Source: Streptomyces sp. KMM 9044 (lineage in GTDB: Bacteria > Actinomycetota > Actinomycetes > Streptomycetales > Streptomycetaceae). From it: a stretch of DNA of 64,000 nt. The stretch is taken from NCBI RefSeq assembly GCF_024701375.2, contig NZ_CP113910.1, positions 1,240,001 to 1,304,000 of the forward strand. Reading direction: 5' to 3'. Positions 1 through 64,000 of the stretch are shown here, piece after piece (position 1 is the stretch's first letter; each line of letters begins with the position of its first letter). Both the position numbers and the translations under genes were made by a program. Under the pieces are notes generated by a model that was not told where the DNA came from, did not search any database, and was given only the letters and a program-made list of their open reading frames with translations.

Positions 1-973
1 AGACGCCCGAGCACACCCGCATGAACGCGATCCGGTCACGGTGAGCGGGGTCCATGTTGGCCTGCACCTTGAACACCAGTCCCGAGAACGGCGCGTCCAC
101 CGGCCGGCTCCCTCCACCCTCCAGTGCGCGCGGGCCGGGCGGCGGGGCGAGGTCGACGACGGCGTCCAGCAGCAGCCGCACCCCGATGTTGGAGACCGCC
201 GCGCCGAAGAAGACCGGCGTGGTCCGGCCCGCCAGGAACGCCTCCCGGTCGTGCACGGCGCCGTCGGCCCGCAGCAGCTCCAGCTCCTCGAGCGCCTCGC
301 CCCAGTCCGCACCCTCCTCCAGCTCGGCCTGGTGGGCCGGGACGGCTTCCTCGGTCGCCTCGTGCGCGCCGCCGGGCGTGCGGGTGTAGCGCAGCATCCG
401 CTCCGGCTCGCGTACGTCGATCAGTCCGCGCAGGTGTCCGGCCTCGCCGACCGGCCAGGTGACGGGGGTGGGCCCGAGACGGAACTCCCGCTCGATCTCG
501 TCGAGAAGTTCCAGGGCGTCGCGTCCGGGGCGGTCCCACTTGTTGATGAACGTGATCACCGGGATGCCGCGGTGCCGGCAGACGTCGAACAGCTTGCGGG
601 TCTGCTCCTCCAGGCCCTTGGCCGCGTCCACGAGCATCACCGCGCAGTCCACCGCCGCCAGCACCCGGTAGGTGTCCTCGGAGAAGTCCGCGTGACCGGG
701 AGTGTCCAGCAGGTTCAGCACACACCCGCGGTGCGCGAACTGCAGCACCGCCGAGGTCACCGAGATCCCGCGGGCCTTCTCCATCTCCATCCAGTCCGAC
801 GCCACCCCGCGCCGCCCGGCCTTGCCGTGCACCGCGCCCGCCTGGGTGATGGCCTGCGCGTGCAGGGCGAGGGCCTCGGTCAGCGTGGACTTGCCCGCGT
901 CCGGATGACTGATCACCGCGAACGTACGCCGTCGGGCCGCCTCGGCAGCCGCCCGGTCCCGGGAGGCACTCAT
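1..973 (-). CDS. prfC: Peptide chain release factor 3 (RF3), 3' part cut by the window edge
   Basis: This is a translational GTPase that recycles RF1/RF2 from the ribosome after peptide release; it acts in the cytoplasm. About 324 N-terminal residues are inside the window. The P-loop reads HPDAGKST near residue 23, followed by the switch region with ARGISV, then DTPGHADF (G3) and NKWD (G4), in the order seen in the RF3/EF-G class. The ATG at 973 gives the usual RF3 N-terminus, with the P-loop soon after the start. Its ATG overlaps the stop of a possible small upstream ORF (ATGA), suggesting translational coupling if that ORF is real. The 3' end lies outside the window, so integrity of domains III onward cannot be judged. 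Confidence 0.95.
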   Translation of the reverse strand, partial: MSASRDRAAAEAARRRTFAVISHPDAGKSTLTEALALHAQAITQAGAVHGKAGRRGVASDWMEMEKARGISVTSAVLQFAHRGCVLNLLDTPGHADFSEDTYRVLAAVDCAVMLVDAAKGLEEQTRKLFDVCRHRGIPVITFINKWDRPGRDALELLDEIEREFRLGPTPVTWPVGEAGHLRGLIDVREPERMLRYTRTPGGAHEATEEAVPAHQAELEEGADWGEALEELELLRADGAVHDREAFLAGRTTPVFFGAAVSNIGVRLLLDAVVDLAPPPGPRALEGGGSRPVDAPFSGLVFKVQANMDPAHRDRIAFMRVCSGV

Positions 974-1308
974 CGCACCGCCTCCGCGTCCGCCGGCCGG
1001 GCCGGGGACCCGTGCGGGGAACGAGCGAATTCCTCCGCCTGCCCCGACCGCCGACGCGGGTCCTCACACCGCGCATCGGCTTCGACCCAGTACTTGCGCA
1101 ACCGTGTCACCAGTTCCTCGTGTACGTCACTGTCACTCTCCGGCAAGGGCGAACCGCCGGCGGGAAGCCGCTCCAGCATTCCGGAGCAGCCCGTACGCCC
1201 TCCGGACAGAAGTCCAGCGGCCTCGTACGCCACGCCGCCTCGCGTACCAACTCTCTCACCGAACCAGTAACCTACTCTAACGTCAGGGTAGGCCAATGGT
1301 CGCTGCAC
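970..1308 (-). CDS. Possible small hypothetical protein upstream of prfC
   Basis: An open frame of up to 112 codons ends in a TGA that overlaps the prfC start codon. An internal ATG at 1179 would give 69 residues, and this shorter, charged segment (rich in E, R, D) looks more protein-like. I recognise no family and see no convincing ribosome binding site at either start. The case for it rests on the tight stop/start overlap with prfC. It could equally be the transcribed leader of prfC. Confidence 0.3.
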   Translation of the reverse strand: MQRPLAYPDVRVGYWFGERVGTRGGVAYEAAGLLSGGRTGCSGMLERLPAGGSPLPESDSDVHEELVTRLRKYWVEADARCEDPRRRSGQAEEFARSPHGSPARPADAEAVR

Positions 1309-1671
1309 GAGGGCAGCCCCGACGGGCCGCCGTCGTCACGTGGCGCCGCCCACGACCGTCCACGGGCGAAAGCCGGCCGTGTCACCGGCCGTCCGATCCC
1401 GCATCGGCGCCGGGAAACCCCGCGGGACGAGGAGCGGGACGGGCGAACCACCGCGGTCCCGCTCCGTCGAGAACCAATCGCGGCTGACGCCGCACCGTCC
1501 CAACGGTCTCACGCCCTCGCACGATCACGCTTCGCCGTACACTTCGGACCGGGCGCGGACGACTCCCCGGTCGTCTCCCTTCCTTCCCCAGGCGTGTTCC
1601 ACGCACCCGGTTCGACGCTCCACGGGGCAGGCGGGGAGCCACCTCGAAGGGCTCTCCGATAACGTCGGGAT
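1309..1671. other. Intergenic region upstream of the RNase J gene
   Basis: About 360 bases lie between divergent transcription units (prfC side on minus, RNase J on plus). I find no convincing gene here. Promoters for both directions must lie in it, but I cannot assign clear -35/-10 pairs. The stretch at 1271-1290 is locally AT-richer, with an ACGTTAGAGTAGG-like element on the minus strand, and may hold the prfC-side promoter. Confidence 0.5.
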
Positions 1672-3357
1672 ATGAGCCATCCGCACCCCGAACTCAAAGC
1701 CGCCCCTCCCCTGCCCGAAGGAGGGCTGAGGGTCACCGCCCTGGGCGGCCTGGGCGAAATCGGCCGCAACATGACCGTCTTCGAGCACGCCGGCAAGCTG
1801 CTCGTCGTGGACTGCGGGGTCCTGTTCCCCGAGGAGACGCAGCCCGGGGTGGACGTGATCCTTCCCGACTTCACCTCGATCCGGGACCGCCTGGACGACA
1901 TCGCGGCCGTCGTCCTGACCCACGGACACGAGGACCACATCGGGGGTGTGCCCTATCTGCTGCGCGAGCGGTCCGACATTCCCGTCGTCGGCTCGAAGCT
2001 GACGCTGGCGTTCCTGGAGGCCAAGCTCAAGGAGCACGGCATCCGGCCGCGGACGGTACGGGTCGAGGAAGGCGACCGGCGGGGTTTCGGCCCCTTCGAG
2101 TGCGAGTTCGTCGCGGTCAACCACTCCATCCCGGACGGGCTCGCCGTGGCGATCCGTACCGGGGCCGGCATGGTGCTGCACACCGGTGACTTCAAGATGG
2201 ACCAGTTCCCCCTCGACGACCGCATCACCGACCTGCGTGCCTTCGCCCGTCTGGGCGAGGAGGGCGTCGATCTTTTCCTCACCGACTCCACCAACGCCGA
2301 GGTACCCGGCTTCACCACCTCCGAGCGCGAGCTGAATCCGGCGATCGAGCAGGTGATGCGTACCGCGCCCCGGCGGGTCATCGTCTCCAGCTTCGCCAGC
2401 CACGTGCACCGCATCCAGCAGGTCCTGGACGCCGCCCACCAGCACGGACGCAAGGTGGCGTTCGTGGGCCGCTCGATGGTCCGCAACATGGGCATCGCCC
2501 GTGAGCTGGGTTATCTGAGGGTCCCCTCCGGCCTGGTCGTGAGCACGAAGGAGCTGGAGAAGCTCCCCGACCACCGGATCACCCTGGTGTGCACGGGATC
2601 GCAGGGCGAGCCGATGGCCGCGCTGTCGAGGATGGCCAACCGCGACCACCAGATCCGCGTCGGCGAGGGCGACACCGTCCTGCTCGCCAGTTCCCTGATC
2701 CCCGGCAACGAGAACGCCATCTACCGGGTGATCAACGGGCTGACCCGCTGGGGCGCCCGCGTCGTCCACAAGGGCAACGCCAAGGTGCACGTCTCCGGGC
2801 ACGCCAGCGCCGGTGAACTCGTCTACTGCTACAATATCGTCAAGCCCCGCAACGTCATGCCCGTCCACGGCGAGTTCCGTCACCTGCGGGCCAACGCCGA
2901 CCTCGCCATCCGCACCGGAGTCGACCCCGCGCGGGTCGTCATCGCCGAGGACGGGGTCGTCGTCGACCTCGTCGACGGGCGCGCGTCCATCACCGGCAAG
3001 GTGCCCGCGGGCAACGTCTACGTGGACGGCATGGAGGTCGGCGGCGCCACCGAGGCATCCCTCAAGGACCGCCTCACCCTGGCCGAGGAAGGCGTCGTCA
3101 CCGTCGTGGCCATCGTCGACGCCGACACCGGCGCGCTGGCCGAGGCACCCGACTTCCTGGCCCGCGGCTTCGTCCATGACGAGACCACGTTCGAACCCGT
3201 GATCCCCGTCATCGAGAAGACGCTGGCCACCGCCGCCCAGGAAGGCGTCGGCGACGCGCATCAGCTCGAACAGCTCGTCGCCCGCGCCGTGGCCAACTGG
3301 GCCTTCCGCACCCACCGCCGCAGGCCGCTGATCATCCCCGTCATCATCGACGCCTGA
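1672..3357 (+). CDS. rnj: Ribonuclease J (metallo-beta-lactamase/beta-CASP RNase)
   Basis: This protein of 561 aa matches the usual RNase J length. It is a zinc-dependent 5'-3' exo/endoribonuclease of RNA decay and rRNA maturation. The metallo-beta-lactamase signature HGHEDH is at residues 84-89, with further motifs HTGDFKMD and TDSTNAE. The beta-CASP region carries SFASHVHR and GSQGEPMAA, and a late HVSGHAS motif supplies metal and substrate ligands. The ATG at 1672 is close to the likely promoter, with no strong ribosome binding site. From memory, the housekeeping RNase J of Streptomyces sits beside dapA and ftsK. The neighbours here are prfC and a spermidine-synthase-like gene, so this may be a second paralog; that is inference. 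Confidence 0.93.
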   Translation: MSHPHPELKAAPPLPEGGLRVTALGGLGEIGRNMTVFEHAGKLLVVDCGVLFPEETQPGVDVILPDFTSIRDRLDDIAAVVLTHGHEDHIGGVPYLLRERSDIPVVGSKLTLAFLEAKLKEHGIRPRTVRVEEGDRRGFGPFECEFVAVNHSIPDGLAVAIRTGAGMVLHTGDFKMDQFPLDDRITDLRAFARLGEEGVDLFLTDSTNAEVPGFTTSERELNPAIEQVMRTAPRRVIVSSFASHVHRIQQVLDAAHQHGRKVAFVGRSMVRNMGIARELGYLRVPSGLVVSTKELEKLPDHRITLVCTGSQGEPMAALSRMANRDHQIRVGEGDTVLLASSLIPGNENAIYRVINGLTRWGARVVHKGNAKVHVSGHASAGELVYCYNIVKPRNVMPVHGEFRHLRANADLAIRTGVDPARVVIAEDGVVVDLVDGRASITGKVPAGNVYVDGMEVGGATEASLKDRLTLAEEGVVTVVAIVDADTGALAEAPDFLARGFVHDETTFEPVIPVIEKTLATAAQEGVGDAHQLEQLVARAVANWAFRTHRRRPLIIPVIIDA

Positions 3358-3364
3358 CACGGCC

Positions 3365-3390
3365 GCCCCCGCCTCGCCCCGGGCGGGGGC
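3365..3390. terminator. GC-rich hairpin after the RNase J gene
   Basis: A 9-bp perfect stem (GCCCCCGCC pairing with GGCGGGGGC, 7-nt loop) begins a few bases after the RNase J stop codon. It has no U-tract, as is common for Streptomyces terminators. Confidence 0.65.
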
Positions 3391-3452
3391 CACCAGGCGC
3401 CGTCCCGGTGGCGCTGCCCCCTGTGCCCAACGGACATCGGAAAGGTGGACGG

Positions 3453-4181
3453 ATGAGTCCGCGCTTCGAGGAACTCGACTGGCAGGAGACACCGATCGGT
3501 GAGATCAGTCTGCGACGGCGCCGTCATCCGGTCTCGGGCGAGGACGTGTACGAGGTCAAGCTCGGCGACGAGTTCTTGATGTCCAGCCTCTTCACCGCCG
3601 GCGAGATCGCGCTGGCGGAGCTGGGCCTGGCCAGGCTGCCGAACACCGGACTGGACGTCGCCGTCGGCGGACTGGGGCTCGGGTACACCGCCCGGGCGAC
3701 ACTGGACGACCCCCGCGTCCGCACGCTCACGGTGATCGACGCACTCGCGGAAGTCATCGACTGGCACCAGCGGGGCCTGGTCCCCCTCGGGGCCGGGCTG
3801 GCGTCGGATTCCCGCTGCCGCCTGGTCCACGGCGACTTCTTCGCGATGGCCTCCGGCACCAGCGGACTGGACCCAAAGGAGCCGGATCTCCGGTTCCACG
3901 CCATCCTGCTGGACGTCGACCACTCGCCGCGCGATGTGCTCCACCCACGCCACGCCGCGCTCTACCAGCCGCCCGGGCTCCGTGCTCTCGCCGGGCATCT
4001 CCGCCCCGGCGGTGTGTTCGCCCTGTGGTCGAACGATCCGCCCGACGAGCGGTTCCTCTCCGCGCTCACCGAGGTCTTCACGGAGCCGGCGGCACACGTC
4101 GTCGAGTTCACCAACCCCCTGCAGGGCGGTACGTCGGCCAACACGGTCTATGTGGCCGGCACGAAAACAGACGCGTACTAG
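3453..4181 (+). CDS. Spermidine synthase-like methyltransferase-fold protein
   Basis: A 242-aa protein with the Rossmann-like fold of polyamine aminopropyltransferases. The nucleotide-binding glycine motif AVGGLGLGYTA lies near residue 72, followed by VIDALAEVIDWH (acidic residue after strand 2) and later AILLDVDHSP. Bacterial SpeE-like homologs without polyamine context often have unknown substrates, so a specific reaction is not claimed. The start at 3453 is chosen over an upstream in-frame ATG at 3408 because AAAGGTGG sits just upstream of it. It lies 95 bp after RNase J and may be transcribed separately, since a terminator-like hairpin intervenes. Confidence 0.8.
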   Translation: MSPRFEELDWQETPIGEISLRRRRHPVSGEDVYEVKLGDEFLMSSLFTAGEIALAELGLARLPNTGLDVAVGGLGLGYTARATLDDPRVRTLTVIDALAEVIDWHQRGLVPLGAGLASDSRCRLVHGDFFAMASGTSGLDPKEPDLRFHAILLDVDHSPRDVLHPRHAALYQPPGLRALAGHLRPGGVFALWSNDPPDERFLSALTEVFTEPAAHVVEFTNPLQGGTSANTVYVAGTKTDAY

Positions 4182-4191
4182 GAGGCTCCAC

Positions 4192-4226
4192 GGGCCGCCC
4201 GGGGCGTTCCACCCGTCGGGCGGCCC
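4192..4226. terminator. Bidirectional hairpin between convergent genes
   Basis: A perfect 10-bp inverted repeat (GGGCCGCCCG/CGGGCGGCCC, 15-nt loop) lies between the plus-strand spermidine-synthase-like gene and the minus-strand SulP gene. It probably terminates both. Confidence 0.65.
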
Positions 4227-4309
4227 TGCGTCCGGAGGCGCCGGGCCGCGCGCGAGCCGGTCGGGCCGGTCTGCGCAGACGCCCCGGTCCGCGTGCCGAA
4301 GGCCGCCCG

Positions 4310-5812
4310 TCAGTGGCCGCCGGTGAGTTGTCCGGCGAGGCGTTGGTGCATGTCGGCGCTGGATTCGTTGAGGCCGACGATGGTGACCTTCTTGCCACGC
4401 TGGGCGTACTTGGTCTCGATGGCATCCAGGGCCGCGACGGAGGAGGCGTCCCAGACGTGGGTGCCCGACAGGTCGATCACCACGTCGTCCGGGTCGTCCT
4501 TGTAGTCGAACTGGTAGACGAGGTCGTTGGAGGAGGCGAAGAACAGTTCGCCGGTGACCGAGTAGACGACCTGCTTGCCGTCGGGGTCGACCACCCCGGA
4601 GACGTTGGCCAGGTGGGCCACCCGCTTGGCGAAGATGATCATCGCGGCGACGGTACCGACGACGACGCCGATGGCGAGGTTGTGGGTGGTCACCACGACG
4701 ACCACCGTGGTCGCCATGACGACGGTCTCGCCCAGCGGCATGCGCTTGAGTGTCCTGGGCTGGATGGAGTGCCAGTCGAAGGTGGCGACCGACACCATGA
4801 TCATGACGGCGACGAGGGCGGCCATGGGGATGTCGGAGACGACAGGGCCGAAGACGATGCACAGCACCATCAGGAACGCGCCCGCGAGGAAGGTGGACAG
4901 GCGGGTGCGGGCACCGGAGACCCGCACGTTGATCATCGTCTGGCCGATCATGGCGCAGCCGCCCATGCCGCCGAAGAACCCGGTGACGATGTTGGCGACA
5001 CCCTGACCGATCGATTCGCGCGTCTTGCCCGAGTGGGTGTCGGTGATGTCGTCGACCAGCTTGGCCGTCATCAGCGACTCCATCAGGCCCACCAGCGCCA
5101 TGGCGAAGGCGTAGGGGGCGATGGTGGTCAGGGTCTCCAGAGTGAAGGGGACGTCCGGCAGGCCCGGGACGGGCAGGGAGGACGGCAGCTCGCCCTGGTC
5201 GCCGACCGAGGGGACCGCGATACCGGCGGCGACGGTGATGACGGTCAGCACGACGATGGAGACCAGCGGCGCCGGGATCACCTTGGTGATCTTCGGGAAG
5301 AACACCATCAGGGCCAGACCGGCGACGATGAGCGGATAGACCGCCCAGGGGACGTCGCGCATCTCCGGCACCTGGGCCATGAAGATCAGAACGGCGAGCG
5401 CGTTGACGAAGCCGACCATCACCGAGCGGGGCACGAACCGCATCAGCTTCGCCACGCCGAGCGCGCCCAGGACCACCTGGAAGACACCGGCGAGGATGAC
5501 GGCGGCGATCAGGTGGCCGAGGCCGTAATCACGGTTGAGAGGGGCGATGACCAGGGCGATCGCGCCGGTGGCGGCGGAGATCATCGCCTTGCGGCCCCCC
5601 ACGACGGAGATGACGACCGCCATGGTGAACGAGGCGAACAGACCGACGCTGGGGTCGACACCGGCGATGATCGAGAAGGAGATGGCCTCCGGGATCAGGG
5701 CCAGGGCCACGACCAACCCGGCCAGCACCTCGGTGCGGAGGATCTTCGGGGAGGCGAGCCAGTCGGGCTTGGACATGCGCAGCTTGGGGGCCGCGGACAG
5801 CGGTGAGGACAT
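4310..5812 (-). CDS. SulP/SLC26-family inorganic anion transporter with STAS domain
   Basis: A 500-aa inner-membrane secondary transporter. The first ~400 residues are a series of hydrophobic helices (SulP transporter core). About 90 C-terminal residues form a cytosolic STAS domain with VVIDLSGTHVWDASS, the loop phosphorylated in anti-sigma antagonist relatives. Substrates in this family are sulfate, bicarbonate or dicarboxylates; the sequence alone does not decide. No carbonic anhydrase is fused or adjacent. The start is set at ATG 5812; an upstream ATG gives an arginine-rich extension typical of non-coding sequence. It is divergent from a MerR regulator about 400 bp away, a plausible controller. 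Confidence 0.9.
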   Translation of the reverse strand: MSSPLSAAPKLRMSKPDWLASPKILRTEVLAGLVVALALIPEAISFSIIAGVDPSVGLFASFTMAVVISVVGGRKAMISAATGAIALVIAPLNRDYGLGHLIAAVILAGVFQVVLGALGVAKLMRFVPRSVMVGFVNALAVLIFMAQVPEMRDVPWAVYPLIVAGLALMVFFPKITKVIPAPLVSIVVLTVITVAAGIAVPSVGDQGELPSSLPVPGLPDVPFTLETLTTIAPYAFAMALVGLMESLMTAKLVDDITDTHSGKTRESIGQGVANIVTGFFGGMGGCAMIGQTMINVRVSGARTRLSTFLAGAFLMVLCIVFGPVVSDIPMAALVAVMIMVSVATFDWHSIQPRTLKRMPLGETVVMATTVVVVVTTHNLAIGVVVGTVAAMIIFAKRVAHLANVSGVVDPDGKQVVYSVTGELFFASSNDLVYQFDYKDDPDDVVIDLSGTHVWDASSVAALDAIETKYAQRGKKVTIVGLNESSADMHQRLAGQLTGGH

Positions 5813-6213
5813 GCAACCGTTTCTGTTCGGGCGCACACGTCCATGCCGCTGGACGCGCGCGCGTCGTACCGATTCCACAAGGTGCGGACTCTCCGGCGGC
5901 CCGGCCGCCTTGGCGGGGCCGTGCCGGACAGGGCGGCAACCCTACGGTTGCCGGTCGGGCATCATTGCCCGGAAGTCTTCGGGTGCCGTCCGGGCCCGGT
6001 CGGGGCCCCGCTACGACGGTTGCGCTCCTGCCGGGCGCTGGACGCCGGGGACGAGCACAGAGGAAACTGTACCCCGACGTAAGGGGAGGGTGCGGTTTGT
6101 CTTCTTGTGAGAAGCAGGTAAACAGCCCCCGAGATCCTGTGACTGTTCTCACCCGGACTCGAGAACTTGACGGTTTCGCGAACAGGCGGAGATGTGAAGG
6201 AGAAGGTGCGGCG
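5813..6213. promoter_or_regulatory. Divergent SulP/MerR intergenic region with operator-like repeats
   Basis: This 401-base region has no gene. It contains an inverted repeat GTTCTC-N10-GAGAAC at 6145-6166, and a smaller one, CTTCT-TGTG-AGAAG, at 6101-6114. MerR-family activators bind dyads between -35 and -10 elements, so either repeat could be the operator. No 19-20 bp spaced promoter could be assigned with confidence. Confidence 0.45.
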
Positions 6214-6627
6214 ATGAGCGAGCGGCACATGCAGATCGGCGAGGTGGCCGAGCGGACCGGTCTGTCGCTGCGCACCATCCGGCACTACGAGGAAGTGGGC
6301 CTGGTCATTCCCTCGGCGCGCAGCAAGGGCGGCTTCCGGCTGTACGCGGAGGCCGACGTGGCGCGGCTGATGGTGATCCGCAGGATGAAGCCGCTGGACT
6401 TCTCCCTGGAGGAGATGCGGGACCTGCTGGAGATCACCGACCGGTTTGCGGACACCGACGACCGGCCCGCTGGCGAGGAGCTCGAGCGCCTGCGGGAGCG
6501 GCTGGACTCCTACCGCAAGGTGGCCGACGCACGCTGCGAGACCCTGCGGGCCCGGCTGGAGATGGCCGAGGACTTCGCCTCCGCCCTGCGCCGCCGCCTG
6601 CAGACGGATGCCCGTTCAAGCGCCTGA
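6214..6627 (+). CDS. MerR-family transcriptional regulator
   Basis: A 137-aa DNA-binding protein. The N-terminal winged helix-turn-helix reads MQIGEVAERTGLSLRTIRHY from about residue 6, and the RR/RLY wing motif follows (GGFRLYAEADV). The rest is the long dimerisation helix, with many E and R residues. There is no obvious C-terminal cysteine metal-binding loop, so it is not a classical mercury/copper sensor. The ATG at 6214 follows a GAAGGAGAAGG ribosome binding site. Divergent from the SulP transporter, which it may regulate. Confidence 0.92.
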   Translation: MSERHMQIGEVAERTGLSLRTIRHYEEVGLVIPSARSKGGFRLYAEADVARLMVIRRMKPLDFSLEEMRDLLEITDRFADTDDRPAGEELERLRERLDSYRKVADARCETLRARLEMAEDFASALRRRLQTDARSSA

Positions 6628-6723
6628 GCCGCTTCGGTCGTGGTCCGGGTCGAGGGGCGCGGTCCTCCATGGGCCGCGCCCCTCGACGCCGTCCGACCGT
6701 GCGACGGTGTTCGGTGTGCGACG

Positions 6724-7056
6724 GTGCACACCGTGGGGCAGTGCACACCGTGGGGCAGTGCACACCGTGGGGCAGTGCACACCGTGGGGCAGTGCACACC
6801 GTGGGGCAGTGCACACCGTGGGGCAGTGCACACCGTGGGGCAGTGCACACCGTGGGGCAGTGCACACCGTGGGGCAGTGCACACCGTGGGGCAGTGCACA
6901 CCGTGGGGCAGTGCACACCGTGGGGCAGTGCACACCGTGGGGCAGTGCACACCGTGGGGCAGTGCACACCGTGGGGCAGTGCACACCGTGGGGCAGTGCA
7001 CACCGTGGGGCAGTGCACGGCGTGGGGCAGTGCACGGCGTGGGGCAGTGCACGGCG
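6724..7056. repeat. 17-bp tandem repeat (minisatellite), 17 perfect copies plus variants
   Basis: The unit GTGCACACCGTGGGGCA is repeated head to tail 17 times without error from 6724 to 7012. Two variant copies follow in which ACACC becomes ACGGC (7013-7046), then a truncated copy. Because 17 is not a multiple of 3, each frame cycles through the same 17 codons. None of the six frames contains a stop, which produces long artificial open frames. Each unit contains the palindrome GTGCAC. It lies between the merR stop and a pseudogene, where no transcript is known. Confidence 0.97.
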
Positions 7057-7221
7057 GCGGATAGGAGGCGCTCCGTTGGGGCGCGTCCCCGACCGATCCG
7101 GCGCCGAGGGACGGGCGGGCGAGGACAACATGCAGGCTCGGTACAGCAGTTGCCCACCCAGGCCCCTGCCCCCGCATCATCGTCGGGATCCGACCGCCCA
7201 TCGCCTTCCGAGGAGACCGCG

Positions 7222-7859
7222 TTGACGACCGACCGCTTCCCGGACATCCACCGCGCCGGCACCGTCGTGATCGGCACGCGGCATGCCGGAGGACCCGATC
7301 ACCAGCAGTTGCTCGTCGACGCCGAAGCGCAGGCAGTGGACTGTGTTCCCTCTCCACACGGTCTCGATGCCGTGAGTCGGTTCGCGAGCACGGACGGCGA
7401 GACCGTGCTGTCGCTCGCGCAGTGGGAGAGCGCCCTGCCGTAGGACGCCTTCGTGCGTGACGGTGCCTGCACCGCGCCCTTGGCCGGTCCGCGCCCGGCT
7501 ACCGGCTGTACCACAGCCTTGCCGAGCGGGACGGAACCCACGTCCCGGGTTGCCTGATCACCGCCGTTTTCGACGTCGACGGACCCGAGCGGCAGCGCTC
7601 CTTCACCGATGCGGTGCTCGCCGCCCAGCCGGAGGAGGGCGGACATCCCGGCACGGTCTCAGTCCGCTTCCTGCACAGCACCGACGGCAGCCGCGTACTG
7701 CCGTACACGGAGTGGACCGGCGTCGAGGCGCACCAGGAGGCCACCGAGGCCGGTGACCACGACAAAGGGCACGAGATCTTCTCCGGCACGCCCGGAGTGC
7801 GCCTCACCCACGGCGGACGCCGGCATCTGTGCCACGCTCTGCGACTCACCGAGGGGTGA
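7222..7859 (+). pseudogene. Antibiotic biosynthesis monooxygenase-like (two ABM domains), broken
   Basis: A TTG at 7222 with an AGGAGA ribosome binding site begins a ferredoxin-like ABM-type protein (GTVVIGTRHAGGPDHQQLL, then ETVLSLAQWES). The frame meets an in-frame TAG at 7441, and from about 7500 the homologous sequence continues in another frame (YRLYHSLAERDGTHVPGCLI to the TGA at 7859). One nonsense codon and one frameshift therefore separate two tandem ABM-like halves. Intact relatives are small cofactor-independent monooxygenases or heme-degrading-like proteins. The ribosome binding site is intact, so inactivation looks fairly recent. Confidence 0.75.
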
Positions 7860-7907
7860 ACGGCCGGTCCCCACCGGGCACATCCAGGGCACACGCACCT
7901 GGAAAAC

Positions 7908-8039
7908 GTGGACGACTGGCTGGAACGGCTCGGCGGGCCGGACGGCCCCGGCCGTTATCGCCGGTACGCGCTCCTCAGCCTCGGCTACTTCACCGTGTTC
8001 GAGGTCGGACTGTGGGCACTGGGTGGCGCGGTCGGGTAG
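7908..8039 (+). CDS. Possible 43-aa single-pass membrane peptide or gene remnant
   Basis: A GTG-initiated frame of 43 codons with a polar N-terminal half (DDWLERLGG) and one hydrophobic stretch near residues 22-42 (LLSLGYFTVFEVGLWALGG). There is only a weak GGAAAA ribosome binding site. It sits among degraded genes, so it may be the head of a lost membrane protein. Confidence 0.25.
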   Translation: MDDWLERLGGPDGPGRYRRYALLSLGYFTVFEVGLWALGGAVG

Positions 8040-8228
8040 CAGTCGGGTACCGGTACGGCCACGGTGGTGTCCGTGGCCGCGCCGGCCTCGGCGTCCCGTT
8101 GTTCCCGCTCTGCCTCACCGGCACCCCGCGGCCGGTGAACACCCCGGCCGACGCACTGGAGGCCACCCGCTCACGGGAAGCCCGAAAACCCGGGGACGAT
8201 CCCGCCCCCACCGTCCGATACTCGGCGC

Positions 8229-8750
8229 ATGCGTACGCACATCCGGCCCCCCGCCCCCGACGAGTTGTCCGCCCTCCAGGACATCGAACGGGCCGCCGGC
8301 GCCCCCTTCCGCGCCCTGGGCATGCCGGAGATCGCCGACGACGAACCGCCCGCCCTCACCATCCTCGAGCGCCACCGGCGGGCGGGCCACTGCTGGGTCG
8401 CCGCCGACGAACGGGACCGGCCCGTCGCGTACCTGATCGCCGAGCCGGTGGACGACGCGTTGCATGTCGAACAGGTCTCGGTGCACCCGCGCGCCGCCCA
8501 CCGGGGCGTGGGCCGGTCCCTGATCGCCCACGCCGCCGGGCGGGCCCGCGCGCAGGGCCTGACCGCCCTGACCCTGACCACCTTCGCCGACGTCCCGTGG
8601 AACGCCCCGTACTACGCCCGCCTCGGCTTTTGGACGCTGGCCGAGACCGAGCTCACGCCCGGCCTGCGCCGGATCCGCGCCGAGGAGGGCGAGCACGGGC
8701 TCGACCGGTGGCCGCGCGTATGCATGTCCGCACTCGTCGGACAGCCGTGA
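8229..8750 (+). CDS. GNAT-family N-acetyltransferase
   Basis: A 173-aa acetyl-CoA-dependent acetyltransferase. The fold is recognisable from EQVSVHPRAAHRGVGRSL near residues 80-97 (beta4 and the R/Q-x-x-G-x-G/A pyrophosphate-binding loop) and the later NAPYYARLGFW motif. The substrate is unknown. The ATG at 8229 has almost no leader, so a leaderless transcript is possible. Neighbours are pseudogenes and offer no functional hint. Confidence 0.9.
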   Translation: MRTHIRPPAPDELSALQDIERAAGAPFRALGMPEIADDEPPALTILERHRRAGHCWVAADERDRPVAYLIAEPVDDALHVEQVSVHPRAAHRGVGRSLIAHAAGRARAQGLTALTLTTFADVPWNAPYYARLGFWTLAETELTPGLRRIRAEEGEHGLDRWPRVCMSALVGQP

Positions 8751-8799
8751 CTTCCCGCTCGGCCCTCTTGAACCCTCGGCCCTCCCCGTCCTCCCCGTC

Positions 8800-9150
8800 C
8801 TCCCCGTCGTACCGCTTCCGCGGTTCCACCTTGCGCACCTCTCCCGGGACCGTCGTGGGGAAGGAGTCCAGGATCTGGGGACGGCTCGGGATCCTGTAGT
8901 GGGCCGGCCGGTGCAGAAGGCACGCAGGTCCTCCGGGGCGACCAGGTCGCGGGGGTCCCCGGAAAGTCCTCCTCGCGGTACCCGGCGTCGGATCCCGCCG
9001 CCGTGGCCTCGCGCAGCCCGATGCGGCGGATCTTGCCGGAAACGGTCTTGGGCAGGCCCCCGAACTCCAGCCGGCGGATCCGCTTGTAGGGGGCGAGTGC
9101 CTTGCGGGAGTGTCCGAAGAGTTCCCTCGCGGTGTCCGGGTCTTGCCGGG
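8800..9150 (-). pseudogene. Two fused C-terminal remnants of AMP-forming acyl-CoA synthetases
   Basis: Read on the minus strand from 9150, the first remnant (to about 8957) contains KALAPYKRIRRLEFGGLPKT followed by VSGKIRR, the C-terminal subdomain of an acetyl/acyl-CoA synthetase with its catalytic lysine motif. Directly after it a second tail begins (VAPEDLRAFC near 8950), shifts frame, and ends as a FadD-like core (ILDSFPTTVPGEVRKVE) near 8800. In the second tail the catalytic GK is GE. No N-terminal AMP-binding domain is present. Both pieces are non-functional. Confidence 0.7.
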
Positions 9151-9308
9151 CGGCTCTCTCCCGTCGTCCGGTCCGTGGCGCAGGTTCCACCTACCCCGAA
9201 AGGGGGGCGGGGCTCACTCGGGAACCCCGACGAAGGGCGAACAGGTGACAACCGGCCCGACGAACTGCTCCGCGTCGCGGCGGATCAACCGTGCGTGCGA
9301 CGGGCCGG

Positions 9309-9360
9309 CCACCCCGCCCCGCGTGGGGAGATGGCGGTCTCCCCACGCGGGGCGGGGTGG
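9309..9360. terminator. Very long perfect hairpin (23-bp arms, 6-nt loop)
   Basis: Arms at 9309-9331 and 9338-9360 are perfectly complementary, with loop TGGCGG. It lies between the dead acyl-CoA ligase remnant and the LuxR regulator gene. There is no U-tract. It would insulate the regulator from upstream transcription, or it could be a remnant of a mobile element end. Confidence 0.75.
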
Positions 9361-9544
9361 TTGCCGTAGGTTTGCGGTGTTCTCGTGGGGTCGGCAATAC
9401 CGGCGGGCCGGGGTTTTTCGACCGGTGCGCCGGGACTTTGGATTTCATCCGCGCGTCCGCTGTTATTTCCCTCACGACGTCGCGCCTCCGGATGTAACTG
9501 ACCCATTGCCTAATATTGGCCAGGACACGACACAGAAGGGAGCG

Positions 9545-12385
9545 GTGACCGTGCGCCGGGACTTCAAGGATCCTGCCAGGTGCCGCTCCGACCTGGTCAT
9601 CGGCAGGGAGGAACCGTTCGCCGAAGCGCGCGAGCAGCTGGCCCGCGGGGGCAGCGTGCTGCTGTACGGGCCCGCCGGAATAGGTAAATCGACCATGCTG
9701 CGGGCACTTGCTGCGGAAAACGCGAGCGGGGCGCCCACGGTGTTGCGCTGCTCCGCCACGGAGTCCGAATCCCACCTTCCGTTCCTGGCACTGGCAGATC
9801 TGTTCGGGCTGGTCCTCGAGAGGGTCTCCGGTGCGCTGCCCGCCGCGCAGCGCACCGCCCTGGAGTCGGCGCTCACCGGCCGCGGCGAGTCCACGCTCCA
9901 GCAGGACGGGCTCGCACTGCGCCTGGCGGTGCTGTCCACGCTGCGGGCGCTGGCCGCGGAGGGGCCCGTCCTGGTCGTCGCGGACGATCTGCAGTGGCTG
10001 GACTCGGCCAGCACGGAGCTGCTGGGCTTCGCCGCCCGGCGTCTGGGCGACGCGCCCGTGCAGATGCTGTGCGCCGTGCGGGCCGAGGGCACCGGAGGGC
10101 AGGAGTACGACCGTCATCTGCGGGTCTGCCCGCCGGACACACACGTGGTGCGGCTGGGCCCGTTCTCCCGTGCCCAGGTGTCCGCGCTGCTCGACCACCG
10201 CGGCTACACGGGGCTGTCCCGCACCACGGTCCGTGACATCCACCGCACCAGCGACGGCAACCCGCTGTTCGCGCTCGAACTGGGCCGTGCCCTGGCCGAG
10301 AGCCCGGCCAGGGCACGCCCCGGCGAGCCGCTGCCGGTGCCGACCTCGCTGCGTGCCCTGGTCCTCAGCCGGCTGGAGATGCTGTCGGACGACGCGCGCC
10401 GCACCCTGCTGGTGGCCAGCGCCGGCGCCCGCCCCACACCGGCGCTGCTGCACGCGGCCGGCCGGGACCACGCCGAGGACGAGACGGCCCAGGCCGCCGC
10501 GCTGGGGCTGCTGGCGACGGACCCGGAGGAACCGGCGCTGCGGTTCGCGCATCCACTGATCTCGGCCGCGCTGTACGCGGAGGCCCCCGCGCACGAGCGG
10601 CGGGCCGCACACGCGGCGCTGTCCACGGCGGCCTCCGACCCCATCGAGCGGGCCCGGCATCTGGCGCTCGCCACGACCGGCACCGACCCGGAGGTGGCGG
10701 CCCGGCTCGCCGAGGCCGCCACGCTGGCCCGCGACCGCGGGGCACCCTCGGTCGCCGCCTCGCTGGGCCTGCTGGCCGCCCGCCGCACCCCGGCCGACAC
10801 GACCGACGGCACGCCGGGCCCGGACGAGCGGCGGCTGCAGGCGGCCGAGGACGCCATCATCGCGGGAGAGGCGGATCTCGCCCGGGACATCGCGCGCGAG
10901 GTGCTGACCCGGGCCACGGTGCCCGCGGAGCGGGTACGGGCGTGGATGGTGGTCATCGAGGCGGCCGGGCAGGCGCTCGGTGAGGTTGACGCGGTCTTCC
11001 CGCAGGTACTGGCCGACGCGGGCGACGACCCGCGGCTGCTCGCCCTGGTCCACTACCAGCTGGCCTGGCGGGAGCTGGTGGTCGACGGCGACTTCGGCGA
11101 GGCCCGGCGGGAGGCCGCGCACGCGGCGGACCTGGCGGCACGGGGCAAGGACCGTCGCACCGAGCTGATGGCGCTGTCCTTCCAGTCGTCCACCGAGACC
11201 CTGATGGGCCACCCGGACGCACCGGGCACCATCCAGCGGGCCCTGAGGGAACCCCAGGACCCGTATGTGGCCTGCCACCACAACGGCGCGGGCATGGCCA
11301 GGTTCCGCTGGCTGCTCATGAGCGACCAGTTGCCCGAGGCCCGTAAGAGCATCACCGGGCTGCTGCGTGAGGCACGACGGCGCGGCATGGTCGAGAGCGA
11401 GGTGCACTTCCTGCGCTTCCTGGCCGACACGGAGCTGCGCTCGGGGCACTGCGGCCGTGCCCTGGACCTGGCCCGGGAGAGCCTGCGGCTGGCCCGGGAC
11501 TCCGGGATCGGGGAGGGTGCCTCGGCGATGCTGGCCTCGCTCGCGGAGGCCTCCGGCGGGGACGTGGAGCGGGCGCTGGTACTGGCGCGGGAGGCCGCGG
11601 ACCACGCCGAGGTGGACGGCGACCAGATGTACCTCTCGCGCGCGCTGGCCGCCTTCGGCTACGCCCAGTTGGTCGCCGGGGACGCGGCGGGCGCCGTCCG
11701 CTCACTGCGCCGGGTGCGGGAACTGGAGCAGGGCATGGGCATCACCGACCCGGCGCGGGGCCGCTGGCACGGCGATCTCGCCGAGGCCCTGGTCCGGATC
11801 GGTGAGCCGGGCGAGGCGCAGGAACTCCTCAACCTCACCCGGGTGCACGCGCTGCGGCTGGACCGCGCGGGCGTCCTCGCCGTACTGGACCGCGCGGAGG
11901 CACTGGTGCGGGCGGCCCGTGGGGAGCACGAGGCGGCACAGGAGCAGTTGACGTCGGCGCAGGACCGGCTGGGACGGCTGGGGCACGGGCTGGAGGAGGC
12001 GCGGGCCGCGTTCGCGCTGGCCCGGCTGCGCGCCCGGCGCCCGGAAGCGGTACCGGGCCATGCCCCGTACGACGAGGCCGCCCGGCTGTTCAGGCGCTGC
12101 CGCGCGCTGCCCTGGCTGCGGCAGGTGGACACGGCCGTGGCCGCCGGTCCGGTGGAGCCGCAGACGGTGCCCGTGGCCACCTCGGCGGCGCTGGACGGTC
12201 TCGCCTCGATGGAACGGCAGGTCGCCTCGCTGGTGATGGAGGGCGCCACCAACCGGGAGATCGCCGCCCGTCTGTTCATCAGCGTCAAGACGGTCGAGGC
12301 GACGCTCACCCGGGTGTACCGGAAACTGGGCATCCGCTCGAGGGTGGACATCGTCCGCCTGGCGGCGGGACGCCGCACGAAGTGA
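9545..12385 (+). CDS. LuxR-family (LAL-type) ATP-binding transcriptional regulator
   Basis: This is a 946-aa regulator of the large ATP-binding LuxR (LAL) class. An N-terminal AAA/STAND ATPase carries Walker A GPAGIGKST at residues 42-50 and Walker B LVVADDLQWLD near 142-152. A long helical, TPR-like middle follows. The C-terminal LuxR helix-turn-helix occupies about residues 882-946 (MERQVASLVMEGATNREIAA then LFISVKTVEATLTRVYRKLG). LALs commonly act as pathway-level activators, for example of antibiotic or sugar genes; the ligand and targets here are unknown. The GTG at 9545 is chosen because GAAGGGAG precedes it; a much longer upstream frame runs through the hairpin and lacks coding character. 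No adjacent biosynthetic cluster is seen. Confidence 0.93.
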   Translation: MTVRRDFKDPARCRSDLVIGREEPFAEAREQLARGGSVLLYGPAGIGKSTMLRALAAENASGAPTVLRCSATESESHLPFLALADLFGLVLERVSGALPAAQRTALESALTGRGESTLQQDGLALRLAVLSTLRALAAEGPVLVVADDLQWLDSASTELLGFAARRLGDAPVQMLCAVRAEGTGGQEYDRHLRVCPPDTHVVRLGPFSRAQVSALLDHRGYTGLSRTTVRDIHRTSDGNPLFALELGRALAESPARARPGEPLPVPTSLRALVLSRLEMLSDDARRTLLVASAGARPTPALLHAAGRDHAEDETAQAAALGLLATDPEEPALRFAHPLISAALYAEAPAHERRAAHAALSTAASDPIERARHLALATTGTDPEVAARLAEAATLARDRGAPSVAASLGLLAARRTPADTTDGTPGPDERRLQAAEDAIIAGEADLARDIAREVLTRATVPAERVRAWMVVIEAAGQALGEVDAVFPQVLADAGDDPRLLALVHYQLAWRELVVDGDFGEARREAAHAADLAARGKDRRTELMALSFQSSTETLMGHPDAPGTIQRALREPQDPYVACHHNGAGMARFRWLLMSDQLPEARKSITGLLREARRRGMVESEVHFLRFLADTELRSGHCGRALDLARESLRLARDSGIGEGASAMLASLAEASGGDVERALVLAREAADHAEVDGDQMYLSRALAAFGYAQLVAGDAAGAVRSLRRVRELEQGMGITDPARGRWHGDLAEALVRIGEPGEAQELLNLTRVHALRLDRAGVLAVLDRAEALVRAARGEHEAAQEQLTSAQDRLGRLGHGLEEARAAFALARLRARRPEAVPGHAPYDEAARLFRRCRALPWLRQVDTAVAAGPVEPQTVPVATSAALDGLASMERQVASLVMEGATNREIAARLFISVKTVEATLTRVYRKLGIRSRVDIVRLAAGRRTK

Positions 12386-12413
12386 CCCCGGGGACCGAGG
12401 GTTTTCCCTGTGC

Positions 12414-12430
12414 AACTCCCGTAGGGGGTT
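12414..12430. promoter_or_regulatory. Operator-like inverted repeat before a short transcription unit
   Basis: AACTCCC-GTA-GGGGGTT is a 7-bp dyad with one mismatch. It ends six bases before the -35 element at 12437 and 29 bases after the LAL regulator stop. Its position suits an activator site, possibly for the adjacent LAL protein. Confidence 0.45.
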
Positions 12431-12436
12431 CCCTCA

Positions 12437-12465
12437 TTGGAGACTCGCGCTCCGGCTCGTAGCGT
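12437..12465 (+). promoter_or_regulatory. Sigma70-type promoter of the short unit
   Basis: TTGGAG at 12437-12442 and TAGCGT at 12460-12465 are separated by 17 bp. The predicted start is near 12472. The leader can fold: CACAG/CTGTG and nested GGCCGG/CCGG pairs lie within about 12485-12522. Confidence 0.6.
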
Positions 12466-12562
12466 AAGGGTGTGCCGCTCGCCGGGCCCACAGGGCCGGT
12501 AGTCCGGTCCTCTGTGGCCCCCCGCCCCGCGCGACCTCCACCGGCAGCCGATGAGGAGACCG

Positions 12563-12625
12563 ATGTCCGGGCTCGTCCGCAGTACGAGGACCGCTTCGAC
12601 CACCGGCGTGGTCGCCGCCACCTGA
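12563..12625 (+). CDS. 20-residue peptide ORF in a short promoter-to-terminator unit
   Basis: An ATG at 12563 follows GAGGAGACCG, a good ribosome binding site, and opens a 20-codon frame (MSGLVRSTRT then ASTTGVVAAT). It is followed by a small hairpin (CCTGAG-TACCC-CTCAGG, 12629-12645) and a strong terminator at 12654-12696. It is Ser/Thr/Val-rich with no cysteine. It could be a leader or signalling peptide, or the unit could be a small regulatory RNA that merely contains an ORF. No homolog is recognised. Confidence 0.4.
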   Translation: MSGLVRSTRTASTTGVVAAT

Positions 12626-12653
12626 TGTCCTGAGTACCCCTCAGGTGATTGCC

Positions 12654-12696
12654 AGGGGGCGTTGCGGGCTTCCACGAGCAGCCCGCAACGCCCCCT
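12654..12696. terminator. Strong intrinsic-type terminator
   Basis: Perfect 17-bp arms at 12654-12670 and 12680-12696 enclose a 9-nt loop, followed by TCTCC. It ends the short plus-strand unit, and could also end the minus-strand winged-helix remnant. Confidence 0.85.
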
Positions 12697-12717
12697 CTCC
12701 ATTCCCCTGGCGTCCCG

Positions 12718-13275
12718 TCACCGGCGTACGGCTGCGAAGCGGATGTCGTACGCCGCGTCCGGGTGCATCACCCGCAGCATCCGCTCCCCCTCTGCGGTGA
12801 TCTCGTCCCGCCGGGCCCTGCTGCGCGGGCCGAACGGCTCGATCGCCAGGGCGCGTTCGTCCAGCTTCCGCACTCCCGCCAGGAAGCCGTCGACGAGGAG
12901 GGCACGGTCAGCCGGTCGAGGTCGACGCCGTCCAGCCCTTTGCGGAAGGAGACGAGTTCGCGGTCGCGGGCGGGCTGGGCCAGAGGGCGCAGGGTGAGGC
13001 AGCCGCCTGCGGTGTGGGCGGGGATGGTCGAGCGCAGGGTGACGATGCGGACCACCGCGCGGCCGGCCATCGACCGGGACAGCGCCTCGGGGGTGAAGCC
13101 GTCGAGGCGGGCGGCGAGCGCGTAGTACGGCGGCTTGACGCGCGAGGTGGCCGAGCGCACGGGTGCCAGAACGCTCCAGGTGCTGCCGGTACGCCCCCTA
13201 CCCGGCCCGCACCCGCGCCGGTCCCGCGGTGGACTCGCGCACCGACTGGGCCGGGCGGGTGACACGCCCCAGGCC
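12718..13275 (-). pseudogene. Winged-helix DNA-binding (AlkZ/YcaQ-like, HTH_42) protein remnant
   Basis: The pieces match the winged-helix family related to AlkZ/YcaQ DNA glycosylases, but they are scattered over frames. A start-like region (RPAQSVRE, near 13255) runs into a stop. A central part (GRAVVRIVTLRSTIPAHTAG, then LVSFRKGLDGVDLDRL) is in another frame. The C-terminus (LLVDGFLAGVRKLDERALAI, then IRFAAVRR and a TGA at 12718) is in a third. Intact relatives are about 350-400 aa, while roughly 180 codons remain, so a large internal segment is missing too. Confidence 0.7.
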
Positions 13276-13323
13276 TGGCCCCGGCCTGGCCCCCGGCCTG
13301 CCCCGACTCCTTAGGATCGTCCC

Positions 13324-13764
13324 GTGGCCACCTTCCATCTCCAGCGCACGGCACCGCTCCCGCTCGACGAGGCCTGGCGTCGGCTCACGGAGTGGCCCCG
13401 CCACGGAGCGGCGGTCCCGCTCACCCGGGTCACCGTGACCACTCCCCCGCCCACCGGTGAGGGCACGGTCTTCGTCGCCCGCTCGGGCCTCGGCCCGGTC
13501 GCCTTCGACGACCGGATGGAGGTGACCGTCTGGCGGCCCCCGGCCGGCGGTTCGCCCGGCCTGTGCCGGCTGGAGAAGCGGGGCCGCGTGGTCAGGGGGT
13601 GGGCGGAGATCGAGGTCCGCCCGGGGCCGGGCGGCCGTACCCGCGTGCTGTGGCGCGAGGACCTGCGCGTCCGCTTCCTGCCGGGCTTCTGCGACCCGGC
13701 CCTGCGGGCCGTCTCCTGCCGGGTGTTCGGCCGGGCGGTGAACACCCTGCTGCGGCAGCCGTGA
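13324..13764 (+). CDS. SRPBCC-family (START/polyketide cyclase-like) protein
   Basis: A 146-aa protein with the helix-grip lipid/ligand-binding pattern: beta-strand start TFHLQRTAPLPLDEAWRRLT, alternating strands, and a C-terminal helix (VFGRAVNTLL). Members bind hydrophobic ligands or act as cyclases; the function here is unknown. The GTG at 13324 has no ribosome binding site but a TAGGAT box lies about 10 bases upstream, so a leaderless mRNA is likely. It converges on xdhC. Confidence 0.8.
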   Translation: MATFHLQRTAPLPLDEAWRRLTEWPRHGAAVPLTRVTVTTPPPTGEGTVFVARSGLGPVAFDDRMEVTVWRPPAGGSPGLCRLEKRGRVVRGWAEIEVRPGPGGRTRVLWREDLRVRFLPGFCDPALRAVSCRVFGRAVNTLLRQP

Positions 13765-13830
13765 CAGCGTGCGGAGACGCCCACGCCGCTGACGTCTCTC
13801 CGTCCGTCGCTCCGTCACTCCGTCGCTCCG

Positions 13831-15000
13831 TCACTCCGTCGGGCCGGATCCGGCGACGGACGCGGAGGCACGGTCGGGTTCGCGGTCACTGTCACGATGG
13901 ATCGGGGTGGGAGCGCCGGTGAGGGGGAGGCCGGTGCCGCCTCGGCGGGTGGCGACGATCTCGGCGGCGATGGAGACGGCTGTCTCCTCCGGGGTGCGGG
14001 CACCGAGGTCGAGGCCGATCGGTGAGTGCAGGCGGGCCAGTTCCCGGTCGGTGACGCCGGCCTCGCGCAGGCGGGCGGTGCGGTCCAGGTGGGTGCGGCG
14101 GGAGCCCATCGCGCCCACGTAGGCGACCGGGAGGCGCAGGGCGAGCCGCAGGAGCGGTACGTCGAACTTGGCGTCGTGGGTCAGGACGCACAGGACCGTA
14201 CGCGCGTCGATCTCGGTGCGCTCCAGGTACCGGTGCGGCCAGTCGACGACGATCTCGTCGGCCTCCGGGAAGCGTGCCCGGGTGGCGAACACGGGGCGCG
14301 CGTCGCACACGGTGACGCGGTGGCCGAGGAACACGCCGGCCCGGACCAGCGCCGACGCGAAGTCGATCGCGCCGAAGACGATCATTCGGGGCGGTGGGAC
14401 CGACGACTCGACCAGGACCGTCACCGGGACGCCGCAGCGCGAGCCCTCCGCGCCGATCTCCAGGGTGCCGGTGCGACCCGTCTCCAGCAGCGCGCCCGCC
14501 TCCGCCACCGCCGTGCGGTCCAGTTCCGGGTGGACGCCGAAGCCTCCCTGGTACGAGCCGTCCGGGCGGACCGCGAGCGCGCGGCCCGTCAGGCCGGGCG
14601 GGCCGCTCACGATCCGCGCCACGGCTGCCGCCTCCCCGCGCGCGGCGGCGGCGAGCGCGGACGCGAGCACCGGGCGGGCGGGGTCGGCCGCCCGTACCGG
14701 TGTGACGAGGACGTCGATGACGCCGCCGCAGGTCAGACCGGCGGCGAAGGCGTCCTCGTCACTGTGGCAGAAGCGTTCGAGGACGGTTTCGCCGTCCTCG
14801 AGGGCCTGTCGGCACAGCTCGTACACCGCGCCCTCGACGCAGCCGCCGGAGACCGAGCCGAGGGCCGTGCCGTCGGTGTCCACCGCCAGTGCGGCGCCGG
14901 GCCCGCGGGGCCCGCTGCCGGAGACCGCCACGACGGTGGCGACCGCGAAGTCACGGCCTTGCGCGGCCCACCGGTGCAGTTCCTCGGCGATGTCCAGCAT
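13831..15000 (-). CDS. xdhC: XdhC-family molybdenum cofactor insertion protein
   Basis: A 389-aa chaperone that binds sulfurated molybdenum cofactor and inserts it into xanthine dehydrogenase-type enzymes. The XdhC/CoxI domain covers about residues 1-110 (SGSGPRGPGAALAV, GSVSGGCVEGAV, the conserved LTCGG). The XdhC Rossmann domain covers about 205-350 (RMIVFGAIDFASALVRAG, YVGAMGSRRTH, SPIGLDLGARTPEETAVSIA). It is the last gene of the minus-strand molybdenum hydroxylase operon, 88 bp after the Mo subunit. The C-terminal 30 residues are low-complexity, and the stop lies next to a degenerate 16-bp repeat (13806-13841). Confidence 0.93.
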   Translation of the reverse strand: MLDIAEELHRWAAQGRDFAVATVVAVSGSGPRGPGAALAVDTDGTALGSVSGGCVEGAVYELCRQALEDGETVLERFCHSDEDAFAAGLTCGGVIDVLVTPVRAADPARPVLASALAAAARGEAAAVARIVSGPPGLTGRALAVRPDGSYQGGFGVHPELDRTAVAEAGALLETGRTGTLEIGAEGSRCGVPVTVLVESSVPPPRMIVFGAIDFASALVRAGVFLGHRVTVCDARPVFATRARFPEADEIVVDWPHRYLERTEIDARTVLCVLTHDAKFDVPLLRLALRLPVAYVGAMGSRRTHLDRTARLREAGVTDRELARLHSPIGLDLGARTPEETAVSIAAEIVATRRGGTGLPLTGAPTPIHRDSDREPDRASASVAGSGPTE

Positions 15001-15088
15001 CTGTCGGTCTCCTCGGCAAGGGCCTGCGGGCCTCGGTGGCGGCCGGGGCCCGCCCGTCCCGGGCGGCTGCTCCGCGCCGGTGGGTACG

Positions 15089-17473
15089 TCACACGGTGCC
15101 GGTGAGGTGTTCCGGGCGGACCGGTGTGCGGTTCAGCTCGAGACCGGTCGCGTCCCGGACGGCCGCGAGGACCGCCGGGGTGGACGACAGGGTGGGGGCC
15201 TCGCCGACGCCGCGCAGCCCGTACGGCGCGTGGTCGTCGGCGAGTTCGAGCATGTCGACGGGGATGTCCGGCGTGTCGAGGATGGTGGGGATGAGGTAGT
15301 CGGTGAAGGAGGGGTTGCGCACCTTCGCCGTCCTCGGGTCGACGACGATCTCCTCCATGACCGCCATGCCCAGGCCCTGGACGGTGCCGCCCTGGATCTG
15401 GCCGATGACGGACAGCGGGTTGAGCGCCTTGCCGACGTCCTGGGCGCAGGCCAGTTCGATCACCTTGACGAGACCGAGTTCGGTGTCGACCTCGACGACG
15501 GCGCGGTGCGCGGCGAAGGTGTACTGGACATGGCCGTTGCCCTGGCCGGTGCGCAGGTCGAAGGGTTCGGTCGGCCGGTGCCGCCACTCCTCCTCCATCT
15601 CGACGGCCTCGTCCCCCAGAACGTCCACCAGATCGGCCAGCACTTCGCCGCCGTCGGTGACGACCTTGCCGCCCTCCAGCAGCAGTTCGGCCGTCGCCCA
15701 CGCCGGGTGGTACGAGCCGAACCTGCGCCGGCCCAGCTCCAGTACCTGCTCCCGGACGCGTTCGCAGGCGTTCCTGACCGCGCCTCCGGTGACGTACGTC
15801 TGCCGGGAGGCGGAGGTCGAACCGGCCGATCCCACCTGGGTGTCGGCGGGACGGATGGTCACCTGGCCGACGCCCAGCTCGGTCCGGGCGATCTGGGCGT
15901 GGACGGTGACTCCGCCCTGGCCGACCTCCGCCATCGCGGTGTGCACGGTGGCCACGGGCCGGCCGCCGACCACCTCCATCCGCACGCGTGCGGTGGAGTA
16001 GTCGTCGAAGCCCTCGGAGAAGCCGACGTTCTTGATGCCGACCGCGTAGCCGACACCGCGTACGACGCCTTCGCCGTGGGTGGTGTTGGACAGGCCGCCG
16101 GGCAGCCGGCGCACGTCGGTGCCCTCGCTGCTCTCCCACTGCCGCTCGGGCGGCATCGGCATCGCCTTGACGCGGCGCAGGAGTTCGGCGACCGGCGCCG
16201 GAGAGTCGACGACCTGCCCGGTGGGCATGACGGCGCCCTGCTCCATGGCGTTGAGCCGCCTGAACTCCACCGGGTCCATGCCCAGTCGCCCGGCCAGCCT
16301 GTCCATCTGGGCCTCGTAGGCGAAGCACGCCTGTACCGCGCCGAAGCCGCGCATCGCGCCGCAGGGCGGATTGTTGGTGTAGAGGGCGAGGGCCTCGATC
16401 TCGACGTCGTCCACGACGTAGGGCCCGATGCCGAGGGAGGCGGCGTTGCCGACCACGGCCGGGGAGGCGGAGGCGTACGCGCCGCCGTCGAGGACGATGC
16501 GGCACGTGACGTGGGTCAGCTTGCCGTCGCGGGTGGCACCGTGCTCGTAGAAGAGCTTGGCCGGGTGGCGGTGGACGTGGCCGAAGAAGGACTCGAAGCG
16601 ATTGTAGACGATCTTGACGGGCTTGCCGGTGCGCAGGGCGAGCAGGCAGGCGTGGATCTGCATGGACAGGTCCTCGCGGCCGCCGAACGCACCGCCGACA
16701 CCGGCCAGGGTCATCCGTACCTTGTCCTCGGGCAGGCCGAGTACGGGCGCCATCTGGCGCAGGTCGGAGTGGAGCCACTGGGTGGCGACGTAGAGGTGGA
16801 CGCCGCCGTCCTCCTCGGGGACGGCGAGCCCGGACTCGGGGCCGAGGAAGGCCTGGTCCTGCATGCCGAAGGTGTACTCGCCCTCGACAACGACGTCGGC
16901 TCGCTCTCGGGCCCGTGCCACGTCGCCGCGCACGATCGGCTGGCGGTGGACGATGTTGGGGTGGGCCACGTGCCGGTTGTGGTGGTCGTCGCGGTGCTCG
17001 TGGACGAGGGGCGCGTCGGGGGCGAGTGCGGAGGCCTCGTCGGTGACGACGGGCAGGTCGCGGTAGTCGACCCTGATCTTGGCGGCGGCGCGGCGGGCGG
17101 TCTCCGGGTGGTCGGCGGCGACGATCGCGACGGGCTCGCCGTGGTGGCGGACCCTGCCGTGCGCGAGGACCGGGGTGTCCTGGATCTCCAGGCCGTAGTT
17201 CCTCATGCCGGTCGGCAGGTCGTCGTACGTCATCACGGCGTGGACGCCCGGTGTGGCGAGCGCCTCGCTCGTGTCGATGGACACGATCTCGGCGTGCGCG
17301 ACCGTGGAGCGCAGGATCTGACCCCAGAGCATGTCCTCGTGCCACAGGTCGGAGGAGTACGCGAACTCGCCGGTGACCTTGAGGGTGCCGTCGGGGCGGA
17401 GGGTGGACTCGCCGATGCCGCCCTTGGTTCCGGAGCCCTGCGTGATCTTGGTGGGAACACCGTTCGTCGGCAT
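15089..17473 (-). CDS. Xanthine dehydrogenase-type molybdopterin-binding large subunit
   Basis: A 794-aa catalytic subunit of a three-subunit molybdenum hydroxylase, probably xanthine dehydrogenase. The aldehyde oxidase/xanthine dehydrogenase a/b hammerhead domain is N-terminal. The Mo-binding domain follows, with GGAFGGRED, MRGFGAVQACFAYE, and the active-site glutamate motif RGVGEAP near the C-terminus. The ATG at 17473 follows GAGGGGG and lies 2 bp after the 2Fe-2S subunit stop, so the genes are co-translated. Purine substrate is inferred from the divergent PucR regulator and XdhC, not from residues. Confidence 0.93.
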   Translation of the reverse strand: MPTNGVPTKITQGSGTKGGIGESTLRPDGTLKVTGEFAYSSDLWHEDMLWGQILRSTVAHAEIVSIDTSEALATPGVHAVMTYDDLPTGMRNYGLEIQDTPVLAHGRVRHHGEPVAIVAADHPETARRAAAKIRVDYRDLPVVTDEASALAPDAPLVHEHRDDHHNRHVAHPNIVHRQPIVRGDVARARERADVVVEGEYTFGMQDQAFLGPESGLAVPEEDGGVHLYVATQWLHSDLRQMAPVLGLPEDKVRMTLAGVGGAFGGREDLSMQIHACLLALRTGKPVKIVYNRFESFFGHVHRHPAKLFYEHGATRDGKLTHVTCRIVLDGGAYASASPAVVGNAASLGIGPYVVDDVEIEALALYTNNPPCGAMRGFGAVQACFAYEAQMDRLAGRLGMDPVEFRRLNAMEQGAVMPTGQVVDSPAPVAELLRRVKAMPMPPERQWESSEGTDVRRLPGGLSNTTHGEGVVRGVGYAVGIKNVGFSEGFDDYSTARVRMEVVGGRPVATVHTAMAEVGQGGVTVHAQIARTELGVGQVTIRPADTQVGSAGSTSASRQTYVTGGAVRNACERVREQVLELGRRRFGSYHPAWATAELLLEGGKVVTDGGEVLADLVDVLGDEAVEMEEEWRHRPTEPFDLRTGQGNGHVQYTFAAHRAVVEVDTELGLVKVIELACAQDVGKALNPLSVIGQIQGGTVQGLGMAVMEEIVVDPRTAKVRNPSFTDYLIPTILDTPDIPVDMLELADDHAPYGLRGVGEAPTLSSTPAVLAAVRDATGLELNRTPVRPEHLTGTV

Positions 17474-17475
17474 GC

Positions 17476-18005
<530 letters not shown>

Positions 18006-18006
<1 letters not shown>

Positions 18007-18896
18007 TACGCGGCTCCCTCGGTGATACGGCGGGTGCCGCGGTACGACTCCCAGGTCCAGGTCAGCGTGCGGCGGGCCATGACGCCGACGGCGTGCCGGC
18101 GGTAGCTCGCGGTACCGCGGACGTCGTCGATCGGGTTGCAGGAGGCGGAGCAGAGGTCGGCGAACTGCTTGGCCACCGACGGAGGGACGATCTTCCCGTT
18201 GTCCCAGAGACCGCCCTCGTCGAGCGCCGCGTTCAGGAACTCCTCGGCGGCGGTGGCCCGTACGGGGGTGGGCGCCGCGGAGCCGATGCCGGTGCGGACC
18301 GTGCGAGTGCCGGGGTGCAGGGCCAGGCCGAACGCGCACACGGCGATGACCACCGCGTTGCGGGTGCCGACCTTCGAGAACTGCTGCGGTCCGTCGGCCT
18401 TCTTGATGTGGACGGCGCGGATCAGTTCGTCGGGCGCCAGCGCGTTGCGCTTCACGCCGGTGTAGAAGGCGTCGATCGGGATGCGTCGGGACCCGCGCAC
18501 CGATACGGCCTCGACCTCGGCTCCCGCTGCGAGCAGTGCCGGGTGGGCGTCTCCGGCCGGGGAGGCGGTGCCGAGGTTGCCACCGACCCCGCCGCGGTTG
18601 CGGATCTGCGGGGAGGCGACGGTATGGGCGGCGAGGGCGAGGCCCGGCAGTTCGGCCCGCAGGTGCTCCATGATCCTCGTGTACGGGACGGAGGCGCCGA
18701 GCCGTACGGTGTCCTCGCCGACCTCCCACTCGGTGAGGTCGGCGATGCGGTTGAGGTCCATGAGGTACTCGGGTCTGCGGTGGTCGAAGTTGATCTCGAC
18801 CATCACGTCGGTGCCACCCGCAATCGGCACGGCGGTGGGGTGCTCGGCCTTCGCGGCGAGCGCCTCCTCCCAGCCGGCGGGGCGAAGGAAGTCCAT
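18006..18896 (-). CDS. FAD-binding subunit of the molybdenum hydroxylase
   Basis: A 296-aa medium subunit (CoxM/XdhB type). The FAD-binding motif PIAGGTDVMVEIN lies near residues 24-36, and IRNRGGVGGNLGTASPAGD near 98-116 contacts the FAD pyrophosphate and flavin. A CO dehydrogenase flavoprotein C-terminal domain follows. It is the first gene of the operon (FAD, 2Fe-2S, Mo, XdhC). Electrons would pass from Mo through two 2Fe-2S clusters to this FAD. Confidence 0.94.
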
Positions 18897-19304
18897 GACC
18901 GGCTCTCTTCTTCGTCTCGTGGGTCGTACGGATCTGGCCAGTCCGTGTGCGGCGGGCCCGGCTCGTTCATGGGGGATTCACGCGGAGTGGGCTCAGTACA
19001 CCGCCCGCTGCTCCACCCGGGTCAGTCACGAAAGACATGAAGGAGTTGCCTGGCCAGCGGGAGCATCTTGTAGATTCATATGAAAAGAGGACCTCGGTAA
19101 CCTCCTTGTTTTCCTCCGGAAACAACGGACACGGAGGAGACGGAGTACACAGTCCGGGGGACGGCCGACCGTACCGGATCGGCCACTCACCCGGACGCTT
19201 CGGGAAAGGCCCTTCACAGACCTTCCACGGCCTCCGGGCGGGGCCCTCCCCAGGCCCATCGTAGACATCGGTACACATCGAGACAGGGAACGGCGGCGAC
19301 GAGA
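18897..19304. promoter_or_regulatory. Divergent xdh operon/pucR intergenic region
   Basis: There are 408 bases between the divergent operon and the PucR regulator gene and I see no gene in them. The section 19070-19140 is unusually AT-rich for this genome (GATTCATATGAAAAGAGG and neighbours) and is the likely promoter/operator area. An XdhR- or PucR-type operator could not be assigned by eye. Confidence 0.5.
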
Positions 19305-21074
19305 ATGCGGCTGCGCGCACTGCTGGAGACCGACGCGCTGGGGCTCACGCTGCTCGGCGGCGAGGACGGGCTGGACCTCACCGTGCACGGGGTGATGACC
19401 ACCGACCTGAGGGACCCCAGCCGCTATCTCTCCGGCGGGGAACTCGTGCTCTCCGGTCTGGCCTGGCGCCGGGACGCCGCCGACTCCGAGCCGTTCGTAA
19501 GGCGTCTGGTGCAGGCGGGGGTCGTCGCCCTGGCGGCCGGCGAGGCGGAGCTGGGCACCGTCCCGGAGGACCTGGTCGCGGCCTGTGCGCGGCACCGGCT
19601 GCCGCTGTTCGCGGTGCACGAGTCGGTGGCCTTCGCGACGGTCACCGAGCATGTCGTGCGGCAGGTGTCCGGCGAGCGGGCCGGGGACCTCGCGGCCGTG
19701 GTGGACCGGCACCGGCGACTGATGGCGTCGGGCCCGGCGGGCGGCGGCCCGGACGCGGTGCTCGACCTGCTCGGCACCGACCTGGACCTGCGGGCGTGGG
19801 TGCTCTCGCCGACCGGGCGGCTGATCGCCGGTTCGAAGGCGGGGCCGCGGCTGCCCGACAACGTGTGCGTGCGGCTCGCGGCGGAGCAGCTGACGGCCGC
19901 CCGCGGCGGCCGCCCCGGACCGCACCGGGTGACCCCGGACGACCGGACGACGTACAGCCTCTTCCCGGTGCGCGGCGGCGGACCCGCGGGCCGGGCGGTG
20001 GCGGCCACCCCGCAGGCCGCGCAGCCCGCACCCAGCGGGCAGGGCGCACCGGCCTCCCCGGAGGTGCGAGACGGCAGGGACGGCAGGGACGGCAGGGACG
20101 GCAGGGAAACCGTGCTGTCGGACTGGCTGCTGGTGGTCGAGGCGGACGCCGGGGACTGGGCCGAGGAGCGGCTGGACCTGCTGTACGGGGTCGCCCAGCT
20201 GATCGCGGTCGAGCGGGACAGCCGGAACGCGGCACGCGCGGTACGGCGCCGGCTCGCGCAGGAGGTGCTGGAGCTGGTGCAGGCGGGCGCGGCGCCGGCC
20301 GAGGTCGCGGCCCGCCTGCGGGGGGCGGCACCGGTGCTGGTGCCCGGTCTCGGGGCCGCGCCGCACTGGCAGGTGGTCGTCGCGCGGGTCGACTGGGACG
20401 GCGGCGGGTCCGGGGGCGGGGCGGCGGCGCAGACGCTGCTCGAGGAGATCCTGGTCGACCCGGCGTCGACGGGACCCGAGCACTCCGACCGGATCGCGGT
20501 GGCGCACACCGGGGACGAGGCGGTCGCGCTCGTCCCGCTGTCCGCGGTGCCGAGCGAGCACGAAAGCGCCGACGGGCGGGGACTTCTCGCCGACGCCCTG
20601 CTGAAGTCCGTACGGGAGCCGCTGACGGCCGGTCTGGACGGCGACGGGCGGCTCACCCTCGGGGTCAGCGCGCCCGTGCACTCGGCGGAGGGGCTGCGCG
20701 GGGCCCTGGAGGAGGCCCGGCACGCACGGCGCGTGGCCGCGGCACGTCCGGGCCGGGTCTGCGCGGCCGGCCACCACGAGCTGGCCTCGCACGTCCTGCT
20801 GCTCCCGTTCGTCCCCGACGACGTGCGGCGGGCCTTCACCGCCCGCCTCCTGGACCCGCTGCGGGACTACGACCGGCGCCACCGCGCCGAACTGATCCCC
20901 ACGCTGGAGGCCTTCCTGGACTGCGACGGCTCCTGGACCCGCTGCGCCGCCCGGTTGCACCTGCACGTCAACACGCTGCGGTACCGGGTGGGGCGCATCG
21001 AGCAGCTGACGGGTCGTGACCTGTCCCGGCTGGAGGACAGGCTGGACTTCTTCCTGGCCCTCCGCATGAGCTGA
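19305..21074 (+). CDS. PucR-family transcriptional regulator (purine catabolism type)
   Basis: A 589-aa regulator. The N-terminal PucR domain (about 1-120) senses the pathway state, a GGDEF-like CdaR region follows, and the C-terminal PucR helix-turn-helix reads ARLHLHVNTLRYRVGRIEQL near 547-566. A (DGR)n stretch near residues 257-268, encoded by GGCAGGGAC repeats, interrupts a Pro/Ala-rich linker of variable type. It is divergent from the xanthine dehydrogenase operon, the expected target. The ATG at 19305 gives the conserved N-terminus MRLRALLE. Confidence 0.93.
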   Translation: MRLRALLETDALGLTLLGGEDGLDLTVHGVMTTDLRDPSRYLSGGELVLSGLAWRRDAADSEPFVRRLVQAGVVALAAGEAELGTVPEDLVAACARHRLPLFAVHESVAFATVTEHVVRQVSGERAGDLAAVVDRHRRLMASGPAGGGPDAVLDLLGTDLDLRAWVLSPTGRLIAGSKAGPRLPDNVCVRLAAEQLTAARGGRPGPHRVTPDDRTTYSLFPVRGGGPAGRAVAATPQAAQPAPSGQGAPASPEVRDGRDGRDGRDGRETVLSDWLLVVEADAGDWAEERLDLLYGVAQLIAVERDSRNAARAVRRRLAQEVLELVQAGAAPAEVAARLRGAAPVLVPGLGAAPHWQVVVARVDWDGGGSGGGAAAQTLLEEILVDPASTGPEHSDRIAVAHTGDEAVALVPLSAVPSEHESADGRGLLADALLKSVREPLTAGLDGDGRLTLGVSAPVHSAEGLRGALEEARHARRVAAARPGRVCAAGHHELASHVLLLPFVPDDVRRAFTARLLDPLRDYDRRHRAELIPTLEAFLDCDGSWTRCAARLHLHVNTLRYRVGRIEQLTGRDLSRLEDRLDFFLALRMS

Positions 21075-21193
21075 CGGCCCGGCGGCCGGCCGGCGTGCGC
21101 GTGGTGGGGGTGGCGCGTGGTGAGGGCGTGCGCCGGTGGGGAGTCGCGGGCACCGTCGGGCGGTCCACCGTTCGGGCCCGCTGATCCACGACT

Positions 21194-21211
21194 TTGTGAA
21201 ATCCTTCACCC
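21194..21211. promoter_or_regulatory. Rex (NADH/NAD+ sensor) operator-like site
   Basis: TTGTGAAATCCTTCACCC matches the actinobacterial Rex consensus TTGTGAANNNNTTCACAA at every fixed base except the last two. It lies about 80 bp upstream of the start of the TPR-like gene at 21293. Confidence 0.5.
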
Positions 21212-21292
21212 ACCCTCTTGGCCCGGCCCCGTTGTTCGTGCTGAGATGCGGCCACCACTCAACAGCTCGATGGCGTGCTCGGGGAGGGCAAC

Positions 21293-22075
21293 GTGGCGCA
21301 CACCGCCATGTCTGGTAACGGAACGACCGCTGGTGACGATCCCCTCCAGACCGCGGTATGGCGGTTGCGCTCACGCGCCTGCTGGGCCGACGCCGCCGCC
21401 CTGCTCACCCCGGACACCCCGGCCGCGGCGCTGCAGCGGTCGTCGCTCCTGGTGGAACGGTGCCTGTACACGGAGACGGGCTGGGGCGAGGCCGAGGACG
21501 CGCTGCGGACGGCCGAAGCGCTGGCCGACACCGACGACGAACGGGGCGCCGCCGCTTGTGAACGCGGGTACCTGGCCTACGCCGCCACCCTGCTCGCGGT
21601 GCGCGACCGGGCCGACGAGGCTCGGGCCGCGCTCGGGCGTGCGGCGGCGCTGATCCCTCCGGGAGCCCCGGCACGGTCGCTGCTGGACTTCCGGCGCGGG
21701 CTGATCGCCGAGAACCTGGCCCGCTCCCCGCAGTCGGCGCGTGCCGCGTACCGCCGCGCCCACGCGGGCGCCACCGCGCACGCCGACCCACTGCTGCTCT
21801 CCGGCACCTGGCGCCACCTCGCCGGGCTCGCCCTGCGGGACGGCGAGGTGGCGGAGGCGCGGCACGGCTTCGCCGAATCGCTGCGGATCCGCGAGGAGTT
21901 GGGCTACCTGGTCGGCACGGCGCCGGCCCTGGTCTCCCTCGCCGACACGGAGACCGAGCCGGAGGCGTCCCGTCTGCGCGAGGAGGCCCGCCGGCTGCTG
22001 CGCCTGCTCGGCGGCGTCCCCACCTGGCTGTCCCGCCAGCTGGCCCCACCGGCCCCGGGAGCGGCGACGGCGTAG
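21293..22075 (+). CDS. TPR-like tetratricopeptide/helical-repeat protein of unknown function
   Basis: A 260-aa, largely alpha-helical protein with repeated A/L/R-rich helix pairs typical of tetratricopeptide-like superhelices (LVERCLYTETGWGEAEDALR, RADEARAALGRAAALIP, and a degenerate later repeat). It has no DNA-binding or catalytic motif and no signal peptide. It would be a cytoplasmic scaffold or a remnant-like relative of regulator TPR domains. The GTG at 21293 follows GGGGAGGG. A Rex-like site lies in its promoter region. Gene family not recognised. Confidence 0.7.
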   Translation: MAHTAMSGNGTTAGDDPLQTAVWRLRSRACWADAAALLTPDTPAAALQRSSLLVERCLYTETGWGEAEDALRTAEALADTDDERGAAACERGYLAYAATLLAVRDRADEARAALGRAAALIPPGAPARSLLDFRRGLIAENLARSPQSARAAYRRAHAGATAHADPLLLSGTWRHLAGLALRDGEVAEARHGFAESLRIREELGYLVGTAPALVSLADTETEPEASRLREEARRLLRLLGGVPTWLSRQLAPPAPGAATA

Positions 22076-22091
22076 GAAAGCCGGTGGCCGC

Positions 22092-22129
22092 GGCCCCGGT
22101 GCCGCGTGCCGGGACGCGGCACCGGGGCC
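22092..22129. terminator. Bidirectional hairpin between convergent genes
   Basis: Perfect 15-bp arms (GGCCCCGGTGCCGCG and its complement) with an 8-nt loop lie between the TPR-like gene and the minus-strand GntR gene. Confidence 0.8.
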
Positions 22130-22137
22130 TCCGTGCT

Positions 22138-22983
22138 TCAGAGCGCGCCGGCGAAGTGCTCCCCCACCAGTGACCGCACCGCGTCCCGGTCGCCCGCGAC
22201 CAGCGCGTCCAGCAGGGTCGTGTGCTGGTGGGCGTCGGCCACCAGCCCCGCCCGGCCGAGGGGGCCGGGGACGGTGCCGGCCAGGGGCCACTGGGCGCGG
22301 CGGTGGAGGTCATCGGCGGTGCGGACCAGCTGGTCGTTGCCCGCGAGGGCGAGCACCGCGCGGTGGAAGGCGCGGTCGGACTCGGCGTACGTGGCCCGGC
22401 AGCCGGAGGAGGCGGCGCGGACGGTGGCCTCGGCGAGGGGGCGCAGTTCGGCCCAGCGCTCGGCGGGCACCGTAGCGGCCAGCCGCAGCACCACCGGGAC
22501 CTCGATCAGTGCCCGGACCTCGGCCAGTTCGGCGAGTTCCCGGTCGCCCCGCTCGGCGACCCTGAAACCCCGGTTGGGCACGACCTCGACCGCGCCCTCG
22601 AGGGTGAGCTGCTGCATGGCCTCCCGGACGGGTGTCGCGGAGACCCCGAACCGCTCGGCCAGCACCGGTGCGGAGTACACCGCGCCGGGCCGCAGGTCGC
22701 CCGTCACCAGCGCGGTGCGCAGCGCGGCGAGGATCTGCCCGCGCACGGAGGACCGCTGGACGGGCGTCCGGGGCCGGGGAAGGACCGCGGCCGGTTCGCC
22801 GTGGGTGTGCTCACCGCGTACGGCGTCGTCCCGGCCTGGTGCGGCGTCGGCTTCCCCGCCCCGCACGCCGGACCGGGCGGGCACCCTGACTCTGCCCGCT
22901 CCCGTACCTGTACGCGCGTCCGCGCCGTCCTGTCCGGCCCCGGCGTCACCCGCCCCTGTGAAGCCCTTCGTGCCCTGCCTCAC
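22138..22983 (-). CDS. GntR-family (FadR/FCD subfamily) transcriptional regulator
   Basis: A 281-aa regulator. A long, low-complexity N-terminal extension (about 75 residues, G/A/R/P-rich) precedes the winged helix-turn-helix (SAPVLAERFGVSATPVREAM near 103-122) and the C-terminal FCD ligand-binding domain. The FCD metal/carboxylate ligands are suggested by D..FH in SDRAFHRAVL and later histidines in DAHQHTTLLDAL. The GTG at 22983 is well supported by a GAGGAGG ribosome binding site, so the extension is probably translated. Effector unknown; FCD regulators usually sense organic acids. Confidence 0.92.
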   Translation of the reverse strand: MRQGTKGFTGAGDAGAGQDGADARTGTGAGRVRVPARSGVRGGEADAAPGRDDAVRGEHTHGEPAAVLPRPRTPVQRSSVRGQILAALRTALVTGDLRPGAVYSAPVLAERFGVSATPVREAMQQLTLEGAVEVVPNRGFRVAERGDRELAELAEVRALIEVPVVLRLAATVPAERWAELRPLAEATVRAASSGCRATYAESDRAFHRAVLALAGNDQLVRTADDLHRRAQWPLAGTVPGPLGRAGLVADAHQHTTLLDALVAGDRDAVRSLVGEHFAGAL

Positions 22984-23095
22984 GGGGTCCTCCTCGGGAC
23001 GTTTCGGTACTTGAGGTCATTACGGCGGCTTGCCAGCCGCCCGTCAAGCACCATACGGGCACAGGCCCCCCGGTTCACATCTCGGCGATCTTGGG

Positions 23096-23114
23096 TAAGG
23101 TGAGCCTTACCTTT
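23096..23114. promoter_or_regulatory. Iron box (DmdR1/IdeR-type operator)
   Basis: TAAGGTGAGCCTTACCTTT contains the dyad AAGGTNAGCCTNACCTT expected for DtxR-family iron repressors (TTAGGTTAGGCTAACCTAA consensus). It lies about 50 bp upstream of the FhuF-like gene. Confidence 0.75.
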
Positions 23115-23162
23115 ATCGGTCCGGCGTCGGGCCGGTTCGGCGACATGCGAAGGGGTGGTCCC

Positions 23163-24077
23163 ATGGCAGCAACCGGTTCGGCCGTCGCGGACGCGTACGC
23201 CCGCCTGGCGGAGGCCTTCCCGGCACTCGCCGTCACGGAGCTCGCCGCCGGCGAGGAAACGCCCCGGGACGGCGCCTGGGTGTCCGCCGACGCGCTCGCC
23301 CAGGGGGACAGCGGCTCCGCCCTGGACGCCTTCCTGTCCTGGGACGACAGTCAGGTGCTGCGGGACTACGGACAGCGGGGCCGCCCCGACGTGGTCGCCA
23401 GCTTCGGCCTGCACCGCTACGCCTGGCCCGCCTGTCTGCTGATCACCGTGCCGTGGTTCCTGCACCGCCGCGTGCCCCGTTACCCCGTGACCCACGTCTC
23501 CTTCGACCGCGCCGCCGCCGGACTCGCCGTGGGCCGCATGGCCGTACGCCCCGACACGTTCGCCTGCCTTCCGGACGACCCGGCGGCCGCGCTGCCCGGC
23601 GCCCGCGTGGTCCCGGACGAGGAGGCCCTGCGGGCCGAGGTACGCGCCGCCGTCGCCGAGCACCTCGGCCCCGTCCTGGCGGGCTTCGGCCCGAGGATGC
23701 GCCGTCGCGGCCGCGCCCTGTGGGGTATGGCGACCGACGAGATCGTGGAGAGCCTGCGGTACATCGGGCAGTTGCTCGGCGAGGAGCAGCGGGCCCTGCG
23801 GGAGCTGGAACTGCTGCTGCCCGGCGCCACCCGGCCGTACGTCGGCGCGGCGGGCTTCCGCCCGGCCACCGGGCCCGACGGCGAGGCCACGCACACCCGG
23901 GACCGGATCAGCTGCTGCATGTTCTACACCCTCCGTCCCGACGACGTCTGCGCCAACTGCCCGCGCACCTGCGGCGCCGGAAGGACGAAGGGAAGGGTGA
24001 GCGAAGAGGTGGCCACCGGCAAGGTCATCAGCATGCCCACCGAGGAGGCCGTCATGCCGGTGGCGAAGGCGAGTTGA
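23163..24077 (+). CDS. FhuF-like (2Fe-2S) ferric siderophore reductase family protein
   Basis: A 304-aa cytoplasmic protein related to FhuF ferric-siderophore reductases, which release iron from imported ferrisiderophores. The C-terminal cysteine cluster CCMFYTLRPDDVCANCPRTC (residues around 255-275) resembles the atypical [2Fe-2S] motif C-C-x10-C-x2-C. The ATG at 23163 follows AAGGGGTGG; an earlier ATG (23146) is possible. An iron box just upstream indicates repression by DmdR1 when iron is sufficient, which agrees with the function. No siderophore transporter gene is adjacent. Confidence 0.85.
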   Translation: MAATGSAVADAYARLAEAFPALAVTELAAGEETPRDGAWVSADALAQGDSGSALDAFLSWDDSQVLRDYGQRGRPDVVASFGLHRYAWPACLLITVPWFLHRRVPRYPVTHVSFDRAAAGLAVGRMAVRPDTFACLPDDPAAALPGARVVPDEEALRAEVRAAVAEHLGPVLAGFGPRMRRRGRALWGMATDEIVESLRYIGQLLGEEQRALRELELLLPGATRPYVGAAGFRPATGPDGEATHTRDRISCCMFYTLRPDDVCANCPRTCGAGRTKGRVSEEVATGKVISMPTEEAVMPVAKAS

Positions 24078-24196
24078 CGTCGCGTCACTCGTCGATCCGT
24101 CCACCCGTCCGCTGGATCTGCCCGGTTCTGCACCACCACGAAGGTCACAGGGTCTTCACGATTTCCTCGCTTGTTGTGAGGCGTCTCCACGGAAGC

Positions 24197-24365
24197 ACCC
24201 GTACGGGTAGTCTCATTCGAACCCAACTCTCGCCCCTCACGCGTCAGTTCGAGCAGAACGCCGCCCTGGGCACCTCCTCGCACTTCATGGCGGCCACTTG
24301 CCCCGAAATCCCCAGAGGAGCGGCGGGATTGGGCCACTATGGCGGGCGTTACGCCCTATCCCAAT
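24197..24365 (+). promoter_or_regulatory. Palindrome and structured leader before the DUF2637 gene
   Basis: The 303-base gap upstream of the DUF2637 gene has no other gene. It holds the perfect 12-bp palindrome ACCCGTACGGGT at 24197-24208. It also has a two-part stem-loop at 24328-24365, with ATTGGG pairing with CCCAAT around an inner GGGCG-TTA-CGCCC hairpin. The stem-loop ends about 15 bases before the start codon, so it could control translation. Confidence 0.45.
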
Positions 24366-24380
24366 GCAAGGGGCCCCTAG

Positions 24381-25424
24381 ATGAGACTGACCGACATATC
24401 GCCGAATTGGCTGCTTCCGGGCGCCGTGCTGCTCCTGGGCATGCTGGTGGCGGTGGCGGTGCTCGCGCGCGGCAAGCGCTCCTCGGTCAAGGACACGAGC
24501 GCGGACGACTCGTGGGAGCGCAGCGAAGAGCGCCGCAGGCGCAAGGAGGCTCTGTACGGCACCGTCTCCTACATCCTGCTGTTCTGCTGTGCCGCGGTGG
24601 CGGCCGCACTCTCCTTCCACGGTCTGGTCGGCTTCGGCGAGCAGAACCTCGGCCTGTCCGACGGCTGGCAGTACCTCGTGCCCTTCGGTCTGGACGGCGC
24701 GGCGATGTTCTGCTCGGTGCTCGCCGTGCGCGAGGCCAGCCACGGTGACGCGGCACTCGGCTCCCGCATACTCGTGTGGACCTTCGCGTTCGCCGCGGCC
24801 TGGTTCAACTGGGTGCACGCTCCCCGGGGCATAGGGCACGCGGGCGCTCCGCACTTCTTCGCGGGTATGTCCCTGTCGGCGGCCGTGCTGTTCGACCGCG
24901 CGCTGAAGCAGACCCGCCGGGCCGCCCTGCGTGAACAGGGCCTGGTGCCGCGTCCGTTGCCGCAGATCCGCATCGTCCGCTGGCTGCGGGCTCCCCGGGA
25001 GACGTACCGTGCCTGGTCGCTGATGCTGCTGGAGGGCGTACGCAGCCTCGACGAGGCGGTCGAGGAGGTCCGCGAGGACCGGCGCCAGAAGGACGAGACG
25101 CGCCGGCGCCGGCGCGTCCAGGAGCGGGTGGAACGGGCGCGGCTGAAGGCCATCAGCCGGGGCCACCGCGCTCTCGTGGGCGGCGGCGGCCACCCCATGG
25201 AGGCCCCGACGGTGGAGCGGGCGGACGACGTGACGGCCAAGGAGCCTGCCATAGTGGCGCCGGAGACCGCCCTCCCCGTTCGCTCGCGTCCGTCCCTGCA
25301 GCCGGTACGCGGTGGTTCCGATCCGATGACCGTCGACCTCACCGCGGAGGACGACACCCAGGCGCTGCCTCGTCTGGACTCCCTCGAGCGCAAGCTCAAG
25401 GACCTGGAGCAGCAGTTCGGCTGA
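24381..25424 (+). CDS. DUF2637 domain-containing membrane protein
   Basis: A 347-aa protein. One N-terminal membrane segment (LLPGAVLLLGMLVAVAVLA, residues 11-29) is followed by a charged stretch. Then come four hydrophobic helices between about 60 and 175 (DUF2637), related to SpdB-type plasmid-spread proteins of actinomycetes. The C-terminal half is cytoplasmic, with an R/E-rich coiled coil (about 215-260) and a final leucine-zipper-like helix (LDSLERKLKDLEQQFG). Function is not established for the chromosomal family. The adjacent small ATPase gene converges on it. Confidence 0.85.
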   Translation: MRLTDISPNWLLPGAVLLLGMLVAVAVLARGKRSSVKDTSADDSWERSEERRRRKEALYGTVSYILLFCCAAVAAALSFHGLVGFGEQNLGLSDGWQYLVPFGLDGAAMFCSVLAVREASHGDAALGSRILVWTFAFAAAWFNWVHAPRGIGHAGAPHFFAGMSLSAAVLFDRALKQTRRAALREQGLVPRPLPQIRIVRWLRAPRETYRAWSLMLLEGVRSLDEAVEEVREDRRQKDETRRRRRVQERVERARLKAISRGHRALVGGGGHPMEAPTVERADDVTAKEPAIVAPETALPVRSRPSLQPVRGGSDPMTVDLTAEDDTQALPRLDSLERKLKDLEQQFG

Positions 25425-25444
25425 CGCGGGCGGGACGGGACAGG

Positions 25445-25499
25445 GCATTCGACGGGACGGGGTACGGCCCGTGCGGCCGTACCCCGTCCCGTCGAATGC
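25445..25499. terminator. Perfect 25-bp-stem bidirectional terminator
   Basis: Arms at 25445-25469 and 25475-25499 are perfectly complementary with the 5-nt loop CGTGC. It separates the convergent DUF2637 and ATP-binding genes. Confidence 0.9.
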
Positions 25500-25512
25500 G
25501 CCGACGCCGGTG

Positions 25513-25998
25513 TCAGGCGGCGTCCGCTTCGAGTTCGAACCAGACCGCCTTGCCCACTCCGTGCGCCCTGACTCCCCACGCGTCGGCGAGGGACTCGACC
25601 AGGACCAGCCCCCGGCCGTGCGTACCGTCGTCGACGACCGGTACCCGTGGCCGGGGTTCGTGGTCCACGAAGTCCCTTACCTCGACCCGTAGTCCACGAG
25701 GTCCGACGGTGGCCGTCAGGACCGCCGCCCGGTCGGTGTGGATCAGCGCGTTGGTGACGAGCTCGGTGGTGAGGAGCTCCGCCGTCTCCGACTGTCCGGG
25801 CCTTCCCCAGTGCCTGAGCATGTGTCGTAGGTCGTGACGGGACTCGGGCACCGCCCGCAGGTCCGCCCGCCCCAGTCGGCGTTGCAGCCGGGCCGCCGCC
25901 GGTGCCTGCTCCGCGCCCTCGTCGGCCGTCCCCTCCACGGTCGTCACCGAGCCGGTCCCGGCCACGCCGGGACGACCCCCTTGTGCCTGCCTTCTCAT
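25513..25998 (-). CDS. ATP-binding regulatory protein (HATPase_c_2, RsbW/SpoIIAB-like)
   Basis: A 161-aa protein of the anti-sigma-factor kinase fold, widespread in Streptomyces. The N box reads LLTTELVTNALIHTDRAA, the G1 motif VDDGTHGRGL, followed by LVESLADAWGV and a terminal strand KAVWFELE. Such proteins bind ATP and may phosphorylate anti-anti-sigma partners; the partner is not encoded next to it. An upstream ATG (26061) is possible, but third-position GC in that 21-codon extension is low, so 25998 is preferred. Confidence 0.85.
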   Translation of the reverse strand: MRRQAQGGRPGVAGTGSVTTVEGTADEGAEQAPAAARLQRRLGRADLRAVPESRHDLRHMLRHWGRPGQSETAELLTTELVTNALIHTDRAAVLTATVGPRGLRVEVRDFVDHEPRPRVPVVDDGTHGRGLVLVESLADAWGVRAHGVGKAVWFELEADAA

Positions 25999-26261
25999 GG
26001 CCCCCGCCCGCGTTCCGGTGTCGATTCCCCCTGCGGCTCGAACACGTCCAAGGGAATCCATGCCCTGTCACCCACGCGGCAGTCATGCGGCGGTCGCCAG
26101 GCGTCCTGAAAGCCGGATATTGGCCGAATTTCAACGGCCACACACGTGTGCGGGATCGTCCTCCCGGCCCCCGTGGCGAGAGGACGACCCCGGGTTCGCG
26201 GTGGTCGTGCGGTCCGTTGCGGACCATGTACTACCGGCCGGTTCACTTCCGGGCGCCCGTG

Positions 26262-26395
26262 TCAGTACAGCTTGTTGACGGCCTTGGCCGTCGTCTTCTT
26301 GAAGGCGGACACCGGGGCGTCGCCGAGGACGCCCCTCTGCCCCCAGCTCACGATGGTGACCGTCCTGCCGTCGCGTCCCACCGACAGCAAGGGAC
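26262..26395 (-). pseudogene. C-terminal remnant of an unidentified protein
   Basis: On the minus strand a short coding-like segment reads LLSVGRDGRTVTIVSWGQRG, then VLGDAPVSAFKKTTAKAVNK, and ends in a TGA at 26262. Its codon usage is that of a real gene, but the frame has no start and stops abruptly near 26395 where an unrelated plus-strand remnant begins. The family is not recognised. Confidence 0.45.
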
Positions 26396-26398
26396 CAG

Positions 26399-26741
26399 GG
26401 CTACGGCGGCGCCCTCACCCCGCGGTACCTCGCGGCGGGCCTGGACAAGGACCGGCCGATCGCCCGCCCGGTCGCCGGGAACGACGCCGGTACACCGGTC
26501 CCCGCGGTCCGTATGCCCTACCGGGTCTCCGCGAAGGACCCGGAGGTACTGGAGGTGACCGCCACGGCCGCGGGCTGCGACTGTCGCTGGTACCTGGAGC
26601 TGGAACTGGTCCTCGGGCAGCCGCTCCGGCACCGTCCGGATCGACGACGGCGGCCGTCCGTTCCGCACCAGCGGCATCGAGGGCCCGCCCCGCTACGAGT
26701 ACGACACCTCCAACTGTCGCTGGACACCCCGTACGGGCTGA
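26399..26741 (+). pseudogene. C-terminal remnant of an unidentified Streptomyces protein, frameshifted
   Basis: From about 26399 a plus-strand segment reads GYGGALTPRYLAAGLDKDRP and continues through TAAGCDCRWYLELE. Near 26620 the homologous reading moves to another frame (SGTVRIDDGGRPFRTSGIEG, then YEYDTSNCRWTP and a TGA at 26739-26741). There is no start. Alternation of strands, conserved cysteines and aromatic residues suggest an extracytoplasmic beta domain. It ends 6 bp before the poxB stop on the other strand. Confidence 0.5.
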
Positions 26742-26747
26742 ACACCC

Positions 26748-28490
26748 TTACGGACGCGGTACGTTGCGCAGGTTGGAGCGCGCCATCTGGAGCATCCGGC
26801 CGACCCCGCCGTCCAGCACCATCTTCGACGCGGACAGCGCGAAGCCGGTCACCATCTCGGCCTTGATCTTCGGTGGGATGGACAGCGCGTTGGGGTCGGT
26901 GACGACGTCGACGAGGGCCGGGCCCTTGTGCTTGAACGCGGACTCGAGTGCCCCGGCGAGGTCCTTCGGCTTCTCCACCCGCACCCCGTACGCGCCGCAC
27001 GCGCGGGCGACTGCGGCGAAGTCCGTGTTCTTGGTGGCGGTGCCGTGCGAGGGCAGTCCGGCGACCAGCATCTCCAACTCGACCATGCTGAGGGAGGAGT
27101 TGTTGAAGACGACGACCTTCACCGGCAGGTCGTACTGGACGAGGGTGAGGAAGTCCCCCATGAGCATGCTGAATCCGCCGTCCCCGGACATCGACACGAC
27201 CTGCCGGCCCTGGTCGACGAACTGCGCCCCGATCGCCATCGGCAGTGCGTTGGCCATCGAACCGTGCGAGAACGAACCGATGACCCGGCGGCGGCCGTTG
27301 GGCGAGATGTAGCGGGCCGCCCAGACGTTGCACATCCCCGTGTCGACGGTGAAGACCGCGTCCTCGTCGGCAAGTTCGTCCAGGAGTGAGGCCACGTACT
27401 CGGGGTGGACCGGCACGTGCTTCTCCACCTTGCGCGTGTAAGCCTTCACCACCCCCTCCAGCGCCTCCGTGTGCTTCTTCAGCATCCGGTCGAGGAACCT
27501 GCGGTCGTCCTTGCCCTTGATCCTCGGGGTCAGACAGCGCAGCGTCTCCCGCACGTCGCCCCACACCGCGAGGTCCAGCTTCGAGCGCCGGCCGAGGTGC
27601 TCGGGCCGCACGTCGACCTGGACGGTCTTCACGTCGTCGGGAAGGAAGGCGTTGTACGGGAAGTCGGTGCCGAGCAGGATCAGCAGGTCGCACGCGTGGG
27701 TGGCCTCGTAGGCGGCGCCGTATCCGAGCAGCCCGCTCATGCCGACGTCGTACGGGTTGTCGTACTGGATCCATTCCTTGCCGCGCAGGGCATGCCCGAT
27801 CGGAGACTTGATCTTCTGGGCGAGTTCCATGACCTCGGCGTGTGCGCCCTGGGTGCCGCTGCCGCAGAAGAGGGTGACCTTCCCGGCGGAGTCGATCATG
27901 TCGATCAGGCGGTCGATCTCGGCGTCGCCGGGACGGACGGAGGGGCGGGAGGTGACCAGGGCGGTCTCGGCGGCCCGGTCGGGGGCCGGCTGGTCGGCGA
28001 TGTCACCGGGGAGGGTGACGACGCTGACGCCGGAGCGGCCGACCGCGTTCTGGATCGCGGTCTGGAGCAGCCGGGGCGTCTGCTGGGGGTTGGAGATCAT
28101 CTCACTGTAGTGGCTGCACTCGCGGAACAGCCGGTCGGGATGGGTCTCCTGGAAGGAGCCGAGGCCGATCTCGCTGGACGGGATGTGCGAGGCGAGGGCG
28201 AGGACCGGGGCCATCGACCGGTGGGCGTCGTACAGCCCGTTGATGAGGTGGAGGTTGCCGGGGCCGCAGGAGCCTGCACAGGCGGCGAGACTGCCGGTGA
28301 TCTGCGCCTCCGCACTGGCGGCGAAGGCGGCGGTCTCCTCGTGCCGGACGTGGACCCAGTCGATGGCGGAGTTGCGACGCACGGCGTCGACGACGGGGTT
28401 GAGGCTGTCGCCGACGATGCCGTAGAGGCGCTCGACTCCCGCGCGGGTCAGGATGTCGACGAACTGTTCCGCGACGTTCTGTTTGGCCAT
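26748..28490 (-). CDS. poxB: Thiamine-pyrophosphate-dependent pyruvate dehydrogenase (quinone)/pyruvate oxidase
   Basis: A 580-aa ThDP enzyme. The N-terminal PYR domain has the catalytic glutamate in VRHEETAAFAASAEAQ (near residue 50). The central domain is the FAD-binding type, and the PP domain carries the ThDP motif GDGGFSMLMGD...VVFNN near 428-455. Pyruvate:quinone oxidoreductase activity (pyruvate to acetate and CO2 with electrons to quinone) fits best, but acetolactate synthase-like relatives share the fold. The ATG at 28490 gives the typical MAKQNVAEQFVDIL start. It lies downstream of the PP2C-like gene on the same strand, 76 bp apart. Confidence 0.9.
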   Translation of the reverse strand: MAKQNVAEQFVDILTRAGVERLYGIVGDSLNPVVDAVRRNSAIDWVHVRHEETAAFAASAEAQITGSLAACAGSCGPGNLHLINGLYDAHRSMAPVLALASHIPSSEIGLGSFQETHPDRLFRECSHYSEMISNPQQTPRLLQTAIQNAVGRSGVSVVTLPGDIADQPAPDRAAETALVTSRPSVRPGDAEIDRLIDMIDSAGKVTLFCGSGTQGAHAEVMELAQKIKSPIGHALRGKEWIQYDNPYDVGMSGLLGYGAAYEATHACDLLILLGTDFPYNAFLPDDVKTVQVDVRPEHLGRRSKLDLAVWGDVRETLRCLTPRIKGKDDRRFLDRMLKKHTEALEGVVKAYTRKVEKHVPVHPEYVASLLDELADEDAVFTVDTGMCNVWAARYISPNGRRRVIGSFSHGSMANALPMAIGAQFVDQGRQVVSMSGDGGFSMLMGDFLTLVQYDLPVKVVVFNNSSLSMVELEMLVAGLPSHGTATKNTDFAAVARACGAYGVRVEKPKDLAGALESAFKHKGPALVDVVTDPNALSIPPKIKAEMVTGFALSASKMVLDGGVGRMLQMARSNLRNVPRP

Positions 28491-28566
28491 GGTTCCCGGG
28501 TGCCCCTTCGGTGTCCGTGAATCCCTGGATCTCCGTCCGGGTTCCATGGAGTCACACCCGGTGGGT

Positions 28567-29946
28567 TCACGCCTCCCAGACGGCGGCGGCCGTACGGTCG
28601 TCCGCGTATCCCTTGACCCGTACCTGGGTGTCGGCGAGGAACGCGGCGAGGCCCGGTGGTCCGGGGCGGGACCACCGCGTGGCCAGGTGGGCGCGGAGTT
28701 CCTCCTCGCCGCGCAGCGGGCCGGCGAAGCCCGGACTGCACAGCAGGAGGGTGTCGCCCTCGCGGGCGACGGACGTACGGAAACGGAAGGGCTCTCGCGA
28801 AGGACCGGGGGCGGGCTCGTACGGGCTCGGGGGCGTCGGTATGCCGAGGTCCATGGTGAGCCGGTCGCCCTCGGGGGTCTCCGAGGGCAGCGAGCCGAAG
28901 CCGAGCACGGCCTCGCCCCTGGCCTCGGCGGCCTCCGGCTCGATGTCCTGCCACGCTCCGCCCCGCAGCCGGAACAGTCCGCCGTCGCCGACGCCGAAGA
29001 AGACGCGGGTCCGGCAGTCGGGGTCGGCGGGCAGCAGCAGGCAGCGCAGGGTGGCCGCGTACGCCTCGGGTTCGAGACCCTGCTCGGCGGCGCCCGCGCG
29101 GAGCCTGCCGAGGGTGCGGTCGGTGAGGCGGTGCAGCCCCGACTTGAGGTCGCCGCGCCGGCCCGCCCTGATGTCCTCGGCCAGGCGGGCGTGGCTGAGG
29201 CCCACCGCCTTGCCGATCCACCGACAGGCCTCGGCGGCCGCGCGATGGGCACCGGGGGTACCCCGTACGCCGGTGGCGACCGCCACCAGCACCAGGGCCC
29301 GGTCCTCACTGCCGAACCGGGCGGTCAGCAGGGCATCCCGCCGCAGTGCACCCCGGTACCTCGCGGAGTCACCGCGTACGGAGGCGGCCCGCAGGGTGCA
29401 GGCCCCGTACCGGGCACCGTCGAGCACGGTGTCCGGGACCAGGTCGTCCAGTTCGTGGGGGTCGGCGGGGGGCAGCGCGGTGGGCTCGGCATCGTAGGTG
29501 GGCGGCCGGGAGCCCACGTGGCCGCGCGGCGGGGGCGGCGGCTCCACAGGCGGGACGTGGCGCGGGGCCCGGGGGCGGGGGGAGGCGTCGGTGGGGGCGG
29601 CGTCGGGGGCGGCATCGGGTGGGGCGGGAAAGCCGGCCGCCGAAGTCGTGCGGCCCGGCGGGGGCCAGGCCTGCGGTGCTCCTTGCGGCGGGTGGGGCGT
29701 CCGGCCACCGGGCGACTGTGTGCCGGATGGCTGCATGCCGGACGGGTTCCCCGTGGAAGGCCCTCCGTGCGCCGGCCCGCCCACCGGACCGTCCGCCCTC
29801 TCGTTCACCGTGCCGGCCACGGAGTCGAAGCGGTCCTCCAGGGAATCGGGCGCGGGCGCGGAGCCCGTGTCCGCGGTGGCGCCGTCGTACAACTGCCCCC
29901 ACCAGTCGTCCTCGTGGCCGGTGGGCCTGCCCCCCTGTTCGCTCAT
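28567..29946 (-). CDS. PP2C-family phosphatase-like protein, probably inactive
   Basis: A 459-aa protein with a long Pro/Gly/Ala-rich N-terminal region (about 1-165) and a C-terminal PP2C-like (PPM) fold. In active PPM enzymes a metal ligand lies in VxDGMGG; here residues 223-229 are VATGVRG. The later LCSDG motif is LCSPG (about 403-407). The terminal aspartate pair is kept (YADDRTAAAVW). Two metal-binding aspartates are therefore lost and it may be a pseudophosphatase acting by binding. Start ATG 29946 is close to AAGG; 29955 is an alternative. Confidence 0.75.
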   Translation of the reverse strand: MSEQGGRPTGHEDDWWGQLYDGATADTGSAPAPDSLEDRFDSVAGTVNERADGPVGGPAHGGPSTGNPSGMQPSGTQSPGGRTPHPPQGAPQAWPPPGRTTSAAGFPAPPDAAPDAAPTDASPRPRAPRHVPPVEPPPPPRGHVGSRPPTYDAEPTALPPADPHELDDLVPDTVLDGARYGACTLRAASVRGDSARYRGALRRDALLTARFGSEDRALVLVAVATGVRGTPGAHRAAAEACRWIGKAVGLSHARLAEDIRAGRRGDLKSGLHRLTDRTLGRLRAGAAEQGLEPEAYAATLRCLLLPADPDCRTRVFFGVGDGGLFRLRGGAWQDIEPEAAEARGEAVLGFGSLPSETPEGDRLTMDLGIPTPPSPYEPAPGPSREPFRFRTSVAREGDTLLLCSPGFAGPLRGEEELRAHLATRWSRPGPPGLAAFLADTQVRVKGYADDRTAAAVWEA

Positions 29947-30130
29947 ACCTTGCATTGTCCACCGCGCGGGCCCGATGAGAACGGAGCAGGGGAAATCCGT
30001 TCCCGGCACCACGCGGCCTACGGCGCCACGGCCACTCGGGGCACATGAGCCACGCTTGTTCGACGCGAGGGGCCGGTGGGAGCCCCACACCTGGTCTGCG
30101 CCTCCGGCCGTCCTCCGGCACCCTGGACAG

Positions 30131-30613
30131 ATGGGAGCGTGGGATCTCCTGCTGACCGGACTGGTGATCCTGTTCGGCCTGTGCGGAGTACTGCTGCCCG
30201 GGGTGCCGGGGTCGTGGCTGGTGTGGGCCGCGATCCTGTGGTGGGCGCTGAAGGACCCGCGGCCCGTGACGTGGTGGGTACTGGTCGGCGCGACGGTCGC
30301 CTTGCTCCTGTCCCAGGTGGTCCGCTGGACCCTGCCGCCCCGCCGGCTCCGGGCCGGCGGCATCGACGGCCGGGTGCTGGCGTACGCGGGCGCGGGGGCG
30401 CTCCTGGGCTTCCTCCTGGTGCCCGTCCTGGGCGCGGTCCCGGGTTTCGTGGCCGGGATCTACGCCTGCGAGCGGGTCCGCCTGGGCCGCCGCGGCGAAG
30501 CGGTGACGGCGACCCGTACGGCGATGCGCTCGGGCGGCTGGAGCGTGCTGACCGAACTGTTCACCTGCCTGCTGATCACGGCGGCATGGCTCGTCACGGT
30601 CGTCTGGCGATGA
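30131..30613 (+). CDS. DUF456 domain-containing membrane protein
   Basis: A 160-aa integral membrane protein with four to five hydrophobic helices. The glycine-rich motif VLLPGVPGSWLVWAA near residues 18-32 is typical of the DUF456 family, and a second glycine-rich repeat (LLGFLLVPVLGAVPGFVAGI) lies near 96-115. Function is unknown for the family. The ATG at 30131 has little or no leader. It converges on ogt. Confidence 0.85.
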   Translation: MGAWDLLLTGLVILFGLCGVLLPGVPGSWLVWAAILWWALKDPRPVTWWVLVGATVALLLSQVVRWTLPPRRLRAGGIDGRVLAYAGAGALLGFLLVPVLGAVPGFVAGIYACERVRLGRRGEAVTATRTAMRSGGWSVLTELFTCLLITAAWLVTVVWR

Positions 30614-30639
30614 CCGGCAGGCCGGCGGGCCTGCCGGTC
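30612..30639. terminator. Bidirectional hairpin at the DUF456 stop
   Basis: GACCGGCAGGCC-GGCG-GGCCTGCCGGTC, 12-bp perfect arms, overlaps the DUF456 stop codon and precedes the convergent ogt stop. Confidence 0.8.
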
Positions 30640-30652
30640 CACCGGTCCACGG

Positions 30653-31213
30653 CTACGGCCGCAGTGCTCCCTCGTGGGTGAGCAGGTGGATCTTGCGGTC
30701 CAGGCCGCCCGCGTATCCGGTCAGCCTCCCGTCGGCGCCGATCACCCGGTGGCAGGGGCACACGATCAGCAGCGGGTTCGCGCCGATCGCCCCGCCGACG
30801 GCCCGTACGGCGGCCCTGGAGGCGCCGATCCGCGCGGCGATCTCACCGTACGACACGGTCGCCCCGTAGGGGATGTCACCGAGCGCGGCCCAGACCCTCT
30901 CCCGGAAGGGGGTGCCGGCGGTGTGCAGCGGCAGCCGGAAGTCCTCGAGCTCACCGGCGAAGTACGCGGCGAGCTGCTCCTCGGCCGCACGGAACGGGCC
31001 CGGGTCCTGCCGCCAGGCCTCCCGCACACTGCGCCCGCCCTTCTGCCCGGGCACGGAGAGCGAGGTCAGCGCCCCGTCCGGACCTGCGGTGAGGAGCAGT
31101 TTCCCGAGGGGGCTGTCGACACCGGTCCAGTACGTGTCCGTACCTGCGCCCGTGCCCGTGCCCGTGCCCGTGTCGACCATGCCGTTGGCCGTCGTGGTCG
31201 TGGTCGTGTTCAC
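30653..31213 (-). CDS. ogt: Methylated-DNA--protein-cysteine S-methyltransferase
   Basis: A 186-aa suicide DNA repair protein that transfers the alkyl group from O6-alkylguanine to its own cysteine. The active site is PCHRVIGADG near residues 151-160, and the DNA-binding helix-turn-helix lies just before it (TVSYGEIAARIGASRAAVRA). The first ~28 residues are a T/G repeat (TTTTTT, then GTGTGTGAGT) encoded by GTGCCC-type hexamer repeats and are unlike the family. The ATG overlaps the stop of the upstream ada-alkA gene (ATGA), so the two repair genes are coupled. Confidence 0.95.
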   Translation of the reverse strand: MNTTTTTTANGMVDTGTGTGTGAGTDTYWTGVDSPLGKLLLTAGPDGALTSLSVPGQKGGRSVREAWRQDPGPFRAAEEQLAAYFAGELEDFRLPLHTAGTPFRERVWAALGDIPYGATVSYGEIAARIGASRAAVRAVGGAIGANPLLIVCPCHRVIGADGRLTGYAGGLDRKIHLLTHEGALRP

Positions 31214-32613
31214 GGGTACTCCAACTCCCCTGCCGCGCGCAGGTGGTTCAGGGCGTATGAGCGCCAGGGGCGCCAGCTGTCGGGCAGGTCGGGACCGGGC
31301 AGGGCCACGTCCGGGTCGCCGAGCGCACGGGTGCGGATCTCGGCGATGGTACGGACGTCCAGGCCCGGAACGCCGGTCAGGGCGCCCGCGGCCTCGTCCC
31401 GGTCGGCGCCGGGGTCGAGCCGTACGGCGCCGTCGGCGAGGGCGGCGGTGAGCGCGCCCAGGGGGCCTCGGGGTTCGGCGTCGGCGAGGACGGACGGTTC
31501 GGGGAAGAGGTGGGTGAGGGTGCCGCAGGGGGCGTCGAGCGTCTTGCCGTACCGCTGGACCAGCCGTGTGGCCTCGCCACGCCCCACCAGGGCCCGTACG
31601 GCGAGTTCGGCGGGGTCGGCGGCGCCCGGTGAGCGCAGTCCCGGCCGGGCGGCGACCAGCGGGGCGAGCCGCGCGTCGGCGCCGAGCCGTTCGTCGACGG
31701 CGTACGGGTCCGCGTCCAGGTCGAACAGGCGGCGCAGCCGCTGTACGGCGGTGGCCAGGTCGCGGAGGTCGGTGAGGTGGATCCGGGCGTCGAGCCAGCC
31801 GCCGGGGCGGGCGCCGGAGCCGGGGCGGGCGGCGCCGGGGTGTTCGTCGACGGCGGTGGTGCCGGTGCCGTACGGAAGCCGGAGGGTGCGCCGGTAGGTG
31901 CGGGTGCCCGGGGTGCCGGTGACGTCCTCGACGCCCGGGACGGCCTCGCGCTCCAGCAGGTCGAAGACGGGTCCGGGCTGGTACGGGCCGCGGTGGGCGA
32001 GGCGCAGGGGGATACCGGCGGTCGGGGTGGCGGTGCGGTGGCCGGCCCGGCCGGCACGTGGCGCGGCGGCACGCAGCTCACCGGGGGTGGCCGCGTACAC
32101 GGCCCGGACGGTCTCGTTGAACTGCCGCACGCTGGCGAACCCGGCGGCGAAGGCGATCCCGGTGACCGGGAGCGTGGTGGTCTGGAGGAGCACGCGCGCG
32201 GTGTGCGCGCGCTGCGCCCGGGCGAGCACGACGGGCCCGGCGCCGAGTTCGCCGGTGAGCTGGCGCTGCACCTGGCGGGCGCTGTAGCCGAGCCGTGCGG
32301 CCAGTCCGGCGACGCCTTCGCGGTCGACGACGCCGTCGGCGATCAGCCGCACGGCCCGGCCCACGACGTCGGCGCGTACGTTCCACTCGGCGGAGCCGGG
32401 AACGGCGTCCGGACGGCACCGCCGGCAGGCGCGGAACCCCGCGCCCTGCGCGGCGGCGGCGGTCGGGAAGAACCGCACGTTGCGTCGCTTGGGCGTGACC
32501 GCGGGGCAGCTGGGACGACAGTAGATCCCGGTGGTCCCGACGGCGAAGAAGAACGCCCCGTCGAACCGCCCGTCCCGGCTGCGCACCGCCTCGTACCTGC
32601 TGTCCTCGTCCAT
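31210..32613 (-). CDS. Ada/AlkA fusion: methyl-sensing AraC-type domain plus 3-methyladenine glycosylase II
   Basis: A 467-aa fusion. The N-terminal Ada zinc domain has the four cysteines in IYCRPSCPAV and FRACRRCRPD (zinc binding and methylphosphotriester acceptance). An AraC helix-turn-helix follows (GLAARLGYSARQVQRQL near 105-121). The C-terminal half (about 185-467) is an AlkA-type DNA glycosylase with the helix-hairpin-helix GVPGLDVRTIAEIRTRALGD and a downstream catalytic aspartate candidate (DPDVALPGPDL). It repairs alkylated bases and probably activates its own operon with ogt. The start at 32613 gives the canonical Ada N-terminus MDEDSRYEAV; an upstream ATG at 32667 lacks support. Confidence 0.93.
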   Translation of the reverse strand: MDEDSRYEAVRSRDGRFDGAFFFAVGTTGIYCRPSCPAVTPKRRNVRFFPTAAAAQGAGFRACRRCRPDAVPGSAEWNVRADVVGRAVRLIADGVVDREGVAGLAARLGYSARQVQRQLTGELGAGPVVLARAQRAHTARVLLQTTTLPVTGIAFAAGFASVRQFNETVRAVYAATPGELRAAAPRAGRAGHRTATPTAGIPLRLAHRGPYQPGPVFDLLEREAVPGVEDVTGTPGTRTYRRTLRLPYGTGTTAVDEHPGAARPGSGARPGGWLDARIHLTDLRDLATAVQRLRRLFDLDADPYAVDERLGADARLAPLVAARPGLRSPGAADPAELAVRALVGRGEATRLVQRYGKTLDAPCGTLTHLFPEPSVLADAEPRGPLGALTAALADGAVRLDPGADRDEAAGALTGVPGLDVRTIAEIRTRALGDPDVALPGPDLPDSWRPWRSYALNHLRAAGELEYP

Positions 32614-32745
32614 CACGCCGTCCAGTCTCCACCGGCCGGAGGACCCCGGCTGGCGGAAATCGGACATGAAGGGCGGGAGGCTGGACCGCCCGGGGCTCGA
32701 CGGACGACCGCTGCCAGAGCTCGGCCGGGCAACCTGTGACCGGTA

Positions 32746-33858
32746 TTACCGCCGGTGGCTGTCGCCGCCCCTCTTCGCCTCCATGGCGGCCCTGCCGATC
32801 GCCCCCTTCCGCTTCCAGTCCTTGCGGATCTCGGCGCGGAGGCGTGCGTCGGTCTTGGCGACGATGCGCCGGTTCTCGCGGAGCAGCTTGCGGTAGCTCT
32901 CGAGGCGGCGTTCCGGGAGGGCGCCGGTCTCGATGGCCTCGATGACGGCGCAGCCCGGCTCGCTCTCGTGGGCGCAGTCGTGGAAGCGGCAGCCCTCGGC
33001 GAACTCCTCGATCTCGGAGAACACCTGGCCGACACCGCTGCCGGCGTCCCAGAGGCCGACGCCCCGCAGGCCCGGGGTGTCGATGAGGACGCCCCCGCCG
33101 GGCAGGGCGAGCAGGTTGCGGGTGGTGGTGGTGTGCCGACCCTTGCCGTCGACGTCACGGGTGGCCCGTACGTCCATCACATCCTCGACGAGGAGCGCGT
33201 TGGCGAGGGTGGACTTCCCTGCGCCGGACTGGCCGATCAGGACGGACGTACCCCCGGCGGCGATGGCGGTGAGAACGTCGAGCCCCTCCCCGTCCTGCGC
33301 GCTGACGGCCAGTACCGGCACGCCGGGCGCGCTGGTCTCCACGTCCTGGACCAGGTGCGCCAGCGTCACCGCGTCCGGCACGAGGTCGGCCTTGGTGAGC
33401 ACGACCACCGGCTGGGCCCCGGACTCCCAGGCGAGCGCGAGGAACCGCTCGATCCGGGCCAGGTCCAGCTCGACGGCGAGCGAGACGGCGATGACGGCGT
33501 GGTCCACGTTGGCAGCGAGGACCTGCCCCTCGGACCGCTTGGACGAGGTGGACCGCACGAAGGCGGTACGCCGCGGAAGGCACGTCCGTACGTAACGCGG
33601 GTTGCCGTCCGGTTCGACGGCGACCCAGTCGCCCGTGCACACGACCCGCAGGGGATCGTGCGGGGTCACGAAGGCGGTGTCGGCGCGCAGGGACCCGTCG
33701 GGGGTGACGACGTCACACTGGCCGCGGTCGACCCGCACCACACGGCCGGGCAGCAGCCCCTGCGCACCGTACGAGGAGAACGCGGCCTCCCACTCGTCGT
33801 CCCAGCCGAAGGGGGCGAGAGCACGCGAAGAAGCCGGAAGAGAAAAGGAGAAGTTCAA
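32746..33858 (-). CDS. rsgA: Ribosome small-subunit-dependent GTPase A
   Basis: A 370-aa circularly permuted GTPase for late 30S maturation. An N-terminal OB-fold is followed by G4 TKADL, then G1 GQSGAGKST, G3 DTPGL, and the C-terminal zinc motif CRFHDCAHESEPGC. A K/R-rich tail ends the protein. The start is taken at TTG 33858 (NFSFSLPASS), preceded by GAAGGG; an ATG lies 10 codons upstream. A 23-codon leader ORF with its own ribosome binding site precedes it by 62 nt, hinting at leader-based control. Confidence 0.9.
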   Translation of the reverse strand: MNFSFSLPASSRALAPFGWDDEWEAAFSSYGAQGLLPGRVVRVDRGQCDVVTPDGSLRADTAFVTPHDPLRVVCTGDWVAVEPDGNPRYVRTCLPRRTAFVRSTSSKRSEGQVLAANVDHAVIAVSLAVELDLARIERFLALAWESGAQPVVVLTKADLVPDAVTLAHLVQDVETSAPGVPVLAVSAQDGEGLDVLTAIAAGGTSVLIGQSGAGKSTLANALLVEDVMDVRATRDVDGKGRHTTTTRNLLALPGGGVLIDTPGLRGVGLWDAGSGVGQVFSEIEEFAEGCRFHDCAHESEPGCAVIEAIETGALPERRLESYRKLLRENRRIVAKTDARLRAEIRKDWKRKGAIGRAAMEAKRGGDSHRR

Positions 33859-33920
33859 GGGAGACCCTTCGAAGGGCGGCCCCGGCACCGCGCATCACCG
33901 GCGCGGCAGAAGAAGAGATG

Positions 33921-33992
33921 TCAGCCGAGGGCCACGGAGGTGGGATGAACGAACGTCCGGATGCAGACAGCACCCATCGCGGAGACAGCCAT
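33921..33992 (-). CDS. Short leader ORF (23 aa) upstream of rsgA
   Basis: An ATG at 33992 preceded by AGGGAGGTG at ideal spacing opens a 23-codon frame (MAVSAMGAVCIRTF and nine more residues) ending in TGA at 33921. It lies in the likely 5' leader of rsgA, 62 nt before its start. It has one Cys, one His, Ile and Arg. It has the layout of a translated leader or uORF. No regulatory terminator was confirmed between the two. Confidence 0.45.
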   Translation of the reverse strand: MAVSAMGAVCIRTFVHPTSVALG

Positions 33993-34123
33993 CGGTCACA
34001 CCTCCCTTTCGGCACACACGCACCAACGACAGCAGCGGCCAACGGCCCTGCTCGCTTCCGCGCCCAGAATAAAGCGCCGATCAGCCGGACAGCCACCCTT
34101 TTTTCCGTACCCGCCGGGCCCCG

Positions 34124-35653
34124 TCACCCGCTCGCGCAGGAGTGGCCGTTGAGGGTGACGTCGGTGGGCGGGGAGTTCTTTCCGGTCCAGGAGGCAAGGA
34201 AGCCGAAAGCCAGTTTTCCGCCGGCGGGGGCCGTCTTGTTGTAGTCGGCGGCGGTGGCGGTGACACGGGAGCCCTTCTGGCTCGCTTCGGCATCCCACAT
34301 CTGGGTCACGCGCTGGCCGTCCCGGAAGGTGAAGGCGACGCGCCAGGATTCGAGGGGCTCTGTCGTGGTGACGGTCAGGGTGGCCTGGAAGCCGTCGGGC
34401 CACTGGTTACCCAGGTCGTACGTGGCGTGGCAGACGGCCGGCTTGCTGGGCGCGGTGGTCCGGGGCGGGGAGGCCGTGGCGGAGGTGCTGCCCTGCGGTT
34501 CGGGGTCGGGGCCGGTGTCGGGGGTCGGCCGGCCCGGGGCGCGTCCGTCGGTGGGGGGTTTGGGGGCGTCGGCGGGTGCGGCGCCGGAGGCCGAGGCGGG
34601 TGCGGATCCGGAGGCCGAGGCGGGTGGGACGGCACCAGGGCCCTCGGGCGGGTACGGATCCGGGTTGGCCACCGCCTGGCGGTCGGCGTCGGGGAGGGTC
34701 GCCCTGTCTTCCTCCGCGCCGCCGAACTGCATCAGGGAGACGGCAAGTGCGGCTCCCGACACCAGGACGGCGGCGACCATCAGCCGGTTGCGGACGACGC
34801 GCGCCCGCTGCGACACGTCGGCCGGGACTCCGCCCACGCCGGGTCCGTCGGGGCGCCCGGGACCGAGACGCGCCTCGGCCGCGCGGCGGCGGCGCTCCAG
34901 GTAGGCGAGGCCGCCCCAGCCGATGACCCCGCCGGTGAGCGCGACGGGCAGTCCGCCGCCGTGCATCCGCAGGCAGGCCGCGGCCTCGGCACACTGCACG
35001 CAGACGGCGAGGTGCCGGGACAGGTCGTCGGGGGTGTCGGCTGCGGGCGAGCGGGTGACGGCGTCCAGCAGCCGGGCGTAGCTGCGGCACTCCGCGTCCA
35101 TCGGGGAGTCGAGGTGGTTGCGGTGGCAGCGGTCCCGGAACAGGCCGCGGACCTGGGTGAGTTCGTCCGCGGCGGTGACGGGGTCGAGACCGAGCCGGCG
35201 GGCCACCAGGGGCAGCGGCAGGGACTCCGCCTCGGCCAGCCAGAGGAGTTCGGCGTCGGCCTGCTGCAGATCGCGCAGTCCGCGCAGAGCGATCGGGCGG
35301 CTCAGCGGAGGGCCGGTGTAGCGGGCGGCCTTGTCCGAGTGGAGCCACAACCTCAGGTCCGGATCGAGCCGGTGCCCCTGTCCGGTGCCCTCCCAGTCCG
35401 CGGCAGTGGTGCGAACGGCGGCCAGCAGCAGGGGTATTCGGGGCAGCCTGGAGGAGCGGCGGCCGGTGCCGCGCACGGTACTCGCCTCCGCCTCGCGCAC
35501 CTCCCGTATGCCTTGTGCGAACGCCTCGCGCGCGAGTTGCGCGGCGGCGGTGGAGCCGGCCGTGCAGAGATCGGCGTACGAGAGCACCGCGTCCCAGCAC
35601 TCGGAGAACAGTGCTGCCTCGGTGGCGTCCTGAGGGGCCGGCAGGTCGGTCAT
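34124..35653 (-). CDS. Sigma-like/zinc-finger membrane protein with C-terminal cellulose-binding (CBM2) domain
   Basis: A 509-aa protein. The first ~200 residues resemble RNA polymerase sigma-70-like helical regions (LFSECWDAVLSYADLC, then LPLVARRLGLDPVTAADELT). A zf-HC2-type anti-sigma motif follows (RHLAVCVQCAEAAAC, about 213-227). After a basic segment comes one transmembrane helix (MVAAVLVSGAALAVSLMQF, about 288-306), a Pro/Ala/Ser linker, and an extracellular CBM2 domain (about 404-509, GNQWPDGFQATLTVTT, bounding cysteines in VCHAT and GHSCASG). It could couple polysaccharide binding outside to transcription inside. The ATG at 35653 follows AGGAGA. Confidence 0.85.
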   Translation of the reverse strand: MTDLPAPQDATEAALFSECWDAVLSYADLCTAGSTAAAQLAREAFAQGIREVREAEASTVRGTGRRSSRLPRIPLLLAAVRTTAADWEGTGQGHRLDPDLRLWLHSDKAARYTGPPLSRPIALRGLRDLQQADAELLWLAEAESLPLPLVARRLGLDPVTAADELTQVRGLFRDRCHRNHLDSPMDAECRSYARLLDAVTRSPAADTPDDLSRHLAVCVQCAEAAACLRMHGGGLPVALTGGVIGWGGLAYLERRRRAAEARLGPGRPDGPGVGGVPADVSQRARVVRNRLMVAAVLVSGAALAVSLMQFGGAEEDRATLPDADRQAVANPDPYPPEGPGAVPPASASGSAPASASGAAPADAPKPPTDGRAPGRPTPDTGPDPEPQGSTSATASPPRTTAPSKPAVCHATYDLGNQWPDGFQATLTVTTTEPLESWRVAFTFRDGQRVTQMWDAEASQKGSRVTATAADYNKTAPAGGKLAFGFLASWTGKNSPPTDVTLNGHSCASG

Positions 35654-35836
35654 GAGTCTCCTGCATCCACGAACGAGGTCAACTCGCCATTCTAAAAGCA
35701 CAGTTGGGGGAACCCTCGGGGGCGATGGACGAGCTTTTCACTATTTCGACACAACTGACAAGCTCTGTGTCCGCTTCGGGCGGCACGACGCCCGCGTACG
35801 CGCCCTCGCGCACGCCTCACGTCGGAGGATACGCAA

Positions 35837-35868
35837 GGAAGGCCGGAACGTCTCGGTTCCGGCCTTCC
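35837..35868. terminator. Terminator after the radical SAM gene
   Basis: GGAAGGCCGGAAC-GTCTCG-GTTCCGGCCTTCC, 13-bp perfect arms, lies 44 bp past the minus-strand radical SAM stop. The rest of 35654-35912 is the promoter area of the CBM2 fusion gene and holds no gene that I see. Confidence 0.8.
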
Positions 35869-35912
35869 CCGTGTTCCGTTTTCCTCTCAGGTGCTCCCGG
35901 CCCTCGCGCGTC

Positions 35913-37238
35913 TCACGCCTCGGCGGGCTCCTGCGCCGGGAGACTGTCCATGAAGGAGCTGACGGAGAACACCGCGCGCCCCGGTCCGGGCTCACCGTAA
36001 CCGGGGGGCGAGGACAGGCCGAAGTCGTCCATCGTGGCGCGGTAGGCCTCGAGCAGCCGGATGTGGTACTCCAGCGGCGCGCCCTGCGGGTTGGCCTTGC
36101 CCAGCGGGGTCGTCGGCTCGGGGCACCAGGTGGTGAAGCGGGGCGTGATGCCGTGCGACATGAAGAAGCGCAGGCCCTCGGTGGTGGAGGCGATGGCCTC
36201 GTCGACCGTGGTGAAGCCGAAAGGCTCGGCCATCTCCACGCCTGCCACGAAGTTCGGGATCACGTTGCGCGCGCCGAAGACGTCCGCGGAGTCCAGGATG
36301 CGCTTGTGCCACTCGTCGCGGCCGACGTAGCGCTCCTTGCCGGGGCAGTACAGCTCGAACAGGCGGCGGTCCCACACCTCGTAGTTGGGGTGGTAGATCT
36401 GCACGCCGTAGTCCTTGAAGCGCTGCACGTCGTCCCTGGGCAGCGCCTGGGCGACGACCTTGCCGATCCAGCGGCCGGGGAAGCGCTCCTCGATGGCCTT
36501 GGCGTAGTGGCCGTAGAAGTCGGCCTCGTCACGGCCGGCGACCGTCCTGGTGATCGCTCCGCCGGTCAGCGTGTAGGCGGTGGACGCCTTCGCCGTGTCG
36601 TACCGGTCGATGATCTCCAGCGCCTCGAGGACCTCCTCGACGTCCTTGACCCCGGTGTAGGGCCGGCCGGCCGCCTTGTGCTGGCGCCAGTTGTGGTTGA
36701 TGTCGCAGTACTGGCACTCCTCCTTGGCGCCGAAGTACTGGCAGACCCGGAAGACGGTCAGGTAGATCAGGTAGCCCCACTGGATCGTGGGGGCGACCTC
36801 CATGACGGACTTCCCGCTGGAGAGGGTGTGCCGGTAGTACTCGGGCATCGGCGGCACGCCGACGTCCGAGACGCGCTTCCCGTCGAGGTAAAGGCCGAGG
36901 ACCCCGTCCTCGTCCGCGGCGACCCGGTAGGGGGAGGCCGGGTTCACCCTCACGGAGACCACGGTGCGGCGCAGGTCGTAGGGGCCTCCGGTGAGGATGA
37001 TCTCCTCGGGCGGGCGCCGGAGCGCGGCCTCGCCCAGCTCGGGCAGCGTTCCGTGGTCGAAGGAGAAGATGAAGTACGACTTCGGTTTGACCTCACCGCC
37101 CTCGTTGTCACTGAGGGCGGACGGATCGAAGGCGATCCCGCCCCGGAGCAGGTCCTCCTTGAAGACGGCCTCGCGCGGCACATGCGGGAACCGCTCCATC
37201 AGATCCTCGACCAGCGCGGTACGGCTGCCGCTGCCCAT
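35913..37238 (-). CDS. Radical SAM protein with non-canonical CX8CX2C cluster motif
   Basis: A 441-aa protein. Cysteines C166, C175 and C178 (FRVCQYFGAKEECQYC) are spaced X8 and X2 instead of the usual X3 and X2; an NHNW follows. Later motifs fit the TIM-barrel (LTGGAITRTVAGRDEADFY, YHPNYEVWDRRLFE, FVAGVEMAEPFGF). The ~150-residue N-terminal domain is not recognised. Substrate unknown. The ATG at 37238 follows AAGGAGA. It is monocistronic by appearance, with a terminator behind and a 20-bp tandem repeat in its promoter region. Confidence 0.8.
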   Translation of the reverse strand: MGSGSRTALVEDLMERFPHVPREAVFKEDLLRGGIAFDPSALSDNEGGEVKPKSYFIFSFDHGTLPELGEAALRRPPEEIILTGGPYDLRRTVVSVRVNPASPYRVAADEDGVLGLYLDGKRVSDVGVPPMPEYYRHTLSSGKSVMEVAPTIQWGYLIYLTVFRVCQYFGAKEECQYCDINHNWRQHKAAGRPYTGVKDVEEVLEALEIIDRYDTAKASTAYTLTGGAITRTVAGRDEADFYGHYAKAIEERFPGRWIGKVVAQALPRDDVQRFKDYGVQIYHPNYEVWDRRLFELYCPGKERYVGRDEWHKRILDSADVFGARNVIPNFVAGVEMAEPFGFTTVDEAIASTTEGLRFFMSHGITPRFTTWCPEPTTPLGKANPQGAPLEYHIRLLEAYRATMDDFGLSSPPGYGEPGPGRAVFSVSSFMDSLPAQEPAEA

Positions 37239-37251
37239 CCCGTGTCTCCTT

Positions 37252-37291
37252 CCGGTTCGGACGTACGACTCCCGGCTCGGACGTACGACTC
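37252..37291. repeat. 20-bp direct repeat in the radical SAM promoter region
   Basis: Two adjacent copies of CCGG(T/C)TCGGACGTACGACTC differ at one base. Each holds the palindrome ACGTACG-like core CGTACG. Their place 14-53 bp upstream of the start codon suggests a repeated operator or a leader element. Confidence 0.8.
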
Positions 37292-37442
37292 CTCACGGTA
37301 TGCCCCTGCCCGTCGGTCCGTGGTACCGGGGCCCCCGACGTGACGCGGGGCACTCCCCCCGGACCTGCGGAGACAGTACGTCCCGTGGGTCGCCCGGTGG
37401 GCTTCGGTGCCGTGCTGCGCCCCGTGCGCGCCCCGCGCCCCA

Positions 37443-37490
37443 GCGGGAGAGCGGGAGAGCGGGAGAGCGGGAGAGCGGGAGAGCGGGAGA
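37443..37490. repeat. 8-bp tandem repeat, six perfect copies
   Basis: GCGGGAGA is repeated six times, followed by related GCGGGCC/GGGCGG units to about 37530. It ends about 75-110 bp before the alditol oxidase start and lies in the 37239-37601 intergenic region, which otherwise holds no gene. Confidence 0.9.
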
Positions 37491-37553
37491 GCGGGCCGGG
37501 CGGGCCGGGCGGGAGAGCGGGCCGGGCGATGCATACCCCGGGGCTCGCGATAA

Positions 37554-38858
<1,305 letters not shown>

Positions 38859-38883
38859 CCGCGCCCGGTCCCGGCTCGCCCGA

Positions 38884-38938
38884 CTTCGTACAGCCCCTTT
38901 CCGAACCTCTTGCCGAACGTCGGCACCGGCCATAGCCT
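38884..38938 (+). promoter_or_regulatory. ROK-gene promoter with the shared CTTCGTAC/CTTGCCGAA motif
   Basis: The motif begins CTTCGTAC (38884), has CTTTCCGAAC (38897) and CTTGCCGAAC (38909) as direct repeats 12 bp apart, and includes the -35 TTGCCG (38910-38915). The -10 TAGCCT lies at 38933-38938 with a 17-bp spacer. The same architecture occurs before the binding-protein gene. Confidence 0.65.
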
Positions 38939-38991
38939 TGCCGCGCGCCGGTGCCGACGCAGCCCGGCACGGCAGTGCGGGCGCTGCAGGG

Positions 38992-40260
38992 ATGGGGGCA
39001 CCTCCGGTGAAGCGCACCTCGCGGGACATCCGTACCGCCAACCGCTACGAGGTGCTGCGCCAGATCATCGCCGAGTCCCCCACCTCACGGCAGGAGCTGG
39101 CGGCCGCCACCGGGCTCAGTCTCGCCACGGTGGCCACCCTCGTCGGCGAACTGCTCGGCCTCGGCATGGTCGTCGAGGTCGGTTTCGAGGACTCGGCCGG
39201 CGGACGTCCGCGCGGTCTGGTGGCCGTCGACGCGTCGGGCGGCGTCCTGATCGGCGTCGACCTCGCCGAGACATACGTCCGGGTCGAGCTGTTCGACCTC
39301 GCGCTGAACGTGCTGGCCCGCGCTGGCGAGGAGATGCGTCCCGGTGAGAACCGGCCCGAGCAGGTCGTGGGCCGTGTGGCCTCGGCGGTCGGCTCGGTGG
39401 TGGAACGGGCCGGGACCGGGTCCGCGCGGGTGCTCGGGGCCGGGGTGAGCGTGCCGGGCCAGGTGGACCGTGCCACGGGAGTCTCCGAGTACGCGCCGAA
39501 CTGGGACTGGCACGACGTGCCGCTGCTGGACCTGCTCGCCGAGCGGATCCCCCACCCGCTGTACCTGGACAACCCGTTGCGTGCCTGCGCGGTGGCCGAG
39601 CTGTGGTTCGGGGCGGCGCGCGGGCGCGGTGACGCGGTGGTGGTCAACCTCGGGACCGGGGTGGGCGCCGGGCTCGTGCTGGGCGGCGGAGTGCACCGTG
39701 GGGTCAGCAACAGTGCCGGCGAGTGGGGGCACACCACGCTCGTCCTGGACGGACGCCCCTGCCACTGCGGCAACCACGGCTGCGTCGAGACGTACACCGG
39801 GGCGCCGGGGATCATGTTGAACCTGCGGGAGGTGAGCCCGCACAGCCCTCTGCTGCGTCCCGACGACCAGACGGCGACCGTCGGCGCCCTGGCACGGGGG
39901 GTGGCTTCGGGCGACCCGGTGGCGGTCAAGGTCCTCGAGGACACCGCCCGTTACCTCGGTGCCGGGATCGCCGACCTGATCAACCTGCTCAACCCGGAGG
40001 TGGTCGTGCTCAGCAGCTGGGTCGCGGCCGCGTTCGGTGAGCCGCTGCTCGACGCGGTGCGCGAGGCCGTCACCCGGCACGCGCTGCGCCGCCCGCTGGC
40101 CGCCACCCGCATCGTGCTCTCCCCGATTCCCACCGATCCGGTCTGCCTGGGCGCGGCGACGTTCGCGCTGGAGGGCGCGTTGAAGGCGGCGCGCAAGGGA
40201 AACGGCACACGCGCCGACACAGCCACGCAAGCCCGCGGATCCGGCACCGACAAGCCGTGA
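38992..40260 (+). CDS. ROK-family transcriptional regulator
   Basis: A 422-aa repressor/sensor. A MarR-like winged helix (TSRQELAAATGLSLATVATL near residues 28-47) precedes the ROK sugar-kinase-like domain. The ROK zinc motif is CHCGNHGCVET near 259-269. The DxGxT-type ATP motif is changed to GVDLAETYVRVE, as in regulators without kinase activity. The family senses sugars. ATG 38992 and GTG 39007 are both possible starts; the latter has better ribosome binding site spacing. It precedes a sugar ABC operon and shares its promoter motif, so it probably controls both. Confidence 0.9.
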   Translation: MGAPPVKRTSRDIRTANRYEVLRQIIAESPTSRQELAAATGLSLATVATLVGELLGLGMVVEVGFEDSAGGRPRGLVAVDASGGVLIGVDLAETYVRVELFDLALNVLARAGEEMRPGENRPEQVVGRVASAVGSVVERAGTGSARVLGAGVSVPGQVDRATGVSEYAPNWDWHDVPLLDLLAERIPHPLYLDNPLRACAVAELWFGAARGRGDAVVVNLGTGVGAGLVLGGGVHRGVSNSAGEWGHTTLVLDGRPCHCGNHGCVETYTGAPGIMLNLREVSPHSPLLRPDDQTATVGALARGVASGDPVAVKVLEDTARYLGAGIADLINLLNPEVVVLSSWVAAAFGEPLLDAVREAVTRHALRRPLAATRIVLSPIPTDPVCLGAATFALEGALKAARKGNGTRADTATQARGSGTDKP

Positions 40261-40352
40261 CGTCCCGCGCACCACCCGCGTCCCGAGCCTCGAATCCCCG
40301 GCTCCGTCGGCCCGTTGACCGATCCGTCCGTCATCCCGAACGGCGCACAACG

Positions 40353-40406
40353 CTTCGTACGGGCTTTGCCCAACCCCTTGCCGAAGCCTTGAACGAAGGT
40401 TAACGT
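40353..40406 (+). promoter_or_regulatory. Promoter of the sugar ABC/lacZ operon with shared ROK-type motif
   Basis: CTTCGTAC at 40353 is followed by CTTTGCCCAACC and CTTGCCGAAG. The -35 TTGCCG is at 40378-40383 and the -10 TAACGT at 40401-40406, a 17-bp spacer. It matches the ROK-gene promoter over about 35 bases with one indel. About 185 nt of leader precede the binding-protein start; no gene is seen in 40261-40590. Confidence 0.65.
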
Positions 40407-40590
40407 CCGGCACCGCAAGGCCTTTCCGCGCCGTCCACCGCACCACCGCCAGAAGCCGTCCGCCGCGGATCCCTCTGCTCCGCGTGCACTGCCCCGTACC
40501 GCCGGCGCCGCCCGTACGTCCCCGCACCCGCCCGGGGCGCCTGCTCCACTCACCTGCCTTTCGAGCCGTACTCGAGACAAGGACGTCGAC

Positions 40591-41856
40591 ATGTCGGTAT
40601 TGGGTACTCACCACTGGGACCGCCGTTCCGTACTGAGGGCGGCCACGGGCCTGGCTGCCGTCGGCGGGCTCGCCGCGTGCGGCGGCAACACCGGCCGGGA
40701 CGGCGGGCCGGGATCGGGCAAGCGTCTGGTCCAGTACTTCCACGCCTACGGCGAAGCCGGCACCGAACAGGCCATCAGGCGCTACGCCGAGGCCTACGAG
40801 GAGGCCGACGTGAGCACGCAGTGGATCACGGGCTCCAACTTCGAGAGCAAGCTGTTCGCCTCCCTGCTCACCGACAAGGCTCCGGACGTCTTTGAGTTCC
40901 ATCCGCAGATCCAGCTCGTCAGGAGCGGCCAGGTGGCGGACCTGACCGACCTGGTCGAGCCGGTGAAGGACGACTTCAACCCGGCCGACATCCGGTCGCA
41001 CACCGTCGACGGGAAGATCTACGGGGTCCGGATGATCGACGACCCGCAGTTCTTCTTCTACCGGAAGTCGATGTTCGAGAAGGCGGGCGTCGGTGTCCCC
41101 GCCACACTCGACGATCTCCTGGCGACAGCGGCGGAGTTGACCACGGACAAGGTCAAAGGCATCTATCTGGGCAACACCCTGCACCCGGTCGTCAACCCGA
41201 TGATCTGGGCGTCCGGCGCCGACACCCTCGACGAGAAGAACGAGATCGCGTACCACACCGACGCGGTGGTCGAGGGTTTCCGCACCCTGCGCAAGCTCTT
41301 CACCAGCGGTGACCTGCTGCTCGACGCGCCGACCGACTTCTGGGACCCCTCCGCGCTCAACCAGGGGCTCACCGCCATCCAGTGGTGCGGCATGTGGGCG
41401 ATGCCTCAGATGCAGGAGGCGCTCGGCGACGATCTCGGGATCTTTCCCTTCCCGAGGGTCACCGCCACGGGCAAGCCGGCGGTCACCAACGGCGGTTGGT
41501 CGATGTTCGTCAACGCGAAGGGCGAGGACGTCGAGGCGGCCAAGGAGTACGTGAAGTGGCTCTGGATCGACCAGAAGGAGTACCAGGAGGACTGGGCGCT
41601 CTCCTACGGCTTCCACATCCCGCCGCGCACCTCGATCGCCCGGTCCGCCGACAAGCTCAAGTCGGGCCTCCCGGCCGAGGGCGTCAGGCTGTTCAACGAG
41701 TTCGGGCACTTCGACAACATCGGCTGGACCCAGGCCATGATCACCGCCCTGGAGGACGTCCTCGCCGACTGCGTCCGCAAGGGCGGTGACCCTGAGAGCG
41801 CGCTCGACAAGGCCGACCGGACGGTCGGCCGCGAGCTGCAGAAGCTGTTCGGATAG
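40591..41856 (+). CDS. Sugar ABC transporter substrate-binding lipoprotein
   Basis: A 421-aa extracellular binding protein (SBP family 1). The signal peptide has twin arginines (RRSVLRAATG) and a lipobox LAAC with C30 as the lipidated cysteine. The mature part shows the usual two-lobe pattern (PDVFEFHPQIQL, SMFVNAKGEDVEAAKEYVKW). It captures an oligosaccharide for the two permeases encoded next. The downstream beta-galactosidase suggests a galactoside. No ATPase gene is in the operon; a shared MsiK-type ATPase elsewhere would be expected in Streptomyces. Confidence 0.93.
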   Translation: MSVLGTHHWDRRSVLRAATGLAAVGGLAACGGNTGRDGGPGSGKRLVQYFHAYGEAGTEQAIRRYAEAYEEADVSTQWITGSNFESKLFASLLTDKAPDVFEFHPQIQLVRSGQVADLTDLVEPVKDDFNPADIRSHTVDGKIYGVRMIDDPQFFFYRKSMFEKAGVGVPATLDDLLATAAELTTDKVKGIYLGNTLHPVVNPMIWASGADTLDEKNEIAYHTDAVVEGFRTLRKLFTSGDLLLDAPTDFWDPSALNQGLTAIQWCGMWAMPQMQEALGDDLGIFPFPRVTATGKPAVTNGGWSMFVNAKGEDVEAAKEYVKWLWIDQKEYQEDWALSYGFHIPPRTSIARSADKLKSGLPAEGVRLFNEFGHFDNIGWTQAMITALEDVLADCVRKGGDPESALDKADRTVGRELQKLFG

Positions 41857-41878
41857 ACCGCGGACGGGCAGCGACGAG

Positions 41879-42841
41879 ATGTCGACCACCACCGCGCGCG
41901 GTGCCGCCCGCCCCGCCCCGGCCAAGGGCTTCCCCCGGCCGCGGCGGCAGCTGCGGGCCAGCAGCACCTTCAACTTCTGGCTGTTCACCGGGCCCTTCCT
42001 CATCGGCCTGCTGATCTTCGTCTACGTGCCGATCCTGTGGAGCGCGTGGCTGTCCTTCTTCGAGGCCCGGTTCACCGTCACTCCGAGCGAGTTCATCGGC
42101 TTCGAGAACTACCGGGTCATGCTGACGGACGAGCGGTTCGTGGGTTCCCTCGTCACCTTCACGGTGTTCGCGGCGCTCATCGTCCCGGCCACCTGGGCGC
42201 TGTCGCTGGCGCTGGCGCTCGCGGTGAACCGGCTGCGGTTCATGCGGGCCTTCTTCCGCTCGGTCTTCTTCCTGCCGACGGCGGTGAGTTATGTCGCCGC
42301 CTCGCTCGTCTGGAAGATGTCCATTTTCAACGGGGTCCGCTTCGGTCTGGCGAACACCGTGCTCGGTGTGTTCGGGGTGGACGACACCGCGTGGCTGGCG
42401 AACCCGAACCCGCCCTGGTACTGGCTGGTCATCGTGACCGTACGGCTGTGGCTCCAGGCGGGCTTCTACATGATCCTGTTCCTGGCCGCGCTGCAGAACA
42501 TCCCGCGCGAACTGTACGAGGCTGCCGCCATCGACGGCGCCCGGCCCGGCTGGCAGACGTTCCGGTACATCACACTGCCGCAGGTGCGCGCGACCTCGAC
42601 GGCCGTGATCCTTCTGCTGCTCGTGGCCGCGTACCAGGCCTTCGACGAGTTCTTCAACCTGCTGAGCAAGACCACGTGGGGGCGCCCGCCACTGGTCGAG
42701 CTGTATTACAAGGCCCTGGGCGACAACCAGGACTACGGTGCGGGCAGCGCGGGCGCGCTGATCCTCACGCTGCTGATCTGTCTGGTGACGCTGCTGCAGG
42801 GCCGGTTCATGGGCTTCGGCCGGGGGGAGGACGGCAGATGA
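41879..42841 (+). CDS. Sugar ABC transporter permease (MalF type)
   Basis: A 320-aa inner-membrane permease with six predicted helices. The EAA loop reads LYEAAAIDGARPGWQTFRYI near residues 212-231 and binds the ATPase. The ATG at 41879 starts 22 bp after the binding-protein stop, with a weak ribosome binding site. Its TGA overlaps the next ATG. It forms a heterodimer with the second permease. Confidence 0.93.
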   Translation: MSTTTARGAARPAPAKGFPRPRRQLRASSTFNFWLFTGPFLIGLLIFVYVPILWSAWLSFFEARFTVTPSEFIGFENYRVMLTDERFVGSLVTFTVFAALIVPATWALSLALALAVNRLRFMRAFFRSVFFLPTAVSYVAASLVWKMSIFNGVRFGLANTVLGVFGVDDTAWLANPNPPWYWLVIVTVRLWLQAGFYMILFLAALQNIPRELYEAAAIDGARPGWQTFRYITLPQVRATSTAVILLLLVAAYQAFDEFFNLLSKTTWGRPPLVELYYKALGDNQDYGAGSAGALILTLLICLVTLLQGRFMGFGRGEDGR

Positions 42842-43728
42842 CCTCCGGTACGCCGAAGACGGCGGGCCCCGCACCGAACCGGTCGCGCCGGGGCGGCCCG
42901 CGCGCCGGCGTGCTCGGGTCCGCGGGCCTGTACGCCGCGACCGGCCTCGCCGCGCTCCTCTTCCTGGTCCCCTTCTACCTGATCGTCCGAAACGCCCTGT
43001 CCACCGATTCCGAGATCACCGGCGAGGAGTGGGCGTTCTTCCCGTCGGACATCCAGTGGGGCAACATCACCGAGCCGTTCGACGACCCGACGGTCGACTT
43101 CGCCCGGTCGCTGTGGAACTCGGCGGTCGTCGGAACACTGCATACGGTCGGCACCCTGCTGGTCTGTTCGCTCGCCGGGTACGGGCTGGCCCGTATCCCG
43201 TACCGGCACGCCGACAAGGTCTTCTACGCCGTCCTGGGGACCCTGATGGTGCCGACGGCGGTCACCTTCGTGCCCAGTTTCGTGCTCGTGTCGTCCCTCG
43301 GCTGGGTGGACAGCTACCGGGGTCTGATCATCCCGGGCCTCTTCAGTGGTTTCACGTGCTTCCTCTTCCGGCAGTACTTCCTGGGGTTCCCGAGAGAGCT
43401 GGAGGAGGCGGCACGGGTGGACGGGCTCGGCTACTGGGGCGCGTACTGGCGGGTCGTCGTCCCGAACTCGCTGAACTTCTTCGCCGCCATCGCGACGATC
43501 ACCTTCATCAGCGGCTGGAACTCCTTCCTGTGGCCGCTCGTCATCGGACAGGACCCGAGCGCCTGGACCGTCCAGGTCGCCCTCTCCTCCTACATGACCA
43601 ACCAGACCGTCAACTTCCACCTGATCTTCATGGCCACGGCCATTTCCATCCTGCCCCTGGTCTGCGTCTTCCTGTTCCTCCAGCGCTGGCTCGTCCAGGG
43701 CATCGCGCAGACCGGCATCAAGGGCTGA
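42838..43728 (+). CDS. Sugar ABC transporter permease (MalG type)
   Basis: A 296-aa permease with six hydrophobic helices and the EAA loop ELEEAARVDGLGYWGAYWRV near residues 184-203. The start overlaps the previous stop (ATGA). Operon order is binding protein, MalF-like, MalG-like, then beta-galactosidase 12 bp downstream. Confidence 0.93.
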   Translation: MTSGTPKTAGPAPNRSRRGGPRAGVLGSAGLYAATGLAALLFLVPFYLIVRNALSTDSEITGEEWAFFPSDIQWGNITEPFDDPTVDFARSLWNSAVVGTLHTVGTLLVCSLAGYGLARIPYRHADKVFYAVLGTLMVPTAVTFVPSFVLVSSLGWVDSYRGLIIPGLFSGFTCFLFRQYFLGFPRELEEAARVDGLGYWGAYWRVVVPNSLNFFAAIATITFISGWNSFLWPLVIGQDPSAWTVQVALSSYMTNQTVNFHLIFMATAISILPLVCVFLFLQRWLVQGIAQTGIKG

Positions 43729-46644
<2,916 letters not shown>

Positions 46645-46919
46645 GCCGGGCGGACCGCCTCCCGCCGGGCACGGGAACGCCTGCGTCCGGCGGCGGGCAG
46701 CCGGCCGGGTCGCCGGGGATGCCCATGCCCATGGTTCCTCGGTCCCTCCATCCCTCGCCGGAGATGAGTACAGAGGTTCTGATACCCGCGAAAGCGTCAA
46801 CCGTACCAGGGCCGCCCGGACAAGGCGGTGACGTCGGCCTCGTCCCGCACGGAGGCCCTGCTCAGCACCTGGATTTCCGTGTGGGCGGTGCGCCGGGCGG
46901 GGGGCAGACTCGGGAGGGG

Positions 46920-46955
46920 CCTGCGGCACCCCGGTTCCGGCCGGGGTGCCGCAGG
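46920..46955. terminator. Bidirectional terminator between lacZ-type gene and esterase gene
   Basis: CCTGCGGCACCCCGG-TTCCGG-CCGGGGTGCCGCAGG has perfect 15-bp arms and lies 4 bp past the convergent minus-strand esterase stop. The rest of 46645-46919 holds nothing I can support. Confidence 0.85.
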
Positions 46956-46959
46956 GGCT

Positions 46960-48045
46960 TCATCCCCTCCTGACCCGGTCCTCGGGCACCAGATACCCGA
47001 GGACGAGTTCGTCGCGGACCAGGGCCGCGAACTGCGTGGCTCCGTGAGGGGAGGTGTGGGTGTTGTCGCGTTTCTCGTCGTAGAGGTAGAGCGCCTTGGA
47101 GCCCTCCACGCCGAGGGATTCCACCAGCTCCCTGGTCCTGGCGGTGAGGTCGATCAGCGGGACGCCGGCTGCCGAGGCGACGGCGCGGACGACCGCCGGG
47201 TGGTCGACGCCGAGCCCGTTGACCAGCAGGGCGGTGCCGTTGTCCAGGGTGCCGTCGGCGTTGAACCAGCGCCGTACGACGGGCGTCACGAGGACCGGTT
47301 CGCCGCCCTCGGCCCGCACGCCCGCCACCATGGTCTCGAGGTTGGCCCGGTAGGTCGCCCCGTCGGTGGTCTTGTCGTTGTGGGCGAGCTGGATGAGGAC
47401 AAGGTCACCGGGCCGGATCGACGACCGGACGGTGTCCCACAGTCGCGGGTTCCCCAGATAACTGACCGTGCTCTCACCGGAGTCCGCGTGGTTGGCGACG
47501 GAGACGCCCTTGCGCAGGTACTGCGGAAGGTGCTGGCCCCAGCCGGAGTACGGGGCGCCGGGCTGGTCGCAGGCGGTGGAATCGCCGACGACGAGGATCT
47601 GCCGGGTGTGCCGGTCGACGGCCGGGGTGACCCGGATGTCCGCGAGCGCGGGGGCGCTGCCGTCGATGGTGAGGTCGAGCCCGGGGCTGCCGTCGGGGCC
47701 GGTGGGCTCTCCTTCGGGCGTGCGGACGTCTACGGTGAAACCGCGGTCGACCCGCTGCCCGGCCCCGGCGGCGGTCTCCGCGAGCAGCGCGCGCCGGGTC
47801 TCGCCCCCGATGGCGGTACGGGAGGCGGTCTCACCTCCGAGACGGACGTGTACGTCGTAGGCGCCGGGCGGGAGGTCGAAGTGGCAGGCGGTGGTGGTGC
47901 AGTTCTCGATGCCGAGGGCCGGCCGGTGGTCCCGCGTCCGGGCGGCGGCGGGGGCGGACGACAGCCCGAGCCCGCCGACGACCGTCGCGGCCGCCACGGC
48001 TCCCGCGACGGCGGTCTCCGCCGTCCGTCTCCGACGTGTCCTCAT
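46960..48045 (-). CDS. Secreted SGNH/GDSL esterase (rhamnogalacturonan acetylesterase-like)
   Basis: A 361-aa secreted esterase. The signal peptide has a basic start (MRTRRRRTAE), a hydrophobic core, and an APAAA cleavage region near residue 36. An N-terminal beta domain (about 40-140) precedes the SGNH domain. Block I is VVGDSTACD (nucleophile Ser), block III is LAHND, and the Asp/His block is HTSPHG. GDST and the LAHND spacing match rhamnogalacturonan acetylesterases that deacetylate pectin. The ATG overlaps the GH43/ricin gene stop (ATGA), so it is the third gene of the secreted operon. Confidence 0.9.
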   Translation of the reverse strand: MRTRRRRTAETAVAGAVAAATVVGGLGLSSAPAAARTRDHRPALGIENCTTTACHFDLPPGAYDVHVRLGGETASRTAIGGETRRALLAETAAGAGQRVDRGFTVDVRTPEGEPTGPDGSPGLDLTIDGSAPALADIRVTPAVDRHTRQILVVGDSTACDQPGAPYSGWGQHLPQYLRKGVSVANHADSGESTVSYLGNPRLWDTVRSSIRPGDLVLIQLAHNDKTTDGATYRANLETMVAGVRAEGGEPVLVTPVVRRWFNADGTLDNGTALLVNGLGVDHPAVVRAVASAAGVPLIDLTARTRELVESLGVEGSKALYLYDEKRDNTHTSPHGATQFAALVRDELVLGYLVPEDRVRRG

Positions 48046-49460
48046 GTTCCGCGTGTCCACTGCTGGTTACTCCCTCCGTTGCAGGTGTGCGTGATGAGGG
48101 CCGCCGAGTTGGCGGTCGCACCGCCGGACACGTCGAGGCATTCGCCGGTCGCACGGGACGTGAGGGTCGCGTAGGAGCCGGTGGTGGAAACCGACCACTG
48201 CTGGGCGGTGGCTGCGGCGGAGGCGGAGCAGTTCTCCTGCGTCACGGTGCCCGCGTTCTCCTGGAGGCACAACGAGCTGTTGCGCACGACGAGCTGGTGG
48301 TAGCCGTTGCCGACCGGCTTGAACCAGAACCGCTGGTTGCCGCCGCCGTTGCAGTCGTACTGCTTGAGCTGGGCGCCCTGCCACAGCGACCGGCTCGTGA
48401 TGTCGGCGCACTTCCCACTGTGCCGGGCGATGAGCGTGTGGTAGGTGGCGGAGGTCCCGCCGACCGTCCCGGCGGCCGTGTCGACGGTGATCTCGGGTGA
48501 CCAGGACAGGGACATCGAGGTGGAGGACGGGAAGGTCAGCGGCAGCCATACGTACCGGGAGTCGTTGACCCTGCCGCCGAAGGAGTTGCCCCAGCGGTCA
48601 CCGAGATACAGGTAGGACGTGCCCGAGGACCCCTGTACCGGCAGGACGAACGCGGTCTGCGACCCGTAGGCGGTCGCGTCCCCCACGTTGCGCATCGCCG
48701 ACCAGGGGCCGGCGGGGCTGGTGGCGGTGGCGTACTGCTGCTGGTTGGGGTTCCAGCCGGTGGCGCCGGACGTCAGCATGAAGTACACGCCGCCCCGCTT
48801 GAACAGGGCCGGCGCCTCGCGGTGGCCGCCGGGCCACGGGTTGGCCGCCAGGCCCGCGATACCGGTGTGGTCGGCGGTGAGCCGGTAGATGTGCAGGTCG
48901 TAGTTCTCGCGGGCGGCCGAGACCATGTAGCCGGTGCCGTCGGTGTCGGTGAAGACGGTGATGTCGCGGGACATGTGCTGCCCCAGCGGGCGGAAGCTGC
49001 CCCGCCACGCGTAGTCGCCGTCCACGGTGTCGGAGACGGCGACGGCGGCGCGGGCCTCGCTGTAGTCGGAGCCGTTCTCCTTGTGCATCCACATCACGAA
49101 CTTCCCGGTGGCCGCGTTGTACATGACCTTGGGCCGCTCGATGTTGGCGGTGGCGAGCTCCGGGTCACTGGCCTCGGTGAGGACGTGGTTGCGGAACTCC
49201 CAGTTCTTCAGGTCGGTGGAGCGGTAGGCGTCGACGTACCGGAAGGTGTTGTCATCGCCCCGGTGCTCGCCGAACCAGTAGTAGTACGCGCCGACCTTGA
49301 TGATCCCGCCACCGTGGGCGTGCACGGGGTTTCCGCCGACGTCGGTGAACTGGACGCCGTTGCCGATCGACTGCGGTGCGGCCTGGGCGGGCCCGGCGGC
49401 GCCGAGGGCTCCGGCGAGGGCGAGGCAGAAGGTGAGCACCACCGCGTACAGGCGTCTCAT
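48042..49460 (-). CDS. Secreted GH43 glycosidase with C-terminal ricin-type (CBM13) domain
   Basis: A 472-aa secreted enzyme. The Sec signal peptide is MRRLYAVVLTFCLALAGALG followed by AAGPAQAA. The five-bladed GH43 propeller (about 30-330) has catalytic-type acidic residues in the motifs VHAHGGGII, IERPKVMYN and HREAPALF. A beta-trefoil with QxW motifs (NQRFWF, AQQWSV, NQQWTR) covers 340-472. Family resemblance is closest to exo-beta-1,3-galactanases acting on arabinogalactan. It starts one base after the upstream GH43 stop. Confidence 0.88.
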   Translation of the reverse strand: MRRLYAVVLTFCLALAGALGAAGPAQAAPQSIGNGVQFTDVGGNPVHAHGGGIIKVGAYYYWFGEHRGDDNTFRYVDAYRSTDLKNWEFRNHVLTEASDPELATANIERPKVMYNAATGKFVMWMHKENGSDYSEARAAVAVSDTVDGDYAWRGSFRPLGQHMSRDITVFTDTDGTGYMVSAARENYDLHIYRLTADHTGIAGLAANPWPGGHREAPALFKRGGVYFMLTSGATGWNPNQQQYATATSPAGPWSAMRNVGDATAYGSQTAFVLPVQGSSGTSYLYLGDRWGNSFGGRVNDSRYVWLPLTFPSSTSMSLSWSPEITVDTAAGTVGGTSATYHTLIARHSGKCADITSRSLWQGAQLKQYDCNGGGNQRFWFKPVGNGYHQLVVRNSSLCLQENAGTVTQENCSASAAATAQQWSVSTTGSYATLTSRATGECLDVSGGATANSAALITHTCNGGSNQQWTRGT

Positions 49461-49461
49461 G

Positions 49462-50622
49462 TCACACCCCCGTGCCACTGGTCGCTGCGGTCCCGTCGGC
49501 GACGGGGACGCCGAAATCCGGGGTGCCGTCCGGCTTCCAGCCGAGGGGCTGGGCGCGGGTGTGGCGGTTCGGGTCGTCGAGCGGGTCCCCGTCGATCTCC
49601 TTGTACTGGCGGGCGTGGTAGACGAGGACGTCGGTGCGGACCTCCTCGGCGACGGTGAAGCAGCTGCGCCCGGGACCGTACTGGCGGGTCGTGTCGTTGC
49701 TGGTGAAGACGGGGACGGGCGACTTGGACCAGCTCGCGGTGTCCATGAGGTCGCTGTCGTCGGGGGCCGTGAGCAGGCCCATGCGGTAGCTGGCGTCGGT
49801 GACGCCGGCGGAGTACCTCATGAAGACCCGGCCGTTGCGCTGGATCACGTACGGCCCCTCGTTGGCCTTGCAGCCGAGGCGTTCCCAGCCGCACTCCGGT
49901 GTGGACAGACGCACTTGGGGCCCCGTCAGGGTCCACGGATCGGACATCCCGGAGAGCCAGATCGCGGTGTTGTTTTTGTCCGTGCCGGGCTCGTGCTGGG
50001 CCCAGGAGAGGGAGCGGGTGCCCTGGTGGGTGAAGGTGGTGGTGTCCGGGGAGAAGGACTCCCACGCGGTCCTGATCTGCCTTTTCTCGACCCAGGTGCC
50101 CAGGAAGGGATTGGGGTGGGCGTTCTCCGGTACCCAGATGCGGATGGCCCACACGTCCTCGGCGGGCGCGGCGGCGAAGTAGACGTACCACTTGCCGGCC
50201 ACGCGGTGCATCTCCCGCGCCCAGATGTGGGCGCCCATGTCACCGGTGGGGTGCGCCCGCCAGACCACGGACTCGGCGGCGCTCCCGAGCCCGGCCGGCG
50301 TGCGGGAGCGGCGCAGGACGATCCGGTTGCACTCGGGGGCGGTGGCGGTGGCGGTGGCGGTGAAGTAGTAGAAGCCGTCGGTGTGACGGGTGATGTGCGG
50401 GTCGGCACGGTTGCGCACGAGGGAGTTCGCGTGGGGGGCCGCCGCCTTCGGCCTGTCGGCGGGGGGCGAGGGGGCGGCCGCGTGGGCCGCCGCGGGGGTG
50501 CTGGCGGCCGGGGCGCCTGCGGCGAGGGCATTCTTCAGCAACAGTCTGCGGGCGGGCGCGGGCGGCAGAGCGGGGGACGGCTCGGGGAGGTCGGGGCGGG
50601 GCAGGTCGTCGGCGCGGCTCAT
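49462..50622 (-). CDS. Secreted GH43 arabinanase/alpha-L-arabinofuranosidase-like enzyme
   Basis: A 386-aa GH43 enzyme. The N-terminus has an RR-containing signal-like segment (PARRLLLKNALAAGAPAAST) that could be a Tat signal. The propeller begins at VRNRADPHITRHTDGFYYFT (catalytic-base Asp in ADPH), with the general acid candidate in NEGPYVIQRNG. It resembles extracellular arabinofuranosidases that trim alpha-arabinosyl side chains. It is first in the minus-strand operon and is preceded by a promoter with an AAGCGCTT operator. Start ATG 50622; GAGAGG lies upstream. Confidence 0.85.
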   Translation of the reverse strand: MSRADDLPRPDLPEPSPALPPAPARRLLLKNALAAGAPAASTPAAAHAAAPSPPADRPKAAAPHANSLVRNRADPHITRHTDGFYYFTATATATAPECNRIVLRRSRTPAGLGSAAESVVWRAHPTGDMGAHIWAREMHRVAGKWYVYFAAAPAEDVWAIRIWVPENAHPNPFLGTWVEKRQIRTAWESFSPDTTTFTHQGTRSLSWAQHEPGTDKNNTAIWLSGMSDPWTLTGPQVRLSTPECGWERLGCKANEGPYVIQRNGRVFMRYSAGVTDASYRMGLLTAPDDSDLMDTASWSKSPVPVFTSNDTTRQYGPGRSCFTVAEEVRTDVLVYHARQYKEIDGDPLDDPNRHTRAQPLGWKPDGTPDFGVPVADGTAATSGTGV

Positions 50623-50731
50623 GCGGTCTGCCTCTCGGGGAGGGGAGGTGGTCCGTGCACGGGCTGTTCGACTCATTCCTTCTGTTCGACATACCGAAAG
50701 TCATCTGACATGACGAACGCCGAACGTCCAA

Positions 50732-50760
50732 AAGGTAAGCGCTTGTCATGAGTGGGTCAA
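50732..50760 (-). promoter_or_regulatory. GH43 operon promoter with LacI-type operator
   Basis: On the minus strand -35 TTGACC (50760-50755) and -10 TACCTT (50737-50732) are 17 bp apart. The palindrome AAGCGCTT at 50737-50744 overlaps the -10 and spacer, an ideal place for repression. The same core occurs twice in the promoter region of the LacI gene at 57504. Confidence 0.7.
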
Positions 50761-50817
50761 CGGTTCGGACAAGCCGAGGCGGTACGTCCGCGGGAACGAA
50801 AACTTTTCGGGTGCCGA

Positions 50818-50844
50818 TGTCGAGAAACCGTGGCCTGCTCCGTC
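50818..50844 (+). promoter_or_regulatory. ECF42-type promoter
   Basis: TGTCGA at 50818-50823 and CGTC at 50841-50844, separated by 17 bp, match the reported ECF42 promoter motif (TGTCGA and CG[A/T]C). It lies upstream of the DGPF gene and its ECF42 sigma factor, as expected for autoregulation. Confidence 0.7.
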
Positions 50845-50895
50845 CCCGCAGTGAACGCGACCAGAATGGGTCGCACAGCACCGAGGAGAAACAAC

Positions 50896-51303
50896 ATGAC
50901 CAAGTACCTGCTGCTGAAGCACTACCGCGGCGCCCCGGCTGCGGTCAACGACGTACCCATGGACCAGTGGACGCCGGAGGAGATCTCGGCCCACATCCAG
51001 TACATGAACGACTTCGCCGCCCGGCTCGAGGGAACCGGCGAGTTCGTCGACGGTCAGGCGCTCTCCCCCGAGGGGACGTTCGTCCGGTACGACGGCGAGG
51101 GCCGCCCGCCGGTCACCGACGGCCCGTTCGCCGAGACCAAGGACCTCATCGCGGGCTGGATGGTGATCGACGTCGACAGCCACGAGCGCGCCGTCGAGCT
51201 GGCCGGGGAACTGTCGGCCGCCCCCGGGGCGGGCGGGAGGCCGATCCACGAGTGGCTCGAGGTGCGCCCGTTCCTGGCCGCGCCGCCCGCCATCACGGAA
51301 TGA
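50896..51303 (+). CDS. YCII-related (DGPF) protein
   Basis: A 135-aa protein of the YciI-like/DGPF family. The signature DGPFAETKDLIAGW lies near residues 73-86, with the start MTKYLLLKHYRG typical of the family. The alpha/beta ferredoxin-like fold is suspected to be enzymatic, but no reaction is established. The ATG follows GAGGAGAAACAAC. It is paired with the ECF42 sigma gene 31 bp downstream, the conserved arrangement of this sigma group. Confidence 0.93.
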   Translation: MTKYLLLKHYRGAPAAVNDVPMDQWTPEEISAHIQYMNDFAARLEGTGEFVDGQALSPEGTFVRYDGEGRPPVTDGPFAETKDLIAGWMVIDVDSHERAVELAGELSAAPGAGGRPIHEWLEVRPFLAAPPAITE

Positions 51304-51334
51304 CGGCGGAAACGACGGCGGAAACGACGGGTAA

Positions 51335-52492
51335 ATGACCTCCGAGGTGAACGAGTTCCTCCTCCGGGGCCTCGCGCCGAGCGTGCTCGCGATCCTCGTC
51401 CGCCGCGGAGCCGACTTCGCGGCGGCCGAGGACGCCGTCCAGGACGCGCTGGTCGAGGCGGCCCGGGTCTGGCCGGCCGGCCCACCGCGCGACCCGAAGG
51501 GCTGGCTGGTCACCGTGGCCTGGCGCCGGTTCCTCGACGCGACCCGCGCGGACACCGCCCGCCGCCGGCGTGAGGGCCTTGTCGACGAGGAGCCGGCCCC
51601 CGGGCCCGCGCCCGCGGTGGACGACACGCTCCAGCTCTACTTCCTGTGCGCCCACCCGTCGCTGACGCCGTCGTCCGCGGTCGCGCTCACGCTGCGCGCC
51701 GTCGGCGGGCTCACCACCCGCCAGATCGCCCGGGCCTACCTGGTTCCCGAGGCGACCATGGCGCAGCGGATCAGCCGGGCCAAACGCACCGTCTCCGGCG
51801 TGCGGTTCGAGCGGCCCGGCGACGTCGCCACCGTGCTGCGCGTCCTCTACCTGGTCTTCAACGAGGGCTACTCCGGCGACGTCGACCTCGCCGCCGAGGC
51901 CGTCCGGCTCACCCGGCAGCTCGCGGCCGCGATCGACCACCCCGAGGTGGCGGGGCTGCTCGCCCTCATGCTGCTCCACCACGCCCGGCGCGCTGCCCGG
52001 ACCGCGCCCGACGGCAGCCTGGTACCGCTCGCCGAGCAGGACCGCGGCCGGTGGGACACCGCGACGATCGCCGAGGGGGTCGGGATCCTGCAGGCGGCCC
52101 TCGCCCGCGACCGGCTGGGCGAGTTCCAGGCCCAGGCCGCCATCGCCGCACTCCACGCCGACGCGCCCACCGCCGGGGAGACCGACTGGGTGCAGATCGT
52201 CGAGTGGTACGACGAGCTCACGCGCCTGACCGACAGCCCGGTCGTCCGGCTCAACCGCGCGGTGGCCGTCGGCGAGGCCGACGGGCCGCGCGCCGGCCTG
52301 GCGGCGCTCGCCGCACTGGACGCCTCGCTGCCCCGCCACGCCGCGGTGGCGGCGTATCTCCACGAGCGCGACGGCGGCCTGGCGAAGGCGGCACACCTGT
52401 ACGCCGAGGCGGCCCGGAAGGCGTCCGACCTCGCCGAACGCGACCACCTGACCCGCCAGGCCGCCCGGCTCAACGCCCGCCGGGGGCACTGA
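51335..52492 (+). CDS. ECF42-group RNA polymerase sigma factor with C-terminal TPR extension
   Basis: A 385-aa sigma factor. Region sigma2 includes FAAAEDAVQDALVEAARVWP (near 28-47), and sigma4 includes GLTTRQIARAYLVPEATMAQ then RISRAKRT (near 124-150). The ~210-residue C-terminal extension is helical and TPR-like (AVRLTRQLAAAIDHPEVAGL, DLAERDHLTRQAARLNARRG). In this group the extension is needed for activity in place of an anti-sigma factor. It is downstream of the DGPF gene, behind an ECF42-type promoter, so the pair is probably self-activated. Confidence 0.95.
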   Translation: MTSEVNEFLLRGLAPSVLAILVRRGADFAAAEDAVQDALVEAARVWPAGPPRDPKGWLVTVAWRRFLDATRADTARRRREGLVDEEPAPGPAPAVDDTLQLYFLCAHPSLTPSSAVALTLRAVGGLTTRQIARAYLVPEATMAQRISRAKRTVSGVRFERPGDVATVLRVLYLVFNEGYSGDVDLAAEAVRLTRQLAAAIDHPEVAGLLALMLLHHARRAARTAPDGSLVPLAEQDRGRWDTATIAEGVGILQAALARDRLGEFQAQAAIAALHADAPTAGETDWVQIVEWYDELTRLTDSPVVRLNRAVAVGEADGPRAGLAALAALDASLPRHAAVAAYLHERDGGLAKAAHLYAEAARKASDLAERDHLTRQAARLNARRGH

Positions 52493-52604
52493 GGAGTCGC
52501 GCTCGGCCTCCCGGAGTCCCGCCCGGCGTCCGACGCGGCCCCGTGCCGAGGAGCCGCCCGCCCGCGCCCGGCTCACTGCTCACGGTTCGACTACCGTCGA
52601 CGGC

Positions 52605-53519
52605 ATGCACACCGCCCCCGCCCCGGCCGACCTCCTCGCCGCCGGCGCAGCCGTTCTCGACGGCGGCATGTCCACCCTGCTGACGGCAGCGGGCCACGAC
52701 CTGAGCGACGAACTGTGGTCGGCACGCCTGCTCGCCGAGGACGCCGGGGCGATCACCGAGGCGCACCTCGCCTACTTCGAGGCGGGCGCGGACGTGGCGA
52801 TCACCGCCAGCTACCAGGCCACGTTCGAGGGCTTCGCGCGGCGCGGCATCGGCCACGACCGGGCCACCGCCCTGCTCGCCCTGAGTGTCGGGTCGGCACG
52901 CGAGGCGGCCCGGCGGGCGCGGGTGTCCCGCCCCTTGTGGGTGGCGGCCTCCGTAGGCCCGTACGGCGCGATGCTCGCCGACGGCTCCGAGTACCGGGGC
53001 CGGTACGGCCTGAGCGTGGCCGAGCTGGAACGCTTCCACCGCCCCCGTATGGAGGTCCTGGCCGCCGCGGAGCCCGACGTCCTCGCCCTGGAGACGATCC
53101 CGGACACCGACGAGGCCGAGGCACTCCTCCGCATCCTGGCCGGCCTCGGCATCCCGGCCTGGCTGTCGTACTCGGCGACGGGCGACCGCACCCGCGCCGG
53201 GCAGTCGCTGGAGGACGCCTTCGCGCTCGCCGCCGACGTGGACGAGGTCGTCGCGGTCGGCGTGAACTGCTGTGCCCCCGAGGACGCCGACCACGCGGTC
53301 GCCCTGGCGGCCCGCGTCACCGGCAAACCGGCCGTGGTCTACCCCAACAGCGGCGAGACCTGGGACGCGGGGGCGCGCGCATGGAGGGGCAGCGCCACGT
53401 TCACCGCCGAGCAGGTCACGGGGTGGCGTGAGTCCGGGGCCCGGCTGATCGGTGGGTGCTGCCGGGTGGGCCCGAAGACGATCTCGGCGATCGCCTCGAC
53501 GCTACGGCGGCCGGCGTAG
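52605..53519 (+). CDS. mmuM: Homocysteine S-methyltransferase
   Basis: A 304-aa zinc enzyme that methylates homocysteine to methionine using S-methylmethionine or S-adenosylmethionine. The barrel motif LDGGMSTLL is near residue 18-26. The zinc cysteines are in GVNCCAPEDA (near 223-232) and IGGCCRVGP (near 284-292). The ATG at 52605 has no ribosome binding site, so a leaderless transcript is likely. No neighbouring S-methylmethionine permease is present. Confidence 0.93.
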   Translation: MHTAPAPADLLAAGAAVLDGGMSTLLTAAGHDLSDELWSARLLAEDAGAITEAHLAYFEAGADVAITASYQATFEGFARRGIGHDRATALLALSVGSAREAARRARVSRPLWVAASVGPYGAMLADGSEYRGRYGLSVAELERFHRPRMEVLAAAEPDVLALETIPDTDEAEALLRILAGLGIPAWLSYSATGDRTRAGQSLEDAFALAADVDEVVAVGVNCCAPEDADHAVALAARVTGKPAVVYPNSGETWDAGARAWRGSATFTAEQVTGWRESGARLIGGCCRVGPKTISAIASTLRRPA

Positions 53520-53699
53520 CGAACGCGCACCGGACGGCCTTCCCGGGGCCCTGCTCCCCCACCCCGCCCGTTGCGCTTCGCCCACCCTGCGCCTCGCCGC
53601 CGCCTGATCGTCGTCCCACCAGGAGCGGTTGTCAGGGTCAGGCGTTGTCCTCACCGAACGCGTGTGACACATGTGTCTTACGACCACCGGGGGGTGTCC

Positions 53700-54218
53700 G
53701 TGCACGGCCGTGATCAGTTTTTCCCTCAGGACGGTCCAGCCGGCCACCCGGGCATGTCGACCGAGGCGGGAATCGACGTCCAACGTCAACTGGAGTCCCT
53801 GATCCAGGACTTCCGGGCGGGCGATCCTCCGATGCCGGTGATCGTGCTGTATGCCGAGGGTCCCGCCGACGACGACCGGGTCACCGGACTCGTCGACGAG
53901 CTGCGCGAAGGACAGCAGCACGGCACGCGCCTGGCCGTCGCCTCGACCGAGCCGCAACCGGGGAAGGACAGCCCCACGGCGCGGGCCACACGACTCCTGC
54001 GCGATCTCGGCGACTCCGGGAAGTGGGGCGACCGGTCCGCCGCCTACCGGCCCTGCTCCTTCCCCCGCCCCGGCCTCGTCGGTGCCCTCCAGGAGGCCAC
54101 CGACGATCCGGAGATGCGCGAGCACTGGCCGACCGCCCCCGTCGGCACCCCGGAGGGGAACACCCGGCGGGAGCGGGCCCGGACCCGCCTGCCGCGCATC
54201 CTGGCCCGGCAGCACTGA
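53700..54218 (+). CDS. Hypothetical cytoplasmic protein, degenerate P-loop-like region
   Basis: A 172-aa protein with a hydrophobic strand followed by an acidic turn (MPVIVLYAEGPADDDRVTGL), reminiscent of a P-loop NTPase start that has lost its lysine, then an amphipathic helix. The later motif RPCSFPRPGLVGALQEA is not recognised. Start GTG 53700 follows GGGGG at good spacing; the frame is open further upstream. It lies 43 bp before another unknown membrane gene in the same direction. The two may be one disrupted ancestral gene. Confidence 0.5.
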   Translation: MHGRDQFFPQDGPAGHPGMSTEAGIDVQRQLESLIQDFRAGDPPMPVIVLYAEGPADDDRVTGLVDELREGQQHGTRLAVASTEPQPGKDSPTARATRLLRDLGDSGKWGDRSAAYRPCSFPRPGLVGALQEATDDPEMREHWPTAPVGTPEGNTRRERARTRLPRILARQH

Positions 54219-54261
54219 CGCCCCCCGCAGACCTCCGCGCCGGCAGATACTGCTCACCGAC

Positions 54262-55086
54262 GTGCAGCAGTTCCTCCCCACGGGCGTCCTGGGCGCCTTC
54301 ACCGCGCTGCTCACCCGCCCCGAGTGGTACATCACCGTCCTGGCGGGCATCGGACTGGTGGCCCTGCTCGCCGTACTGAACCACGTCCCCGGCCACGCCC
54401 TTCTCTTCCTTTGGTTACGCAGGGAAGGCCGGTGGTTCCTGACCACGACGTTCCTCCAGTCCGCCGCACGCCACCAGTCGACCAGTGTGCGGCTGCTGCG
54501 GCCCGTCCCCTCCTGGGAGGCCATCGCGGCCCGCGCCTACGACGTGGCCGGGGCCGTGCGGGAGGGCGGCCCGTTCCCCCTCCGGCTGTACGTGCCGGCG
54601 CTCCCCGAGGGCCTGCGGAACAACCACCGGCGCGGCAGCTGGGATCTGCGGGGGTTCAAGCGGACGCGTCCGCCGGTGCTGTTCCTTCGCCGGACGGGTC
54701 GGGAGAACGGCGGCATCGAACTGATCAAGGCAGTCAGCGCCGTCCGCAGCCGGCGCAGTGAGCTCGACCCGCTGCTGATCGTGGCGGGCGGGGCGGCGGA
54801 GGACGCGCCGCTGCTCGACCGCGGCGCGGACGGAAGCCCACAGGCCTCACCGGCACCGTCACCGTCCCGGTACCAGCCCTCGCGGCTTCAGCAGCGGCTG
54901 CGGAACTGGTACGACGAATGGGCCGGCAACCTCAGGACCGACCAGTCGCCGAGCAGGACGAACGCCCTGCCCTGGGTACTCAGGATTCCGCTGCCCAGCG
55001 AGGAGTTGGTGCAGCTGCGGGAGACCGCCCGGCGTTGTGTCAGAGCCCGGCACCGGCTGCCCCAGGATGGCAGGCACATGCCATAG
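54262..55086 (+). CDS. Hypothetical membrane-anchored protein
   Basis: About 274 aa. Near the start is one long hydrophobic segment (YITVLAGIGLVALLAVLNHV) and a positively charged flank. A cytoplasmic alpha/beta domain follows (RGFKRTRPPVLFLRRTGREN then ELDPLLIVAGG), resembling the core of STAND-like NTPase proteins but without a Walker A motif. The start is uncertain: GTG 54262 has no good ribosome binding site, and the frame extends upstream under the preceding gene. The stop codon overlaps the ribosome binding site of the dead protease gene. Confidence 0.5.
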   Translation: MQQFLPTGVLGAFTALLTRPEWYITVLAGIGLVALLAVLNHVPGHALLFLWLRREGRWFLTTTFLQSAARHQSTSVRLLRPVPSWEAIAARAYDVAGAVREGGPFPLRLYVPALPEGLRNNHRRGSWDLRGFKRTRPPVLFLRRTGRENGGIELIKAVSAVRSRRSELDPLLIVAGGAAEDAPLLDRGADGSPQASPAPSPSRYQPSRLQQRLRNWYDEWAGNLRTDQSPSRTNALPWVLRIPLPSEELVQLRETARRCVRARHRLPQDGRHMP

Positions 55087-55095
55087 GAGGCCGCC

Positions 55096-55813
55096 GTGAG
55101 TCCCACGCGTTCCGAAAGACCCCTGCGAACCGTCGTCCGGGCCGCCGTCGTACTGGCACTGCTCCTCGGTTGGTCCGCCGCCGTCGGATCGGCCGCCCAT
55201 GCCGGGGAGCGGGCGGGGCGACAGGCGGCCGTCTCGGTACGCGGGGGCGACACCCTCCATCCACAGCACCGGCGCCCGCCGCACCGTGGGCTTCAACGCC
55301 CGCTCCGGCTCCACGCTGTACGCGCTCGCTTCGCACCGGTGCGCCCAGGGCGCCCGTACCCGGTACGCCGACGCCGCCCTGACCGTCGCCGTCGGCGTCA
55401 CCGCGGGAGTGGGTTTCCCGGGCAACGACTACGCGAGCATCCGGTACACCGACACGGCGGTCGCCTACCCGGCCGAGGTCTCGCTGGGCGCCGGTGCCGG
55501 TGCCCGCGACATCACCAGCGCGGCGCATCCCGTCGTCGGGCAGTCGATCTGCCACGTCGGGCGGACCACCGGATACCGCTGCGGAACCGTCCAGGCCGTG
55601 AACGTCACCCTCGACTACGGCGGGGGAACCGGGTACGGGCTGTTCCGGTCCACCATCTGCTCCGAGCCCGGCGACTCCGGTGATCCGGCTTTCTCGGGCG
55701 GCACGGCTGTCGGCGTCATCGTCGCCGGCAGCGGTAACCGCAGCTCAGGAGGCTTCACCCACTACCAGCCGGTGACCGAATGGCTGTCGGCGTACGGCCT
55801 GAGCGTCTCCTGA
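55096..55813 (+). pseudogene. Secreted chymotrypsin-like (S1, streptogrisin-type) serine protease, inactivated
   Basis: A GTG at 55096 with a perfect AGGAGG opens a Sec signal peptide (AAVVLALLLGWSAAVGSAAHA). Near 55260 the homologous sequence jumps to another frame and continues to TGA at 55811-55813 as a streptogrisin-like domain (VGFNARSGSTLYALASHRC). The catalytic histidine motif TAGHC is altered to ASHRC, and the serine motif GDSGGP to GDSGDP. Late motifs (HYQPVTEWLSAYGLSVS) are intact. Frameshift plus active-site changes mean it is dead. Confidence 0.8.
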
Positions 55814-56150
55814 GGCGGCCGGGCCGGGCCGACCGCGCACGCGAAGCCCCCGGCGGACAGAGCCGGGTCACCGGGGTGTCGTGCGCGGCTGACGGCGGGC
55901 CGGCACCGACCGCCTGCCGTCCACTCACCAAGGCCGCGCGGCACGGTCCGACCGAGGAGGCGGAGAAGTCGTCCGTGCCGCTCGCCGACCGTGGTCCCGC
56001 CCTCTGCCGGCGCCACGGACAACGGACACTGGTGGGGCAAGGGGGTTCCCGGTGTCGGGACCAGGAGGGTCAAGGGCCGACCACCCCGGCCCCCGTGCCC
56101 CCCTTCCCCGTTCCCACCGTCCCGGAGACCAGACCCCCGCGTGCCACATG
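55814..56150. other. Gap without a supportable gene
   Basis: About 340 bases separate the dead protease gene from the convergent homoserine dehydrogenase-like gene. Frames are open on both strands because of high GC, but none has coding character or a ribosome binding site. I see no strong hairpin. Confidence 0.5.
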
Positions 56151-57158
56151 TCAGAGGAACCCTGTGCGGGGAGCCGTGACCTCGACGGTGTCCTTCACCA
56201 GGGCGAGCGCGGCGCCCAGAGGACTCGAGCGTCCCCCGCTCACGATCACGTCGCCGGCGTCGGGGCAGCCGAACACCACAGCCTTTTCCGGCCCGACCAG
56301 CGCGTACAGGGGGTCGCCGGGCTCCGTCTCCTCCAGTCGGACGCGGACGAGGTGGGGCTCGCCCAGGGAGGCGCTCGCCACGGCCCGCAGGCGGCACGCC
56401 CGGGAGACCGCGTCCAGCGCCGTCCGGGAAGTTCCCTCGCCCACCGGCTCCGCCCGCACCTGCACGGACGCCGGGTCCCATCCCCAGGCCAGCGCTGCCA
56501 GCAGCCGCACCTTGGTGGCGGCGTCCTCGCCGGACAGGTCGGACGACGGATCCGCTTCCGCGGTCCCCCGGCGCTGAGCCTCCCGGACCGCCTCACCCAG
56601 CGATCCGCCCTCGGCGAGGCGGTCGAGGACGAACGTGGCGGTGCCGTTCGGGCAGGCCCGAATCGTCGTGCAGCCCAGACCGCGCAACGAGGTCCTGGCC
56701 AGGTCCCCCGCCGGCAGAGCGGCTCCCGTGGCCCCGGAGATCCTGATCATGCTGTCGGCCGCGCGGGCCGCTTCGTCGAGGTCCCGCCAGTGGCTGAGCA
56801 GGTGGCTCTTGGTGGCCGTGACCACATGAACCCCTCTGCGCAGGGCGACGAGGGCCTCCTCCGCGGCATGCCGCCGGAGTTGGGGTGAGGACGGGATCGC
56901 CTGGACGAACACGCGGGCAGCGGTGCGGTCGAGCGTCTCCTCCAGCGGGGCCGGGGGACCCCACTCCGAGCGGGGCGGCACGGGCTCCCCCTCGCGGAGC
57001 CGGCACTGCGAGGAACTCGCCCGGACGACAGCCACGTTCACCCGTACACCGTGCCGGCGGGCCGGCCCGTCTCCCTGCCGCGCCAGGTGCTCGACGAAGG
57101 CCTGGCCGACCGGACCGTATCCGGAGAGCACCACATCGGCCCGGCTCACCTCACGCAT
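56151..57158 (-). CDS. Homoserine dehydrogenase-like oxidoreductase
   Basis: A 335-aa protein of the homoserine dehydrogenase fold. The NAD(P)-binding glycine motif is LSGYGPVGQAFVEHLA near residues 11-26. The central region has VVTATKSHLLSHWRDLDEAA and the family-like RISGATGAALPAGD and NGTATFVLDRLAEG, where the catalytic Lys and the substrate loop would lie. It is shorter than Streptomyces Hom with no ACT domain, and no thrC/thrB lies nearby. A housekeeping role is therefore unlikely; it may act in secondary or osmolyte metabolism. Start ATG 57158, GAGGA upstream. Confidence 0.8.
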   Translation of the reverse strand: MREVSRADVVLSGYGPVGQAFVEHLARQGDGPARRHGVRVNVAVVRASSSQCRLREGEPVPPRSEWGPPAPLEETLDRTAARVFVQAIPSSPQLRRHAAEEALVALRRGVHVVTATKSHLLSHWRDLDEAARAADSMIRISGATGAALPAGDLARTSLRGLGCTTIRACPNGTATFVLDRLAEGGSLGEAVREAQRRGTAEADPSSDLSGEDAATKVRLLAALAWGWDPASVQVRAEPVGEGTSRTALDAVSRACRLRAVASASLGEPHLVRVRLEETEPGDPLYALVGPEKAVVFGCPDAGDVIVSGGRSSPLGAALALVKDTVEVTAPRTGFL

Positions 57159-57357
57159 GGTTCCTCACTCCTCTTCGACATCCCCGTACCGGAGGCCAAG
57201 CCTCGCATTCCTCCGTGAGGTCGCCTGGGGTGCATCGACCTCACAGGGATCCGAGACCCGTTTCGCAGCCATGGCTGTAGCCCGGGCGTGGGTGACAGCC
57301 GACGAAGGCGGGTTCCGGGGCGTGGCAGGTGCCGGGGGGTGGGGCGGTCGGAGGACC

Positions 57358-57401
57358 GGGCGCACTCGTGGAAGCGCGAGAGCGCTTCCACGAGTGCGCC
57401 C
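57358..57401. promoter_or_regulatory. 20-bp-arm perfect palindrome containing AAGCGC half-sites
   Basis: Arms at 57358-57377 and 57382-57401 are perfect complements around loop GAGA. Each arm contains GGAAGCGC, the half-site of the LacI-type operator seen nearby. It lies between divergent genes, so it is probably not a simple terminator. Confidence 0.65.
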
Positions 57402-57443
57402 GTCGCCCGTGTACAGGTTCTTCCCGCCGGGTTGCACCGGATC

Positions 57444-57465
57444 TACAGTAGGAAGCGCTTTCTAC
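57444..57465 (+). promoter_or_regulatory. LacI-gene promoter/operator
   Basis: The palindrome GTAGGAAGCGCTTTCTAC (57448-57465, one mismatch) has the AAGCGCTT core. It overlaps a possible -10 TACAGT (57444-57449) and the likely start site, so autoregulation is expected. A -35 TTCCCG at 57421 with a 17-bp spacer is weak. Confidence 0.6.
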
Positions 57466-57503
57466 ACGGTGGCCCTCGGCTGGGCCGGAGAGGTGGGGTC
57501 CCG

Positions 57504-58556
57504 ATGGTCCGTACGGGAGGTACGGGGCGGGCGGGCACGGCGGCCGGGCCGACGCTGGCGGTCGTGGCCCGCGAGGCGGGGGTGTCCGTGCCGACCGCGT
57601 CCAAGGTCGTCAACGGGCGTGAGGACGTGGCCCCGGAGACCCGGCGCCGGGTCACGGAGGCGCTGGACCGGCTCGGCTATGTGCGCAGACCCCGGTTCGA
57701 CGGGGCGAGGGCACCGCGCATGGTGGACCTCGTGGTGGACTCGCTGGGAAGTTCGGGGTCCGGCGCGGTCCTGCACGGTGCGGAGGAGGCGGCGCACGAC
57801 GCGGGGCTGGAGATCGTGGTGTCGGCCACGCTGACCCGCTGCCACTCCGGCCGCCCGGAGCGCGGCTGGCTGGACAAGCTGGTGACCCGTGGATCGTCGG
57901 GGGTCCTGTTCAACTTGGCCGAGCTGGGCATGTCCCAGTACGCCTGGCTGGAGCAGCGCCGCATCCCGTTCGTCATGATCGACCCGGTGCTCGAACCCCC
58001 GCCCGGTGTCGTGTCGGTGGGCGCGGCGAACTGGCAGGGCGGGGTCACGGCGACCGAGCATCTGCTGTCGCTGGGGCACGAGCGCATCGCCGTCGTCGCG
58101 GGTAGCGGGCACACTCTGTCCAGCGGCGCCCGTGTCGCCGGCTACCGCTCGGCCCTCGCCGCGGCGGGGGTCCGGTACCGCACGGAGTACGTGCGCCACG
58201 CCGGGTTCGACGAGGCCACCGCCCGCTGCCGTGCCCAGGAACTCCTCGACCTGCCCGAGCCGCCCACGGCCGTCTTCGTCTCCTCGGACCGGATGGCGCT
58301 CGTCGTGTACGAGGCCCTGGCCGAACGGGGCCTGCGCGTGCCGGACGACATGAGCGTGATCGGCTTCGACGACCTCCCCGAGGCCCGCTGGCTCGCCCCG
58401 CAGCTGACGACCGTTCGCCAGCCCCTGTCCGAGATGGCGGCGACCGCACTGCACCTCCTGCTCCGCATCATGGACGGCCACCACCCGGAAAGCACCCGCA
58501 CCGAACTGTCCACCCGCCTGGTGGAACGCGCGAGCACGGCGCCGCCGCGCGGCTGA
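57504..58556 (+). CDS. LacI-family transcriptional regulator
   Basis: A 350-aa repressor. The helix-turn-helix with hinge (LAVVAREAGVSVPTASKVVN near 16-35, then RRRVTEALDRLGYV) is typical. The periplasmic-binding-like sensor domain follows, with VIGFDDLPEARWLAPQLTTV near 300-319 as the family hallmark. The start at 57504 follows GGAGAGGTGGGG. The operator core AAGCGCTT lies upstream of its own gene and over the promoter of the secreted GH43 operon, so it probably represses arabinogalactan degradation. Confidence 0.93.
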   Translation: MVRTGGTGRAGTAAGPTLAVVAREAGVSVPTASKVVNGREDVAPETRRRVTEALDRLGYVRRPRFDGARAPRMVDLVVDSLGSSGSGAVLHGAEEAAHDAGLEIVVSATLTRCHSGRPERGWLDKLVTRGSSGVLFNLAELGMSQYAWLEQRRIPFVMIDPVLEPPPGVVSVGAANWQGGVTATEHLLSLGHERIAVVAGSGHTLSSGARVAGYRSALAAAGVRYRTEYVRHAGFDEATARCRAQELLDLPEPPTAVFVSSDRMALVVYEALAERGLRVPDDMSVIGFDDLPEARWLAPQLTTVRQPLSEMAATALHLLLRIMDGHHPESTRTELSTRLVERASTAPPRG

Positions 58557-58621
58557 CCCACGCACGGGCCGTGTCCGATTCCTTCAAGACCGGGCAGCCG
58601 GGGCGCGCCTACGGTGACCCC

Positions 58622-59017
58622 ATGAGTGCACGATTTGATGCCATCGGGCTGGTCGTCTCCGACATGGGCGCCTCGGTCGCCTTCTATCGGCGGCTGGGGT
58701 TCGCGTTTCCCGAGGGGGCCGAGAAGCAGGGGCACGCCGAGGCGGAACTACCGGGTGGCCTGCGGTTGTTGCTGGACACCGAGGAGGTCGTCCGGTCGTT
58801 CCACGCCGGGTGGGAGCCGCCTTCGGGCGGAGGGCGGGCCTCACTCGCCCTGCGGTGCGACAGTCCTGCCGAAGTGGACTCCCTGTATGAGGAGTTGATG
58901 GCGAGCGGTTGTCGGAGCGAACTCAAGCCCTGGGACGCGATGTGGGGACAGCGGTACGCCACCGTCCTGGACCCTGACGGGAACGGGGTGGACCTGTTCG
59001 CACCGCTGGTCTTCTGA
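58622..59017 (+). CDS. VOC-family (glyoxalase/bleomycin-resistance-like) protein
   Basis: A 131-aa protein with two beta-alpha-beta-beta-beta modules. The first has DAIGLVVSDMGASVAFYRRL, the second ends in MWGQRYATVLDPDGNGVDLF, the C-terminal metal-binding signature. Only some of the classical His/Glu ligands are obvious. Substrate unknown; related proteins sequester small toxins or act as lyases/dioxygenases. Start ATG 58622, no clear ribosome binding site. Confidence 0.9.
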   Translation: MSARFDAIGLVVSDMGASVAFYRRLGFAFPEGAEKQGHAEAELPGGLRLLLDTEEVVRSFHAGWEPPSGGGRASLALRCDSPAEVDSLYEELMASGCRSELKPWDAMWGQRYATVLDPDGNGVDLFAPLVF

Positions 59018-59151
59018 GTCGGGAATTCCGTTCAGACGTGCGGGCTTGCCGGGCGGCACGGGCCGGGCGGCCGGGCAAGCACCTTCTTCGTTGACCCCGG
59101 ACGCGAGCGCAGCCGCATCGTGGTCCGGCCCGCCCCGACCGGTGCATCGAG

Positions 59152-59769
59152 ATGCTTGACGAGAACGGCCGGGGCAAGGCGGAGGCGCCCTCCACGGCCA
59201 CAGCCACGGCCACGAACAAGCCGGAGGAACGGAAGGCGGCCGCGGAACCCGGAGAGGGCCGCCGGGAGCGGCCGGAGACAGGGGCGGACATCGCCACGCC
59301 GGTCCCCACCGCGTCACCGGGCACCACCGGAGGCGTCCAGTCCGGACTGGCTGCCGTACTCGGCGGCGTCCGCCGGTCCGGCGGAACCCGGCGGGGAAGC
59401 GGCGACAGTGACGGGACGCCGGGGAGGCCGAAGGCCCCCGTGCCGGCCGCCGCCGGAATCGCCGGGGTGATCCTGATGGCCGTACCACTGCGGGTCATGG
59501 CCGGCAACGGCTGGAACGAGGAGCCCGAGGACCGCGCCACCGTGGCTGCCGGTTCCCAGGCGCTGCACGACGGGGAGGAGGTACAGCCACCGCCGCACGT
59601 CTATGCCGCGCAGCCCTCGAAGGACGATGCTTCGGCCGGCTCGTCTAAGGACGGCGACGGCGACGGCGACGAGGGGAGACGCGGGAAGGCGGCGGAGCAC
59701 GGGACGGAGGCGGAGGACGCGGCCCCGGAGGGCCCCCGCACCCCAGCCGTCCACGGCACGAGCCTATGA
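59152..59769 (+). CDS. Hypothetical single-pass membrane protein, low-complexity
   Basis: A 205-aa protein with a disordered, A/T/E/G-rich N-terminal region. It has one transmembrane helix near 98-117 (VPAAAGIAGVILMAVPLRVM) and an acidic, S/D/G-rich tail (DGDGDGDEG). Codon usage is coding-like. The topology looks like the anchor of a larger protein whose extracellular domain is absent, so it may be truncated. The ATG at 59152 has a weak ribosome binding site. Confidence 0.55.
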   Translation: MLDENGRGKAEAPSTATATATNKPEERKAAAEPGEGRRERPETGADIATPVPTASPGTTGGVQSGLAAVLGGVRRSGGTRRGSGDSDGTPGRPKAPVPAAAGIAGVILMAVPLRVMAGNGWNEEPEDRATVAAGSQALHDGEEVQPPPHVYAAQPSKDDASAGSSKDGDGDGDEGRRGKAAEHGTEAEDAAPEGPRTPAVHGTSL

Positions 59770-59771
59770 CA

Positions 59772-59812
59772 GGTCCCGGGCGCTCCTGCGTATCGCACGG
59801 ACGCCCGGGACC
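59772..59812. terminator. Hairpin after the membrane protein gene
   Basis: GGTCCCGGGCG and CGCCCGGGACC (11-bp arms, 19-nt loop) follow the stop at 59769. Confidence 0.6.
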
Positions 59813-59886
59813 CGTCCTCGTACGTGGCGTGTCGGAGCCTCCGCCGATCCCTGAGCGGTTCACGCCGGGCCCGCTGCCCCTTCGTC

Positions 59887-59918
59887 GGATGGTCATGCCC
59901 CACAGGGCGTGACCATCC
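59887..59918. terminator. Hairpin after the AraC gene (minus strand)
   Basis: Fourteen-base arms (GGATGGTCATGCCC and GGGCGTGACCATCC, one G-U pair) with loop CACA lie 17 bp past the AraC stop. Together with the previous hairpin it separates the convergent genes. Confidence 0.7.
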
Positions 59919-59935
59919 ACGACCGGGATCCGCTT

Positions 59936-60643
59936 TCACACCGCTCCTCCGTCGTGAGCCGCCAGGAGTCTGCTCAGCGGCAGGCCCGTCAAGCCCCGTA
60001 CGTCGCGGGAGAGGTGGGCCTGGTCGGCGTAGCCGGTGCGGGTGGCCGTCTCCGCGTACGGGGTGCCCCTGCGGGCCAGGGCGAGGGCTCGGCCCAGGCG
60101 GAGGATACGGGCCAGTGTTTTGGGGCCGTATCCGAAGGCAGTCAGGGAGCGGCGGTGCAACTGGCGTGCGCTCAGGCCGAGTTCGTCGGCGGTTTCGGCG
60201 ACCGGGCGGCCCGCGTCCAAGGCGGCCACGACCTGTCGAAGCACCGGGTCGGGCCGGGTGGCGCCCTCGGCAGCCCGCCTCAGGGCCAGGTCCTCCAGGC
60301 CGCGCGCCGGGTCGGCCGCCGCGTTCACCAGGGCGGTCGCCCGGCGTACCTCCGCCGTCGGCCACAGGTCCGCCAGGTCGGGGCGCCGGTCCCGCAGTTC
60401 GTGCGCGGGCACTCCCAGCAGCACGGGGAGGGTGCCGGGGTGGAAACGGATGCCGGCCCAGGGGCCCGACGTGCCGCCCCCGGTGAGGTGGGCGCGGGTG
60501 TCGGGGCCCGCGACCAGCAGGCGCCCCTCGTGCCACAGCAGGTCCATACAGCCGTCGGGGAGTACTCGGCCCGCTTCCGCGCCGGCGGGGGTGCTGGTCC
60601 ACACGACCGCGTCCGGCAGCCGTGACGCCCGTTCTCTGTACAC
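59936..60643 (-). CDS. AraC-family transcriptional regulator
   Basis: A 235-aa regulator. The N-terminal ~120 residues form a small ligand/dimerisation domain (RVLPDGCMDLLWHEGRLLVA, GPWAGIRFHPGTLPVLLGVP). The C-terminal double helix-turn-helix has VAETADELGLSARQLHRRSL near 152-171 and a second unit with YAETATRTGYADQAHLSRDV. The DGCMDL start resembles DUF6597-containing AraC proteins. The GTG at 60643 is the best start; its spacing to GGGGGA is short. An AraC remnant lies just upstream on the same strand. Confidence 0.88.
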   Translation of the reverse strand: MYRERASRLPDAVVWTSTPAGAEAGRVLPDGCMDLLWHEGRLLVAGPDTRAHLTGGGTSGPWAGIRFHPGTLPVLLGVPAHELRDRRPDLADLWPTAEVRRATALVNAAADPARGLEDLALRRAAEGATRPDPVLRQVVAALDAGRPVAETADELGLSARQLHRRSLTAFGYGPKTLARILRLGRALALARRGTPYAETATRTGYADQAHLSRDVRGLTGLPLSRLLAAHDGGAV

Positions 60644-60653
60644 GTCCCCCAGG

Positions 60654-61075
60654 CTACGCGGCCCACGCCCGCCACTCCTGTGGACTGACTCCGTACGCCC
60701 GTTTGAAGGCCGTCGACAGGGCGAAGGCACTGCCGTAGCCGACGTGGCGGGCGATCGCGCCGAGGGTGTCGTCCGTGTCGCGGAGGCGGTCCTCGACGAG
60801 GGTGAGGCGCCAGCCGGTGAGGTACGTCATCGGAGGCTCGCCGACCAGTTCCGTGAAGCGTCGGGCCAGCGCGGCGCGCGAGACGCCGGCCCTCGCGGCG
60901 AGCGCGGCAACCGTCCAGGGGTGGGCGGGGTCGTCCTGGAGGAGGCGCGGCACCGGGCCGACGACAGGGTCGCCCAGCATCCCGTACCAGGCAGGCGGCA
61001 TTGCCTCGGGACGGGCGAACCATGCGCGCAGGGCGGCGACGGCCGGCAGGTCGAGAGCCGGCCGAGGACGACCTC
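60654..61075 (-). pseudogene. AraC-family regulator, N-terminal half deleted
   Basis: The C-terminal part of a cupin-type AraC regulator is intact (LDLPAVAALRAWFA at about 61055, then HPWTVAALAARAGVSRAALA and GYGSAFALSTAFKRAYGVSP, stop at 60654). The N-terminal cupin domain is missing. Upstream of 61075 the sequence turns into the antisense of an NmrA-type oxidoreductase fragment, so any longer frame is artificial. Confidence 0.75.
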
Positions 61076-61081
61076 CTGGCC

Positions 61082-61419
61082 TCGTGGTCGCCGCGCTGAC
61101 CGGCGGGGAGCGGTACGCCAGGCGGAACCTCACCGTGACGGGGCCACGGCTGCTGACGTTCGGGGAGGCGGTCGCGGAGATCGCGCGGGCGACGGGACGT
61201 GAACTGACGCACCGCGCGGTGTCCGCCCAGGGCTACGGCGAGGCGCTGACCGGGTTCAGGGTGCCGCCCGAGGAGGCCGGGTTCCTCACCGGAGTGTTCG
61301 CCACCCTTCTGGACCGCCGCAACGCACAGGCGGGGGTGCGGCAGGTGCTGGGCCGGGAACCGCGGGACTCCGCGGACTTCGTGCGGGAGGAGGCGGCCGC
61401 GGGGACCTGGAGGCCGTGA
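61082..61419 (+). pseudogene. NmrA-type NAD(P)-binding oxidoreductase, N-terminal half deleted
   Basis: From about 61082 the C-terminal third of an NmrA-like protein is readable (VVAALTGGERYARRNLTVTG, LLTFGEAVAEIARATGRELT, then SADFVREEAAAGTWRP and a TGA at 61417). The Rossmann nucleotide-binding half and the start are absent. It abuts the AraC remnant in divergent orientation. Intact pairs of this kind are a common regulator/target arrangement. Confidence 0.75.
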
Positions 61420-61424
61420 GCGCG

Positions 61425-62612
61425 CTACTTGTCCTCACCGGACGGTGACGCCGGGCCCGCCGGGCCCTCCCCGTTCCTCTGATGCGGGTGAGGGCGCTGC
61501 TGCCGATGGCTGCTCTTGACATGGGTGCGCAGGCGGGCCGTGACGTCCTCCGGGGGCAGGAAACGGGACCAGCGCTCGGGGAACTCGGAGGGCATGTCGG
61601 GGCCTGCCTCGTCGCCGGCTCCCGTGGAGGTGCGGGCGACGTACTCGGCGACCTGCTCCTTCCGCAGCCGCTCGTTCTCCTCACGGGCGGCTGCGGTCGC
61701 GGCGGCCGGCCAGACCCGGTCGATCGCGGCGTTGACCGCGGCCCCGACGAGCACGGCGAAGGCGGACACGCCGATCCACAGGAGTACGGCGACGGGGGCG
61801 GCGAGGGACCCGTAGATGGTGGGGCCCTCGATGGTGTTGGTGAGGTAGATCCGCAGCAGGAAGCTGCCGAACACCCACATGGCGAGGGCGACCAGCGCGC
61901 CGGGCACGTCCTCGATCCACGGGGACCGCACGGGCACGGAGACGTGGTAGAGCGTGGTCAGGAAGGCCACGGACAGCAGGATCACCACGGGCCAGTAGAG
62001 AATCTGCACGAGCGTCGCCGACCAGGGGACGACGCTGACCACGGCGTCGGGGCCGGCCACCATCAGGGGCAGCGCGACCGAGCCGATCAGCAGGGCCCCG
62101 ATGAACAGCAGGAAGGCCATCAGCCGGGTCTTGACGATGCCGCGCACACCGTCGAGGCCGTACATGACGGTGATGGTGTCGATGAAGACGTTCACCGCGC
62201 GGGAGCCCGACCAGACGGCGAAGAGGAAGCCGACGGAGATGACGTCGGGCCGGCCGCCCTCCATCACGTCGTCCAGGATCGGCTCGGCGATCTGGCTCAC
62301 GCCCCGGTCGGACAGCACCGCCCGGGAGGCCTCGATGATGTTGTTCCGCACACTCTGGGTGGTCTCGGCGCCGGTCCAGGTGTCGACGTAGCCGAGCAGG
62401 CCGATCAGGCTGAGCAGCAGCGGGGGCACCGACAGCAGGGTGAAGAAGGCCGCCTCCGCGGCGAGGCCCAGGATCCGGTACTCCATGCAGGAGTTGACGG
62501 TGTCCTTGAGCAGCAGCCAGGCGGTCCTGCGTTTGGAGACATTGCGGTACAGGGCCCGGGCCCTGTGGAGTCGGCCGGAGGGCGCGTCGGGGGAATCGCT
62601 TGCTGGCTGCAC
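61425..62612 (-). CDS. YihY/BrkB-family inner membrane protein
   Basis: A 395-aa integral membrane protein. Six hydrophobic helices lie between about 50 and 300; the first cytoplasmic part shows AEAAFFTLLSVPPLLLSLIG, and the BrkB family motif SxSRAVNVFIDTI is near 145-157. A charged cytoplasmic tail (about 300-395, R/E/P-rich) follows. Function is unproven; earlier RNase BN assignments to this family were incorrect. The GTG at 62612 has no ribosome binding site, and a TACCTT box lies directly before it, so a leaderless transcript is likely. It is divergent from aidB. Confidence 0.88.
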   Translation of the reverse strand: MQPASDSPDAPSGRLHRARALYRNVSKRRTAWLLLKDTVNSCMEYRILGLAAEAAFFTLLSVPPLLLSLIGLLGYVDTWTGAETTQSVRNNIIEASRAVLSDRGVSQIAEPILDDVMEGGRPDVISVGFLFAVWSGSRAVNVFIDTITVMYGLDGVRGIVKTRLMAFLLFIGALLIGSVALPLMVAGPDAVVSVVPWSATLVQILYWPVVILLSVAFLTTLYHVSVPVRSPWIEDVPGALVALAMWVFGSFLLRIYLTNTIEGPTIYGSLAAPVAVLLWIGVSAFAVLVGAAVNAAIDRVWPAAATAAAREENERLRKEQVAEYVARTSTGAGDEAGPDMPSEFPERWSRFLPPEDVTARLRTHVKSSHRQQRPHPHQRNGEGPAGPASPSGEDK

Positions 62613-62723
62613 GAACCAAAGGTATCCGTCGTGCCTGGTCGGCCTCGCCCGAAGGGTCTCGGGGGGATCGCGGGGTGACGCGGAGGGGTGATGCGGAGGG
62701 CGGTGCCGGGTAGGTTCGTGTTC

Positions 62724-64000
62724 ATGGCAGGTACCACGCACACCGTGACCAACCAGGCGCCGCCGCTGGCGCAGTACGACGTGTTCACCGCCGACCGGGC
62801 GCTGACGGAGGCCGTCGAACGGCATCTGGACCCGCCGGTGCTGGAGGAGGGCCTGTCCGAACTGACGGCGCTCGGACGCAGCTCCGGCTCCGCCCAGGTG
62901 CAGGAATGGGGAGTGCAGGCCAATGAGAACCCGCCCCGGCTGCGCACCCACGACCGGTACGGGCACCGGATCGACGAGGTCGACTTCCATCCCGCCTGGC
63001 ACCGGCTGCTCGGCAAGGGCGTCTCGGCGGGTCTGACGGGCGCGTGGGCGCGGCCGGGCGGGCATGTGCGGCGGGCGGCGGGGTTCGTGGTGTGGTCACA
63101 GGTCGATGCCGGGAACGGCTGCCCGCTGTCGATGACGCACGCGGCCGTGCCCGCCCTGCGCGCGGACCCGGCGCTCGCCGCCGAGTGGGAGCCGCGGCTG
63201 ACGTCGGCGGTGTACGACCGGGCGCTGCGGCCCGCCCACGAGAAGTCCGGTGTGCTCCTCGGGATGGGCATGACGGAGAAACAGGGCGGCAGCGACGTAC
63301 GGGCCAACACGACGTCCGCGCGGCCGCTGGCCGAGGACGGGACGTACGAGCTGACCGGGCACAAGTGGTTCTGCTCGGCTCCGGTGTCGGACGCGTTCCT
63401 GGTGCTGGCGCAGGCTCCCGGCGGGCTCACCTGTTTCCTGGTGCCGCGCGTGCTCGAGAACGGCGCGCGCAACGTGTTTCTGATCCAGCGGCTCAAGGAC
63501 AAGCTGGGCAACCGGTCCAACGCGTCCTCGGAAGTCGAGTTCGCGGGGACGTGGGCGCGGCGGGTCGGGGACGAGGGGCGCGGGGTGCGCACCATCATCG
63601 GGATGGTGGCGGCGACCCGGCTGGACTGCGTGCTGGGCTCGGCGGGGCTGATGCGGCAGGCCGTGGCGCAGGCGGTGCACCACTGCACGTACCGGGAGGC
63701 GTTCGGCGGCAAGCTGGTCGACAGGCCGCTGATGCGCAACGTCCTGGCCGATCTCGCGCTGGAGTCGGAGGCGGCCACCACGCTGGCGCTGCGGCTCGCC
63801 GCGGCCTACGACGACGGGAGCGAGCGGGAGCGGGCGCTGCTGCGGATCGCGGTGCCGACCGCCAAGTACTGGGTGACCAAGCGGTGTGCGCCGCTCGCGG
63901 TGGAGGCGGCGGAGTGCCTGGGCGGCAACGGGTACGTGGAGGATTCGGGGATGCCCCGGCTGGTGCGCGAGTCCCCGCTGAACTCGGTGTGGGAGGGCGC
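62724..64000 (+). CDS. aidB: AidB-like acyl-CoA dehydrogenase family protein, 3' end cut by the window
   Basis: The first 425 residues are in the window. It closely follows E. coli AidB: NPPRLRTHDRYGHRIDEVDF, then FHPAWHRLL, GMTEKQGGSDVRANTT (FAD-binding loop), HKWFCSAPVSDAFLVLAQ, LKDKLGNRSNASSEVEF, and LGGNGYVEDSGMPRLVRESP. AidB is part of the adaptive response to alkylation and binds DNA near promoters. Another alkylation-repair operon (ada-alkA, ogt) lies about 30 kb away in this window. Start ATG 62724; the promoter must lie in the 111 bp shared with the BrkB gene. Confidence 0.94.
   Translation, partial: MAGTTHTVTNQAPPLAQYDVFTADRALTEAVERHLDPPVLEEGLSELTALGRSSGSAQVQEWGVQANENPPRLRTHDRYGHRIDEVDFHPAWHRLLGKGVSAGLTGAWARPGGHVRRAAGFVVWSQVDAGNGCPLSMTHAAVPALRADPALAAEWEPRLTSAVYDRALRPAHEKSGVLLGMGMTEKQGGSDVRANTTSARPLAEDGTYELTGHKWFCSAPVSDAFLVLAQAPGGLTCFLVPRVLENGARNVFLIQRLKDKLGNRSNASSEVEFAGTWARRVGDEGRGVRTIIGMVAATRLDCVLGSAGLMRQAVAQAVHHCTYREAFGGKLVDRPLMRNVLADLALESEAATTLALRLAAAYDDGSERERALLRIAVPTAKYWVTKRCAPLAVEAAECLGGNGYVEDSGMPRLVRESPLNSVWEG

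Follow-up and report, generated by a model that had tools for sequence, protein, structure and literature searches.

The locus at 6724-7056 of the window (the whole 64,000-nucleotide stretch of Streptomyces sp. KMM 9044 that was analysed) raises the question of whether a tandem repeat of perfect 17-bp units, with the palindrome GTGCAC in the unit, is there because it does something, or whether it is simply a young minisatellite. We observed that TRF reported a single array at 6724-7052, with a period of 17, 19.4 copies, 99% matches and a score of 630. When the units were read one by one, 17 identical copies of GTGCACACCGTGGGGCA (6724-7012, plus strand) were followed by two variant copies of GTGCACGGCGTGGGGCA (7013-7046, plus strand), and then by a partial terminal unit of 10 nt (7047-7056, plus strand). 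The copy count and the coordinates given by the first-pass annotation were thus correct. The central units of the array were identical, while the units at the right edge differed. Minisatellites are made of head-to-tail units of 10-100 bp in at least four copies, and the array (17 bp x 19.4) is of this description. A CRISPR was ruled out, as the units abut and there are no unique spacers between the repeats.

To the right of 7056 the 17-bp register ends. On the left, GTGCGACGG is found at 6699 and again at 6716, and the sequence 6699-6723 (plus strand) is a possible diverged extension of the register. The identity at a lag of 17 in this flank was 10/17 at 6692 and 9/17 at 6709 (per-place chance 1% and 3.5%, respectively). 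However, a place inside a hairpin (6658) also scored 10, and the case for a continuation to the left is therefore weak.

The array is non-coding and is flanked by a MerR gene on the left and a pseudogene on the right, as had been proposed. The MerR-family regulator gene (6214-6627, plus strand; Pfam MerR_1 4.7e-18) is divergent from a gene for a SulP-family anion transporter (4310-5812, minus strand; Pfam Sulfate_transp 4e-47), the start of which was taken from a crude gene caller. Between the MerR stop codon and the array, folding revealed a hairpin with a 17-bp stem (6649-6687). This hairpin is terminator-like but has no T tract, so a simple terminator scan omits it; when six relatives were folded, comparable hairpins were clearest in G340, G007, G153 and G097. 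To the right of the array is a pseudogene for an antibiotic-biosynthesis-monooxygenase-like (ABM) protein (7222-7859, plus strand), which, in comparison to intact relatives (P0001 and P0002 among them), is interrupted by a stop codon in frame at 7441-7443 and shifts frame near 7492. Across the whole region downstream of the SulP-MerR pair (window 6628-7905), the gene content varies among the relatives compared.

We then estimated how common such arrays are. The first-pass annotation had considered the array unusual for a Streptomyces chromosome. In a sample of the same genome (81 stretches, 1.664 of 7.43 Mb, window included), TRF found 812 arrays with a score of at least 40 after overlaps were merged. 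Of these, 23 had a period of at least 10 and at least four copies, the window's array being one of them. Fourteen of the 23 overlapped predicted genes by less than 30%, although non-coding arrays are overcounted in the sampled stretches since the gene caller was a crude codon model (77% of bases called coding). Among the 40 best-scoring arrays of the sample, the window's array was sixth, and no other array with a unit of 10-50 bp and 99% matches or more was as long. Most of the short-unit arrays sampled in this genome are shorter and less perfect, but two others, of 14 bp x 7.1 and 10 bp x 8.4, are also perfect. Long arrays are also present within predicted genes of the same genome (L209:3999-4314, 12 bp x 26, and L251:5678-5917, 6 bp x 40), and CGGCTT is repeated 22-24 times at two separate places, again in predicted genes (L213:17975-18116 and L212:17703-17832).

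Published counts are in the same direction. A survey of bacterial minisatellites and VNTR loci, the short-unit 'satellites', counts arrays in which a unit of 10-200 nt is repeated in tandem four times or more, a class that includes the present array, and lists 38 arrays in S. coelicolor (4.2 per Mb, 21.1% with units over 30 nt; PMC6749651). Three genome papers give between 1,022 and 2,194 TRF minisatellites per Streptomyces genome (PMC7272546, PMC5567329, PMC9195005). With 23 comparable arrays in 1.66 Mb and these survey counts, rarity in Streptomyces was not supported.

The sample also bears on whether the array could be an artefact of assembly, its true copy number being different or having been inflated by the assembler. 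The array is located inside a 7.3-Mb contig, its right-edge variants are ordered, and similar arrays exist elsewhere in the genome. Assemblies often give an incorrect number of copies when a repeat approaches the read length, which speaks for a miscount; an artefact might alter the count, but it would hardly create the array. We consider this explanation very unlikely.

The array is crossed by open reading frames of at least 60 aa in all six frames, and both this openness and the GTGCAC palindrome had been put forward as significant. However, 68% of the 17-mers drawn from the window were stop-free in six frames once repeated, and 32% of them contained a 6-bp palindrome. As so many of the window's 17-mers behave alike, the two features are evidence of nothing. 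We also evaluated the array as a source of RNA or peptide. The reading frames that span it would allow a functional repetitive RNA or peptide to be made, but each change in copy number shifts the frame, the unit being 17. In two protein searches over the array (7996 and 7991 candidates scored), 5 matches and 1 match were obtained; all of them aligned to the right-hand flank, and none was a relative of a repeat peptide or a reading frame over the array from another strain. Six units folded as RNA showed no extra stability (-45.7 against a shuffle mean of -52.9 on the plus strand, and -47.8 against -48.7 on the minus strand), no canonical G-quadruplex motif was seen in the array, and no Rfam match overlapped it. 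We judge that such an RNA or peptide is exceedingly improbable. The sole Rfam match over 5000-9000, at E up to 1, was a sub-threshold SECIS_2 at 7916-7964, which was taken as chance.

The distribution of the unit was examined next. In its own genome, two exact tandem units were found only at the 6724-7056 array. The first-pass annotation had proposed a search for the GTGCAC unit across Streptomyces genomes; a 26-mer of the array, with up to three mismatches allowed, was found in none of 198 other genomes of the genus. At the same stringency the array was missing from all seven close locus relatives (G340, G366, G007, G153, G099, G097 and G305), of which G340, G305 and G366 are numbered outside the 198-genome set. 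The genus searches covered 199, 392 and 199 genomes drawn from a larger group, with one genome per species. An exact 34-mer had no match in a species-level genome collection, from which near-identical records were possibly omitted, and an exact 26-mer had none in viral contigs. Among the open-licence papers listed, titles and abstract openings did not describe the 17-bp array.

When we examined the sequence immediately right of the array, we observed that the array abuts what is left of a minus-strand gene, a relic of its 5' end (7051-7139, minus strand; blastn 80%, 91 columns, E 8.5e-18). Against the intact gene of G097 (taken as S. regalis), the score of this relic was reached by 0 of 2000 shuffles. 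In G097 the gene encodes a 255-aa protein for which Pfam gave no match up to E 1, and this gene and MerR are convergent and about 1.6 kb apart. At E <= 1e-20 the gene was found in 5 of 199 genomes of the genus, and in four of these five holders (G097, G153, G099 and G030) it is intact, convergent with MerR and 0.15 to 1.8 kb from it. The corresponding loci are L091 (gene at 7536-8303, minus strand), L088, L090 and L097. In G007 the gene is broken and is separated from MerR by about 0.9 kb, whereas G305 has two MerR genes and, about 6.7 kb from one of them, an intact copy. At E 1e-5, the search gave no match in the genome under study, in G340 or in G366 (86% complete), and the first two have no intact copy. 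Both genes to the right of the array are thus broken, this one and the ABM-like pseudogene.

The spacer that follows MerR in G340 matched the next part of the 255-aa gene (E 1e-6). With BLAST-like scoring, the match scored 41, and the best of 2000 shuffles 40 (0 of 2000 shuffles reached the score). Two further tests were less clear: with looser gaps the score was 36.5, below the highest shuffle score of 39, and in translated form the score was reached by 48 of 2000 shuffles, though by none of 102 control pieces taken from this locus. The left flank of the array in the window (6690-6723) gave no significant match to the gene, as 1560 of 2000 shuffles reached its score. Since the 7051-7139 relic and the G340 spacer match parts of the 255-aa gene, we infer that the array sits within a dead gene, roughly at its former codons 30-50.

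These results bear on the possibility, raised by the first-pass annotation, that the array is a multi-site platform for protein binding. As a lineage-specific platform or sponge, in which GTGCAC or the whole unit is recognised, it could titrate a protein or, by forming a complex with it, affect MerR or the chromosome. The 17 perfect sites, each of them containing a palindrome, fit such a role, and selection would also keep the sequence perfect. However, single units with up to two mismatches were not enriched elsewhere in the genome (8 matches outside the array and 10 for a reversed control), so there was no sign of a dispersed operator family. The SulP-MerR promoter region likewise had no site beyond chance, its best unit-like site having 5 mismatches, which 39 of 200 shuffles equalled or bettered. 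A 6-bp palindrome is, as mentioned above, commonplace in this window, the array is missing from the relatives searched, and the genes on its right are broken. A binding platform is very unlikely, and this proposal could not be upheld.

A role in replication or segregation had also been suggested, and the array could be a remnant of such an element or of one for transfer, for example the iterons of an integrated plasmid. Iterons are direct repeats typically of about 17-22 bp, so the unit length is typical. The sequence right of the array differs among the relatives compared, which points to turnover at this site and would suit an integrated element. However, relics of chromosomal genes explain this right-hand sequence. 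When 72,556 plasmid records were searched at E 1e-5 with a low-complexity filter, the segment 6600-7250 had no match, and the viral contigs contained no exact 26-mer. Pfam assigned no replication family to any of six proteins between 3408 and 12382, two of which had no Pfam match at all. A remnant of this kind is most improbable. Nothing points to a function of the array, and its interpretation as a binding platform or as a replication or segregation element is unsupported.

To assess its age, we turned to G340 (taken as Streptomyces sp. NBRC 110035), the nearest relative found. It was the best of 391 other genomes by MerR-region DNA, with 95% identity over 485 bp. The alignment of G340 with the window runs through SulP-MerR as far as about 6718 and starts again at 7905; the points of G340 that match window 6694 and 7905 are separated by about 5.9 kb of other sequence. 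The G340 spacer contains GGCGTGGGG and then, 23 nt on, GTGCACGGCGG, and has no tandem copies. The GGC of the two variant units is common to the partial terminal unit and to G340, and this indicates that ACC is the derived form, which would have spread through the array, and that GGC is older.

The aligned spacer differed from G340 at 9 of 87 bases, or about 5.6% per lineage. In contrast, the identical units had no substitution in 289 bp, for which the probability would be about 1e-7 if they were as old as the split, unhomogenised and evolving at the spacer rate; the 95% upper limit is about 1% divergence per lineage. The divergence to G340 is however uneven between genes, being 11.7% at fourfold sites for SulP, 2.7% for MerR and 1.2% for a LuxR-like gene. 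At the MerR rate the chance of zero substitutions in 289 bp is 0.02, and at the rate of the LuxR-like gene it is 0.18. The dating is therefore rough and does not firmly place the array after the split. The units look recently expanded or homogenised, as the first-pass annotation had stated, and how recently depends on the rate. The G340 spacer may instead be an older array that has contracted, which counts against a young array. Two other perfect arrays of the genome were likewise missing from G340, and the birth of lineage-specific arrays may thus be general in this genome.

Of the options that had been listed for the array, a slippage locus was the best explanation, given the uniform centre, the right-edge variants, the incomplete last unit and the array-free G340. 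The slipped-strand model predicts identical central units, differing edge units and an incomplete terminal unit (PMC3389668; for the terminal unit also PMC3599147), and the 10-nt partial unit at 7047-7056 is such a terminal unit. The sequence of events would begin with the decay of the MerR-convergent gene in the lineage common with G340, leaving relics beyond the MerR hairpin, and this step is supported by the comparison. A small deletion in this lineage could then have set the 9-mers GCCGTGCAC and GCCGAACAC (minus strand), alike at 7 of 9 positions, at a distance of 17 bp. The two would have undergone slipped-strand mispairing or unequal recombination, which produced the first duplication. 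This precursor is inferred; a single-copy ancestor with the 9-mers at that distance was found in no genome, and in G340 the two parts are separated by 21 additional bases. To judge from the pattern of the units, the tract may then have grown by further slippage, the ACC copy coming to occupy its left and middle portions and the older GGC persisting at the right edge. Copy number would then be expected to vary between strains, with the neighbouring genes unaffected.

According to these two papers, the slipped-strand model was proposed from a fish mitochondrial genome, which sets it apart from the present case; the likeness lies in the incomplete terminal unit, which is seen here, and in the putative short similar sequences at the unit distance. 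The perfect tandem repeats of Borgs are also recent and often flanked by partial repeats, and an intergenic one is absent from a close relative (PMC9879509). Between 14 and 38% of the unit lengths of their intergenic repeats are multiples of three. The present array differs in being on a bacterial chromosome with a GC-rich unit, whereas those of Borgs are archaeal, extrachromosomal and A-enriched (PMC9879509).

We also considered the spacer after MerR as a hot spot for arrays. In all 80 named Streptomyces loci, 6 arrays (5 loci) were found after MerR in 27.1 kb and 23 in 148.7 kb of other non-coding sequence, as delimited by the crude codon-model gene caller (0.22 and 0.15 per kb). The one-sided binomial P was 0.28, and the idea was dropped. 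The unrelated arrays seen after MerR in other species (L140, L154, L157, L159 and L176) have units of 10, 12, 14, 15 and 17 bp; that of L157 (S. lycii) shares the period of 17 bp with the present array but not the unit, to which it is unrelated.

Together, these observations have led us to conclude that the 6724-7056 array is a real, well-preserved and probably young minisatellite of the ordinary kind. From the comparisons made here, it is very likely a lineage-specific one without a selected function. It could, with only a slim chance, have been co-opted in this lineage as a homogeneous multi-site binding or chromosome-organising element grown inside a dead gene; if this were true, a functional repeat would have arisen from gene decay. 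As a young minisatellite, it illustrates fairly cleanly a bacterial array soon after birth: one can still see the decayed gene, the spacer without an array in a relative, the variants at the edge and the last, incomplete unit. The array would be usable as a strain marker if its copy number varies. It also cautions against inferring function from perfect repeats, palindromes and six-frame openness in GC-rich DNA.
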